Below are positions 1 to 64,000 of a stretch of DNA of 64,000 bases, one piece after another (position 1 is the first letter of the stretch; every line of letters starts with the position of its first letter). Below the pieces are notes generated by a model. The model did not search any database. It was not told the DNA's origin and saw nothing but the letters and a program-made list of their open reading frames with translations. A program made the translations under genes and the position numbers. The DNA is from Polytrichum commune (lineage: Eukaryota > Streptophyta > Polytrichopsida > Polytrichales > Polytrichaceae), in NCBI GenBank assembly GCA_950295325.1, contig OX485807.1:49878440-49942439 (forward strand), written 5' to 3'.

Positions 1-23
1 AGTGTACAAAGATTGAAGAACTT

Positions 24-112
24 CACTTTAAAGGTGTAATGGGACACTTTCAACTCCAAATACACTTTTAGTTGTTGGATGGGATCGTGAACTACATCCA
101 CTGATCAATAGC
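24..112 (-). mobile_element. Fragment of MITE family A
   Basis: The stretch with 'cactttcaactcc' and 'ccgtttcaagtttc' matches the reverse complement of the 3' half of family A (compare 24922-25100 and 4745-4870). Only this part is recognisable. Bases 113-439, before the next element, show nothing I can assign. Confidence 0.5.
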
Positions 113-439
113 TATGAATCATGAAGATGGCCGTTTCAAGTTTCAAAATCATAATTAAAATTTAATGTGTGTGTGGGTGTGTTGTTTTTTCCACTAGTGT
201 CTCTTTGAAAACCATGGTCCTAAACAACATAGTTCAAGAAAAACATGCTTGAAATAAAACCGGGGTGTCCAATCTATGAGGGTCCTAGGTTAGGCATTTT
301 GATCTAACAAAGCACTTATTTGGAACCTATATCCTACTTAGTGGGAGGAGCCACCTCTCGCACCATGTAATTAAGGTGATGGGAGTGGTTCCTGTGGCCA
401 TTTGCAATGACTTGTGTGCATGCAACATGTAACTAAGTC

Positions 440-829
440 AAAGTATGTGTGCCTGATGTGGTCACTCTTCTTAGTGGTATATGACAAGGTTTGTAGTTAA
501 GAACAGACACCAAAAAGACACATGTTACAATGAGATCGGAACATGCATGCAATATATGAAAACCATTCTAAGCCCATTCCAAGTTCAATATATAGTTATG
601 AACACAATTGAGAGAAGACCCATGTGATCAATTCAAAAAAAAGATTAATCTAACCTTTAGACGAGTCTTACAACTTTTACATCTCAATCCCAATTCCAAA
701 CCTCGAAATGACAATCAAGATTGTGAGATTCATTGCAATTGCTAACTAGATGAGACGATTTCCAAGCTGATCCAACAGCAAAAAGTGATTGGGAATTTGG
801 AAATGCCCACAATAGGGTCACATACACCA
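440..829 (+). mobile_element. MITE family A, near-complete copy
   Basis: Non-coding element of about 390 bp. Its left end (AAGTATGTGTGCCTGATGTG) and right end (CCCACAATAGGGTCACATAC) are inverted repeats of each other with mismatches. The interior shows the family landmarks in order: 'gacaccaaaaagacacatgtt', 'accattcta', 'ttacatctcaatccc' and 'gaaatgacaatc'. There is no coding capacity, so it would depend on a transposase supplied elsewhere. Family A recurs at 9.6, 23.6, 24.9, 30.0, 31.3 and 33.5 kb. Confidence 0.7.
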
Positions 830-1088
830 TATGTACGTTTTTTTTTTTTTTTTGGTTGAGACAGAAGGCCACCATATGTACGTTTGAATGCGCCCCATGA
901 TCAGTGAGGTAGACTGTGTGCATGAGTCCCGACAGTACTTAAAAAAAAATGAAAAAATCTTGTTCTTTTGAGCGCACATGAGACACAGACAAGGTTGTGG
1001 TCTCCCATATCCCTAAGGCTAGTCTAATATCCACATATACTTTGTGTGCACCTAAGTAATGCTCAAGTTGACGTCTAGCTTGGTGGAG

Positions 1089-1469
1089 TAAGGTCGACAT
1101 GCCTTACATGGATACTTTTCTCTCTGCACCTACAGTTTCTTGTAGGATATGAAACATGCAATTAGTGAGGGAATATTATCAATTTCAAATCGCTTTCGCA
1201 GCAATTTGTTTCATGAATTTTGGAGTTTGTATGAGTACCTTATTCATTATCCAAGTGAAGATTTTCATGTTCATGAAGTGATCTTTTAGGTCCCCCCTCC
1301 CAATCATGTTGATTGTTGAGCTTAGAACAATTAGCATATTTTGAGCACATAATCTAGTCTCTTGTAAACACACAGCATTTTGGGACTAATGCTTAGATCC
1401 ACACCTAAACACATACCACTCAAATACATGTGTCTAGATTATTGTTGTTTTAAGCATGTCTACCTTAAT
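1089..1469 (-). mobile_element. MITE family C, full-length inverted copy
   Basis: Reverse-orientation relative of the copies at 26879-27254 and 33126-33499. The left terminus (TAAGGTCGACATG) and right terminus (CATGTCTACCTTAA) form an imperfect terminal inverted repeat with the core AGGTAGACATG. The interior shares 'gaagattttcatgttcat' and 'ccaatcatgttgattgttgag', in reverse, with the other copies. Length of about 380 bp fits the family. The right terminus runs almost directly into the CT microsatellite. Confidence 0.75.
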
Positions 1470-1471
1470 AC

Positions 1472-1474
<3 letters not shown>

Positions 1475-1553
<79 letters not shown>
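1475..1553 (+). repeat. (TC)n microsatellite, about 39 units
   Basis: An uninterrupted TC dinucleotide run of 79 bp. It begins five bases after the end of the family C element at 1089-1469. Its perfection suggests recent length change. Confidence 0.97.
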
Positions 1554-1554
<1 letters not shown>

Positions 1555-2636
1555 ATGAGCCAAAATGGAACTATAAGTGTTAAGTACCTCCAAACATTGC
1601 AGTAGCCAATGTTCAGGGATATTTTTTGACATAATCAGTTGAGATCCTAGTGTTTCCAAGTCCAACCAGTTCATAACATTATTCAACTACATGGATTTGT
1701 TCCAATCTATACCAAGCATCTGGCATGGGCCTCCACTATCTTACCTTCACAGAAAGAAACTTTTAAAATAGGAAGAAACCGACATCGTTACAAACAATGA
1801 ATAAGGCCGGTATGAATAGTATGGACATTTTGAACGGTGTCGGTATCTTCAGTGAAAACTGTCGGGATCAACAACGATTCATGTGAATAGTGCCAGGAGT
1901 ATAACTTCCCCCAAATTTCCAAGTGTCGGCATGAATATATGAACAGTTTACGAGTATTCTTACTACGTTCGAAGGCTCACATAATATAATTGACATATTC
2001 CAGGATCATGGGACCAACCCACATGGTTGAACAAAGACATGTTACATGTTGACACCTTTCAGTTTTTTCATTATAAATTTGAGGCATATTCTCTAAATTC
2101 CTATAAAATGGTCGGTAATTTTCCCCGAAGTCTTGAATTCCGATCGTTTATTCCTCAAACTCAACCGGTTCATCGGTGACTAGGGTCCGCTCTCCCCGTT
2201 CCATTGGGTGGCTAGGGCCTCCAAGTAGTACCCAATATTCCACTCTTCCCCCAAAAGCTCGCGTTGCTTATAGTGACACAATGTTGTTTCACAAACGGAA
2301 GTGGGTGGCGGTTAAGAGTACGTGTGGGTGGGGCAGCCGCCATTGCAACATGGTCCCTAGCCTAGGATCACTATATGCTAGGCTACATTGTTGGAGCTCA
2401 GACGGCACTTCATCACGGCCTATACTATGTTAGAAACCGCCACCAACAGCTTTGGCGCAGGTTGAGTTTCCCAACAGGACCTATGGTAGAGGCGCCTATT
2501 CCCGATCGGGACCCCACCGGCACTCTATAGGGTACCCTAATTTTGATCAAGTTGGGATTCGATTTTGATCAGGTTAGCATTTGAATCAGATTATCCAAAA
2601 ATTGTAGTCCTTCTGGTTTCTATTTTCATTGTCTTA
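1554..2636 (-). repeat. Split repeat family H plus unassigned GC-richer DNA
   Basis: Bases about 1635-1690 ('gagatcctagtgtttccaag') and 2030-2180 ('cctttcagttttt', 'caaccggttcatc') are the two halves of a family H repeat in reverse orientation, as at 32385-32575. About 350 bp of unassigned sequence separates them. Bases 2181-2560 are noticeably richer in G and C than the surroundings and contain a short open frame, but I recognise no protein. Confidence 0.45.
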
Positions 2637-3136
2637 GGGTCGCTTCACACACGAGCCAAGAGCCGTGACCATGGGATTGTGAGAGCCTGAAAGAAAGTGT
2701 CCAATGGCCGTCCCAAGACACCTCCAACGTCATGTAGTGTGATCACGGACCCTCAAGTGTAGTGTGAAGTCATGTGTGATTGGGCCCTCAACCGAATGCT
2801 ATTTCAATGAATTCCTATTCATGCGGGTCCTGACACATGGTAAAATAGAATAAACCAACGGTGGTGAGCGTTCGGAGTGCCATGGTCTCCTGGTTTTGTG
2901 TTGGGCCTACGTCCAAAAGGTAGTTTTTTGAAAATAGTCCAAGTGACCATGAAACATGATTCATTCGATGCCATGTAGGAATCTATGTAGACTTTACATC
3001 CATCTTGCATTCACTTGTTTCGTTGGTTTTTCAAGTGTAGTGTGAAGCGAACTTGGACCAACTCCTCCCTTTCCACCAATGAGAGTGCTTGAAGTGCAAT
3101 GGTCACGGGCTCTTAGTCTCATGTGTGAAGTGGCCC
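2637..3136 (-). mobile_element. Tourist-like (PIF/Harbinger-type) MITE, family D copy 3
   Basis: A 500-bp element with long terminal inverted repeats of about 38 bp. The left end reads GGGTCGCTTCACACACGAGC and the right end is its inverted match ending in GTGAAGTGGCCC. Flanks are TTA on the left and TTG on the right, consistent with a slightly decayed 3-bp TTA/TAA duplication typical of PIF/Harbinger. It is inverted relative to the tandem pair at 6657-7667 and shares their interior. It has no open frame of its own. Confidence 0.85.
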
Positions 3137-3280
3137 TTGTATTTCTCCAAACTTGGCGTAGAATCTCTTAAGTGATCGGTTATGGACGCCTCTACTCTAT
3201 ATATCATCAAGAGTGTAGTAAAGACCAATGTTGGTTTGGTATAGAGGTGAATGAATGCATGGTATTGATAATCAACATCT

Positions 3281-3745
3281 ATGCATTGTTCGTGGTGTTT
3301 AATGTCACTTACTCTACTTGCAAAGGGTCTAAACTAAGATGCCTAGAGGTTTTAGAGTGTCATATCCGCTAATTATCACTATAATGCTATTCTTCAACAT
3401 AAGCAACTATATTAATTGAAATTTATTTACATTATGACACTTAGCATAGCACATTGGGATACTTGAGATGACAATTTTGCATTTTAACATGCAAGAGGAA
3501 GATATTTCTGAGCATACTAATGCCAAGTGTCATTTGTGTATACTTTAGTCTTTAGTCAACTTGTAGACCATTGTGTAACATAGGCGTACACTTCAACACA
3601 TTATTGAACATACTCATGACAAGATATTAGTAATTGTACTTGAACGCCAAGTTTCATGAGGTGACAATAATGATGAAGTTGGTGATCATAAGTGTAACCT
3701 AGCATATGCCTCAAAATATTACGCATGTGACACTTTACTAGTATC
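3281..3745 (+). mobile_element. MITE family F copy 1
   Basis: Shares its full interior with 5968-6393 and, inverted, with 55267-55875. Landmarks are 'tgcaagaggaagatat', 'atgccaagtgtcat' and 'cttgtagaccattgtgtaac'. The ends ('ggtgtttaatgtcac' and 'gtgacactttac') are decayed inverted repeats of the core GGTATTTAGTGTCAC. It is non-coding. Confidence 0.65.
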
Positions 3746-4744
3746 AAAGACCTACCTATGGGTATCGAAATTGTAATACCTGTCATATATTCATATCTGG
3801 TCAATGGTAGGTATATCAAGGTGAGAGAATCTTTGTAGACCCAAGTTATTACTTGGGCCAATACCATTCTAGACCACATTGATATTTAGGGGATTTTTGG
3901 CTAGGTATTGAGGTCCTTGCATGGTATATAGACCCTGATGATATCGAAAACAAAAAATACCATCAAAACATGGTATTCATGAAATCATCACATGGCACGC
4001 AAAAATGTCACAAATACCGTTTTCTCAAATACAAGGAATGCCAACTTGAATTGGTCTTTGAAGGCAACCTTTGCCAACTACATTTAGATGTATTTATAAA
4101 ATGCTAGCAGCATGTGCAAGTGATAACGAGAGAAAAAGTCTTTTTATATCATGAATGTTATGTTCTTCATTGTTACTTCAAACACTCTTGATAGTAATCA
4201 AAGCATAATAATCATGATATCAAATGACTTCTCCTTACTCTATGAACTTGTACCATAGGTGCCCTTACAAAACTAGTTTCAAAATACAAATTATTCAAAG
4301 TTGAAGTGCATTTCACAAGACTAAAAAGTGAGTTGGCCTTGGAAAAAAAAACCCCATCACTTTTGAACACATTATTTTCATGGATACTATGTTTCAGTAA
4401 CCTATATCCTTAGTATGGACATCAAATAATGTGAATTTCTCATTAGAGATCCAAGTTGTAGAAAAAAAAGATGATACGGAACCAACACCAATAATAACAT
4501 GCCCTATATATTTATTGCTAATTCATCTAAATTTTTGGTTAATAAACTAATTTTGGGGTCTCTGACCCCGATTAAGGTGGTTTAATTTGGATCAAAATGG
4601 AAATTCATGGGTACTACATAAGTAATGAGTGTTTTCATCCTCCCCTTTGATAGGTGTTGTGAACATTTACATATTTGTCACATGTTAGTACATTGTACAA
4701 AGTGGTACAAGGAAAATAAATTTGGTATATGAAGAAATAAATCG
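3746..4744. other. Unassigned AT-rich intergenic DNA
   Basis: About 1 kb with no recognisable gene, repeat terminus or array. A short palindrome 'ggggtctctgacccc' lies near 4555, and short A runs are present. Nothing else stands out. Confidence 0.5.
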
Positions 4745-5290
4745 CATCAGTGTGGACACTTTCAACTCTACATTTGTTTTTGGTCATTGGATGGACTTAG
4801 AAATCGTCTCATCCATCAGCAAATCACAAATCACAAGAGATTGCCATTTCAAGTTTTAGAATTTTGGAGTTGAGATGCAAATCTTGTAAGAAGTCAAATT
4901 AAATATTGTTCTTCTCTTTTAAGTCATCAAGTAGGTCCTCTGGCAACCTCACATGCAATTACTTGTTGAGATGGCTTGGGAATGGTCTCATCCGCTTAGC
5001 AATTGTGATGAATTACAAAGATTGCCATTTCAAGTTTCACATTTGGAGTTGAGATGCAAAAGCTATAAGAACTTAGTCAAAGTGAACATATTGTTTCTTT
5101 TTCAAGCAATCACATCGGCCTTTTGATTATTTTAACTATGGAGCCCCAAATGATGAACATGTTTTGAGCACGTCATACAATCTGATGGTTACGTGTTACA
5201 TGTAAGCCTTTCCATAAGGTCATACCCCTCAAACCACGGTGTCCAATTAGGAAGCGTGACCAAATAAGGCCTACGTGATACCATCTTATT
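4745..5290 (-). mobile_element. MITE family A, rearranged inverted copy
   Basis: Reverse-orientation family A sequence. The segment carrying 'gattgccatttcaagttt' and 'gttgagatgcaaa' occurs twice (about 4780-4930 and 4970-5085), so the copy holds an internal duplication of its 3' half. It ends near 'gaccaaataaggcctacgtg', a decayed terminus. Confidence 0.6.
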
Positions 5291-5322
5291 ACAAAGCCAA
5301 AGGCACACATCAATATACAAAA

Positions 5323-5703
5323 TAAGGTATGCGGGTGTTGTTTGGTTCGTTTTTCATGTTCTCCAGCTTCTATCAATTAGATTCACACAACAAAACTTAT
5401 GTTGCATTAGCAAAATCTACAATGAAACATATGCAAACACTAGATCAAAAATTGGACCTCCTTTAATTTAGTTATGGTTATTAGAAGTGGCATGTTTGTT
5501 GATTTCTTAACTCGATACATAGGACCTCCCAATTGTGTTCACCATTGAGTGTAGAGTAGTTATTAATATTCAAAGACATAGCCCAATCTCATGTAATCAT
5601 GAGTCTTTATGATGTTTTTCTCTTTGATCCTCACCAAACCACAAACCAATCAATATAGGGGTCTGATTAAGACAACAAGCCACGTAAGACCCATCTACCT
5701 TAT
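5323..5703 (-). mobile_element. MITE family B copy 1
   Basis: Begins TAAGGTATGCGGGTGTTGTT and ends in a decayed inverted terminus 'ccatctacctta'. The interior matches the copies at 26266-26648 and 38306-38692 in reverse orientation, including 'cccaattgtgttcacca' and 'cctcaccaaaccacaaacca'. About 380 bp, non-coding. Family B shares its outermost bases (AAGGTATG) with family A but has its own subterminal sequence. Confidence 0.7.
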
Positions 5704-5967
5704 GGGCTTAGGATTTATGTTGTTTATGTAAACTCATCCATTGTGGATGAAGGGACTCTAATAAAAACATGTCCCCTACAAGGTTGAGGGTTGATTCGTT
5801 CCAACTAAAGTTCACTAGACTAATTTGGGTTCTTTAATGCTATTTTCAGAGTCTATTCATCTAGAAATAAAAAATTTATGCTATAATATAGTTCACTACA
5901 TTTTCACCTCTACAACGGATGAGTTTACATAGACACTACAAAACCCTAGCCCAATGTAATATGTTTG

Positions 5968-6393
5968 AATTGCACCAATTATGGTATTTAATGTCACGTA
6001 CACTATTTGCAAAGGGCCCAAAATAGATGCCTATAGGTCTCATAGTGTCAAGTCCACTTATTGCCAATATGATATTATTCATATGACAAGTGTGATGTGT
6101 TTACATTTTTGTATGCATGAGGAAGATATCCTTGAACAAACTAATGCCAAGTGTCATTTCTGTACACTTCAGTCAACTTGTAGATCATTATGTAACATAG
6201 GCACACACCTCATAACACTATTGAACATACTCATGCCAAGATATTAGTAAGCGCACTTGAACGCAAAGTGTCATGAGATGATACTAATGGCGAAGTATGT
6301 TGATCATCAGTGTAACCTACATACGCCTCAAGTTAGGGTAAGTGACACTATTACACATGCAAAACTAAATACCATAAATGATGTACTTGTCTA
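5968..6393 (+). mobile_element. MITE family F copy 2
   Basis: The left terminus ('caccaattatggtattta') and right terminus ('taaataccataaatgatgta') are clear inverted repeats of about 20 bp. The interior matches 3281-3745 closely. Non-coding. Confidence 0.75.
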
Positions 6394-6656
6394 AAAACAT
6401 CACTCTCCACAAGCATAAGTTGTAACTGTAGACCTCATCTTTCAACTTAGTCCACACAATATCACAAGTGTCTGATGTCCCCAAGTTATTCACTCAGGTA
6501 AGCTGAACAATGAAACATAAGTAGCAAGTGGATTATCTAGATTCAACCCAAAAATGCTTTGAAATGCAAGTGGCTCACACCCTGTTCAATGAACAGAGAT
6601 AACCAACCGCTAGTTACACATGAACCGGTTGAGTTTGAGAAATAACCGGGGTTTAA

Positions 6657-7158
6657 GTGCCACTTCACACACGAGACTGAGAGCCCGTGACCATTACACT
6701 TCAAGCACTCTCATTGGTGGAAAAGGTAGAGCCGGTCCAAGTTCGCTTCACACCACGCTCGAGGGACCAACGGAGTATGTGAATGTAAGATGGATGTCAA
6801 GTCTACATGGATTTCCTACACGGCATCAAATGGATCATGTTTCATGGTCACTCGGATTATTTTCAAAAACCACCTCTTGGAAGTAAGCCTAACACAATTA
6901 AACCAGGAGACCATGGCACTCCGAACACTCACAACCGCTGATTTATTTCATTTTATCATGTGTGAGGATCTGCATGAATAGAAATTCATTGAAATAGCAT
7001 TTGGTTGAGGGCCCGGTGAAATATGGCTTCACACTACACTTGAGGATCGTGACCACACTACATGATTTTGGAGGTGTCTTGGGACAACCGTTGGACACTT
7101 TCTTTTGGGCTCTCACAGTTTCATGGTCACAACTCTTCGCTCATGTGTGAAGCAAACC
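6657..7158 (+). mobile_element. Tourist-like MITE family D copy 1 (first of tandem pair)
   Basis: A 502-bp element with inverted ends: GTGCCACTTCACACACGAG on the left, and the inverted match ending CATGTGTGAAGCAAACC on the right. It is flanked by TAA at 6654-6656 and 7159-7161. The interior nearly duplicates copy 2 immediately downstream, including 'catggatttcctacacggcat'. The small open frames inside are repeated between the copies but look accidental. It was probably moved by a PIF/Harbinger transposase in trans. Confidence 0.9.
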
Positions 7159-7161
7159 TAA

Positions 7162-7667
7162 GGGCCACTTCACACACGAGACTGAGAACCCGTGACCATT
7201 ACACTCAAGCACTCTCATTGGTGGAAAAGGCGGAGTTGGGTTAAGTTCACTTCACACCACGCTTGAGGGAGCAACGGAATAAGTGAATGCACGATGGATG
7301 TCAAGTCTACATGGATTTCCTACACGGCATCGAATGGATCATGTTTCACGGTCACTCGGACTATTTTCAAAAACCACCTCTTGGAGGTAAGCCTAACACA
7401 ATTAAACCAGGAGACCATGACACTCCGAACACTCACAACCACTGATTTATTCTATTTTATCATGTGTGAGGACCTGCATGAGTAGAAATTCATTGAAATA
7501 GCATTTGGTTGAGGACCCGGTCACATCTGGCTTCACACTACACTTAAGGATCCGTGACCACACTACATGATGTTGGAGGTGTATTGGGACGGCCGTTGGA
7601 CACTTTCTTTTGGGCTCTCACAGTTTCATGGTCACGGCTCTTGGCTCATGTGTGAAGGAAGCAGCCG
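7162..7667 (+). mobile_element. Tourist-like MITE family D copy 2 (second of tandem pair)
   Basis: A 506-bp direct repeat of 6657-7158, highly similar over its whole length. Its left end GGGCCACTTCACACACGAG is better preserved than that of copy 1. Flanking TAA triplets lie at 7159-7161 (shared with copy 1) and 7668-7670. The shared TAA means either sequential insertion at the boundary or a tandem duplication by recombination. Confidence 0.9.
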
Positions 7668-7923
7668 TAAGACTTCAGGAAAATTAAGCAGCAGTTTTGA
7701 GGAATTTACAGAATATACCTCGATTCAATAAAGAACAACCGAAAGCTGTCAACAAGTAGCCGGTTGGTCTTGGGAAACACTAGAATCTCAACCGATTGTG
7801 CCCAAAAATATCCCCGGACACTGAACCCGTTAGAAAAGTAGAGGGAATAATAAGTTAGTGCTGGAGAAAGAAGGGTGTTTTTTTGGGGATGGGGAGAAAC
7901 ACATGCCGTGACCTTGGTAAGTT

Positions 7924-7956
7924 GGTAGTAGTAGTAGTAGAGGTAGCTAGTAGTGG

Positions 7957-7995
<39 letters not shown>
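7924..7995 (+). repeat. (GTA)n trinucleotide microsatellite, interrupted
   Basis: A GTA/TAG repeat in two blocks broken by 'aggtagctagtagtgggag'. It is followed by a short GC-rich segment. Confidence 0.95.
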
Positions 7996-8555
7996 GGCGA
8001 TTGCATGGATTTGCGGTCCAAAATGTCGGCCGGGCCCAATCAGTCCTTACAAAGATATCAAGCTTGAAATATTAGTACTTTAACTCACATCGGGATCTTT
8101 GAAGCAGCAGAACAACTACAACTTCTAAGTTGCAAAAATCCCTGAACTGGAAGTGGATACAGTCCTACCTCTTTAATATGACACTCGATAATACGACAAC
8201 CTCAATATAATGACACAAATTTTGTAAACCGGACTTTCCAGATAGAATCTACTTCTATGATACGATTGTGACATTGTTTATATGGCATTCCTAGATCCCC
8301 AAATTTTTTATATTGTAGATGTAATAAATGCACATATGACGGGTCTCACACATGTGTAAGTATATGCGAATGTGAAATTTATGGAACTATCACATACAAA
8401 ATGTGGACCAAAAAAAAAAAATGTGAAATGATGTTAAAACATGGGAACTAAGGCAACTAGGTTCTTTATCTCAAAACCTAATCAAGAGACTCATTAGCTT
8501 CTATCTCTTTCGCAACACTTTCTCACCTAAACCCTGAACCAAGGTGCACAATGTG
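7996..8555. other. Unassigned stretch before the 179-bp array
   Basis: Contains 'atatgacactcgataatacgac' near 8180 and a loosely similar 'gacacctctataatacaacgg' near 9280, which may be ends of one old element enclosing the array. No gene is visible. Confidence 0.35.
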
Positions 8556-9056
8556 CTTTTGAGCAGTTTGGATTTGATGTTCATCAAATTGCTTTGATTT
8601 GTACATTGTTAGAAAGCTAATGAACCTTAGCTTCTTTGGGTGATAGCTTTGCTTAATTTTGAGTTGTATTGGCAACGTTATGACCATTTGAAGGTTGGTT
8701 GAGTTTTAGAGGTCGATTTCAAGGCAATGATGTACTTTTGCACATTCTGAGGTCAATTATGATCTGATCGCTTTGATTGGGATGTTGTTGGAAAGCCAAT
8801 GAAATTGCGCTCCTTTTGGTGGTAGTTTTGCTTAATTTTGAGTTGTATTGGCAGAGTTATGACTATTTGAAGGTTGGTTGAGTTTTAGAAGTTGATTTCA
8901 AGAGAACAATGCAAATTTGCACATTTTGAGGTCAGTTTTGATCCAATCATTATGATTGACATATTGTTGGAAAGTTGTTGAAAATTTGCATCATTTGGTG
9001 GTAGTTTTGCTCAATGTTGAGTTGTTTTGACAAAGGTGTGACAATAATGAGTGATG
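8556..9056 (+). repeat. Tandem repeat, 179-bp period, about 2.8 copies
   Basis: The phrase 'gcttaattttgagttg' occurs at 8651 and 8830, and a diverged form at 9009, giving an exact 179-bp spacing twice. Each unit also carries 'gcacattctgaggtca'-type and 'ttgttggaaag'-type blocks. The units are diverged, so the array is old. The length is in the nucleosome-sized range common for plant satellites, but similar arrays also occur inside LTR retrotransposons. Confidence 0.9.
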
Positions 9057-9642
9057 TACAAACTATACTTTAGTGATTTTAATGTGAAGTTGCAACATCA
9101 ACGGACTATTGATTCCCTCTTCAAGTCCACATATATTTCATGAAAGAAATTTGCATATTTGTAAAGACATTTGAGAGAACATTTATTTTATATATGTGAC
9201 AAAATATCTAATGTGTGTTTTCATGAAACACCTTTTTTTTTTGACAAAGAGGTCCAATTTATCAAATTATTGAATTTGTGACACCTCTATAATACAACGG
9301 TTTTCTCGTATCCCAAACATGTCAATTAAAAAAGTAAGGCTATACTCACTAGACTAGTTGGTTTGACCTACCTACACTGATATGTGCAATTAGGTTGCCC
9401 CATGCTAATTTCTAGCGCCATTCCACACTATTTTGAATATTTATTATCAATAAAAAAACACAAGAATTTGATTTTCACTATGGGTTGCTATATGGATGAA
9501 TGAACAAAGTTAAAAGTTTTGGTGCTTTGATTTTGACCCAAGGTAATTTGCATGGGATAAAGAAGCAACATGGTCTTGAAGACAACCTACTTGCACATAT
9601 CATTGTAAATTCGTGTATGTTTTCAATATGTTATATTATGTA
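9057..9642. repeat. Intergenic DNA with a family R relative
   Basis: Bases about 9366-9560 ('gtgcaattaggttg', 'ccacactattttgaa', 'ggtaatttgcatgggat') match the element at 51372-51533. The rest is AT-rich and unassigned. Confidence 0.5.
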
Positions 9643-9893
9643 AGGTATGTGGCCCTAGTGTGGCCACTTTGAACCCCACATAAAATTCTAGCCATTGGAT
9701 CATACTGTGAATTGGTTACATTGAGAGAGCAATTGCAAATCAAAAAGATTGTTATTTTTAAGTTTCAAACTTGGAGTTGCAATGCAAAAGTTACAAAATG
9801 TCAAAGTGATGGTTATTTTGTCTTTAAATGAGCACATAGTTTGCCTCCCCCCCCCCTTAAATCTGTCAACTACACTGAACATTTGATGTAGTG
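9643..9893 (-). mobile_element. MITE family A, terminus and 3' half
   Basis: Begins AGGTATGTGGCCCTAGTGTG preceded by TA. It then shows 'attggat' and 'agtttcaaacttggagttgcaatgcaaaag', diagnostic of family A in reverse. It is broken near 9890 after a C run. Probable distal parts survive at 10085-10140 ('gtccaatctcatcataacatg') and 10425-10511 ('ccttgccatacaacactcaaa'). Confidence 0.65.
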
Positions 9894-11040
9894 TGGCATT
9901 AAAATCGGTGTGTCATATTAATTAGAGTAGTCTTTCTAACTTGTCCTGTAGGTACTAAGTGTCATGTGACATCTCTCTAGTTGCCACCTAGTGATTGCAA
10001 GCCAAATAACGCGCGTCGATGATGAATAGGTGGTGTGGGCCACACTAAACCAAAAGTTTAGTTCAATGAACCTAAAATGGTGTCTATTTATTTAGCACAC
10101 TTGTAGTCCAATCTCATCATAACATGTGTCTCTAATTTATAATGTTTGTACATGTAGTTAGGTTTTTGCTTGACTTAAATAAACAAAGCTCATAGTACAA
10201 ACTCTCAAGGAAGGCTTAATTGGTGCATGTTACATGCATTTGCCACATTAAAATTCATCAATTAGATTAAAAAAAAAAAGGATGTTATTTCATTCTAAAA
10301 ACACAAGTGACATGTCTTTCACTTCTCTATCTCTTAAAGGGTTCCTCTCAAGACCTTTGTTTCAATATCTCATTCAGTCTTGTCTTTGGCTATGGTTTAT
10401 AAGTTTTTTTTTCTCATGGTAAAGTGCTTAACTAAAAGCCTTGCCATACAACACTCAAATATAGGTGTCCAATTGAGAAGAGTTACCACATCAACCCACC
10501 TATACATCTTATATCTTTCACATATGAGTAGTTTCATGAGTGCACCTTGCACCTTGTCATATGGGGACTTGATTTGATTTACAATCTTGAGTAAGTCAAG
10601 AGCAACAAGTGAGGAACTAAGAGTAAGCTTTGTGATGAACACCTTGCACCTTAGATTGTCAATTTTAGCACACATACCCAAGAGAGTTTCCCTTCTCTCT
10701 CTTTCAAGTCCTAGCAACCTTGTGTGCTTTTTGACAATGGAATAAATCTTGTCACATTTATCTCAAGAAAGGCGAATAAGAAAAGCATACCATAAAATTT
10801 ACGGTTTCCATGGAGGCAAGCGTGATAAATAATAAGCAAAGTTAAGGAAACTGTATGTATGTATGTTACTATGATTGTCCATGATTTACTTTTATTTTCC
10901 TTAAATTGAATGCTACTATAAATTTATGGATTGCCAATTGTAAGAGTTGGTTGCAAGATATGATTTTTTTGGAGGATTTTTTTGGTTCTAAAAATAAGAA
11001 ATTACAAGTAGACTCTTAGTTTCAATCGATTTACTTCAAC
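9894..11040. other. Intergenic DNA with scattered family A remnants
   Basis: Apart from the two family A pieces at 10085-10140 and 10425-10511, nothing is recognisable. The minus-strand open frame at 10397-10717 overlaps the family A piece and reads as chance. Confidence 0.4.
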
Positions 11041-11260
11041 AATCACATCCATCTTACGATATTTTGTAATATGGAATAATAGAACCCATATGTAAATCTA
11101 CAACAAGAGCAAACATATAGATTTTTTCATAAAAGGTTAGGTAGGACATAAGCTAGAGATTATCATCCAACAACTCCATATTTCATTTAGTATGTGAATG
11201 GCCATTTTCAACATCGTAGTTGGTTTTGGGGTTTGGTTTTGAGGTTTGACTGGAGGAAAA
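11041..11260 (+). repeat. Dispersed repeat family Q copy 1
   Basis: Shares 'gtaaatctacaac', 'aggttaggtaggacataagct' and 'ggtttggggtttgattttgagg'-like blocks with 20330-20560. Termini were not found. Confidence 0.45.
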
Positions 11261-14200
11261 TAAAGGGAGAATCTACCTCTTGTGATGTAGTACGAGATGA
11301 ATATTTTTACCTACAATTATAGAAGGCCTTATTTTTACAAGTTTTTTTTTTCGAATACATATGTAGTGATATTATCATTTATTTTGATTTTTGCATGGTG
11401 TGTATACTTCTTGCTATTTCTAGCTTTATAACTTTGTATATATATACTTCTATGCTCCACCTAGAAACTATATATATATGTATATATGGGGGTATTATTT
11501 TGAAGTTGATGTACACATGTGATTTATGTTTTCAATGAAGGATGCAACCCTGAGTGATCCAAGACTAAAAGGGTTGGTGGTGTCCCTTTAGGGATTGTGC
11601 ATCTTAGTTCCACATTAAATGTAAATCCGTTATAGGACTCATTATTAAATACTTGAAAAAATAAACCAATAAAAATTTAATGGATTGAAATTGTTACTTA
11701 CTAGCCCCGTACCAATTCCTTCACATCACTCATATCAAGCTCTAAGAACATATGTGGAGTCCATGTCAAAACAAAAATACAATTTGCATGGTCAAACTTC
11801 TCTCGTAGTTATATGGCCAATGTCAATGGAAATTTAAAACATAACTTGCATTTAAGAGTGATCAGTATGGCAGAAAGTGAGCATGAGAACACTCTCCAAC
11901 TCATCCAAGAATTTTTATAGCACATGTTTGGGGGTGCACCACATATTACAGAAGCTTGGAGGGTAGGAAAGCTCAATCAAACTAGACCTTGCCCAATTTT
12001 CTTTTATTGTTTCCATTAAAAGACAAAATAGCCTACTTGCGAGATGGCAAGAAGCTAGCATGTACACAAATTGGACTAAATGAGAATAGGACACCAACTC
12101 ATGAAATTTTGTTGAAAAATAGGGAAAAGTGAAAGAGCTTCAGAAGATGGGGAAAATAGTCAAGTTCATACATAGAGTAATTGTGGTAGTTGAAGATGGG
12201 ACCCAAAACCAGTTTGGCAATGTGGTTTAGCTTTTGGCTAGGAAAAAACAAGGGAAACACACATGGAAGACTTAAAATGGTGATTTGTATAATGTCTAGG
12301 TGTCTTGGATTGGTTCATTTAAGATAAAAACATGTATGCTTGAGACTATTTAAGGTAGAGACTAACAATGGGATACAATTTAGGTACGATTTCAAGATCT
12401 CTCAACAACAATACATGCATTTGTGACTGTCACTCATACTCACATTACCATCCGGTCAATAATATGACAGTGACTTCATGTTTACCTAAGCCTTGTGTGG
12501 TGCTCAAGTAAAGGCACAACCATCGTCAATTGTCTTGCATATAATTTCCCATCTTAGTCTCTTTATAAAAGCCAATGGAACTTTGATATAGTCAATGGTC
12601 TTAGATTAATTAAATATTATAATGTAGCTTGAAAATGCAGTACAATCACCCTTACATGTTGTCAATTTTCCTTGATTGACTCTTATTTTAATTTTGATGC
12701 CAGACGATTATCTTTTACTTGGTCTTGGCCAAGGTAACCAAATGTCCTTTAGTTATAACTATAGGCCAATACCACAAATTATGTTAAGAGACCATGGTCT
12801 GGTTCGTTGGATTGGCCTTTATATTTATGATTGTGTGATTCATATTAATCAACTACAATTGCAAAGGAAATAATGTAATCCACTAACACATGTAAGGTGT
12901 ACACCTAGGTGATGCCTAGATTTCTCCCTTTCACTTCATATAGTAAGGACGCCCATAACCAATCACTTAAAAGAATTTGCACAAGATTTGGAGAAGTACA
13001 AGGTGATGCAAAAAAATTCTATGTAAAAAGCTAGAAACATGAATAGCTTACACCCTATGTACTCCCCTTGATGCTTTAGCCTATAAATAAAAAAACTTAA
13101 TATCTAATTCCCTTGTGTAGCAAGGATAGCTCATATAAATATAGGCTCATTACATACCATAGATTGCACATCAATCTCACAAAGAACTCTCACTGTAAGA
13201 CAAATTCCAAGGTACCAAGCAATCACCAATATGTCACTCCTTCCAAAAACACAAGCTTAATTAAGGTGTTCGTTACACTGTGAATCATCCAGAAGAATTA
13301 TATAAGGGAGCAAGCATGGTCAAGTATATGGAAAAAATGCTCCGGTATACTAAAACCATATATATTTTTGGTCAAATGCCTAAAAGTAGCAACAAAGTGT
13401 TGGTTAAATTGGATTATTTCTCATGTTGCCCTCTATTGTTGTATTTGGTACTCAAATATAAAATATAAAATTGAGATCTTCAAAACTTATCATTAAAGGT
13501 ATTGGTCAAAAGGTAATGGTTAAATATGGTTTTGGACGTAGATTTCATGACCTTAAATATTTGGAATTTGGAAATTTTTTTTCTCATACACCTTGAATTC
13601 ATCATAAACTTGAGGGCAACATTACAAAAATTTGTAGAAAAACGTCAATTCAATGTAATCAAATCATGTTTTAATCAATTTTTAAATAATCATGTGTTCA
13701 ATATATCTACTTGCACCATCTTCTAAAATATGTAGAGTTTTCTTGAATTTTCCTTATCAACTTGAATTGCTTGACTTTGTAAATCAATGTGATTTTCAAA
13801 TGTTTATGATTTTTTCCTTCATAAAATTCAAAGTGAATATACAATTCTGAATCACTTTCACTTAAACCTATGTATGATTATGGAGTTGTGTACTTGACCA
13901 TGCTTGCACCCATAAGAAAGTTGTCCAGCCAATACAAACACCTTGGCTAACCTTCAATCAATCTTGACAATAAACAAATTTTGTCGGAAGGCGAATCCTT
14001 CACCCAATACTAAGAGTTCTCGTGACTTTCAAAAAAAGAGTTTTCATTTCTAAAAATTGTTAGGGGTTTGGTGCTACACAAAAGCCTATTGTAGCCCCCC
14101 TTGTTATGCTAAAAAATGCCTTTCTTGTATTAAAAAAGTACCATGTGCTTGGCCAAGAAAAGTTGTTGCCTTTCCTATCAAAGTATGGGCTCTTGCAAAT

Positions 14201-14309
14201 CTTCTTATCCAAATCTCAAGTCAATACTCATCCATTTCACGTGTCTCACATTGCATGTTCCCTATAACCTAGATTTTGCTAAAAACAAAATCACACCACA
14301 TGCAACATG
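11261..14309. other. Unassigned AT-rich DNA, about 3 kb
   Basis: No gene, array or element terminus could be recognised on either strand. The open frames here are 60-71 codons, lack family motifs and fit chance. TA-rich runs occur near 11435-11490. Confidence 0.5.
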
Positions 14310-15043
14310 AAACTCATGTAGGTCACTCTATAGGAGGTTTTTTGCATCACGTGTAGATGAGGGGTATTTATGTAAGGGCTATTTGCCTCCAAGGCACAAA
14401 TTAAAAAATCCTTATATTTATCCAATTCTCTAAAATGACCTATTTGATTACACCCTACCATTAGTTATATTGCCATTGTTATGGCATTTTTTGGTAGTAT
14501 GTGTTCCTCTTAGCTTAAAAAAAGTTAATGCAGATGTATTTGCATTGCAAAAATGATGCAAAAAAGCATGATAACAAAAAAAGCATGATGGATACATATC
14601 AATGCAAAACCATACAAGTACAATGCTTCAAAGAGGCACAACATAAAACTGCAACAATATGAAGCAATTCATTCCAATAGTATAGCATAAATATTAATTC
14701 CAACAAGAAACTTAGGCAAACAATTTAAAATTTGCTTAAAAGTTTACAACCTTAAAATTCAATATTATATTATCATCATGCATCACAAATGAATTTTAGG
14801 GTGCAAACACAACAATCCTAAGGTCCATATCTTCAACCCCTATATTATCAATAAAAATTTGAATGATCCACATTTAAAGTCAATCTAGTTTACTTGTAAT
14901 AGGATTATATACTTTTAATGGACCCTTGGTTATGTGGAAGTCTTTCATGAATTTTAAGTCAAACTACTTTAATCCTCCCTATTTAGGTTAGTTGTTGTTT
15001 TTAAAATGCATGAACTAAACTACCTAGGATGATACACAAGCCA
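14310..15043 (+). mobile_element. Family P element copy 1
   Basis: About 735 bp, repeated in the same orientation at 15392-16940. It starts GTAGGTCACTCTATAGGAG and ends 'aactaaactacctagga', a decayed inverted repeat of the start; copy 2 preserves this better (AGTGACCTACC). Shared interior blocks include 'caccctaccattagtta', 'aaaccatacaagt' and 'ggtccacatttaaagt'-like sequence. No coding frame is conserved. Confidence 0.65.
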
Positions 15044-15391
15044 AACCAATTGAAGCAACACCAAGGTACAAACTTTGACCTCTAGATTTGTACCTCATTT
15101 CATGTGTCTCTTGGAATTATAGAGGTTATTCTATACACAACAATATTTAATAGAAGTCCTTTTCCAACTACAGATCTAACATTCTAAGTAGTAACTTGGG
15201 AGAAGGATGGAATAGTATAGCAAAATCTTTGGTTATAGTGAGTTCTCCATTGCATGGTATGGATCGAGCAATATACAATCATGATCTACTACTCAAGAAC
15301 AAGGGAGTATTGTTGTATTTATTAGGAAATCTACATGTAGATCAGTTTCACATCTCCCTCCCACTCACATGCACACATACGTGTGGACTCA
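15044..15391. other. Spacer between family P copies
   Basis: About 350 bp with no recognisable content. If the two P copies were LTRs this would be the internal region, but no primer binding site or coding motif is visible and the inverted ends argue against LTRs. Confidence 0.4.
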
Positions 15392-16940
15392 GGTAGGTCA
15401 CTCTATAGGAGTTTTATGCACCATGTGCGGCTATGGGGTATTTGTGTGAGGGCTATTTACCTTCACGGCATGATTTAAAAGCTCTTTATAATTACTTAAT
15501 TCTATAAAATAACCTATTTTATTGCACCCTACCATTAGTTACATTGCCAATGTGTATTGAATTCTTCGGTAGTCTATATTCCTTATAATTAAAATTAATA
15601 ATTCAAAAGTATACACATTGGAAAAGTGGTGCAAAAGAACGTGGTGACAAAAAGACATGATTCATATATACCATTACAAACCATACAAGTGCAACACTTC
15701 ATAAAGACACAACATACATCTACAACAATATGAAGCGAGTCACTCCAAAAGTATAACATGAATGGAAAATGTAACAAGCAAATCAAGCATAGTTTGAAAA
15801 CCACTTACAAAATTTGCAATTTTAGGGTTTAGGATTACATTACAATTGTGGATCACAAAAGAAGGCTTAGGGTGGAAAAACACAAGAGCGATTGTGTGTT
15901 CATGAACACAAGATCCACTCCATGGAAGTCCAACCTCTATATTGCTCTATGCTTCCCTTGTTCCGTAATCCATAAATTAAAATTAAAAAAAATCCAAAAA
16001 ACCGAAAAACACCAGTCTTGGCAAAGTGGAACTATAAGGGCCGCTTTACACCTAGAGGCCGGGCCAATTTCCCTTGAGGCCGATTGCACAAAATTTCAGC
16101 CTTTTTTGGGTTGGAGGCCGGCCTCTACTACACATTATAATAAGATTATACCGGGGGCCAATTTTCCCATATGTAAAGGCCCTCGGGCCAAGAAGCCAAG
16201 CTGATTCAAAAAAATTAGCCTAATCCAACGGATGTAGCATAATCTAAGATAGAGCCTTTAGATTCCACATAATCCAATGGATCTAGTTCACTTTAAAAAA
16301 TTATACTTTATTTAAGAAGATTTTTTTAGTGGAATATGACATTGGCCTCTAGGCCAAGAATTGGCCTTCCATTTTGGGTGCACCCAATTCAACGAGCTCG
16401 GGCCGTGTCATAACATACATTTTTTAATTTAAAAAATCATACCACCAAATCGGCCCGGCCTCTAGATGTAAAGGGGTTGGGGCCGATTTGAGCCTTTTGA
16501 CCAATCACAAATGAGGATTTCAAGCCTCTTACACAACGAATTGGCCCAGCCTCTAAGTGTAAAACGGCCCTAAGTGTTGGCAAACAAGAGTACGGGAGTG
16601 CAGGATGAGGAGGACGATCAATAACAAACATTGGGAACTTCCATCTTTTTGGACATATGATGTTGCAATTTTCATTCAAATATCATGAAGGATGCATGCA
16701 AAACTAAAACCTACTCAACATGAATCCTATGGACCTTATCTTGAACCTCTAAATTATTAATAAAAAGTTTGAGTGGTCCACATTTAAAGTCTATCTACCT
16801 TACTTGGAATGGGATTATACAAATTTTTATGGTCTTTAAATTATGTGGAGATCTTTTATACTTTTATGCCAAATGAATTTAATCCTCCCAATATTAAGTT
16901 GTATGTCGTTTTTAAACTGTACTAAGTGACCTACCCGGCG
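15392..16940 (+). mobile_element. Family P element copy 2, interrupted
   Basis: Matches copy 1 at about 15392-15885 and 16715-16940. The ends GGTAGGTCACT and AGTGACCTACC are perfect inverted repeats of 11 bp. About 830 bp of foreign sequence lies between the halves, including the complete family K MITE at 16038-16570. This gives an order of events: P inserted, then the outer insertion, then K. Confidence 0.65.
16038..16570 (+). mobile_element. Tourist-like MITE family K
   Basis: A 533-bp element. The left end GGGCCGCTTTACACCTAGAG and the inverted right end (CTAAGTGTAAAACGGCCC) are clear terminal inverted repeats. Perfect TAA target duplications lie at 16035-16037 and 16571-16573. Extra internal copies of the terminal motif (for example 'cggcccggcctctag' near 16450) point toward both ends, so the element is a layered palindrome. 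GC content is well above the surroundings. It is non-coding. Confidence 0.9.
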
Positions 16941-17146
16941 ATGTGGCCTAGGATTCACAAGGATATATATCTCTCCATGGATCTATAATATCAATGGGGA
17001 TGCTTCACGTGACTAAGGCAAGTTGATGAGGCTGAACAAAAACGGTGCAAACCTAACTTCCAAAAAGCACAAGATTATAATGGAAAGAGGAAGAGGCGCC
17101 TTCTTGAATCCAACAATGTCATTTCCAAACAATTTCGAGAACAAAT

Positions 17147-18283
17147 TTGGCAATACAGTTTAGTTCAATTAGTGTCAACATTAATGCGACCATTACCAGA
17201 ACACTTGGATCATGTTGTTTGAGATTCACAGAAGTGCCCATCACAAGATTGGATCAATGTTGGCAATGGATGGAAAAAGCTAAGTTTGCACATCTTTACA
17301 TCTATGATATAGAACGTGAACTGCAGAATCGAATGACAATTAACTCAACATGACACCTTTAGAGCGAGGTGTTGTTGAAACTATAGCTATGTTGAATCAA
17401 TGGAATCCATATGCAAATATATTCCACCATGTTGGAGAATTTCTACATACATCAAGAAAACACTACAATATACAACAATTCATGTGCGCCTTCTGGCCAC
17501 AAGATCCATTACTTCCAAGAGATGGATGAGCAATTACTACCTATTGAAAAACAAACTCCACAAGGATTAATAAAATACATCTTCCCAGACTTTGAAAATC
17601 TTTGCTTCAATCCCAATTACTTGACGGAACAAGCTATTTTTGCTCCAAAGAATTAGTATGTAGATGAGATTAATGAGTGATTATTAGCCATAAGTTTTAA
17701 GCGACTTGAAGATATATCTCAATATTGATTCAATGGCTGGCCTTAATGATTCAAGTGAACAAGAAATGGTGACACATTTGCATCCTCTAGAGCAAATGAA
17801 CAGTCTTAAGATTGGCCAAATGCCGCATCATGAGCTAAAACCAAAAGAAGGCCTTTGACCATGCCGTCTACATAGTTTGAACCAAAGCTAAGATATATCC
17901 TAAGCCCTAAACCCTAAACCCTAAGAGCACACGAATAATCCTGAAGAAAGATGGCTGAAGCTCTAATATCCTTACTAAGAACTATAGAGGTGAAATTGTG
18001 CATGTTCCAAAAATCGCTCTTTCATCAATGGAAAAGGGGTTTTCTTTTATCCTGAAGTGTTGTTAGTTTCCTACACGACCATCCTACACGAATAAAAGCC
18101 AAGGTCAGATTTTAGCATGTGTAAGGAAACTTGCCATACCCAATATTCTTGCATGGCCAACTATATGTTGCCATGTCAAGGGCTACAAACAATACGTGGG
18201 CTTGAAGATATTGCATGTGTGAAGAGGGTCATAAAAGGCTTTTGGGTTGTACACGGAATGTGGTGTATAAAGAAGTCTTAAAT
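17147..18283 (+). pseudogene. Helitron Rep/helicase pseudogene with a large internal deletion
   Basis: Helitrons are rolling-circle transposons whose protein joins an N-terminal Helitron_like_N region, an HUH Rep nuclease and a Pif1-type helicase. Here KFAHLYIYDIERELQNRM (about 17275-17335) is characteristic of Helitron_like_N. After a frameshift, TPLERGVVET and NPYANIFHHVGEFLHT continue it. The next recognisable part is already the helicase C-terminal half: LIKYIFPDFENLCFNPNYLT with APKN, then a stop and YVDEINE. DLKIYLNIDS, GQMPHHELKPKEG, TNKSQGQ (near 18090), HGQLYVAMSRAT and VVYKEVL follow. The Rep HUH motif and helicase Walker A/B are absent, so an internal deletion of more than 2 kb of coding sequence is inferred. 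At least four frameshifts or stops make it non-functional. Helitron termini (TC, CTRR with hairpin) were not located. Confidence in the family is high. Confidence 0.88.
17905..17924 (+). repeat. Interstitial telomere-type run (CCCTAAA)
   Basis: Nearly three units of the plant telomere repeat CCCTAAA sit inside the decayed Helitron helicase region, where the coding sequence is otherwise lost. It could be a telo-box-like chance run or a repair scar. Confidence 0.85.
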
Positions 18284-18479
18284 TTATAATAATCTATATG
18301 TGTACATACTAGTATTAAACTCAATATCCAAGTTACAATGCAACATGCCAGAATGTCAGTTTTTATATTGGTATATGCTACTTCCCACCCTCTGGCGTCA
18401 AAAGCTACAAATTTATAACCATGGGCGTTTACAGTTTTATTTTTCACTGAGTTTGTTTCGTATCAGTCCTTATGGGAGG

Positions 18480-19331
18480 TCTAGTAGATGATTTTAATGC
18501 TCGAACCAGTTCTCACCAAGGACAATAATTTCCATCTTGATGGCAATGGCATCAACTTTTGGTTGCCCATTGGTTCAGAGAGTTCAGAGACATTGGCTAT
18601 TATAATGCTTTCGATTGAAAATTTTAATAGAAAATTTGTCCTTCCTTGACTATGTGATTCTTACTGGGATAAATAAGCTATGTCAAAATTTCACTTGTTT
18701 CTCTCATATGGATAGGGCTAGTCTAGTTGATTATTTCATAGGTGATCCCAACTCCCTTCACAATCCCATCTCCAATCTCTCTATAATTAGTAAACAACCC
18801 AATTCAAACAAGTGCTCTTTATTCTTTAAAAATGTCATATTGTAGGATTGAGGCTTCCAACTTTGTCTAGTCAATGTCAAGTTCTCCATCCCAACTCTAA
18901 GAAGGAAAACTAAAATATTCCAAATGTTCTGCATGAATTTACAGTCTTATATGTAAGACAAGACCTACACTGCATTGGACAAACTAGCTCAAGCTTGGTT
19001 ATACTTGATACTACATGTGGCTCAACCAACCTTCTCCAGAAAAGGCGGCAAACAAAGAGGCAAATTGTCCAACACATGGTTCGATAGCAATTGTCAAGAG
19101 GCTTGGCAAAACTATCATATTGTGTTAAACTCTAGTCAGTCGGTTTGTACTTCAAGAATAACTTTCAAAAAGTATTGCACAATGATCCAGCATAAGAAAT
19201 GCTCTTACTTGGAGTGCAAAAATAAAGGAACTACATCTTCTGTTGAAAAAGGGACCTCGGGGGGTTCATTGGCGAAAATCATAGAACAACGTGCGATAAA
19301 AAATAGGGTCCAATATATTCATTGTAGATAA
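18480..19331 (+). pseudogene. LINE-like endonuclease remnant
   Basis: Translations in shifting plus-strand frames give VDDFNARTSSHQG (about 18486), resembling the GDFNART segment of APE-type endonucleases of non-LTR retrotransposons. Then come NFTCFSHMDRASLVDYFIGD (about 18685-18745), resembling the FTC...SVVDYF segment, and NTWFDSNCQEAWQNY (about 19070), resembling the linker WFD..C..A that precedes the reverse transcriptase. The order and spacing fit a LINE ORF2 start. No reverse transcriptase motif (FADD) follows. Stops and frameshifts are frequent. It begins about 200 bp after the Helitron remnant. The family assignment is from memory of the motif order only. Confidence 0.55.
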
Positions 19332-20012
19332 ATTTTGTAAAAAATGTACATGTAAAATAGGGGATTTTAAAATAATGAAACATGTTTACATGTAAAATAC
19401 CATCACATATAATATTTTCAGGCTTTTTACGTGTAAAATACCATCACCTTATAATCTTTTCTGCAAGGTAAATAACCCCCCCCCAATAAATAGGTCCCGA
19501 ACGCACGTGTATGCAAAATATAAGAGGGAGTGAACCCCCCAAGAAAAGGGACCCAACATATTTTGGGAAGAGCTTTGAAGTAAAAAGATGATTTGACCCT
19601 CCCGTTTACGCTACATGAAGCAATAGATTATTGCAAAAATATTACACCTCAGGATGGGCTAAAGACTAATTCTTAGTGATCATTTTATTAAGGAGTTTAA
19701 GCCTTTATATATATTTTATGGAAGGGAAAATTTGGGCCACTATGAAAGATTTAGCAAATCACAAGGTAAGATATATCCATAGATTAAAAATAGAGTTTCC
19801 AAAATGAGTTGCAAACGATCTATGTGAGCCAATCACAAAGCTATTTAATTTAGTGGCTAGAGAGGGTTTCCTAGCTTCATTGACTACCAACATTATTCAA
19901 ATGACCTTAAAATATAGTTCAACATATCTCCTAGTAATTGGATCTATAGCATCTTTAGTCCATGTCTACATAATTTATGTCTTAGAGCCGCTACAATGCA
20001 TGTCTAATAAGT
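19332..20012. other. Unassigned intergenic DNA
   Basis: Holds three imperfect copies of 'acatgtaaaata' and 'taccatcac' at 19345-19460, a local degenerate repeat, and a C run at 19470. No gene was seen. Confidence 0.4.
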
Positions 20013-20143
20013 GGGTGGCCTAAACTCAAGGCCTTAACTCGGATCCCATTCGAACTCCGAGGTTAAGCTGCCCAAGACCAAAATAATACTTGGATGGGTG
20101 ACCTTCCTAGGGTTTGATTTCTAGTGAACTCTACCACCTTTGA
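20013..20143 (+). pseudogene. 5S rRNA-derived sequence (5S pseudogene or Cassandra-type TRIM LTR)
   Basis: Aligns along nearly the full length of plant 5S rRNA. It starts GGGTG, then CGGATCCCATTCGAACTCCG (20039-20058), GAGGTTAAGCTG (box A region) and GGATGGGTGACCTTCCTAGG (box C region, about 20092-20111), with a weaker tail. The internal RNA polymerase III control regions are thus partly kept, but many substitutions make a functional rRNA unlikely. Plant Cassandra retrotransposons carry 5S-like promoters inside their LTRs, which is the likeliest origin of a lone dispersed copy. I could not find TG...CA borders or a second LTR, so a plain 5S pseudogene remains possible. Confidence 0.85.
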
Positions 20144-21770
20144 TCCACCCAATCATAGTGGGGGTATTCATGTAAACTGGACATTCTCACCTAACCATGT
20201 GGATATGGGTGGTAGACTTAAATTATATACCTATAATATGTGGTGCACATTAGGGATGTTGATTTTGACTACGGTGTAAAAGATTGTACATATGATAGGG
20301 TTTTTGTTTTTGGGCAATGTACATATGCTATGGGTATATAATGCATTATGGAACACTGGACATGTACGTAGATCTACAACATGGGCATACATATATAGGA
20401 GATTATAGAATGTTAGGTATGGCTTGAGCTAAAGAAAATCATCTAAAATCTTCACTTTTCATTTGTTTTATGAATGGTTTATCCACCATCATCACCCTCG
20501 ATCAACCTAATACCATAAGGTTTGGGGTTTGATTTTGAGGTGGTGGAGGTCTAGGGGTAAGTGTTAGTTGTGTTAGGCTTGAATTCGGTAATTGTATTGG
20601 CTACAATGACATTCATGATAGGAAACATTTCATACAAGTTACATCCACTAGATGATTCAAGAGTCCTCCACAACTACATCAAGCAATAACGAAGTATTCT
20701 TACGTACAGATACTAGAGGCCTACTTTTTGCAACCTTTTCTCCTTCTCGTATACATGTATGGTATCAATGGTTGTTTTTGACTTCATGATGCCAAAATTC
20801 ACTGAAAATAGTAATTTTAATTTCCCCCTTTAGAAATAAACATGAAAAAGATGAAAACACCAAAGAATCAATGTGGTTTGGTAGGGTAGTGCCAACTCCA
20901 CATCCAATGCAACGTATGCAACCTATGTTGTCACCAAAAAATTAATCATAATAGCTTCACCATTGTAACCTAACGCCAATTTTAAGGAAAAAATAACATC
21001 CTATTGCCAGCTTTGAGTTTGGATACAAAAGAAAACAACCAATGATATTCTCCATTATGCATTGTGCAACCAACATGTAGATGCTCACAAAACAAAAAAT
21101 TATGTAATATTATGTAATATTTATTTTGTGGGGTATGTATGCTTTTAACGAAGGGTGTATTTTCATCCTCCCACAAAAAAAGAAAAAGAAAAAAGCCCAC
21201 AAGGAGCATATGGAACCAAGTAGAGGCTTGCCCTTGTGGGAGATAGGTGCAAATCAACTTGTCCACACTTGGTCAAGGTATTCACCTTCAAAAAAGGACA
21301 ATATTCTTCAAGAGCTCTCTAATTCTTGTGATGCCCATTTCAAGATTACATATACCTTAGGCTCAAACCAACTCGGAGATGAACCAATACCATAATTCAA
21401 GCTTGTGGCAACAATTGGAGTCATTTTTTTTCTTCTATTTTTTTGAATTCATTTTTCTTTCTTGTCTGATGAGCCAATGTCCAAGAGTTGCAGCAGTCAA
21501 AGTCCACTTGCTTCCAACCTTCTTGAAGAGCTCCAACTAATGACATTCTAGCAAAGGCAAACTCATCCATGAGCTGGCCGACCACGGCAGCTGCTTGCTC
21601 ACAATCTCAGCAACTTGGTCTCAAAATTTCGGCAACGTGGATCGAATCAACCGATGAGTGCATATCATTCAATATTGAGTGCAGATTCTCCTGAAGAAGC
21701 TCAAGCTCCATACAGAGGGTGTAGCCGAGCGATCAAGAAAGACTTCCCTAGTTCGGTTACTTCTCTTAAT
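20144..21770. other. Intergenic DNA with family Q copy and a GC-richer block
   Basis: Bases 20330-20560 match family Q (see 11041-11260). Bases 21430-21770 are richer in G and C and contain a 70-codon open frame from 21615, but no protein family is recognised. The remainder is featureless. Confidence 0.4.
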
Positions 21771-21771
21771 C

Positions 21772-22095
21772 ACACACCAATATTTGAGTGGTATGTGGTT
21801 TGGTGTGGTTTCAAGAATGGGTGCTGAGTGGTATGTGGTCTGATGTGGTTTCAAGAATGGGTGTTGAAATGACATGTGTTTGAAGCGATTGGATTCTGTG
21901 TTCAAAATATGAAAATCATTCTAGACTCGACAATTAACATAATTTGAAGGACTGTTTAATGAACGTGAAATTCTTCACTTTGATGATGAATATAATGTTC
22001 GTATGAACTCCAAACATTATGAGGAAAGTGGCTACGGCCTTGATTTGGATTCGGTAACCATTCTGTGATAATCTTGTGTTTCCATACTCAAGGCC
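21772..22095 (+). mobile_element. MITE family C, partial copy with a local duplication
   Basis: Shares 'gagtggtatgtggtttgg', 'aacattatgaggaaagtggctac' and 'tcttcactttgatgatgaat' with other family C copies. The segment 'gagtggtatgtggt.tg.tgtggtttcaagaatgggtg' is duplicated in tandem (period about 42 bp) at 21788-21868. The ends are missing. Confidence 0.6.
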
Positions 22096-22169
22096 AGCCT
22101 CTCTGAACCCTTTGAGCTTCTGAACCTGAGTCTGCATTTGAAGTTGCGAAGGCCGATTTGAAGCCAGTA

Positions 22170-22400
22170 ACAATGGATGGGGAGAACCGACCGATAGTTC
22201 CAAGTGAACCGGTTGAGTTTGAGAAATAACCAGTTGAAGTTCAAGACTTCAGAAAAATATTGATCATTTTGGGGGAATCGATAGAATATACCTCAAAATT
22301 AGTAAAGAAAAACTGAGAGATCCCAACATGTAACTGGGTTGGACTTGGAAACACTAAGATCTTGACTGATTATGCCCAAAAATCTCCCCCCACACTAGCC
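22170..22400 (+). repeat. Repeat family H, uninterrupted copy
   Basis: Runs from 'ggatggggagaaccgacc' through GAACCGGTTGAGTTTGAG to 'atgcccaaaaatctcccccc'. It matches both flanks of the MITE pair at 6657-7667 and so marks the pre-insertion arrangement. Inverted relatives lie at 1635-2180 and 32385-32575. It may be part of an LTR; no coding signal. Confidence 0.65.
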
Positions 22401-23590
22401 TCTAACGTCAACTATGGTTGACACAATGTCATTCCAAGTTATCTGGTTTCCTGCAGCAATTTGTAACTATGAGGAGGTGCCCAAATCGATGACATATTGG
22501 GTGAGCTATTGTTGGACTCCTTGATGTAATGCTAATTGTGAGCTAGAATCGTTGTTGGTGTGTTCGAAAGCACTTGCTTCTATACCAACATTGGTTCACA
22601 CCTTTCTCTCTCAAAGTCTTTCTTTGAGGTGGTTAATTCCATTCATACGTCCACAACGCTCATGTTTGCCAGTTAGTCTAAGATTAACTCCTTACTATCC
22701 TGGTCCATAAAAGGGTTTTTTTGAGTGGTTTCATTTGATATAGTTATGGATTTTTTATGGACAAGGTTTGAGGTTAAAAATGGGGTATATCCATAGGATT
22801 TTGAAATATAGGAGATCATGAGCTATTTTTAGGTGCGACATGAGCGTGAAATACACTTTGGATTTTCATATTATGACATATGAAGGAGGGAATGCATAGG
22901 AAAATGTCATGTTTTGCCTTCCAAACATTACATTTGACCAATTCAATTCACCTGGAAATGAGTGGAATGCTTGTGTGATCCACTAGAGGCTACAACTCAA
23001 TAATTGAGCACCTCCACAAACCCTTAGGCCAAACATGCAAACCATAATAAGCTAGACATCTTGCAATTGGAGTATGTGGATTCTCCCATACATTTTAACT
23101 ACATAAATGCAAAGAATTCCTTAAAAATCAGAGCATGTCCAAAAGTCAGAGGGAATGGTTGGTGTGAGCATGAAGGCCGTATTTATAGGAACTTTTAAAA
23201 AAAATCACTTTTATCAAAACATACACCATCATTTTCAAGAAAAGTTTTCATTAGAGTGGCAATTCTTGATTGGAGTCAACATCCTAACTTGAGCTCCCAA
23301 CATAACAAAAACAAGAACATTTTCTATATAAACATTTTTTGCACATTCTTATTATCTCCAAATTGCACAGGTTGAGTGTCTATGGGTCTTGGTGTTTATG
23401 ATATTTTTTGATTGCCTATGAATGAGTTTGATGGGTTTGATGTAGGGCATAATCAACCAAAAGAGGTTGCTTGGGAAGTTAAGGGTTAAACACCTAGCTT
23501 ATGGGAGCACTAGTTGGTGTAATAGGCAATAATATCTCATTGCACCATGTGTCTTATTATAACCATTATTTTACTACAAAGCTTGTTACA
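22401..23590. other. Unassigned intergenic DNA, about 1.2 kb
   Basis: No open frame of note, no repeat array and no element terminus recognised on either strand. Confidence 0.5.
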
Positions 23591-23701
23591 TAAGCCAAGT
23601 GGGCATTATGTGGTCACTTCTCCTAGTTGACAGGCATATGGTAATGCAAGAATAAACATTAAAATTATGCATGTTACTTCAAGATTGGACTATATGCTCA
23701 A

Positions 23702-23758
<57 letters not shown>

Positions 23759-23760
23759 CG
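23702..23760 (+). repeat. Compound microsatellite (CA)n(TA)n(TG)n
   Basis: A CA run, a TA run and a TG run are joined, making the whole block nearly self-complementary. It could form a hairpin. It lies inside a family A element at the same place where the copy at 31268 carries its (TA)n array. Confidence 0.95.
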
Positions 23761-23927
23761 CATGCACGCACGATTTGTTTATATATTTATTTATCTTTAT
23801 TTCTATGTTCACTAGTCAACACAAAGGATAAACTATTGGGAGGGCCCAGGTGATCACTTGACGAGAAAGATAATCATTACGTTGATCTCTTATAACTATT
23901 ACATCTCAACTCTCATCTTGAAACATG

Positions 23928-24422
23928 GGGCTTCTTTACACTAGTGACCATGGATCATAACTTATGCTTTCTAAACTCTCTTAGTGGTAGAGAACTGAGT
24001 GGTGGTCCCACTTGTTTCACACAAGACCAACAAAAATAAGAGTGATCATGTTAGAAGATGAATGAGAAAGTAACATAAATGTTCAAGAATGGATAATGTT
24101 TGGTAGTCACCCATATTGTACAGTAAGAGAACCCAAATAAGTAATCTCGACAAAAAATTGAAGGTGACCATGTCAGGGAAAAACCAATTTAGCGATGCAT
24201 TTTTCAATATCAAATCAATACTAGTTTTAGTAGTGTTCCAATTTCTATTTTCATTAGAAGCACTAAATCTTGGTTTGAGTGTGATGTACACTATATCTCG
24301 TGACCAAACCTGCTTTTAAATCATGCTTTCTCGTGGTCATGGGTTCGGACTGTTCATTATGATCACAAGAAGTCCAAAATCATTCATCTTCATGGACCTT
24401 AGTCACGTGTGTAAAATGACCC
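23928..24422 (+). mobile_element. Tourist-like MITE family L, nested in family A
   Basis: About 495 bp. The left end GGGCTTCTTTACACTAGTGA and right end (CACGTGTGTAAAATGACCC) are imperfect inverted repeats related to the GGGCCRCTTYAYRC terminus of families D, E and K. It interrupts the family A phrase 'gaaacttgaaatgaca' at a TTG-like triplet, a decayed form of the expected TAA/TTA. The interior is unrelated to D. Confidence 0.65.
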
Positions 24423-24514
24423 TTCAAATGACCATCTTCGAGATTCCCGATCCAATCCAATGGCCAAAATTGTTTGTGGAGTTGGAAGTGCCCACAATAG
24501 GCCCCACATACCTT

Positions 24515-24921
24515 CCATTCAAATCACATGAACATGCCCATCCGGGTAGGAAGGCGAGTCTACATGTATTATAACCGGCGGGTATCTCACATGTGTGTGT
24601 TGAGGGTTTTGGGGTTTAGATGGCCAATGGAGGATTGCAAGCTTGTTGCCAGACATTGCGAGGTGCAAGATAGTGGATATGGTGACACATTTCCAGTTTT
24701 TTGGAGAGGTCGATTGGGTATGATGGAGAACAGGTGTGGGTGGAAAATCTCTTTCAATCGAATGCAGTGCTCACATTTGGTCTGGGTTGGCAGGCAATCA
24801 CAGGCGAGGAGGACAAATGGCCATGTGCATTGCAGAAAGGTTAGGTCACACATCAGATTTCTGTTTCTGCTTCAATGTTCTATTCCAAATTGTACTGTAA
24901 GACGTTTGGCAGATCTGAGTT
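24515..24921. other. Unique GC-richer block between two family A elements
   Basis: About 400 bp with a continuous plus-strand open frame of 131 codons (24528-24923) that starts in the tail of one MITE and ends at the next. The protein is cysteine- and arginine-rich and matches nothing I recognise; the minus strand is open too (88 codons). It may be a captured gene fragment or chance. Confidence 0.3.
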
Positions 24922-25294
24922 GAGGTACGTGGCCCTAATATGGGCACTTCCAACTCCACAGATGATTTTCACCGTTCGATTGAATCGGGAAATGTCTCGT
25001 CCCGTTAGCATTTGCAATCAGGCAGATTGTCATTTCAAGTTTCAGAATCGGACTTGAGATGCAAAAGTTATAAGAGGTCAAAAGGGAAGATTCTCTTTCT
25101 ACTTTGAGTGAAAAACATGTCCCAATTTTGTTCACTATTGAATGTTGAATAGTTTTTTGATTTGAGCTCATAGTCCAATCTCATTACAGCAGGTCTTTTT
25201 GGGGTCCATTCATAAATACAAGCCTTGCTATACACCACTCAAGTATAGGCGACTGATTAAGAAGTAGAGTGACCACATAAGGCACACATACCTT
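24922..25294 (-). mobile_element. MITE family A, full-length inverted copy
   Basis: The left end AGGTACGTGGCCCTAATATG and right end (CACATAAGGCACACATACCT) are inverted repeats of about 25 bp. The right flank is TA and the left is TG, a decayed TA. The interior is the complete reverse of the copy at 440-829. About 373 bp, non-coding. Confidence 0.8.
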
Positions 25295-26264
25295 AATGCT
25301 GACGATTCACATTAAATAGAGCAAGAGAAATTTGATAAATTGGTTTCTAGATGGGTTTGTTTACATGGCTTTGTTATCAATTTCATGTGATTTCAAGCTT
25401 TAAAAATTAGGGTTTTCACTTGTTCTTCAAGTGACAGCACTGTGGGGACCTTGAAAGTTAAGCTATGTCCACCAGGCTGAATGTCTATGATGCCATTATT
25501 GCATCAATTTTTGCTCAAGTCTGACTTTGCTTACAGTAAGTTGAATTTAGCATTTCATATGCATTTTGATTTGCATGATGCTTTCTCTCTTCTACAGCTA
25601 CAATTAGCCACTGTTTGCTAGATGAAGCTCTTGGTCTAAGTAGAATGTGGTAAGGGCGATGCGAATCAAATCTGAGTTCTAGGAATAGGTCAATCTCAGT
25701 TTGCATTTTCCTTATCTGAATGAATGTTCTTGGGGTTGTTGTTTGCTTGTATTTGTAGCTGTTGCTGGGACTCACATAGAGAAAGATGCATTTTGACTTG
25801 TATACCCAATTTCTTATCTTCAGAAGCAACTACAGAGCCCCCTCCTTTCAAAGATTCAATAAACCCCTAAGTTTGTGCATGATTCTTGCAATTGTTCGGG
25901 CTTTCGTGATGTTGACTTTGTCAGCACTGTAGGTTACATCCAAAGGGAAATGGAAAGTTACTACAGAATCTCCAGTGCATGTGCATTTGTGATTTTATTT
26001 TCAGACAATTCAAGAATTTTGGGTTTTTGACATTATTGTTGCTATATATACAGAAGTAGCTGCACCAGGAGTCTTTTTTGTAAGATTTGGATCAGATTGA
26101 TGGCAGCAAGGAATACGCAAATTGCGATTGATAGTCCCTGCAGTTGTCAGAATTTGGATTGAAGATGTGTTCAAATTGAGCTAAATCCTCATGAAAAAGC
26201 TACCGTTTGAGAAGATTTTGAGGTATGGAAGGTTGTACGTTTGACTTAAGAGTTCCTGCATATT
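25295..26264. other. Unique, intron-like DNA
   Basis: Free of recognisable mobile elements. Several pyrimidine-rich tracts end in CAG or TAG ('tctctcttctacag', 'tgcttgtatttgtag', 'ttcttatcttcag'), as at plant 3' splice sites, but no exon with a coherent protein could be read. It could be intron or promoter-distal DNA of a gene outside the window. Confidence 0.3.
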
Positions 26265-26265
26265 C

Positions 26266-26648
26266 CTATTAAGGTATTCAGGTGTTATTTGGTTACTTTT
26301 CTTAAGCAAACACCTTTATTTGAATGGTGTGTGGTTAGGTATGGATCTAAGAACAAACACCGTAAAGACACATGTTCAAAAGAGATTGGACTACATCTAC
26401 AAATTTTATTAACTATTCTATACTCAAGAGTCAACACAATTGGAGGACCTTTGAATTTTTTTTAAGGAATTAACACACATGCACTTCCAATAACCATAAT
26501 GAAGTCATGACATGTCCAAATTTCAAGCAGCTGTTTGTTGATGTTTCATCATAGCTTTGCTAGTGCAGCACGAATACGAAGACATAAATTTGATCAATAG
26601 AAGATGGAGAACAAGGAAAACTAACCAAATAGCACCCTAATACCTTAG
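26266..26648 (+). mobile_element. MITE family B copy 2, full length
   Basis: The left end AAGGTATTCAGGTGTTATTT and right end (AAATAGCACCCTAATACCTT) match as inverted repeats of about 30 bp, the best-preserved pair in family B. The TA dinucleotide at both borders is compatible with a TA target duplication. The interior shares 'gacacatgttcaaaagagattgg' with families A and C. Non-coding. Confidence 0.85.
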
Positions 26649-26878
26649 AAGGTGCTCAGTCTTTCTGGGGTACATGATTGATGAAACTTGCAAGGTAACT
26701 GGTAGTGCCCAGGAATTTTGTCTGAAATTTACCATTGTCCATGTGTGTAGTCCCTGAATTTGCATACCTAAAGTAATCACGTCTAAGGGCTTCTGCATTT
26801 TTGTCAGAAGCTGAAATATGTCTGGGAGAAAGAAAATAACATCCACTTGAGCAATTGGTTTCAGAAATTTGAGTGTGT

Positions 26879-27254
26879 AAGTAGACATGCCTAAATCCAA
26901 CATAGCAATGATTTGGACACCTATATTTTAGTGGTATGTGGTTAGGTGTGGATCTAAAAATCAGACACCAAAAAGACACGTGTTTAAAAAAGATTGGACG
27001 AAGTGCTCAAATTATGCTAACCATTCTAGGATCAATAGTCAACATGATTGGGGGGACCTATGTGGCCACTTAATGAGCATGGAAATCTTCACTTTGATAA
27101 TGAATAAGGTGTTCATATGAACTCCCAAAATTAAGAGGCAAATGGCTACATGCACAATTTGGATTTGCTGATCATCTCGCACTAATTGCGTGTTTCATAT
27201 CCTATGAGAAGCAGATGCAGAGAAGAAAGTGTGCAAATAACATATGTCTACCTT
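26879..27254 (+). mobile_element. MITE family C, full length
   Basis: The left end AAGTAGACATGCCTAAATCC and right end ('aacatatgtctacct') are inverted repeats, bordered by TA on both sides. The interior shows 'ggacacctatattttagtgg', 'gacacgtgtttaaaa', 'accattctagg', 'gaaatcttcactttgataatg' and 'tcatatcctatgagaag'. About 376 bp. Confidence 0.85.
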
Positions 27255-27533
27255 AAGTCTAGTTTTAAAATGTCTGTTGGAGTGGTGCAGGTTTCAAATG
27301 GCCCTGGCTAATTACTGGAACTGCATTGACTTGGTGGTTGCAAGATTATGGAGAAAGTCTGGGGCTTCTTAACCGTTGATGAGCCCTGAGGCATAAATTG
27401 AAGAGACAGAGCATGTGAGATACCAGGAGACAAAATATGACAATGATAAGGTTTGTGGGCATTTCACTTCATGTTTACCCATCAATTGACACTACCGTCT
27501 TGCTGTATGGACATTTTTGTTTACTCAAAAGAG

Positions 27534-27890
27534 TTTTATCCTCTAACTCAACGTGGCTATGGGTCAATGAGTTAGTTATTTTGCAAACAGCACCTTCCAT
27601 GTTCGGTAAGTTTTTGGTGCATGCTTGGATGTAGTGTGGAGTTCTAACCAAACAACATTCTACATTGGTACATCCAGGGTCAAACTCATTTTGGCATGCC
27701 AAGAGATGTCAAAATGAGTTTGGCCCTCAATAAACCAAGATAGGTTGCTCTCCATTCAATTTAAACACTCCCTCCAAGCATGTTGTTCAAGTCAAAAGAA
27801 ACTATTGATTTTGTATGCAAAATATCCAATGGAAAATCATAGAGGACCAACTCCTGACGAAAGGACCACTGAGTTAAAGGATAACTCTAA
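27534..27890 (+). mobile_element. Fold-back element family I copy 1
   Basis: A forward arm (about 27534-27705) is followed directly by its imperfect reverse complement (about 27706-27890), with the palindromic centre 'tttggcatgccaag'. Ends read 'tatcctctaactcaa' and 'gagttaaaggataact'. The whole element could fold into one long hairpin. Copy 2 lies at 28215-28586 and a single arm at 29027-29217. Confidence 0.75.
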
Positions 27891-28214
27891 TAGTGTAGTG
27901 AGTTTGCAGGTATCTGAATATCCAGAATTGGGTCCTCACATTACCTTCCCTTCCCAATATGTGCACGTCAAGGCCAAAGCATTGTGAATGTTTTGAACTG
28001 AATTCTTAGAAGGTATAACTGGCCACATGATTTTCACACATATTGTATACCTCTAGGTCACTCGCCGGCACATACTTCATGAATGAAACACTTTTAGATT
28101 TTTGTATTAGGGATTCCAGAACCTACTCACTTTACTCCCTTTTATTTTGTGGCCAATGCATATCCTTGCATTCTGCCTCCTTGATCGCCTTCTGGATTAA
28201 TTAATATATCTATA

Positions 28215-28586
28215 AATTATAGTTATCCTTGAACTCAATGGGACTTTCCATTGGGAGTTGGTCCCCTATGATAGTCCATGGGTTGTGTTGCATGGAATAT
28301 CAGTAATTTCTTTCCACTCGTGGTGCATGCTTAGAGGTAAGTGTTAAATATTGAATGAATAGCAACCTATTTTGGTTCATTGAGGGCCAGATTCCTTTTT
28401 AATACCTCTTGGTATGCCAAAATGAGTTTGACCTTTGATGAACCACTGTAGAACGTTCTTAGGGTAAACCTCCACACTACATCCAAGCACACAGCAAAAA
28501 CTTACAGAACATGGAAGGTGTTGTATGCAGAACAACCAACTCCTGATCAAAAGACATGTTGAGGTAAGAGGATAACTTTATTGTAT
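28215..28586 (-). mobile_element. Fold-back element family I copy 2
   Basis: Begins 'tagttatccttgaactcaatgg' and ends 'gaggtaagaggataact', inverted relative to copy 1. It carries 'ggttcattgagggccag' and 'atgccaaaatgagtttgacc' as facing arm segments. The spacer at 27891-28214 and the downstream stretch 28587-29026 hold nothing recognisable. Confidence 0.7.
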
Positions 28587-29026
28587 CTGGGAAAAGCAGC
28601 TAAATCGAGTTTCATATTTTGTTGATAATCCAGTCTGCAAGATTGCCAACTCTGACATTAGGAGTTAATACCATTTCCACATAATAAACTATAGCTAACA
28701 GAGAGTGTTGTTGCTTGTGTCATTGTCCTCCATGTACTTATTAAAGTAGAGAGTCATCCAACAAAATATACTCCACCTTTAACTAGTCTAATGAGACGCT
28801 GTTGTCTTGTTTAGGAGAACATGACTAGGCAGATCTGTGACGTAGTAATCTAAACAAAAGAAATTTCTTCTAATATCCATGGAGGATGCGTCTAAAAGCA
28901 ACACTTCTCTGTTAGCTATTGTTTATTATGTAGAAACAGCAAAATGTCATGGTCGGCAATCACACAGACCAGATTATCAACAGACTATGAAACTTGACTA
29001 AGCTTCCTTTTCCAGATATAATAATC

Positions 29027-29217
29027 GTTATCCTTTTAAGTCAACACAACTTTTGATCAGGAGTTGTTTGTTTTGCATTCAACACCTTCCATGTTCGATA
29101 GGTTTTTGGTGCATGATAGTGTGGAGGTTTAACCAAAAAACATTCCACATTGGTTCATTGAGGATCAAACTCATTTTGGCATGCCAAGAGGTGTTTGATT
29201 TTCTGGTAATAACTTTA
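29027..29217 (+). mobile_element. Family I, single arm
   Basis: Only the forward arm is present: 'caacaccttccatgttcgat', 'aacattccacattggttcat' and 'ctcattttggcatgccaagag'. It ends near 'taataactttatcc'. It may be a deletion product of a full fold-back copy. Confidence 0.65.
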
Positions 29218-29954
29218 TCCGGAGCAGTTTAAGTCTTTCATGGTTACTGATGAGTTCTACTTTCTCTGTTGCTCAGGTTGATACTTGCTTCAACAAGATT
29301 TTGTAGTGGCAATGTCAAAACTTTTTCATGGCATGTGACTTGTGACCACTTTGTGGTACACTACACCAACTAACTTGAATCTCGTCTAACATGAAAATTA
29401 TCTGTATGAGCCACAGGACCACATTTCTGAGGAGAGATTGATTTAACAGGAATTTGTTTGTTGTTATGGGTGAGAAAATGATGGAAGTTTATCTTACTGC
29501 AGACCCAGACTGAGTTTGGATGCTGTTCAAAACTCTCAAAAGATAGAATTAGCTTTGGCTAAAAACTGCAGCAATTGTAATCTCCTGTGGGCTATGCTGA
29601 GAAGCTGTCAATATTGGAATGCTGGAGCAATTAGAACTACTCACTTAAGAATTAGAAGAAAATTTAGATAATTGGTTAAAAGTAGCTGGTGACATGGGTT
29701 AGTTGAATATGGAGGTGCCTTTCAGCTCTTTCTCATGTTGGTATATTTGGGACAATTTCTACATGTCATGATCTTCTTAGACTCATTCAATATGGCCAGG
29801 CAGAATTTAGGCACTCAATGAGAATCGTTAGTTGCAGGAAACTAGATCATGGTCTGCCATTTATGTTCACGAATAATATATATGACACAAATTACATTTT
29901 TTTGCAGTCAACATTTAAGTTGTGTAATTGTGCAACTCATACTCACTAGTATTG
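29218..29954. other. Unique DNA without recognisable features
   Basis: No element or coding family recognised. Like 25295-26264 it is relatively free of repeats and may be intronic. Confidence 0.35.
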
Positions 29955-30311
29955 AATGAATGTGGGCCTTCTGTGGTCACTCTTCTTGAGTGGACACCTA
30001 TATTTGAGGGGCATTTGGCAAGTTTTGTGGTGAAGAATGGACACCAAAAAGACACATATCACAATGAGATTGGGTTTTGTGCTCCAAATGCGGATACAAT
30101 TTTAGGTTCAATAGTTAATATGTGGTCACTTAAAAGATATTTCAAGGAAATCTTCACCTTGACCTCTTTTAGTTTTTACATCCAATCCTAAAACTTCAAA
30201 GGCAGTCTTTGTGATTTGCAATTGCTAATTGGATGAGTCAATTCCCGATCCAATCTTACAATCAAAATTATCAATGGAGTTGGAAGTATCCACAACAATG
30301 TCACATACCTT
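29955..30311 (+). mobile_element. MITE family A copy
   Basis: Begins near 'tgtgggccttctgtggtcac' and ends 'cacaacaatgtcacatacct' followed by TA. The interior is complete and collinear with 440-829, including 'gacaccaaaaagacacatat' and 'gcaattgctaattggatgag'. Confidence 0.75.
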
Positions 30312-30334
30312 AAGATGTGTGGGTGAAACTCGGT

Positions 30335-30691
30335 TCCTTTTCTTCATCAAACATAAGTATTTGACTGGTGTGTAGTTAGGTGAGGATCAAAGAACAAACA
30401 CTATATACACACATATTTAAAAGAGATTGACCTATGTCGTCAATTTTTATTAATAGTACACTCAATAGTGAGCACAATTGACATGACTTGTGTATTAAGT
30501 TAAGGAATCAACAAACACGCACTTCCAATAATCATAACCAATTAGGAGCGGATCCAATTTTCAATCTGATTCTTGTCGATGTTTCAGTATAGAATTGCTA
30601 ATGCAACACAAGTTTTATTATGTACATCTAATTGGTAGAAGTTGGATAATATGAAGAAAAATAAAAGGAATTGAATAACGCTCACATACCT
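30335..30691 (+). mobile_element. MITE family B copy 3
   Basis: Collinear with 26266-26648: 'gaacaaacactatatacacac', 'cacgcacttccaataatcataac' and 'gttgatgtttcattg'-like sequence. The right end is 'gaataacgctcacatacctt'. The left terminus is decayed. Confidence 0.7.
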
Positions 30692-31267
30692 TAATCTTGC
30701 TTGAATTGTTGATGCGAATGTAACGCTACATGGGACACAATTTTGAGGAGCGTGCATGGCTAGACAATGTCTAATGTTCCAGTTGTTCGACTTGATGAAG
30801 TTTATAAGAGCCAAGTTGAAAGAATTAAACACATAACATTGAAAGTACTAGATACATGCGGCAATGTGGTGGGTTCGTACTAAGAGTCTCGTGTTGCTCA
30901 TTTATTTTACCCTCGTCCCTCCTAAAGATTCATAATGGAGCACCTTTTGCACCAACTCCTTTCAAGGTTCCGTTACTTATTAACACCAACAAAACCCGAG
31001 TCCTCACATTTATAAGGAATGTCAACCCTCACTATTGATGATGATGTCCGTGCCCTTCTTTCATTGATGGAGCTCTTCAAGTTTCACTTTATAAATATAG
31101 ACTTTATAGATAGCTAACGATGGTCACCTCCTTTAAACTTTTCATTGAAATACTTGCATCATTTCACTACCATTTCACAGGGGTACTGAGAATGAGAATA
31201 TATAACACATTTCTGTATAAGTTGCAAGAGTCCTCTTTAGGGCACCTCACCTCAATTAAGGTGCCTA
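30692..31267. other. Unassigned intergenic DNA
   Basis: No recognisable gene or repeat. Short open frames near 30856-31038 lack family motifs. Confidence 0.4.
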
Positions 31268-31341
31268 CTTACGGTATGTTGGTTTTATGCGGTCACTCTC
31301 CTTAATCGGAAACTTATAATTTGATTAGTATGTACACACAC

Positions 31342-31383
<42 letters not shown>

Positions 31384-31645
31384 CATGTATTTATGATTGA
31401 ACTCCTTCCCCAAAAAACACGTGTTTGGATAAGATTTGACTATATGTTCATAATTTAAACACCCTTTCTAGGTTCGGTAATTAACACAATTGGGAGGGCA
31501 TATTTACTTTGACATCTTCAACTCCGACTTTGAAACTTGAAATGACATATTTTGTGATTCATGATTGCCGATCGGATCAGAAAATTTCCTAGTTGATCTA
31601 ATCCACCAAACATAATTGTATATGGAGTATCCCCCTAGATGTAGG
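31268..31645 (+). mobile_element. MITE family A copy with an embedded (TA)n array
   Basis: 'cggtatgttggttttatgcggtcac' starts the element. The internal order 'agatttgactatatgttc', 'cacaattgggaggg' and 'gaaacttgaaatgac' follows. The (TA)n run at 31343-31380 lies where other copies have 'gtgtggatcaaag', implying expansion from a short internal TA tract. Confidence 0.65.
31343..31380 (+). repeat. (TA)n microsatellite
   Basis: A nearly uninterrupted 38-bp TA run inside a family A element. Confidence 0.95.
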
Positions 31646-31971
31646 CCTTCTAATTCATGAAGTTTTGATTGGTTAGGTAAACCTAATGACTGCCACTATT
31701 CAAATTATGTGCAAATTTTTCCAAGTTAATGTTGCATTGTGGGTGGACGCCACCATTGGTTCCATCTCATTGCAATATACTACATAAAAATTTTTAAAAA
31801 ACACTTATCAACATCATGCACCATTTCCACTCTAAAATAGTGGATTTACAAGTGCCTTGACTACGTGATCCTTGTAATGGTTGGAATAAGGTTAGGGCGA
31901 CATATCTCACTATGAAATGCTCTCACAAGGTTAAAAAATGTACCTCTTTCTTTGTTAAATGAGATACTTAA

Positions 31972-32090
31972 GATCTCAAGTGGCTCAGTTGGTATTGATT
32001 AAGGCACTAAGCAATAAGTATGGTTAATACTCCTTCCTCCAAAGACCTCCATTAAGATTAGAAAATGATTAATCTAACTAAGCGGCTTGG
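31972..32090 (+). mobile_element. Probable tRNA-derived SINE
   Basis: TGGCTCAGTTGG at 31981-31992 matches the tRNA/RNA polymerase III box A consensus. A box B-like 'atggttaatactcc' follows at about 32020-32033, at the expected spacing of just under 40 bp; box B is decayed (GGTTAATACTCC against GGTTCGANNCC). The 3' end is unclear, and sequence to about 32280 may or may not belong to it. A tRNA pseudogene is the alternative. Confidence 0.5.
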
Positions 32091-32283
32091 GTGGCAATGT
32101 CATAGATTTAATTGCTGCATGTCACTTGTCAACTAAGTACCCCAGACCTGTCACAAACCCTATCAAAATGATGGCCTTCACTCGGATGCTTCCTTCCTTG
32201 TCAACCCAAAGGAAAGGATCCTTATTAGAAGCATCAATTGCGATTATAGCCGCCCGGGCACCCGAGGTTAACTTATAGCGGCT

Positions 32284-32880
32284 GAGGTAGATGTGCCTAA
32301 ATCCAACATAGCAATAATTTGGACACCTATATTTGAGTGGTTATCTGGTCAAGTGTGTACCTAAAGAACGTACCAATGTCTAGGGAGATTAAGATCCTAG
32401 TGTTTCCAAGTCCAACCGGTTACACGTTGACATCTTTCAGTTTTCCTTATGAATTTGAGGTATATTGATGAAATGCCTCTAAAATGATTGGTACTTTTCT
32501 TGAACTCTTGAACTCTTGAACTTCAACCACTTATTTTTCAATCTCAACCGGTTCATCTATAACTAGTGGTCGATTCTTACTGGTTGTTGGAATGCACGTC
32601 AAAAAGGCATGTGTTTCGAAGAGATCGGGTTACATGTTCAAAATATGCTAACCATACTAGACCCAATAATCAACATGATTTGGGGGGGGGGGTTATATAA
32701 GCACTTATTGAGCACTAGAACCTTCAAGTTGATAATGCACAAGGTGTTCATATGAACTCAAAAAACTATGAGGCAAATGGCTATGGACACGATTTAAATT
32801 TGCTAATCATCTCGCACTACTACCATATTTTTGTATCCTACACAAAATGGGTGGAGAGAGAGAAGTCTCTGAATAATAAT
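32284..32880 (+). mobile_element. MITE family C copy split by a family H fragment
   Basis: The left end AGGTAGATGTGCCTAAATCC and interior 'ggacacctatatttgagtgg' are followed, after a foreign piece at 32385-32575, by 'gtgtttcgaagagatcgggtt', 'atgctaaccatactag' and 'caaatggctatggacacg'. The foreign piece is family H in reverse orientation ('gatcctagtgtttccaag' to 'caaccggttcatc'). Confidence 0.65.
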
Positions 32881-33125
32881 TGTTAACAAACCGATTAAGT
32901 TACTCCCCGAGGTGTGTAATCTACTAGCACAACAATCTAGGGGGTTTCATATTCATTATTGCAGGGGCGCCTTCGTAAGCTAATAACTAAGCCAGTCCCA
33001 ATTAGTGTTTGTCACTAATGTGAGGGCTAATGAGTTACCTAATCAATCACAATGGACATTTATAGGAATGCACATGCTAATAAATATGCCAAACAAGACA
33101 ACACAAACGAAGATTCTAGCCATTA

Positions 33126-33499
33126 AGGTAGACACACCTAATTTTAACATAGCAACGATATGGACACCTATAATTGAGTGGTATGTGGTTAGGTGTGGAT
33201 CCAAGAACAAACATCCAAAAGACATGTATTTAATAGGGATTGGAATACATGTTCAAAATTTGCTAACCATTCTAGGTCAATAGTCAACATGATTAGGGGG
33301 GGCTATATGACCACTTAATGAGCAGAAGAATCTTCACTTTGATAATGAATAAGATATTCATATGAGCTCTAGATATTATGAAACGAGTTATGGTTACATG
33401 CACGATTTGGCTTTGGTAATCATCTTGCATTAATTGGGTAATTCATATCATTCAACAGTGGGTGCAAGGAGAAAATATCCAAACAACACACGTGTACCT
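33126..33499 (+). mobile_element. MITE family C, full length with TA borders
   Basis: Ends AGGTAGACACACCTAATTTT and 'caacacacgtgtacct' are inverted. TA lies immediately outside both ends (33124-33125 and 33500-33501). The interior is collinear with 26879-27254. It directly abuts the next element, sharing the TA between them. Confidence 0.85.
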
Positions 33500-33501
33500 T
33501 A

Positions 33502-34430
33502 AGGTATGTGGGTTTTACATGGCCACTCTTCTTGATTAGACACCCATATTTGGGTGGTGTATGGCATGGCTTCTAGTCAAGAACATACACTAAATAGATG
33601 CATATTCCAGTGAGAGGGCGATGAGATTCGACTATATGCTCAAATATAAACATCATTAGGCTAGGTTCAATTGTTAGCATGATTGAGAAGGCCTAAAAGT
33701 AACCAAGCCTTAAGAAATAAGTTCCAAAAGCTTTTGCATGTTTAGGTCGGTTAAATAGGTCGGAAACTTTCAAAAGAATTTGTATAGATCTACAAAAATC
33801 TAGAGGGTGTATAGGAACAATATATATATATATATATAAACATAAATTTTATATGCAACCTACAAACTATGCAAACTTGTTAATTAAATGAGCATTTTAC
33901 CATTTACTAGGGTGGTCCATTGATGTTGGATTTTTAGGTGGATGAGTGTCTTTCATCAAATGAAGGTGTTGTACACCTTTTGTGGAACACTTGTTACATT
34001 GCCTTGCTGAGCATATAGATTCTAGTAGATTAGCCATTGCCGTTGGCCAAAGTTGTTGCTCTCCTCAAAGCATTCTTACAACCTTCTTACACCGCCATGA
34101 TAATTGGCCAAAGTATTGCTATTTTTTACTTAAAGCCACAAATGATTAGGATACTTTAACAATGATTTACTTAATGACATTGTTAAACTCACATGTTTAC
34201 AATTTAAGGATGAAATTAGGTGTCGCCAAAAGAATGGTGTTCATTTTAGGCACTAACTACTTAGAGAGGAAGAGATCTTTTAGTTTGACCTTTTATAACT
34301 TATGCATCTCAACTCCGATTTCATTGCAATTGTAATTGTCCACTAGCATATGACTCGTGAGATAGTTTATGAGCCAATCACCAAATATACATATTTTTGG
34401 AGTAGGAAGTGCCCACAATAGGGCTACATA
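33502..34430 (+). mobile_element. MITE family A copy with about 550 bp inserted
   Basis: Starts AGGTATGTGGGTTTTACATG and runs normally to about 33709. It resumes at about 34263 with 'gaagagatcttttagtttgacc' and 'tgcatctcaactccgatttc', ending 'gcccacaatagggctacat'. The foreign piece 33710-34262 has no recognised terminus and no coding motif; it includes a short (TA)n run at 33820-33838. Confidence 0.7.
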
Positions 34431-34446
34431 TCTCAGCAAATCCACT

Positions 34447-34876
34447 TGCTATAGGAGACCAATGTGAATTTTCTCTAGGGGGTTCACAAATAGTTGAATT
34501 AAAAAATAACGAGCATGCTTTATCCCTAAAATTAATGCCCCTATATGCGGCATTTTAGGCCACAAAAGGATACACATACGAGCTTATAGGCAAGAAAAGA
34601 CCTCAAGTATTCACAAAAGGTTAACAAAAATGACAAATAATGAAATGCCTAACATACATACTAGACCCCATAATCATGATGCTCATAGCTCTTAATACAA
34701 GGTCACAACTTTAATTGTATTAGAAGTAGCTTAAAGTATATCTACAAAATGAAGAACATCAGTATCCTATGGCTATTTCACTTTGTATCCCCTACCCTTG
34801 AAAACACCCCTTGTCTGCATACAGTACGTGAGTAGGTTTGGTCAATATTGTGTGCATCCCTGGGAATTTTTTTCAG
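34447..34876 (+). mobile_element. MITE family S copy 1
   Basis: About 430 bp, collinear with 38720-39073: 'ttaatgcccctatatg', 'ggccacaaaaggatacacata' and 'aatgaaatgcctaacat'. The ends 'attttctctagggggttcac' and 'gtgcatccctgggaattttt' form a decayed inverted repeat. Non-coding. Confidence 0.65.
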
Positions 34877-36144
34877 GAATAGAAAATATATCTAATATCA
34901 TGTGATTTCGATAACAAATGTGAAAGAGGATTCTCATTATTAAGTGAAAGGCTCTACTTAGGTCGGCGCAAAGTGAAGAGTAAAATGGAGAGTGAGTTTG
35001 TATAGACTATCTCAATCACTAGGATGTTGTATTTGTCCTTAGGATAATACAATATGTGTCCATTCAAGGAGAATAGTTGCTCGTTCCATCCCCCCCCCCA
35101 AAAAAAAAGAGTTAAAATTTTAGATAAATATATACCACTAACTTGTTTGATGAACTTAGTTAATTCGGGCCTCTCTTCCAAGTTAATTTGTTTTGGTTCT
35201 AACCTAGGTATGCAACATTTTTTTTTCTTCTTCTTCTTCTTTTCTTATAAGGTCAAATTTTAATTACATATAATCTCTTCAAAAACATCATAAACACAAA
35301 ATATAGATATAAAATATTTTTTGGGGGTTTATAAATATTAAGCAAGGTTTTCCTTATCAAGGTTTGTTAAGCATTCTAAGTTTAAGTGTCCTAGTGACTT
35401 TGCAAGTAGAAAAGTGCATTAGTTTTTTATTTTTTTTATTGAATAGATTGAGACCCACCATGTTTTAATATAATTTCATTTTAGAACGTGTAAACTCATC
35501 CTTTAGATCATTTTTATTGCTATTTTTCCTTTTGGCTTTCAAGATTTTTTGAAAAAATAAAAAAATAAAAATCATTTCTATGGATGCCTACAAGGTTATA
35601 TAGATCTCCAATGTCATACCAAAATTAGTGTTTCATCAAACTTAGTCAAAATCACATATTTTGCATACCATTAGGAAGGTCTTGAAATGCATTATAATAT
35701 GACAATCTTTTATAGGTTGAAATATCTCAAATTCAATCACAACATAAAAATAATACAATAAGAGATATTTATGTTCGAAAAAACCATGGTCTTCATTTTA
35801 ACCCTTTAAAGCCTACAGATGATGCAAGCAAACACAAATCTAATGAAAAAACAAGGCAACTCAAGAGAGGCAAATCGCCTAGGGGAAAGCGTCAATGACT
35901 TGATTATTACTCTAAGAGGAAGGCGAATTTCACATGATGCTTTTAGGGCAACCACTGGGCATTTGATTAAGACATTGCATAATGATTCAAATACTTTGTT
36001 GCATCTCTTTGATATGAATACATTAACGATCGTAACATACTCATCACTCAACCTTCTTTGGACATTTGATTACTTGGTCAAAATTGGACTGAATTATTAA
36101 ACCAAGTAATAATGATAACAAATTGTAATGAATTCAACGAATAG
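34877..36144. other. Unassigned AT-rich DNA
   Basis: Contains a C/A homopolymer junction at 35090-35109 and a T- and TTC-rich tract at 35218-35245. Overlapping open frames on both strands at 35806-36100 (93 and 81 codons) have no family signature. Confidence 0.4.
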
Positions 36145-36265
36145 ATTGAAGTTCTTTAAGGTAGATTGGATAATTTTCTCTCCACACCCACTTCTCGTAG
36201 GATACGAAACACATAATTAGTGCAAGATGATTAGCATATCCAAATCTCCTTGTTCATAAAATTGA
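36145..36265 (-). mobile_element. MITE family C fragment
   Basis: 'ctcgtaggatacgaaacacataattagtgcaagatgattagcat' (in part) matches the 5' end of the inverted copy at 1089. Only about 120 bp remain. Confidence 0.55.
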
Positions 36266-37728
36266 ATTAGAGAAAACATGCTATGATACTTTCTGATGTA
36301 TATGACTTGGTAAGTTGTGATAATGAATTCTAGGCACGTTTCACAAAAAAATTATTTAGTTTCTTATTTCATTTTCTAGATTTATTAGAAATAAAAAATT
36401 ACATCTAACATTTATGAGATTATTATAGTATTATTAGCTTGGTAAAATGGAGTACATACTAAAAAAATTAAAGGTGTAGTTGACCATATTGAAATAGGAG
36501 CTTAGGAAACCCTAAAAGTTCTACAAGTTTTAATGTACAGCCTAAGTTCTACAAGTCCCCTATAAGTTTGGAATGTTATTTCCTATATTATGTGGATTTG
36601 AAACCTCTTAAATGTGTTATATAAAATCAAGGATAAGATAGAATCAATAAATCATGATTAACATAACTTGATGACCAATATTAATATATTTTTTAAGTAT
36701 TTTTCATGAAAGGACATCTAGGTCATGTACATGAATTTGAATCTTCAATTACATTAAGGTATTGTGATTTTACAAAATGCACTTGATGGGTGAGTAAGTC
36801 TCATATTAGGTCATTTTTGACACAACTAACTTAAAATGGAGGTATTTGTGCATACTAAGCTCCCAATAACACAACATCACTCCTATGTTTTACTTAGGAG
36901 TTGTTGGGCTAGGAATCCTTGAAGAATCGTCCCTACAGTAATCATGGTTTGTCATTGGCCAGGCTTTACTCATGCTCAACATATGTGATGTAGCTAGGGA
37001 TGCAGTGCTCCACATCCAACTATCCAAAGAGAGAGAGAGAATTATCCATTATCAATAGAATCAATAAAGGATTCATTTTGTGATGTCTTAGTAATGTGAT
37101 GGAACGTCACGGATGCATGGGACTTACTCAAAATGATTAACTTACCTTGTTTTTCTAATGTCACTCACTCTTGTCATTGACCTCTCTAGTATGGCTCCAT
37201 GCAAACAATGTACATACCTACCTCATCAACTCCTTCCGGGAACTCGAGAGAAAATTTTGCAAAAAATCCCGGGTACGATGGGATACCGCATATTCTCATA
37301 ACAGCTCGTTTAGATTTAAATCTCAAAGCCAAGCCAGCTCAAACGGACCGACCCACTAAATGCTTGACTTGGAGGGAAGGAGGGCTAAGCCTCTAGGTAC
37401 ATGAAACATATTCATAATTGTGAGGGGTTTCGTATTAGAGGTGACATTCGGGTGGCTGGCTCACATGTGCCACCAATTCATTCATTCATTTATTCATTCA
37501 TTCACTCATTCATTTATCTAGTATCTCTATGATATCATGTTCCGGAATCTTCACAAACCCGATTGGCCCGACCTAACCACGGCCTCGTCACCTTTTATGG
37601 CCTTGCCGGGGACCACATTAAGTTAAGGACATCGCCAACATATCCCATCCAATCAAAGCTCCGACCAACTTGCTTGTAGTCCTTGACAAATTTTAACTTT
37701 GGCAACCTAATTGCATTCGAGTGTCGGA
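36266..37728. other. Unassigned DNA with an ATTC-type microsatellite
   Basis: An interrupted (ATTC)n run lies at about 37476-37514. Bases 37240-37720 are richer in GC. No gene recognised. Confidence 0.45.
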
Positions 37729-37731
37729 TAA

Positions 37732-38286
37732 GGGCCGCTTTATGCTATGGCCATCGAAGTCGAGAGGTTGTGGGATTGAGTGGCCAAACGTTGTTGAGAG
37801 TCCAAAGAAATGGGCTCAAAATAGTCAAAAAAAATATAGTAATTGGAGCCTTCGGTTGGGCATATTGTGAAGTCTCCAAAGGCCAAGCCCAAAGTCCAAA
37901 CCTTTGGCCATGAACTCCCACGGCCTCTTGACTTGGACATCCATTGTGTGAAGCCTCCAAAGGCCAAGCCCAAGGAGCATCTCACTTTATTCCTTGTCCA
38001 AAATAACCCCTCCAATCTAACGGCCAAGATCTTGTCAATGATTGATTTTTTAATGAAAGAAAAAGCCGACGGCCTCTCGACCATAGTTTGGGGTTCCATT
38101 CCCGTCCGACCCAAACTTCCTTCGAGAGCTTGTCACCTTCTTCAAAAAGTAATTATTTTAAATTGCGACGGCCTTTGGACTTTGGCCTTAGTGTGAAGGG
38201 TCGAGAGGCCGAACTCTTGGTTTCTTGCAATATGATTGGTGGACATCTACGGCCTCTCGACCTTCAACCATAGTATGAAGTGCCCC
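37732..38286 (+). mobile_element. Tourist-like MITE family E
   Basis: A 555-bp, GC-rich element. The left end GGGCCGCTTTATGCTATGG and right end (CCATAGTATGAAGTGCCCC) are inverted repeats extending about 40 bp. Perfect TAA target duplications lie at 37729-37731 and 38287-38289. The motif 'ggcctctcgacc' or its complement recurs inside near both ends. Overlapping open frames on both strands are a by-product of the palindromic, GC-rich sequence, and none resembles a protein family. Confidence 0.9.
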
Positions 38287-38305
38287 TAAGTTGGTGTTGA
38301 TTATG

Positions 38306-38692
38306 AAGGTGTGTGGTCGGTGCTATTCACTTACTTTTCTTAGTTGGACATCTATATTTGATTGGTGTGCAGTTTGGTGAAAATTGAAGATCAAACTTTA
38401 TAAAGACACAAGTTGTTGAAAAAAAGATTGGACTGTGTCTTTTAAGTTTTATTAACCACTCCACACTCAAGAGTGAACACAATTGTGATGGACATGTGTA
38501 TTCACTTTAGTAGTCATCAAGCATGCACTTTTGATAACTATAACCTCATCAGGGGAGGTATGTTTTTCAATCCAAGCTTTTGTTGATGCTTCATTGTAGA
38601 TTTGCTAATACAACATAATTTTTTGTTTTGTAAATCTATTTGGTAGATGCTAGAGAACGTGATACATGAAGTGAATAACACCCACATACCTT
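38306..38692 (+). mobile_element. MITE family B copy 4
   Basis: The left end AAGGTGTGTGGTCGGTGCTA and right end (GAATAACACCCACATACCTT) are inverted. The interior shares 'catctatatttgattggtgtgcag', 'caagcatgcacttttgataac' and 'gttgatgcttcattgtagattt' with other B copies (phrases quoted in part). Confidence 0.8.
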
Positions 38693-38719
38693 AAAGGTCA
38701 CCCAAACATCCATGTTGAT

Positions 38720-39073
38720 ATTTCCCCCAGGGTGCATACATCGTTGAAATAAAAAATGACGTGTGTGGGCCGTTCTTAAATTAATGTCCCTATATAAGAA
38801 TTTTCAGGCCACAAAAAAGGATATACATATAAACTTATAGGTAAGAAATAGCCTTGAATATTTACACAAGTTGGAAAAATGATAAAGAATGAAATGCTTA
38901 ACATATATATTTACCCCCAACACATGTTGCTTATAACCCTTAATGTAGGCTTACAAATCCTATTATTTTAAACATAAATTGATAAACTATAAGTATGTGC
39001 ATTTTTTATCCCTTACCCTAAAATAATACCCCTCTTGTGTATCCATGTGCATCCCAAGGGTAAATTTTCTAGG
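38720..39073 (+). mobile_element. MITE family S copy 2
   Basis: Collinear with 34447-34876. The ends 'atttcccccagggtgcatac' and 'gtgcatcccaagggtaaatt' are a better-preserved inverted pair of about 20 bp than in copy 1. Length about 354 bp. Confidence 0.7.
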
Positions 39074-39289
39074 GACCTATAACAAGACCCTTGAAATTGT
39101 GAATGATATTTGACTACTCCAATTGTTATGATTTGGACACCCTATGTTACTTAAGAAACCTTAGTTTTTTATTTTCCAACTTCAAGCAACACCCTATATT
39201 TGGACTCACTTCTATATGTCTAATGCTAGTAAAGTGAATTAAAGTATGTTTTTAAGTCCAGTTCGCTAAAAGCCTTATGAATCTAGCCC

Positions 39290-39450
39290 CCCCCCTCCCC
39301 CGCGTGGGTCCCCAAATTGGCTTCAAAACTGGGGGTTGAGATGCAAAAGATACAACCTATGGTGCCAATTCTTAACTACAAAACTTGCCATGCCACTCAA
39401 AGTTAAGTGTCTAATTAAAAAAAGTGACAACATAAGGTCATGGGGGGTGG
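39290..39450 (-). mobile_element. MITE family A fragment
   Basis: 'gggggttgagatgcaaaagatac' and 'aaaacttgccatgccactcaaa' mark the reverse middle of family A. A C-rich run (39284-39301) borders it on the left. Confidence 0.5.
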
Positions 39451-41434
39451 GGGTGGAGTTCATCATTGGAATTCTAAATGATGTGCATGGGTGACTATGT
39501 AAGAAAACCCCCTATATACAATAAAATTATGAAGAAAAACAAATGTATGCATAATAACAGTATGCTAGATAATAGATTCATGTATTTGAACTAATTTTTT
39601 TTATTAGGTGTGATAAATGCCTCACTTTATATACAACATAGAAAATCATGAAACAAATTAGCCTTCATTACATATATACTCCACTTTCACTTTCCAATGA
39701 GAAAGTTATTCATCTTTAGGATTTAACTCATGATAATATGACCCTAGATCATACATCATTGAAATGCTAGGGTAATAATAGCATCTGGATCCCATCCATA
39801 TTTATCATCATGTGATCAATCGAGTCATAACTTCACTTTAGCGCATAGTCTTTTGATACACACACAACTTGATCTCCATATGCAAAGGGCGGGTTATTGG
39901 GTTCTAGATATTTTACCCACATATCACCAAACCCTTGGCACATTCTATAAACCCTTCCAACATACCAAGTCATGATAGTGAACGGCTATATAGATTTAGA
40001 TGGTCTCTTATGGCAATGGCACAATCCAGAGAGCAAAACTAAAGGGAGCCAAAGAGCACTCCAAGAGCCTCAAGTTTGTAGGGGAAAAAATAGAACAAAA
40101 AAGCAAAGCCTAACAAGAAATTTCATTTATCTCATGAGATTTAGATGTATTAATTTTTTTTTATCAAATCTAGATTAACATGTAAAATTAAATTTGATAA
40201 TGATGTCTAAATTTTGAGAGCATGTTTAAGTTTACTTAAATATGAGTGTCTAAAATATTAAATCTTTACTTTCTTATATTTTATCATAGCTTGGATGCCC
40301 AATATGGAATTTATCACCACACCACATGTCTAATTAGAAGTGTCATTTTAGAATTGTCACGTTACTTAACATAGCTTAGATGAATGTCTTTGTATCAACA
40401 AGTGTCTCATGCTATTGTTGTGCCACCTCCTCTGGTTGCTACCTAGTATTTTCCAATATCATGTATGTGGATTGATGAAAAATGGTGTGGGCCACAGTGA
40501 ATTAGATGTATAGAGCAAAATGTGACATGTGAACATTTTTCAGTTGTTTGTAAAACACTAAGAGACTAAAGAAAGGTTCTAGAAAGAATGTGAGATTAGA
40601 GAGCATTTCACATCTAAGGAGTTATGACTGTAAGAGAAATCAATTTTGATCATGAGGCTTCAACTACAAGTGATCATACGGAATTTGTACGTGTGGTGCC
40701 AAAAGCCCTCACCTCAAGAACGAAATAAAAATAGAAGAATATGAAGAGCTTTGACCATGATCGCTCAAGTAGGGTGTGGCTCTTTCATGACTCCAAACCA
40801 AGGTCATCATATATACAAAATAAATGTAATTACTTTCACATGTATTCATCATATTCTAAATACGTACACACTTCCAAGTACATGGAGTATGTACATACGG
40901 TACATATACATAGCATATGATTACATCTCAAGTACATATCATACACCATATACTTACACGTCCTCTATGGAAAACTAACAAAACTTTTGACTCTAATAGA
41001 GGGAAGCTAGCATGTGAGTGGTGAGCAATGAGCAACAAGATGTTCAACGATGCATTATTTTAAATAAGAATTGCAATACTCTTGATATATAAATGTTGGA
41101 TAAAATAAATTTAAGAGATAATAAATATTGAATTAGACCCCATTATCATGGATTATAAAGTGAATGGTCCATGGATTTGGGTACTTTATTGAAATGACCA
41201 ACACGCGTAAGAAATATTAAGTGCCTTATTGTGGAAAACAACCAAATATATCCAACATTAGTGTGCACTACATTTCTTGAGGGAAAACATTTATGTTTCT
41301 ATATCTTAAAAGTTTATGTCCATGGCCTTCACTATCACCACTCTAAGCTTGCTCCAACATACCCGTGATCTTGAGAAGATGCATCACCTCATTGTACTTG
41401 AGTGTGGGTGTGTGAATAACTTTTTAGTGGCATT
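39451..41434. other. Unassigned AT-rich DNA, about 2 kb
   Basis: A TACA/CATA-rich low-complexity tract lies at about 40840-40970. No gene, terminus or array otherwise recognised. Confidence 0.45.
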
Positions 41435-41877
41435 GTCAACGTTGCAAAAAACATGAACACATGATACAAATGTTTGCAGGAAACCCACCAACCCCTCTTC
41501 CCCACTATCATTGATGCCATTTTAACAAAGACAGTGCAAAGGCATTGTAGGTTATCTGCAATGGACACGAGGTAAGTCCTTTCCTCCTTGGAGATTGTGG
41601 TTATGATGCAACTAATTCCAGAATGACCACACAATACAATATATTGTATTGTATTGTACATACAATATATGTCAACGTTGGAAAAAAAACATGAACACAT
41701 GATACAAGTGTTTGCAGGAAACCCATCGACCCCTCTTCCCCACTTTCATTGATGCCATTCTAACAAAGACAGTGCAAAGGCATTGTGGGTTATCTGCAAT
41801 GGACACGAAGTAAGTCCTTTCCTCCTTGGAGACTGTGGTTATGATGCAACTAACTCCAGAATGACCACACAATACCC
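41435..41877 (+). repeat. Tandem duplication, 236-bp period, two copies
   Basis: 'gtcaacgttg' starts both units (41435 and 41671) and the ~200 bp that follow are nearly identical, with a few substitutions. Confidence 0.95.
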
Positions 41878-42115
41878 ATTCATATGTAATGTACTTTGCC
41901 ATATATTCCTATCCTTCGGCAATGGCACCGCCATATCACGAGGAATTGCCTTGGAAAACCTGGTAGCAAGGTGAGCACTTGGATTTGGTTGAACACAAAA
42001 ATGTGATTGAGGGATGGGAGGGTTGGGCATTGTACCCAAACGATGACATTGTGACATGGCCTTCCATTGTTGCAGTCAAGGACCAACATCCTCCAACGCA
42101 AAATCCTCCTCCAGT
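41435..42115 (+). pseudogene. PIF/Harbinger-type transposase remnant with a 236-bp tandem duplication
   Basis: A plus-strand frame reads NGHEVSPFLLGDCGYDATNS, resembling the second catalytic-aspartate block of DDE_Tnp_4 (Harbinger) transposases (pattern NG..I.PFLLGD.GY). The same frame continues to TAISRGIALENLVAR, resembling the RG.(I/V)..ENAFG..K.R helix that follows. About 236 bp including the first block are duplicated in tandem: 41435-41670 and 41671-41877. The first copy ends in an 'aatacaatatattgtattg' palindromic spacer. Stops and lost segments make it non-functional. The long minus-strand open frames here are antisense. Confidence is moderate because only two blocks are legible. Confidence 0.55.
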
Positions 42116-42356
42116 GAAAGGTTTGTTCTAACCTTCACTGGCCACATAATTGGAAGATTTGGCCAATCAAACATTTACTTCTTATTGATGCCCTTCACGC
42201 AATGGTTGATGTCATTTGTGCAGAACAAAAATTATGTAGCTAATTGGTTGTTGGAACAAAACTCCTTCTTTAAATTTTTATAAGTTGGCACGGATGTGCC
42301 ATATTTACTTCTCCCCACTTTGGCCTTGCAAGATGCCTTGTCTTGGTTTGCAAAGC

Positions 42357-42361
42357 CTGGC
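42357..42361 (+). other. 5-bp target duplication (CTGGC), left
   Basis: CTGGC directly precedes the TG of the solo LTR and is repeated at 44101-44105 directly after its CA. Confidence 0.85.
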
Positions 42362-44100
42362 TGTCAGCCATTACCCCCCACCCTTAAGCATCCTAATCCG
42401 GGTGAGAGCCTATGGCTCACATGTGTATGAATTACCCAATTACCACTTCTACTTCATTTCACACACCAGTGAACAAGGATAATGTGCAACCATTCTCAAT
42501 GATGAAAAATAAAACCACGCTTCAGCATTCATAAATGCCAGTATAAAAATCAGTCATCATCCAACCTCCTCTCTAATTACTCCACTATAGTTCAAGTGAA
42601 GGTATCAACTAAAGCCCCTACACACTAATTCCAGCTCCTAGCATTAATTTCTAAGGTTTGACTACCCCTAATCCTTGCTGCTTTGAGGCAGCGAGTGAAA
42701 ACCAAATCTTAATCACTGGCTCTCCCTAATTAATGAGCCTGCAAGGGCTAAAGGCTAGCTGCCTTCGGTGCTCACATCTCTGTTGTTGGGCAGTTGAACC
42801 CGTCATGGCCCGTCACTTCAGCAAAGGCTGTGCAGACGTCAGTTATTGAGGCTCTCGCTACCCACGACCTGTGTCCAACAATCTGGCGTCGCAAACTCCT
42901 TCTCCACCTAAATTCAGGTTAGCTACGCCCTGGCAATGCCCTTGTAGTTGAATGCTTCAGTGCTCTGTAGTAAGATTCACATTCTGGTTGTTGCTTACGT
43001 TTCTGTTGATTATTCAGGGCCTTAACCAATTGCACAATTGCCTGCATTCTTAGCCTTATGATTTTAACTCCGACCGAGGCTTCAAGAAGTAGCCAAGTCT
43101 TATGTTTTCCTACCTATATTCTTTCCTCCTTCTGAGTTTGCTTGATCGATGGCCAACCACCCTCGGAACTCCTCCAAAACCCACAGTTGATACAACTCAA
43201 TCCAGCATTGGTGCACATCGCACTTTGACCATTCCAACTCCCAGATCCCCATTCTTGCCCTGACCTGGCTGACCAATCTATCTTGTTCAGTGAAGAATTT
43301 CCGCAGCCAACAACCACCCCTTTTCGGCGCTCCTTCCCTCTCCTCCTTCCTACTTCTACTAGTATTTGTTGATATCCTACCGCCGCCAAGGTTCAGTTCC
43401 TAGCCGCATTCATCCTACCCCTTTAGCAGCTTCCGAGCTCGTTTGTGTCACCCTTCTAGCTCAAGAGCCAATTCGACTCACCTGCCTTCTCTCCGCGGCA
43501 GCCTTGCAGCCCTAGCTACACTTTGCGGAGAGACTTCCCCCGGCAGCTCCTCTGCTTTCTTGCCCACTGGCAGCAGTTCGACCGAACGTTTTCAGTTCAC
43601 CCTCCAATCAATTCGATGCCATTCCCACAAAACCTTCTGGCTCCCAACTACCAGGGCTCCACCTGCCTAACCGATCCCGAATGTTGCTTTGAGAGAGAGT
43701 GAACAGGGACCGCCTCTGCCCTTGAGGACCCCCCTCTCAGACCCTAACTACATTGTAGCTGACACTTGCCACCGGTTGGCTCCCGGCAACTTTAACCACC
43801 CATCTACCCACCTAAAACGAACAATAACTTAAGCTAAAACAAACACTACACTTGCATCACCTATGTGAACCTAATTAACACCCATTCAACTTGAACTAAT
43901 TCACTCATCTTTTTTGGTCTTTTAACTTTTAAATAACTTGTGTCTCTCGATCAACTCAACAAAACATAACTTAACACATAACACACTAAACTTAACCAAA
44001 TCTAAACTCTTGTCATTTCTAGCTACACACTCAACACCAATACTAAATCTTAATAGCTTTAAAGGTTAAGAAGACATGTGGGCGCGATATTGGGCTCACA
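42362..44100. mobile_element. Solo LTR, copy 1 (1739 bp)
   Basis: Begins TGTCAGCCATTACCCCCCAC and ends ATATTGGGCTCACA, i.e. TG...CA with an inverted TGTSAGSC / GGGCTCACA border. It is flanked by a perfect CTGGC duplication. Its borders and internal order match 52408-53816: 'cacccttaagcatcctaatc' near the start, a GC- and pyrimidine-rich middle, 'gagagagtga', and 'acatgtgggcgcgatattgg' at the end. No second LTR, primer site or gag-pol frame is attached, so it is read as the product of recombination between two LTRs. Open frames at 43114-43670 are a by-product of the GC-rich middle. Transcription orientation cannot be fixed. Confidence 0.85.
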
Positions 44101-44474
44101 CTGGCACTCTTTCTTCAATGCATAAGGCAATCTAGAAATGTGCCATTGGTATTTCAAACACTATGTCTCCAACACAATGGTGGTGTGTGACACCACATTC
44201 TCATCTTGTGTGAGGGATTCCTCAATGCATGCCCTAGTGGATCTTGTGTTAGGGCGGGGGATGGATTAGTTCACATTGTTTTGGATGATGAGAATCCAAC
44301 TTAGGCCCCGGTGGCAAGTCCGTCGTTTTGCTAGTTGATCCAAACAATTAAGATCACTCCAACGCACAATTTATGGTATTCATATCCTCTACCCTTGGGC
44401 AAGACCTCATAGCTTCTGTGAGGAGCTTGGAATGACCAGTATGAGTTGCAACTTTCAACGTCAATGAAACCTGC

Positions 44475-45900
44475 TCATGCCCTTTCCCCAAAGACCTGCC
44501 TTTCAACCACTTTTTGTATTAATTTATCCAAAATGGTGGACCAACGGAAGATGCATGTATGCTTGTGCACTTCCAGAGGAGCATTTTGATCACCATCACC
44601 ATAAACCTTCCTCAACACATTCCCTTTTGCATGTGAACTATCCGCCATGAAGCCCTTAAAATTCACCTTAAGGACATCGTTCTCAAGCATGACATCATTA
44701 AGATTCTCCCAAAACAAGGTTTGGGCATGGGCATCCTCCAATTGCATATCACAATATGCTATAGTGAGTACCTTGCAATGCTTATTGTCGTAGACATGAA
44801 ATGCCATCATCGTCCAAATGTGGAGGCGCTTTACATGGTGAAATGTTATACAAGAATTCTTCATGTCTCCACCATGTTGCATGCGCCTAATTAGATCGAC
44901 TCCACTTCCAACATAATCCACATACATCTTGAACACAAACACCTTATCTTTAGACTACCTTGGAAACCTACTTGAACCCCTAATGGTCTTTAAGCACCAT
45001 TATATTGTCCATGGAACTCATCCCACTTCGAATGAATCACTTGGATCTAGCCACAAAGTTCCTACTATTAGGGGAGGCTGGAGCGGAGAATTTATTCATG
45101 ACCACCTCCAACAAAGCTCCATGAGGATGATTCTTCTCCCCAAAAGAGGGGACTTGAGGATGTGATTATCCAAGAATTGCTTACTCGCAACAGTTGGAGT
45201 TTTAGACACCTCATTAGCAACACATTGGAAAGCCACATTTAGGGACTCACAACACATTGGACACATGGTGGTCATGCACACCTAGATGGATACACGCACG
45301 GGACTATCCAAAGATGCAAAATGAATGTATATAATCCTTACGTGACAAACATTGAGACAAATGGGAGGGGAACAACGAACTCTAAACCCCTATGGTGGCC
45401 CTTTACCCACAACAAATGCGGTGGGTGTAATGTTGATCCACTCGGTATTGTTGCAAGTTCCACCATTTTGCGACATAGTCCCATGTCAAGAATTGTTAGG
45501 GCATTGGAGATGGCCAATGCATGGAGACCTCTTGAAAGTCAAGCCAAATTCATTTTGGATGTTTTTTGTTTTGGTTTTGCACCAAACATGTCCATCATAA
45601 ATCTTGTCCATGCCATCCATTACCTTGCCGTAAGCATCATGACCCTTAATCTATATGTGGCAAAACAAAATGACATCCCTATCAAATGTACACGGGATGT
45701 CTATGACAATGTACACGGGATCTCTATGACAATGTTATCGAAGTCTATATTAGTTAGGTTAGACACGGATCTTCTACGACACTTGGTGATTTTGAGTGCA
45801 TTGAACATATGGACATTTGTTATGGTCAAAGTAGGATTAACTGGAGGTTTTTTGGAGTGTGTGATTTTTTGCAACAATCATATATCAAGCCTTGTAAGGA
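44475..45900 (-). pseudogene. Decayed transposase-like gene (unnamed plant DDE/MULE-like family)
   Basis: Reading the minus strand from 45900 downward, several frames join into one protein-like order: NKCPYVQC, DIPCTF, IKGHDAYGKVMDGMDK, DGHVWCKTKTKNIQNEFGLT, SPCIGHLQCPN, NGGTCNNTEWINITP, RACIHLGVHDHHVSN (about 45270), FQCVANEVSKTPT, ASKQFL. The longest intact part is 155 codons (44942-44475) with FHVYDNKHCKVLTIAYCDMQ, VNFKGFMADSSHA, VYGDGD and CIFRW. This order is familiar to me from uncharacterised repetitive plant proteins that look like DDE transposases, with the MADS aspartate as a candidate catalytic residue. At least five stops or frameshifts, and a 22-bp tandem duplication near 45690-45725, show it is dead. 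A minus-strand frame at 45885-46109 may be its N-terminus. The exact superfamily is an inference. Confidence 0.65.
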
Positions 45901-46109
45901 GAAGGTTCATTGGTAGGAAGTGCTTGTGCAAAAGATGCAAAAACAAATGAAGAAGAAGACTTAAATGAAGAAGTTGAATCCATAGCTAGGTCAACCACTT
46001 GGATGCCCTCATCATCAAAATAGCTAAGGAGCATGACATCTTCCGAACTGGACTTAATCTTTAACTCTATACACATCATTGCTTTGAACAGTTGTTGTGA
46101 TGGATTCAT

Positions 46110-48559
46110 TTTTCAACAACGTTGTTGACGAAGTCATCTACATCTCAGACTAACCTATGACTTTGTAAAAACCTCCATCCAATGTCCAAAATGAATCCAC
46201 ATCCTCTCTGGGCTTTTGAACCAATATTCTCCCACGCAACACTACAATGTCATGAAACAATTATTATTCCACATACATGGTGCCCAATCAAATGCCAAAT
46301 TTTAGACTAAGCAAAGTTCTTGAAGCACAACAACACCATCTAGACCTAAGGGGAGGGTGAAGGGAATGGAGCCTTCCACAACAACAAAAAAAACGATGCC
46401 ATCGATAGAGATTGTAATAAAACTATGTGTGTAAAGAATGGTGGAATGAACGAAGGCAACACATATGGATACAAAGTAAGAAAGATGTTAAATTCTTACA
46501 AGAGAACCACAATATTAAAAATATGATCATTGGTTGTATATATTTGGAATACATACTAGTAATCTCAGTGACTGAGAATGCTAAAGTATACATAATGAAC
46601 TCTAACAACTAATGATTGACCCAATTAGGAGGGGTACTCTAGTGGGCCAATATGATGATAAAGCCAAACTTGTGCACATGAACCAAATCAATAATGGAGT
46701 ATTGTGGGCTATTGTAAATAAATGTAGCGAAGGGTATAGAAGCACTTACTTTTGTTGATAAACTCTTTTGAAAGTGGACCAGAAGAGGCAGTGCAATTGG
46801 TGAATGTTTTGAGTCATATTGTTTTAAGTGTCAATGCAAGAGAGTGAGTATGGAACACCTATAAGGAGGAGAAGGAAGAAATGTGGTTTGCAATGTTTTA
46901 GGGCAAAATAACTCTAGAGGGCTAGCATGAGAAACAAATTGTGAACGGAATGAGAAGGAGACAACACCAACATTGCTAAACGCTATTGTTTAAGGACATC
47001 GAGTCACAACCATGTACTATTGGTGATGAAAATTTGGAGATCATGAGCAATACATTTGAAGAGTCATCATCGTTTAAGAACGAGGGGGAAACCCTACATT
47101 CAAAAAATGCAAGTTGTCAATCAAACCATTGTACGTATAATGAGTATTCATTGACTTTGACCAAGAGCTATAGGATTCTTTGCTCTATCATCCTCGTATG
47201 GTTTTTTTCCATCCATAACCTATTTTTCTTCAAATAGACTGAGTTTCAACAAAAACCCTTAAAGGAAAATGGGACCTTGTGGATAGTTTCCAACGAAATA
47301 AGACCTTTGGAATGTGGATTGTGAATGGTAGACTGAACCAATTACTCATTTCCACATTACGCATACATTTGAGGAGATGGGATCGAGAGGGGGGGGGGGG
47401 GGCTCACACCCAAAAACAAAACAAAAACAAAAAAAACAAAAAAAACAAGGGAAAGGGGCTCCAATCAATTACAATGGAGGACCATGGATCGAGACGAGCA
47501 AGGGAAGTGGAATGGGAATAGTGAATGGTGAATGGAGGGGGAGGGTGATGAACGTTGTGGGTAGCTCCTTTGCAATAAGCTAGGAAGACTCAAGATGAAA
47601 CACCATGTTAATTTATTATTACTTGAGAGCTACCGTGTCTCATTAACGTGCTCAATTTATTCACCTCCCCTCTTCCTATGATTTGAACATAATTGCTTTT
47701 GGAGTTAAGAGTTCTCAATCTTAGTCATCTTACGCTCAATGTAAGGCTCTTTGATTGTGGGGAGTAACTAAAATGAAATGAACTCTTGGAGGTGTTTCAA
47801 TATCCTCAAGTTCAATCCATATTTAATTAAGTTAAGTCACATTATATAACATCCTTAATTGGTAATGACAAAAAACTCTTCAAGGCTTCAATTAAGCTTC
47901 CAGAAGAAGGTCAAGTCTCTGGTTCACTTTATGACTTCCGTGATAATATGGCCTCTTAATGTTAATTCATTCATATAGGTACTCTCATCAATTCACATAA
48001 TCAATCTTTAACTACATTATAAGAGTATGTTAGCTTGCGCTATACTAAATCACTTTCTTGATATGTTGTAGTAATAAGCATAATTGAATGTTAATGTAAT
48101 AAGTGGTAGAAGGTGTATGTTCTTGTATTTTATTTAGCTCAAGTGTTACCACTTAGTATATAAATATGATACTTGTATTTATATATTAAATGCATATAAC
48201 AAGTTTAACTACATTGACTTAATATTTAATATAATACTCCACATATTCAACTAAAGATCTCCACAAGAATCTCACATGTGACTCAAAGATGAAACGAGTC
48301 TTCTGCAATCTCTCAAGTGATCAGTTCCGCAAAACACTCCAATTAGAGTAAGGAAGTTCTCATAATAATGAAATTCAAATGTAAATACTCCTTTTGAGGA
48401 GTTTCAACACAAGAGACGAGAAGAATAGAGTTGATCACTTAGTCTGTCAAGCTTCAATATGTGTTGAGGTTAACTTAATCATCATGTAAATTCAAATGTC
48501 ACAACCATCCTCCAAAACCTTGAGTGTTCATATCTCACCCTCACACTTTTCTCTTGGGC
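46110..48559. other. Unassigned DNA between the two decayed genes
   Basis: About 2.4 kb. It holds a G run at 47390-47401 followed by A-rich 'aaaacaaaaaaaac' and overlapping open frames at 46423-46612 on both strands without family motifs. If the flanking pseudogenes came from one transposon, this would be their shared 5' region. Confidence 0.35.
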
Positions 48560-49362
48560 GTTTATTCAAAAGCAAGGAGCATGTGTTGGCAAGGATGATG
48601 TCTATTTTAACTACACTACCATGAAGGACCAACTAATGAATGGCTTTGTTCCTTGCGGGGTGCTCGTGAGAAACGTTTAACCTTAATTCATATGTTTATT
48701 GAGGCTTTGTGTAAGCCTGGAGGGGTAGTCATGATGTCACAACTTCTAGATGTGGGTTTGTAATCTTGAGCTCTACCTTCATGTTTCAAAAGCTATAACA
48801 TAACATTTCAACACTTTAATGCTTCAATGCACATGTGATTAAAGTAGTTGTGTTTCCATTCAGGTGCCTTAGTCCACGCATGTCGTAAGAGCGGATGCCA
48901 TCTTGTTGGTTATGAGGCAAATGACATCATTTTCAATAAGGGTCTTCAACCACTTCGAGAGTCTTCATCACAAAACCCCCGTGGCCTATCATTCATCACA
49001 ACCACCTTCATTGGAGGACGATGATGAACCTCCTCGCAAAGTAGCCAAGAAATCACGTTTGAGTACGTGAGTTTTGCCCAACATATTTTAGTCGCTTGTT
49101 TTTTGGATGTGCTCGTGTTCATCTTAACTAACTCTCATTATGTATATGTATATGTATATGCAATGTCTACAAGATGATGGAGCAATTGTCATCCCCTCCC
49201 AAGTCATTATTGCTTCCAATGTACGTGGAAAGCATTGCTCTTGCACAAGCGGCCACATAAACACCCAAACCTCGCCCGAAGAATCACAAGTTTAGTCCCG
49301 ATGTGGAGACAATGTTAGATTTAAAGGCGTCGGAGGCCAATGGGGGGTATTTAGATAGTTGA
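48560..49362 (+). pseudogene. Methyltransferase-like gene, 3' part with two introns
   Basis: Exon-like frames give GAREKRLTLIHMFIEALCKP then GGVVM (about 48655-48735), and after a putative intron (48756-48863, acceptor ttccattcag) GALVHACRKSGCHLVGYEAN, then IIFNKGLQPLRES. The pattern of a PGG(V/I)V.D stretch, then GA...ACR.SG....G.EA(N/D), resembles Rossmann-fold DNA/RNA methyltransferases. A basic tail reads PPSLEDDDEPPRKVAKKSRL. A second putative intron (49067-49173, donor GTGAGT) leads to a last exon with YVESIALAQAAT and KPRPKNHKFSPDVETMLDL, ending at TGA 49360-49362. A frameshift near 48990 and an in-frame TAA at 49258-49260 disable it; the related copy at 59.4 kb has TTA there. The enzyme class is an inference; which base it methylated, if any, is unknown. 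Confidence 0.55.
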
Positions 49363-50695
49363 CAATAACATCCACCATATGATTGATTGGATATGTTTGG
49401 TTTGGAACGTGATTGTATTTGGCATTTCATCCCCCACTACTCATGTATAATCACTCACCGCTCACATGATAGCACTCCCTGGTGGAATATGTGGTGCTCA
49501 TAAACCAATGAGGAACCAATACTAATTGTAAACTCAAATTAATCCAAGAATGTTAATTATGGGATCTTCTTGAATGTCATCCAAGAATGATCTTCTTGTT
49601 TGAATATTATAAGAATGTGTCAAGTAACATGAATTACTTTGTTCTAAAGTTCCTTGAAAAACTTGTTCTCACACATGGTTGTCCAAATACACATAGGGTG
49701 ATTTCCCCAAACCCAAATGTGTAATTTAGCTCCAAATTGTTTGATTAGTAAATGAATTGTCTAAATTTTTATGCATCTCTCAAGAGTGGTACTATGGCTT
49801 GTCAATGTCTTGGTCGGAAGAAAATAATAATAATAATAATAAATAAATAAAATCATGAATTTGTACTTGGAGTGCCGTTAAGGATACATAGTAGTGGGTG
49901 TCATCATATATGCATCAAAAAATCTTGTTGAGCTACACTCTTTCTACTCTTTAGTGTGAGTGCTTATATATATATATATATTTATCAAATCATGGTGAAC
50001 TACTTTCAATTGAAGATTGTTTGTCGAAATCAAGTGTCTAGTCCTAATGATTGTCTTTAAAAATATTATGGTACTTTTGCATGCGTTAGTGTGTGGGCTT
50101 CTGCCACCACTTAACAAAGCATGCAATGTGTGTATAACTAACGCTCCCTTTGTAAGATCTTGAGGCTCCTTGCAAACCGTTTTGCCACCATTATTTTTAG
50201 GAGAGAGGGAATTATCATGTACAAGCATACATCTCATCCATCAACATAAAACCTTAACCTCCTTTAAGTAACTTGTAGCCAATTCATTTCGATAACCTTG
50301 AGTATACTAACTCGGGGTTTTAAAGTCAATTGTAGTGTCATAATCAATGAGAAATAGTAACCTTTGGGTTGCATGCTATTTCAGGGTTTTTCTGCTGGAT
50401 GAATGAGAGGAATGTTTGTATATGGCAGTTCGTCTCTTCCCATTCATAAGGTGCAAAATATTTTTTTAAATCTCTCAATATCATAAATTTAAGGTCATTT
50501 TAAATTGTGTCTTGCACACTACACTATATTCTCTAGTTTGTGGAATACTATGATGTTCTACTATGATGTGCATTGTGCACTACATCAAATCAAGCTCACT
50601 CAATTAACCTCGAAAGGTTAAAATAATTAAACCCACACTAAAGAGACAAACTTAAAGTGTAGCAAGGACCAATTATAATGAATTGTAATCTATCT
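49363..50695. other. 3' flank shared with 58.9-59.3 kb, then unassigned DNA
   Basis: 'catccaccatatgattg' (about 49368) and 'gctcacatgatagcactcc' (about 49462) recur, inverted, at 59265-59250 and 58890-58868, so homology of the two gene copies runs past the stop codon. Beyond about 49490 nothing is recognised except the (AAT)n/(AAAT)n run at 49826-49853 and a TA run at 49965-49982. Confidence 0.5.
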
Positions 50696-50699
50696 TGGT

Positions 50700-51065
50700 C
50701 CACCATTCCGAGCCCCGGGCTAGATCATATCTTCATTTGGTTGGGCTCCACCCCTCCCACGCCTCCTTCACTGCCCAGTCTTCCTGCTTGCACCTACATG
50801 GGAACTCTTCCTCATTGGGAACCAATGTGACAATACCTGGTCAAAAATTACAAATATTTGAGTTGACATCACTTTCATTATTCTAAAGTTAATTAATGGA
50901 GTTTCTTCACATGCCAAAAAAACTCAATGGCTTGTCACGTTGGTTCCCAACAGGGAAGAGTTCCCACGTAGGTGCGGGCAAGAAGACCGGGCAGTGAAGG
51001 AGGCATGGGAGGGGCAGGGCCTAGCTGAATGAAGATGTGATCTAGCCTGGGGCCCATTCCGACAA
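50700..51065. mobile_element. Long inverted repeat (fold-back element), arms about 135 bp
   Basis: The left arm (50700-50834) and right arm (50929-51065) are reverse complements at roughly 80-85 percent by eye, with a loop of about 94 bp. Paired landmarks are 'ttcactgcccagtcttc' with 'gaagaccgggcagtgaa', and 'tgggaactcttcc' with 'ggaagagttccca'. The arms are GC-rich against an AT-rich loop. Transcribed, it would form a strong hairpin. No coding frame is credible. Confidence 0.9.
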
Positions 51066-51371
51066 GGAGAAAAAGTATATGATATACGGGATCAAACTCA
51101 TGAAGGCTCATCACTTAAATCATAGCCACAACCCTTCATGAATCCTCCATTAAGTGCTCAATACAACAATCAAAGATAAGCTTACATCATTATTGAGGGC
51201 TTTAATCAACAAATGGGGAGAACCAACTGCTAGTTACAAATGCTTTGTCACAAATGGCTAGTTCATGAACCCTCCATTAAGGTCTCATCAATGGTTCCTA
51301 GCTAGTGATTGGAATTACATTATATATGAAAGTTCTAAAGGATGTTAAACCCATAATTGAAGAATTTGTTA
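51066..51371. other. Unassigned, with a scrap of family H border
   Basis: 'atggggagaaccaactgctagttacaaatg' (51212-51241, in part) resembles the lead-in of family H at 6600 and 22175. Otherwise empty. Confidence 0.35.
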
Positions 51372-51533
51372 ACTACCTACACAATATGTGCAATTAGGTT
51401 GATCACGCTAATTTATTGACATTTCACATTATTTTGAACACTTAAGAACCACAATTAGTGCAATTAGGTCGACCTCCCAAGGTGATTTGCATGGGTAAAG
51501 ATGTCGACCTAATTGCATATACATGTGTAGTGG
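51372..51533 (+). mobile_element. Short MITE family R
   Basis: About 160 bp. The left end 'actacctacacaatatgtgcaattaggttga' (first 20: ACTACCTACACAATATGTGC) and the right end, which inverts to CCACTACACATGTATATGCA, match as inverted repeats over about 28 bp. Internal blocks recur at 9366-9560. Confidence 0.65.
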
Positions 51534-52402
51534 TCAATAAGCAAAGATGAGGCCACGTCATTCTCATGGTGTAACGAGACGCATAATACAACTTCAAATA
51601 GGTCAAGGGGCATTGACTTTTGTACTTCTAAACTTAAAACATGTTCTCCAAAATCCCCGGTTAATTTATCTTAATTAGTTCCCATTAGACTAATCGAAGG
51701 TCTTTGATGCCAATTAAGGTTTATGTCAGCTAAGTATGTGTGCCTTACAAATGTGCTCACTTATACAGTCTGAACTAGGCTGGGATTTAATTGGACTTTC
51801 AAGCACATGTATGACTTGATCATGTTCGGAACTTATTTATCATATCATTGTAGGCATAGTTGCACTCCCTTGGAGCCAAGTCCTGATTTCATTCACTTTT
51901 GAACTATGAGTGGCGGTCTTATTGTTTACAAAATGGATGAATGAGAGGACGTACACTCGGAACCTCTTACACAATAATTCTTCACAGCCCTTAACATATA
52001 CTTGCCAACATTATATATCTAAACGCCACCACCAAATGATTGGTGTTGGTTTCCCGATCATTGTGCCTAGTTAATACCACTCCTTATTATGTCGGTCACA
52101 TGTAGAAAATAGTGGTGTGGTCAACTATCCTATTGGGAATCGGGCCTCATAGACCACCCTAGAATTTGCATTTGAGAGAATTGGATGATGTTTTATAAGA
52201 AGGACGATGACATGGCGGCCACATAACATGTGTGAGTGACCGACAAAGGGTCGATACAATCCCGTTCAAATTTTGACGGTGGTAAACCGATTTTGGTTTC
52301 AAGTCAATCAAGAGCATTCCTAATACAATCACTTGTGGTTAGCGAGTTTTAGATTCTAGTTGGATTGAAACTGCGTATGAATATATCACAATTTTTATCT
52401 TA
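51534..52402. other. Unassigned intergenic DNA
   Basis: No gene or element terminus recognised on either strand. Confidence 0.45.
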
Positions 52403-52935
52403 CGTATTGTGAGGCCAAATCCACCACCCTTTAGCGTCCTAGTCCGGGTGATGGCTTTGAGAATCACATGTATCTACTACAACCTTGAACCATGTGCAAA
52501 GTAATTTTCATGTTCAAATGAACACATATTGTCTCACTCATTATGCTTTATTAATGTTGGCCTCTTGGCTTGTGGTAGAGTTGGATTTCTCAAGAGTCCA
52601 ACCCGCGGCTTTAGCCGCACATGCCCTTACGGACATTCCCCTCACTCTTTTGATCTTCACCTCCTTTTTCTTGCCATTGCAAGAGTCCTCCACATTCTCC
52701 ATTAATAATGCAAGTGAGTTATTTTGACCGAGAGGTGCAAGTGTTGAAAAAACACTCTTCTCAATGGTTAAACCCACTCATACAAATCCACACGTGGCAC
52801 CAACTAGCCTAATGAATCTAACTACTTGGCCACCACTAAAATGGCCTAATGTGATTTAGTTTTTAATGTGCTAACACCCACTAATTGAGCTTAGCCTTGC
52901 TAACCCCTAGATGGCCTAATTATGATTTGTTACTA

Positions 52936-53163
52936 AGCAGCTCAGCTGCAGTCTAGCCCACGGTCTCGGTGTTGTTAGCCCTTCCAGCAGCTCAGCTGCA
53001 GTCAATCCCACAGTCTCGGTGCTGTTAGCCACCCAGCAGCTCAGCTGTAGTCTAATCCCACAGTCTCGGTGTTGTTAGCCACCCAGCAGCCCAGCTGCAG
53101 TCTAATCCCACAGTCTCGGTGTTGTTAGCCACCCAGCAGCCCAGCTGCAGTCTAATCCCACAG
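52936..53163 (+). repeat. Minisatellite, 50-bp unit, about 4.6 copies, inside solo LTR
   Basis: Units start AGCAGCTCAGCTGCAGTC at 52936, 52986, 53035, 53085 and 53135, then 'cacagtctcggtgttgttag'. Later units share a CTCAG to CCCAG change, so the array grew from its 3' side. The palindrome CAGCTCAGCTG is embedded in each early unit. Confidence 0.97.
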
Positions 53164-53379
53164 AGTTCCAACACCCGAATAGGTAACCCAGCTACTAGCT
53201 GCACCTTAATACAAACCCTTTCATCCACTAATCAAATGTTTTCTAGGTTTTTCTTCTTCTTTCCTTTTCCTTGCTCCTAAGTAATGAACTAATCTAACAC
53301 ACTAATTTCACTAACTACTACCTAATCACCACGTGCAATCTTAAGCTCTGAGAGCTCACTCACTTGGGAGGCATTGAGA

Positions 53380-53453
53380 GAGAGAGAGAGGAAAATGAGA
53401 GAAAAACACCTTAAGTAGCAAAGAGGGAGAGAGGGAGAGAGGGAGAGAGAGGT
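53380..53453 (+). repeat. GA-rich low-complexity tracts in the LTR
   Basis: (GA)n at 53380-53391 and a GGGAGAGA-type repeat at about 53422-53452. Copy 1 of the LTR has a shorter 'gagagagtga' at the matching place. Confidence 0.8.
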
Positions 53454-53821
53454 GAGGATAGGGTGAGAGGATTAGCACCTCCAATCACAATCCTTTAACC
53501 CTCTCCTCCAAAGTAGGGACTAATCCCCATCCACAAAACCTTCTCATTCCTAAACCAACAAGGTGAATCCAAAAGTGGGCATTTAACCCGCGGAGCTCAC
53601 CTTGCCTCACCTTACCCCCCTACTCACATAATCAAGGCATTCTCTTATTGAAATCAACCTTGAAATAATCACACAACACCACCTAATGCCTAAAGTTAAA
53701 TCCACACCACACTTCACTCTTTTTATGTTTTGTGAATCATCATAACACATCAAAGTCAAACTAAAATTGGTTTCGAAGAGTTAATCACCACATGTGGGCA
53801 CCATTTTGGGCTCACACGTAC

Positions 53822-54322
53822 TATATCAAAAGTGAACAAACCACTCTAAACATAGTTTCACAACCTCGAATCGGAATGAAAAACAATCATGGATTCATGT
53901 CACCCTCCACGTTTGACATAATCGAATTAAGCACTACAAAACACATGAGTCCTGAATAATCGACTCGTGCCATTGAGAAATCATCTTGCGTCGGTGAGAG
54001 AAACCTGCAAATCTACCATGGTGATAGATTCACGTATTTCCCTCACACTAATGTAGGGTGATTGCCTAGGACTCATATATTGGTAGTGAAATGTCAACAT
54101 TTCAATGTCACCATCCGCATCTCGTATTTAGAAAAAGATCGATGATGTGGACACGTGCACGAGAGCAACTGACCGGATCATATATATATAAACATAAATT
54201 CAATTTTGACGGTGGCCTAAACAGTGCACTGAAGTCCACCACTGACCGAGCGGTGACGTCGGAGTCACATAATTCCCTAAATATTGAGGGTGACAATAAG
54301 CCAAAATACTATTCCTTGTCAC

Positions 54323-54367
<45 letters not shown>

Positions 54368-54546
54368 GACACAAATATATACACTGGTATCTTGACATAG
54401 TAGGCGGCAAGTCGGCTTCCAAATACTGCCCAACCCCCTCCCCTCCGACAACATGCATATCATGAGACCTAGCTCTTCAGCCTTTCAACTTGTAACTTTG
54501 AGTACCTTACATTGTTGTTGTGGCAGCTGGTGCAGGTCCATTCATA
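53822..54546. other. Unassigned DNA with (CA)n array
   Basis: (CA)n at 54325-54359 runs into 'atatatata'. A 124-codon open frame (54091-54465) reads through the array and is not considered a gene. Confidence 0.5.
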
Positions 54547-54549
54547 TAA

Positions 54550-55138
54550 GGGCCACTTTACAATAGAGCTTGAGGGCCCGTGACCCGTGACATACAAAGT
54601 AATGTGATTGGTTGAGAAGTTGGAGATGATTGAAGTCCACTTTACACTAATCTTGAGGGATTAGAGAATACTGAATGGATGGAAAAGAAATACAAAAATC
54701 TACATGGTGTTTTACATGGCAACAAGTGGATAATGTTCATGATGTTCCGGATATTGCATCAGGCCTAGTAAAAATCGGTGGGGTCTAACGCAAAACTAGG
54801 AGCCTTGGCTAGCAATTAAATTGTCAAATTGGCTCTCAAAGAAATATGATACATGTCATGGTGGGATTCAGGACTACCTACTACTTTGGATTGTCCATTG
54901 AAATGTGGTGCGGTCCATGAGGTGGGCCTGACGCGAATTCCGGCTTATCATTGAACATCATCTATAGTTTGCAATGTAGGAATCCATGTAGACTTTTCAT
55001 CCATGATAATTTCTTTGGGCTCTTAGACCTTCACCTTCAACTGTGAAGGAACTTAGATGGTCTTGGCCTTTTCAACCAATGAGAGATCCTAGAATATGCA
55101 ATGGTCACGAGCCTTTGGCTTGTGTGTGAAGTGGCCCC
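54550..55138 (+). mobile_element. Tourist-like MITE family D copy 4
   Basis: A 589-bp element. The left end GGGCCACTTTACAATAGAGC and right end (GGCTTGTGTGTGAAGTGGCC, then CC) are inverted repeats. Perfect TAA duplications lie at 54547-54549 and 55139-55141. The 3' part shares 'tgtaggaatccatgtagac' and 'caatgagag' with copy 3. It is longer than copies 1-3 because of an unrelated internal segment around 54740-54950. Confidence 0.85.
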
Positions 55139-55199
55139 TAAGCTTGAGGGCATGTTAAATTGCAATGTGGGATTTCTATTCCCCATTGTACACCTTTGC

Positions 55200-55263
55200 T
55201 ATGATTTTCAAGGGCCCTTAGGTTTTCATGGACACGTCCCTTGGTTTGTGTGTAAAGCGGCCC
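55200..55263 (+). mobile_element. Orphan right end of a family D-like MITE
   Basis: 'ttttcatggacacgtcccttggtttgtgtgtaaagcggccc' (in part), then TAA at 55264-55266, matches the right terminus of family D. No matching left end lies within 60 bp upstream. Confidence 0.6.
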
Positions 55264-55266
55264 TAA

Positions 55267-55875
55267 GTACACCATTTATGGTATTTAGTGTCACATGTGT
55301 TGTACTGTCACTTACCCTTTTTTAAGGCGCATGCTAGGTTACACTATTGATCAACAACTTCATCATTAGTTTCACCTCATGACACTTGGCGTTCAAGTGT
55401 ACTTACCAATATGTTTGGCATGAGTGTCTCCAATAGTGTCATAAGGTGTATGCCTATGTTACACAATGGTCTACAAGTTGATGAAGGTATGCACAAATGC
55501 CACTAGGCATTAGTATGCTCAAGAATATCTTCCTCTTGCATATTAAAATGCAAACAAATGACGATTACTATTGGTATGCTCAAGAATATCTTCCTCTTGC
55601 ATACTAAAATGTGAACACATGACACTTGCTATTATTAGTATACTCAATAACATTTTCCCCTTTCATACCAAAACACAAAACTATCAACTCGAGGACCACA
55701 TTGTGCTACGCTAATTGTCATAGTGTAACTAATTCACCACTTTAAAAAGGTTACTTAGATTGACGAATAATATCATATTGACAATTGGCAAACGTGACAC
55801 TTGGAGTTGTTTAGGCATCTAGTGAAGGCCCTTTGCAAACAGTGTACGTGACACTAAATACCATAAACATTGTAC
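55267..55875 (-). mobile_element. MITE family F copy 3
   Basis: Ends GTACACCATTTATGGTATTT and (AAATACCATAAACATTGTAC) are inverted repeats of about 31 bp, the best in family F. Flanks are TAA (shared with the preceding D-type end) and TAG, suggesting a 3-bp duplication. The interior is the reverse of copies 1 and 2, with the segment 'tatgctcaagaatatcttcc' duplicated. About 609 bp. Confidence 0.8.
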
Positions 55876-56539
55876 TAGTTCCCCTTCCAACCAACCAACA
55901 GTGGAAGGCTGGGGCGAACCAACCCGTACACTGGTTCCTTGGAGGCAAGGGTTTAGGCATCCAACAAGGAGCAAGTGTATGAGTTGATTCGCCCAAATCC
56001 CAACAGTGGTAGAGCAGGATGGAAGACTCGGTCCTGCATTCGATCTGTTCCGTTCTTATAGTTTGTTATAAGCTGTTCTGGCCAGTCAGTTTCGGTTCCA
56101 GGATTCTCAACACTCTTCAATCCGACCTCTATATATATATACGGTGTGTTGAGAGGAGCCGTGCACACTTTTTGGGCCCGTGTTGTGAAGAAGAGAGAGA
56201 GAGAGAAATCACATGGCATGCACCCAGAGTCTAAGTTAGCAGCCTTCTTGAATGCAGGCCATCATCACCGCCTCCAACTTATTAGGTCTCCATGAGATCA
56301 TTGAGATGCGAGGAAGGAGATGAAACAAGTGGTGTTGACCAGCAGTACCAGGGCCTTCGAGTAAAGTAGAAGGTAGATGGGTCTTGAAATGGTTACCTTT
56401 CTTTCTTTCTTTTTTCTTTTTTTCTTCCAGTGAGCCCACTTGAATCTACTAAGATGCGATTAGTACGAGATGCTTAGCGAATCCAGATCGAGGTCAAGGA
56501 GCTTTCCTCGCAATTTTCATGGTTCATACGAATATCTTG
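55876..56539. other. Unassigned intergenic DNA
   Basis: Has short GA-rich (56190-56207) and TTTC-rich (56398-56427) tracts. The overlapping short open frames lack family motifs. Confidence 0.4.
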
Positions 56540-56739
56540 TTCACTGTCAAAAAGAAGATTCGTGTGCTCATTGGATGGTCATATAGAATCCCTCCCTCCT
56601 TTCCCAATTATGTTGATTATTGAGTCTATCGTATTTTGAGCACATAATCCAATCTCTTTCAAATGCAAGTTTTTGTGGTGTCCATTCTTGGAGCCACGTC
56701 AGATCGCATACCACTCAAATCTAGGTGTTTGATTATTAT
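56540..56739 (-). mobile_element. MITE family C-like fragment
   Basis: 'cccaattatgttgattattgag', 'gcacataatccaatctctttc' and 'cataccactcaaatctaggtg' are reverse family C landmarks. It runs directly into the family B copy that follows. Confidence 0.55.
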
Positions 56740-57146
56740 AAGTAACTGAATAGGTAGGTTTGTCTTTTGTGCATGTGTTGTTTGCTTGGTTTTTGATGTT
56801 CTTTGTATTTCTACTGATCAAACTTATCTATCAAAATTTATATTGCATTAGCAAATGTACAACGATCCATCATAATAAAAAAAATCAAACCATCATTGAT
56901 TTTTGAATGATTATCAAAAGTGCGTGTGTGATAATTTTTTGAATGAATACGTAGGTCTTTTCAATTGTGTGGACTATTGAGTCTAAACCCTAGAATGGTT
57001 GATGAATTTCAAGGGCGTAGTTTGGCCTCTTTCAAGTGTGCATGTTTTTTTCTTGTATGTTCTTAGATTCACACCTACCCACAGACCGCTCAATGATAGG
57101 TGGTCAATTAAGATAAGTGATCATGTTAGATCCCCATACCTTAAGT
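56740..57146 (-). mobile_element. MITE family B copy 5
   Basis: Reverse B landmarks: 'tatattgcattagcaaatgtac', 'caattgtgtggactattgag' and 'tcacacctacccacagaccg'. It ends 'gatccccatacctta', a decayed terminus. Confidence 0.65.
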
Positions 57147-57529
57147 AGCGTCCACACCTCATGCACAAATATCATGAATAAAAGTATGTGGAGCTATTGT
57201 GGAACCTTGTAATCACTCTAGCTTGGACTCATGCCATCTTGACCCGTTACACCCGTGCATATGAATAAAGAGCCTAGGTCAACCCAATCCATACGCCCAT
57301 GCAACCATATGCTCCGTGCCTATATGCCCTCCATGCCCATCATATGCATGTATGTACATGCCCATGCTCACAAGCCCCCCCGTGACCCGCAATCATGCCT
57401 CCCCCCTCAAAATAAAATAAAATAATGTCATGCATGCCACACCGACTCCCTCAGTTTTTCCCCACCATACCCACCTTTTGCATTTGTAGTCTCTTAGTTG
57501 CATCATAGACTTGTCAAATATATAGAGTA
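57147..57529. other. Unassigned, C-rich coding-poor DNA
   Basis: 'catgccc', 'atgcccat' and related words repeat between 57290 and 57375, giving a low-complexity feel. No gene seen. Confidence 0.35.
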
Positions 57530-58075
57530 ACCACATACCTTAGGGTTATGTCTAGAAGAATTTTCACTCTGACGCCTTAGAACTTTCACATCTCAACTTT
57601 GATTTTGACACTTGAAATAACAATTTGCATGATTCGAAATTGCTAACCCAATGAGAGGTCTTCAATCCCACCCAACAGCAAAAAGTGTATACGGAGTTCA
57701 AAGTGGCTATTATATGCACCTTTGTCCAACTCCAACGAACTCCTAATTGATGGCAACTACACCGATTGCACTGCATAACTCCAAATAATAACACACACTA
57801 ATTGGGATAATCAATGTAGTTTTGGACTCGATACTATATATACGTTCTTCTCCATCATTTCTAAGGATTTCAAACCTACATGAAACATGACATCTAAGAA
57901 TCTTCACTTTGACGTCTTAGAACTTTTGCATGTCAACTTCACTTTCGACACTTGAAGAAATGGCGATCTCCATGATCCTCAATCGCTAACCAGACGAAAG
58001 ACTTCGCTTCTCGACCTCATCCATCGGCGGAAAGTTCATGCAGAGTTGAAAGTGCTTCGCTTGCATGCCTTCTAT
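57530..58075 (+). mobile_element. Two partial family A copies in series
   Basis: 57552-57715 and 57893-58050 each contain 'cttcactttgacgtcttagaact'-type and 'cgacacttgaa'-type blocks. They are direct repeats about 341 bp apart, both matching the 3' half of family A. A terminus 'accacatacctta' sits at 57531. Confidence 0.6.
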
Positions 58076-58864
58076 CCAACACCGGGCCTGATTGGTGCCA
58101 AGTCGGCGATTCTTTTCAAGGCAAGACACACAAATATATATATACATTTATATACATTTATATACATATATATACATATATATTTGTGTGTGTGTGTATA
58201 TATTTATTGTCTTTGCAACAAGAAGCCTCGCTTTTCCCTGATTGGGATCTGGCGTTCATGATGGCGTATCTGATGATGCGCTACTCATCGAGCGCCTTCG
58301 TTACGCCGGCCATTAATGTGCTCAAGGCCCCGAATATCCCCACATAGTAGAATCCAAAATAAAAATTGCCCCCTCATTATTCGGTGGTTGCCAATACCCC
58401 GCTGCCTGCTTGCTAGCGGCTTCACCGCGGCCTGAAAGGGGAAGGGCATAACTCCTTTATGTTACATTCACGGGCAGGGATAGCTCACCTCGCCCAAAAG
58501 GTCGAGGGGGGCACGTGAGACTTATTACGGTGTCCACGTCCCGTATACAAAAATACAAGGAGTATTTAAGTATATTGAATGTGGTGTTTTTAATAAATAT
58601 GCGGATGCGGTGGGGGGAAGGAGGAGTGGGCCGGGGCATGCAATAGAGCGAGCGAGTTGAGGCCGGACTGGCAACGAGGCGGGGACATGTCCTTAATAAG
58701 TGAAGTGAAGTGCGTGTAGGGTGGGTGTGGCACAACAAGAATATTTTGGACGCGGCCAACCAACTTTTGGAGCCCTCCTTTCGACTTCAAGCCTGTATGA
58801 GTTCACCGTCATGGGTGGCCGGCTTAGTTTGCGGGGGGTACACCAAGTGTACCTCTCGTCCGAG
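58076..58864. other. GC-rich block of unknown origin
   Basis: After a TATACA-type low-complexity run (58132-58206), bases 58215-58870 are markedly GC-rich. A short frame at about 58227-58330 reads WDLAFMMAYLMMRYSSSAFV and ends in a stop; it looks like an exon-sized hydrophobic segment but I cannot name it. The remainder has no recognised family. Confidence 0.3.
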
Positions 58865-59441
58865 GAGTGCTATCATGTGAGCATTGAGCGGTGGTGAGTG
58901 GTAACAAACACACGAGCAGCGGAGGAAGGAAAATGTTTGGAAATACACCCACTAGTATCTTATATATGTTGTGGGGTTTTGGCATCATTCATGTCATGTG
59001 TTTTATGGGTAAGTGAGTGGGGAGTGCTAACGAATGCCTTAGTTCATTTTTAGATTGAGCATCCGGAAGATTGTCGTGGGGGTTCCATGACAAGTTTTAA
59101 TATTATTGTTGTATTCAACATCAAAAATAAAATGTAATCACAATCCAAGTGAGTGGGCTCACACATTTTAATATTGTTAGAATGATAAATGCAATCACAT
59201 TCCAAATGAAACATATTCGATCCAATAAAATCCAACCCAATCCAATCCAACCCAATCATATGGTGGATGGTTTTGTCAAGTGTGTAAATGCCCCCCCCCC
59301 CCCTTTGGCCTCCAATCCCTCTAAATCGAACACCGTCTCCACATTGGGATTAAACTTGCGATTCTTTGGGCGAGGTTTGGATGTTAATGTGGCCACTTGC
59401 GCAAGAGCAGTGCTTTCCGCGTACATGGGAAGCAACAATGA
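58865..59441 (-). pseudogene. 3' end of a second methyltransferase-like gene copy
   Basis: On the minus strand 59441-59256 reads MYAESTALAQVATLTSKPRP then KNRKFNPNVETVFDLEG, a close match to the last exon at 49174-49362 (YVESIALAQAAT, KPRPKNHKFSPDVETMLDL). The TAA nonsense codon of that copy is TTA here. Homology continues past the stop ('catccaccatatgattg', 'gctcacatgatagcactcc'). The rest of the gene is cut off at 59442, exactly where a GGGCCACTT MITE-type end begins. Confidence 0.7.
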
Positions 59442-59630
59442 GGGCCACTTCCCACACGAGCCAAGGGCCATGACCATGAAATAGTGAGGGGCCTTGGCTA
59501 TCATCCAAAGTTTGTACCATGGGTGGTGGGAAAGCCATTTTGTGTGGTGACGAGCCCTCAAACACAATGTGAAGTGAGAATGGACCGTGTTGAGGGACCA
59601 TTGCATATTTTATTGGTGGGAAAAGAGGGG
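59442..59630 (+). mobile_element. Left end of a family D-type element, right end not found
   Basis: GGGCCACTTCCCACACGAGC starts abruptly at the break in the pseudogene. It shares 'ccatgaccatg' with family D. No matching right terminus was found downstream to 64000. It could be the left end of a larger element that includes the Harbinger transposase remnant. Confidence 0.55.
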
Positions 59631-59635
59631 CAACC

Positions 59636-59935
59636 CTACCTCACTACACTAAATACGAACACTACACTAAATATCACTAACCCTATGAAAGTAAGTAACA
59701 TTAAATGTAAACTCAAACACTAAATATCATCTATGGTAATATGTGAAAGTTACATGCACGAATTTAGTGTTTAGTAGGAAAGAGGTGGCAACAAGGAAGG
59801 CGGCGGCGGCGCATTTATGTCTAACACTAATTATCAAAGAATTGAAAATTAGTGTTGAGCATAGTAGGGTGGTAAAACACTAAATCTAATCAAACACTAA
59901 ATATCATATTTAGTGTAGTTACATATCTTCATTCT
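59636..59935. repeat. Cluster of ACACTAAATATCA-type motifs in both orientations
   Basis: ACACTAAAT or its inverse appears at least eight times in 300 bp (for example 59646, 59662, 59728, 59877, 59894, 59910). Dense short motifs in both orientations are typical of subterminal transposase-binding arrays. Confidence 0.75.
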
Positions 59936-60084
59936 CTTCTTCTTTTTTTCATTATTTTTTTGAGTTCTACATTGGTGAAGAAGGAAAAGAGAGTATGATG
60001 GATCATCTTGAGAGAGGATTGAGGATCCTTGTTGCATTGGCTTTATATTAGTGTTTGCACATGATTATGCAACATATGCTTGCT

Positions 60085-60960
60085 ATGCAAGCATTGGCAC
60101 TAAGTGGAGAATGGGAAAATGCCTTGATTTTGAACATTTGCTTTGAGAGTATGAAGATGAGTGATTGTAGTGTGTGGGGATTTGAGAGAAATATAAGGTT
60201 CACGGATAGTTTTTTATTAGGTTCTTTCACGAAAAAAAATTCAAACAAAGAAGTCGTGTATGTCATAATACATTCAAGTTTCTTTGTAGAGGTTGGTCAT
60301 ATTTGCACAAGAAAAATTTCCATATGAAAGAAACAATTTGAATTGAGAATAAAGTTGCAATGTCATTACAAATGTTTAAGACTGGGAAAACCTTGTGTAC
60401 CGTAGGAGAGGTATATGGGGTGGCTGAAAGTATAATTTTAGAAATAGTGAGAATTTTTTGTAGATTGGTGAGAATTGATTTGCAACGGGATTTGTATAAT
60501 TTCCAAATCTAGCTCAGTTTAGGATTTTAGAACAAGAATTTGAAGCCCTTCACGAGATTCCTCATATTATAGGAGCAATCGATAAATCTCACATTCCAAA
60601 TTTTATACCTATAATCAGAGGAGAAGATTAAAAGTGTCGAAAGTCATTTCAATCATATTTATTACAAAATATACTTCATAAAAAATGTGTATTTTGGGAT
60701 TACGAATTTGATGGGCTAGAAATATGCACAATTGGACATTGGTTCAACTAACCAAAGTTGAAAGAGAGATTGCATGAAAGGTAAATTCTTATCTTATAAG
60801 CTGGTTTGAGATTGTGTATATCCAATGTGGCTATGGATTTATAGCCCATTCAAAGGTTGTGTGTAAAGCTCAACTACCTCCACTTGTTCATAGGGTTGAC
60901 CATATCATTAGTGACTTAAAGTGTCGTCCAAATTAAGATGACTAAACTATCTAATCTCCT
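60085..60960 (+). pseudogene. PIF/Harbinger transposase pseudogene
   Basis: Harbinger elements move with a DDE transposase (DDE_Tnp_4 family). Plus-strand frames read in family order: FERNIRFTDSFLLGSFTKK (about 60182-60240), TGKTLCTVGEVYGVAES (about 60382-60432), FCRLVRIDLQRDL, EFEALHEIPHIIGAIDKSHI (about 60537-60597; the D of GAID is the first catalytic aspartate), CRKSFQSYLLQN, KCVFWDYEF (about 60684) and KERLHER. The second D block and later E region are poorly kept. At least four frameshifts or stops are present, including a stop just before the catalytic block. It could once have mobilised the TAA-flanked GGGCC MITEs in the window; that link is inferred from superfamily, not shown. Confidence 0.88.
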
Positions 60961-61239
60961 TGTCGTTTGTTGTTATCTATTCTTCATTGTCTTTCCTTGT
61001 TGTATTGGTAGGTGCCTTCATTCTTCTTTTAAAAGCTCCTCTACCTTATATTCAACATGATGGACTTTTAAGTATAACTTAAAAGTCCTCTTTTGTTGTA
61101 ATGAACTCCCTTCTTGATATCTCTTCAAGTAGTTTCATTTGATCAAGTGTTCTTTCTATTCTATCAACTTGTTTGTTTGTAACTTTCTTCTTGTGTTGAG
61201 TTTCTTCATGTGCCGCAATTGTCTCTTTAAGTTCAAGTG
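60961..61239. other. Unassigned T/C-rich DNA
   Basis: T- and CTT-rich sequence with no recognised feature, grading into the degenerate repeat tract. Confidence 0.4.
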
Positions 61240-61880
61240 TTACATCCTATCTTTGATCTAGATCTTGTTCTCTTCTCTTCGTGCGTCATAGTGTTGTAAC
61301 TTCTTCATATGCCACAGTTGTCCCGTCTTCTTTTCAAGTAACAAGTTAACTCTTCCTCCAAATCGTTAATTAGCCAAGTAACAAGTTTTTCCTTCTCTTT
61401 TATGTATCTTAAGTAGCCAAGTTGCCAAGTAACAAGTTTCCTCTCGGTGACAACTATCTAAGTATCCAAATAACTATGTGACCAAGTAACCAAGTAGCCT
61501 TTCTCCTTGGTGGCAACTAGCTAAGTGTCCAAGTAACCAAGTTGCCAAGTAAACAAGTTTACTCTTCTTTCAAGTCGATAAGTAGCAAAGTAACCAAGTA
61601 ACAAGTTAACTCTTCTTCCACTTGGTAAGTAGCCAAGTAACAAGTCTTCTCTTCCAATTATCTCAAGTCACATGTAACTTTCTTTAGTAACCAAGTAACC
61701 TTTCTTCAAGTAGCAAGTAGCTTCTCTTCAATTTGCCGAGTAACCAAGTAGCTAATAACAAGTAACCTTTCTTCAAGTGACCAAGTAACCTTTCTTTAAA
61801 TAACAAGTAACTTTTCTTCAAGTTGCCAAGTAGCCTTTCTTCAAGTCACTGAGGAACCAAGTAACAAAGTTACCTTTCGT
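61240..61880 (+). repeat. Degenerate tract of AAGTAACCAAGTAGCC-type motifs
   Basis: Words such as 'caagtaacc', 'caagtagcc', 'aagtaacaagt' and 'tttcttcaag' recur dozens of times without a fixed period, as in an old, scrambled minisatellite. The reading frame is not maintained, so a coding repeat is unlikely. Confidence 0.85.
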
Positions 61881-63479
61881 TCCAAAACTTTTTTTCTCTC
61901 TCAACTTCTTTCTCTAGTCTCCTAATTGTTAGTTTCCATTACCGGAACTTCTTTCCATTAAAACATGTGTGGATAGCAACTTAACAATAATGAAGTTGTT
62001 GTCAGACACTCTCCTTCCATGTAGAGAAAATTACCTCTTTACATGGGTGATAATGTCTCTACTAACCTTCCACTTTCTTATCAACTCTAGAAACATTCTT
62101 GAGTCATTCTCTCAACTTAGTAATTCCTCTTAATTTTCAATCCCTATTTTAATAATATCCTTCTCATATCAACGACACTTGGATCCGTAACTATACGTGG
62201 TACAATTTATTTTTAGCACACTCACAATAGTTGTATTACAATCTCTTCTATAATTAGATTTGGTTCTATTTTTAATATAGCACCTCAATGCATTATTTTA
62301 GCTATAAGCAACCTCAATCTATTTTTAGTTCAGTCAATGCATCTCAATCCCAATTATAAATATGGCACAATTTATTTTTAGCATAACTCTTACTTCTATT
62401 TAAAGTCCAAATATAATATCCACGTTCTATTTTTAGAGCAGACATAATAAACAATCTTAGTAATATTATCATATACTCAATTTTAACATATTAAAGATTA
62501 TATCATAGCACCTTTTATAGTTGTATTACTTGTCATATTTAATGTCCTTGAGCAATCAATCATGCTCATGAAGTATAAATAATACAGGTTCAGATATCAT
62601 TATGATAAGAATGATAGCGGAATGAAATAAATATGCAAATGATATAATTGTAATTTTGGTTCATGTCAAGAACTTAATAACTCTTAGATTCATTACAATC
62701 ATTAGTGTAGGAAGATACATGAATTTAATTATCGACGTCCTTGCATGCAACCTCATACATTATTATTCCGATGTTCTTAATTTTCTCTTTCTCTCATTAA
62801 TCTCCTCAATGACTCTAAAGTATCCAACTCCACTCACCATGGAAGCTTCTATGATCTCTCATTACACAATTACATTTCATTACCTACAATTTCTCTCACT
62901 TTTGTAAGTCCTAAATAATTCTCAATCACATTCAACTTCCAACTCAAGTAACTATCTCACCTTATGTGAGTTTCTATTCATAGCACTCAACAAATCTCTC
63001 GATTACAATCAACTTGGAGATGTCTATACTATCAATTACTTTGCCTCTACCTTGAATAACTAAGAAGAAGGTTTGAGCTTGAAGCTCTTGTATTCAAAAA
63101 TGATAAAGATACAAAGGACCTAGCTCTCATGTAGCTTATCGTCGTGAATAAGGTAAAGGTAATGGTCTAATTCTAGCTCTATATATATTGGGAGGAGGCG
63201 CCTAACATGTGTCCCCCTCTTATATTACCATATATTGAATTTTACTAAGAAGATGAAGATAGCTCTTCCGGACATCCTTGAACAAAGCACATGTAATCCC
63301 TATCTTCTTTTATATTTAAAATATGGTAGATTGTATTCTACAATCTACATATTTATTATTTAGGTATGGGAAGATTCTAAAGGTTAACCAAGAAGTCATT
63401 TCTTGACCCTTATTTTACTTCCACCTCCGTTTGCCTCACTTATGCGGCCTAGATGGGTATTAGTCACCATGGAGCCCAC
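61881..63479. other. Unassigned AT-rich DNA
   Basis: Between 62200 and 62440 'ctatttttag', 'atttatttttagca' and similar words recur at irregular spacing. The rest is featureless; the 83-codon open frame at 62656 has no family motif. Confidence 0.4.
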
Positions 63480-63720
63480 TAATTGTAAGTGGCTTGTTGT
63501 GTGGCTTATTAAATTCTAAATAGCTTACTAAGTGGCTACTAATCTCAAAAGCTCACTAATTGTAGCCTTAAGTCACTAATCTTAAGTAGCTTAGTAGTGG
63601 TGGATGTGGCCTACCAATTGTATAACAACTAACTAACTTTAAGCGAATCAAAATTTTGCAAGTGGCTCATTAGTTTAATTGATGGCTTTCTAAGTGGTTC
63701 TACTCATAAGCAAGCTTGTG
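63480..63720 (+). repeat. Degenerate AAGTGGCTTACTAA-type tract
   Basis: 'taagtggct', 'aagtagctta' and 'ctcactaat' variants alternate irregularly. Similar in style to 61240-61880 but with a different core word. Confidence 0.6.
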
Positions 63721-64000
63721 TGGCCTCTACCCTCGTGGTAACTGGGTTGATAACCGGCAGATACCCAGGCTGAGGCCGTGAATCCTTTGATTAATTAAGG
63801 TTGATAATTAATTTGTCCGACATCCTAGCCAAGGTTCGATACCCTCATGGTACCTATTATGAGCTTGCCCTATTAAAAGGTTTTCTCGCCTTTGGTCCCA
63901 CAATACTCGATCCTCTGGTCCTTCAGTGATTTTTCTCTCCGCTGCTAAGTGCTACCTTCCCCGTTGTTTTCTCCCTACTTCTCTCACTTGCTTCAATGCC
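63721..64000 (+). other. Window end, with a box B-like site
   Basis: GGTTCGATACC at about 63834-63844 fits the RNA polymerase III box B pattern GGTTCGANNCC. No convincing box A lies at the right spacing, so a tRNA or SINE is not called. 'gggttgataaccggcagata' nearby is partly palindromic. Confidence 0.3.

Follow-up and report, generated by a model that had tools for sequence, protein, structure and literature searches.

Between positions 40,999 and 49,480 of the window (the whole 64,000-nucleotide stretch of Polytrichum commune DNA analyzed here) lies a decayed DNA transposon of 8.5 kb, which carries a transposase-like gene on the minus strand and, divergently arranged, a methyltransferase-like gene on the plus strand. 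The original prediction had guessed at a single transposon holding both genes, and this was borne out by common termini, by duplicated target sites around some of the copies and by a recurrent divergent layout. Its limits of 44,475–49,362, however, were too narrow, as terminal repeats were found at both ends of the longer unit. The left terminal inverted repeat (40,999–41,019, plus strand; GAGGGAAGCTAGCATGTGAGT), 3.5 kb to the left of the limit first drawn, matched the left end of other copies at 20 of 21 positions and is followed by TGAGC-type subterminal repeats. The right one (49,460–49,480, minus strand; AGGGAGTGCTATCATGTGAGC, read from the end inward) matched at 19 of 21 positions the right-end motif, from which the left end differs at 4 of 21. 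These imperfect 21-bp repeats are common to the window copy and its relatives in the same genome, and TGAGC-type repeats adjoined both ends in the copies that were printed and inspected by eye. In the 408-Mb genome, the left-end motif occurred at 144 places with two mismatches or fewer, against one for the reversed pattern, and the right-end motif at 82 places with at most one mismatch, against none.

The same right end was found in 18 of 20 fetched loci, with different flanks except in L071 and L072, which have nearly all their sequence in common; it was absent from L065 and L075. Independent copies with common ends thus occur at unrelated sites, as in DNA transposons with terminal inverted repeats. 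Insertion of MULE-type elements duplicates about 9–11 bp of target. Among ten copies examined, exact duplications of 9–10 bp, a size that fits this range, flanked four (L060, L061, L093 and L094, the last two read by eye), a duplication with one mismatch flanked two (L067 and L073), and none was found around L063, L068, L076 or the window copy; the right end contains a run of C that blurs the exact limits. The family has two subfamilies. Among the 40 scored of 155 candidates, young copies of subfamily 2 occupied at least 22 places besides the query, with 88–96% identity over all or nearly all of the 1,056-bp query. A second element of the family is also present in the window as a fragment from its right end (58,862–59,441, minus strand), identified by its match to the right end of the window element: positions 49,204–49,406 match 59,441–59,231 on the minus strand at 82%, and 49,454–49,478 and 58,864–58,888 form a further common end. 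The second copy of the methyltransferase-like 3′ end and its flank, reported in the original prediction, is therefore a real repeat, but that other element is represented by its right end only. No relatives outside this genome were confirmed in viral_contigs or genome_contigs with the transposase or with the methyltransferase alignment, and tblastn against phages gave chance-level matches only (E 7 to 9).

The transposase body (44,101–46,372, minus strand), delimited by blastn to L063 and L067, contains stops, frameshifts and a 23-bp tandem duplication (45,685–45,735, minus strand), and lacks about 0.47 kb present in L063 and L067 near 44.5 kb. The peptides CIHLGVH, ANEVSKTPT and FKGFMADS were found in broken frames on the minus strand at about 44.5–46.1 kb, in agreement with the decayed gene and the motifs first described. 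A 159-aa open frame at 44,478–44,954, the second longest in the window, matched 8 of 20 other loci by tblastn; the longest, of 235 aa, runs antisense to the broken transposase gene. The C-terminal part of the transposase lay beyond the earlier limits, at 41,102–42,325 (41.1–42.3 kb, minus strand; 69–72% to L063/L067 by blastn). In other copies this part reads CTCPDF...SCKHLYYVF, which is SWIM-like, with a CxC...CxH pattern near the C-terminus; a stretch typed from related copies matched the Pfam SWIM profile with E 0.03 (65-aa piece) and 0.46 (longer piece), both below the cut-off. The stretch between the two segments (42,326–44,101) was covered by none of 20 other loci, forms a break in the element alignment and is probably a later insertion.

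The transposase gave no match above threshold in Pfam, PHROGs or PDB, either by sequence or by alignment, and the window piece gave none in NCBIfam. The MULE profile PF10551 was found at 142 listed places (150 of 271 candidates scored), none of which, on comparison by eye, fell at the 40 listed transposase places. No profile searched thus confirmed the earlier label of DDE-like, and the assignment to the DDE type rests on motif resemblance and on the size of the target duplication. Mosses and other land plants have transposases of like appearance, annotated as hypothetical proteins, so parts of the family may be catalogued.

The plus-strand, intron-containing gene of the original prediction was found at 48,568–49,362, its exons separated by intron-like gaps. 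Exon 8 (48,568–48,751), which lacks its first part, covers the first half of motif X/I (...EALCKPGGVV.DVTTS) and is frameshifted; exon 9 (48,864–49,064) covers the second half of motif I (GALVHACRKSGCHLVGYEAN...); and the last exon (49,174–49,362; MMEQLSSPPKSLLLPMYVES...) has one in-frame stop. The limits of the two introns, at about 48,752–48,863 and 49,065–49,173, were read by eye, and the first intron has the same position in relatives. The exons upstream of exon 8, which make up most of the gene, are missing from the window copy: at the site of the relatives' exons E1–E7, an alignment gap (46,373–48,567) spans sequence without homology to the interior of other copies. About 0.2 kb of it, at 47,546–47,755, matches sequence beside L066, outside the element, and 120 nt at 48,456–48,572 match L062 in reverse. 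When differences between the two tails within the window were sorted by codon position, no coding signal emerged (4, 8 and 7 differences at positions 1, 2 and 3). This result speaks against the reading adopted here and is outweighed only by the genome-wide comparison.

In that comparison, a methyltransferase-like gene lay within 12 kb of the transposase, in divergent layout, at 18 of the 40 listed transposase places (the window included), against a mean of 0.055 and a maximum of two pairs in 1000 random trials. Pairing in the opposite orientation was seen at 1 of the 40. At 22 of them, none of the 40 methyltransferase-like places listed lay within that distance in divergent layout. Conversely, of 20 methyltransferase loci fetched together with about 8 kb of upstream sequence, 9 had the transposase in that upstream stretch. 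That the same pair recurs genome-wide indicates that the arrangement is more than chance. The idea that both genes would be found together between common termini thus held: copies have the same ends, some have target-site duplications, and the divergent layout recurs at these 18 places.

The accessory gene evolved under purifying selection, as supported by dN/dS. Median values per exon were 0.26–0.60, and in six of the seven exons of subfamily 1 they were well below 1 and below those of both shifted frames:.29 against.68 and 1.50 in E1,.40 against.71 and.92 in E3,.26 against.54 and 1.33 in E4,.35 against.70 and 1.10 in E7,.28 against.81 and.90 in E8, and.47 against.97 and.94 in E9. Exon E6 showed no frame contrast (.60 versus.58 shifted). 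In subfamily 2, the pooled value was.54 versus.83 and.86 shifted. MULE-type elements are well known to capture genes, and stops in many copies would suit a host or viral gene captured passively and without function for the element. However, given the dN/dS values and the presence of the gene in two subfamilies about 50% diverged, we regard passive capture as very improbable. Rather, a gene kept by selection while the element multiplied in two subfamilies appears to matter to the life cycle of the element.

Between the subfamilies, the transposase pieces T1 and T2 are 85–94% identical, whereas the methyltransferase-like exons E6–E9 are only 38–51% identical. Such fast divergence is as expected of a specificity factor. 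It would be unusual for a core partner of the transposase, and for this reason we think it unlikely that the accessory protein belongs to the transposition machinery itself, as a structural or DNA-binding subunit that would recognize ends or pair strands and play no part in silencing, even though it adjoins the transposase in the same layout at 18 of 40 listed places and the repeated TGAGC units at the ends are putative binding targets.

Profile searches, which yielded nothing above threshold for the transposase, did support a predicted beta-class amino-methyltransferase fold of the N6_N4_Mtase type for the accessory protein. The spliced exons of L060 matched a DNA methyltransferase in PHROGs with E 1.3e-6 (a further match had E 4.5e-5), and profile-profile comparison with hhalign gave E 3.7e-5, against 0.059 or worse for each of 20 column-shuffled controls. 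The PDB methyltransferases 9c3u/8urk were matched with E 0.007 by the window piece and with E 0.075–0.09 by L060. The motif X/I region lies on the C-terminal side of the catalytic domain, as in the beta class. Pfam N6_N4_Mtase stayed below its cut-off (E 0.014), and window exon 9 alone had no methyltransferase match in PHROGs. In an unguided scan, the best site in the window was the methyltransferase exons (score 20.2). An equal score was obtained in 3 of 100 random windows, and a reversed control came near it with 19.7, so we counted the scan as supporting only. The methyltransferase-like call was in this way backed by PHROGs and the profile-profile comparison, and more weakly by the scan. 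Chorismate mutase, the sole NCBIfam match to the window piece, is unrelated and far below the cut-off (E 0.018). A ParB-like reading of the GNHR stretch in exon E1 reached only E 0.066, with nothing convincing in Pfam or PDB, and is kept as a lead.

The motif I region is conserved in both subfamilies (DVTAST/GASVHACR and DAYAST/GASIHACR), although the family has STG where viral enzymes read GSG, one glycine being replaced. At the position of motif IV, which we assigned by pattern and spacing since hhalign left it unaligned, PPY, PPF or PPW was present in none of 22 readable copies. Instead of the (D/N/S)PP(Y/F/W) expected of the beta class, 12 of the 22, tallied by hand, have DLPE, which occurs in both subfamilies. 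In spliced L060, the distance from DLPE to motif I is 171 residues, inside the range of 155–175 that separates DPPY or SPPY from motif I in 12 enzymes of phages or viral contigs. This spacing, the conserved motif I region and purifying selection on E7–E9 would agree with an active DNA methyltransferase of unusual catalytic motif, which might mark the DNA of the element (4mC or 6mA) for recognition by the transposase or against silencing. Yet the altered motif IV in 22 of 22 readable copies makes methylation by the accessory protein itself doubtful, and the replaced glycine also weighs against it; we judge an active enzyme improbable. The occurrence of DLPE in both subfamilies leads us to prefer an accessory protein that binds.

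The sequences are best read as a MULE-like transposon with a conserved accessory protein of predicted methyltransferase fold. We lean, with somewhat better than even confidence, towards a dead DNA transposon whose divergent accessory protein would have served anti-silencing in the manner of VANC rather than as an active methylase. Such an element would transpose most likely by a DDE-type transposase and insert with a 9–10 bp target duplication, its imperfect inverted repeats and TGAGC-rich subterminal repeats serving as ends. The multi-exon gene divergent from the transposase would supply a beta-class amino-methyltransferase fold that mainly binds DNA or AdoMet, may recognize the ends of its own element, and may counter or redirect host silencing. 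By analogy, a role in silencing or self-recognition is the most likely one for this protein, and VANC of the VANDAL elements, which strips methylation from the element that encodes it, would be the nearest mechanism. More tentatively, and with less confidence than we place in the general reading, a pseudo-methyltransferase with a fixed DLPE may have become a fast-evolving, element-specific anti-silencing factor, the strategy of VANC having been invented independently from a methylase, in a transposon superfamily that is perhaps undescribed.

Related proteins occur in other settings. DIRS/Ngaro retrotransposons carry a DNA N-6-adenine-methyltransferase domain and thus resemble the present family as eukaryotic mobile elements with a domain of amino-methyltransferase type, but they are tyrosine-recombinase retrotransposons, whereas here a divergent multi-exon gene stands beside a DDE-like transposase. 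The bacterial-type N4-cytosine methyltransferase of bdelloid rotifers is likewise an N6_N4_Mtase-type protein in a eukaryote; it is a host gene and is not known to be carried by a transposon, whereas the gene described here sits in one. VANDALs count as MULEs, in contrast to the lack of a match of the present transposase to the MULE profile. In Arabidopsis, VANDAL elements combine a transposase gene with the anti-silencing accessory gene VANC, and, in the excerpt of the source used here, share with this family short repeated motifs in noncoding regions (here of the TGAGC type), degenerate terminal repeats and accessory systems that diversify (PMC10398659). VANC is not described in that excerpt as methyltransferase-like (PMC10398659), and the likeness to the protein studied here is one of features. 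Retrotransposons of dinoflagellates and charophytes, according to an excerpt of their description, acquired cytosine methyltransferases of the C5 class, for which de novo methylation of CG has been demonstrated; they too are mobile elements encoding a DNA-methyltransferase-type protein, but of C5 type, whereas here a DNA transposon would encode a beta-class amino-methyltransferase fold with an altered motif IV (PMC5890265). A literature search of titles and the beginnings of abstracts found no description of this transposon family. To our knowledge, few transposons have a silencing-related gene of their own. Here a DNA transposon kept a gene of predicted methyltransferase fold under selection in two subfamilies, with the active-site motif altered in a shared way. 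How a DNA transposon can be active despite host methylation, and whether an altered methylase can act as an anti-silencing factor, thereby become testable questions, and the existence of young copies makes an experiment realistic.

The two decayed head-to-head genes of the original prediction are both present: the predicted peptides occur on the minus strand between 44.5 and 46.1 kb, in frames that are broken, and the plus-strand gene, at 48.57-49.36 kb, has gaps that resemble introns. The second copy of its methyltransferase-like 3' end was found at 59231-59441 (-) with 82% identity, and in both copies the match breaks off at the same 25-nt end. The genome used for comparison comprised 407.8 Mb, in which the window is C5:49878440-49942439. 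The copy of the element in the window spans 40999-49480 and consists of the transposase C-terminus (41102-42325), an unshared stretch (42326-44101), the transposase body (44101-46372), a region up to 48567 without homology to the interior of other copies, where E1-E7 of the accessory gene lie in relatives, and finally that gene's three terminal exons, ending at 49362.

The 3' part of the plus-strand gene scored at 40 places in the genome, itself included, of 81 candidates, and 20 of these were fetched, each with about 8 kb upstream. The transposase lies upstream on the opposite strand in nine of the 20 loci, placed by tblastn at L061, L063, L067, L068, L070, L073, L076 and L078, and by DNA comparison at L077; at a tenth locus, L060, it lies 9.4 kb upstream. 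The block shared among the fetched loci has sharp ends, the left being GAGGGAAGCTAGCATGTGAGC and the right, read inward, GGGGGGTGCTATCATGTGAGC; by our own count, the two agree at 17 of 21 positions. The left-end motif, with at most two mismatches, occurs at 144 places in the genome, as compared to one for the control, and the right-end motif, with at most one mismatch, at 82 as compared to none. Among 10 copies examined, exact target-site duplications flank L060 and L061 and, as judged by eye, L093 and L094; duplications with one mismatch flank L067 and L073, and none was seen at L063, L068, L076 or the window copy (window flanks inspected by eye). Moreover, as judged by coordinates, 18 of the 40 transposase places on the list, among them that of the window, have a correctly ordered and oriented accessory gene no more than 12 kb away, against a random expectation of 0.055 (mean; maximum 2 in 1000 trials). 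It is in the opposite orientation at one place and, at two more, in the right orientation but 20-24 kb away; 22 of the 40 have no listed partner in the 12-kb range. Because only the best 40 of 319 transposase candidates and the best 40 of 81 and of 155 accessory candidates were compared, the 18 pairs and the two distant pairs are lower bounds. We conclude that the two genes belong to one mobile element, as the idea of an undescribed transposon had it.

For the transposase, no profile library gave a match above threshold, the nearest being a sub-threshold SWIM match (E 0.03). The size of the target duplication, the SWIM-like end and the overall motif order, which we take to be MULE-like, suggest that the transposase is that of a divergent MULE or of an unnamed superfamily. 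The MULE profile PF10551 has 142 listed places (150 scored of 271 candidates), none of which, compared by eye, overlaps the 40 listed transposase places of the family; thus, ordinary MULEs coexist with it.

The methyltransferase likeness of the accessory gene is supported by PHROGs and by profile-profile comparison. The joined window-copy pieces matched two PHROGs DNA methyltransferase families (E 1.3e-4 and 2.7e-4). In nine reversed or shuffled controls of these pieces, no methyltransferase was hit and no E-value fell below 0.1; window exon 9 on its own likewise hit no methyltransferase. The spliced exons of L060 matched at E 1.3e-6. When compared with a profile of 12 phage or viral-contig enzymes, the motif X/I region aligned at E 3.7e-5 (probability 71%), whereas 20 column-shuffled controls gave 0.059 or worse; the motif IV region was left unaligned. 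A PDB methyltransferase matched the window piece at E 0.007 and L060 more weakly (0.075). Pfam N6_N4_Mtase stayed below cut-off each time (0.066 and 0.014), and the sole NCBIfam match was unrelated and far below cut-off (E 0.018). When a phage motif profile was run unguided across the whole window, with tolerance for frameshifts and introns, the best site was 48668-48937, with a score reached in 3 of 100 random windows and nearly so by one reversed control. The first accessory exon found (L060:4738-5268, and in ten other copies) has a conserved FYVWEGNHRVTAWLRHI stretch that is weakly ParB-like (PHROGs E 0.066); this exon was undetected in L093 and L094.

Motif IV, the catalytic (D/N/S)PP(Y/F/W) of beta-class amino-methyltransferases, is altered in the accessory protein. 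Its expected position, 171 residues before motif I (155-175 in the 12 phage or viral-contig enzymes), is occupied by DLPE. The motif was readable in 22 copies, 10 distinct ones of subfamily 1 (L071/L072 counted as one) and 12 of subfamily 2, after exclusion of L076 (gap at the motif) and of L061 and L062 (region missing). By hand tally, 12 of the 22 have DLPE, the others being one or more changes away (DLPK and DLLE, two each; NLPG, NLPE, DFPE, YSPE, VLP* and DLLK); PPY, PPF or PPW was found in none. We take DLPE to be a fixed feature and not decay, because it is common to both subfamilies even though half of the accessory protein's residues differ between them.

Subfamily 2 is represented by L093 (6.35 kb) and L094 (6.39 kb), which have both ends and share about 95% identity along most of the element. 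In the transposase pieces they are 85-94% identical to L061/L063, whereas the exons of their accessory gene, taken one by one, reach no more than 38-51% identity to those of L060, and E1, E3 and E4 were undetected. Subfamily 2 is young, since at least 22 places besides the query copy (of the best 40 scored) match the full or nearly full query at 88-96% identity.

Both genes carry a selection signal. Median pairwise dN/dS in subfamily 1 (true frame/two shifted frames; 8 to 21 sequences per piece) was.29/.68/1.50 for E1,.40/.71/.92 for E3,.26/.54/1.33 for E4,.35/.70/1.10 for E7,.28/.81/.90 for E8 and.47/.97/.94 for E9, and.48/.90/.74 and.39/.48/1.15 for the transposase pieces; E6 showed no contrast between true and shifted frames (.60/.58/1.13). 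Insertions relative to the reference copy were ignored, and pairs with too few sites or synonymous differences outside 3-60% were dropped, as was the pair L071/L072. All subfamily-2 pairs pooled (12 copies) gave.54/.83/.86. Many copies have stops; the three exons that were read in L099 and L100, of subfamily 2, are free of them. The two tails inside the window show no codon bias between them, as expected of two dead copies.

By analogy, the accessory protein may act on silencing or self-recognition. VANC proteins of Arabidopsis VANDAL elements are described as binding repeated noncoding motifs and removing methylation from their own VANDAL family (PMC10398659). Like that system, the moss element has repeated TGAGC units at its ends and pairs a fast-changing accessory protein with a conserved transposase. 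To our knowledge, the fold of the moss protein differs from that of VANC, so that, if its role were VANC-like, the element would represent an independent route to the same strategy.

Nearly the entire 9.9 kb of L071 (C37, a 25-kb contig) and L072 (on the chromosome-size contig C1) is common to both, which is a recent duplication or a redundant assembly contig. In the window, a 238-bp unit is repeated 1.9 times (94% matches) at 41434-41875, within the transposase C-terminal region, and the longest open frame (235 aa; 45243-45950 +), antisense to the broken transposase, is probably due to chance. Directly to the right of the element, at 50712-51053, lies an inverted repeat whose arms, of 122 nt each, are 84% complementary and spaced by 98 nt. 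Finally, 60300-60970 (+), read by eye (IPHIIGAIDKSHIP...), resembles a decayed PIF/Harbinger nuclease.
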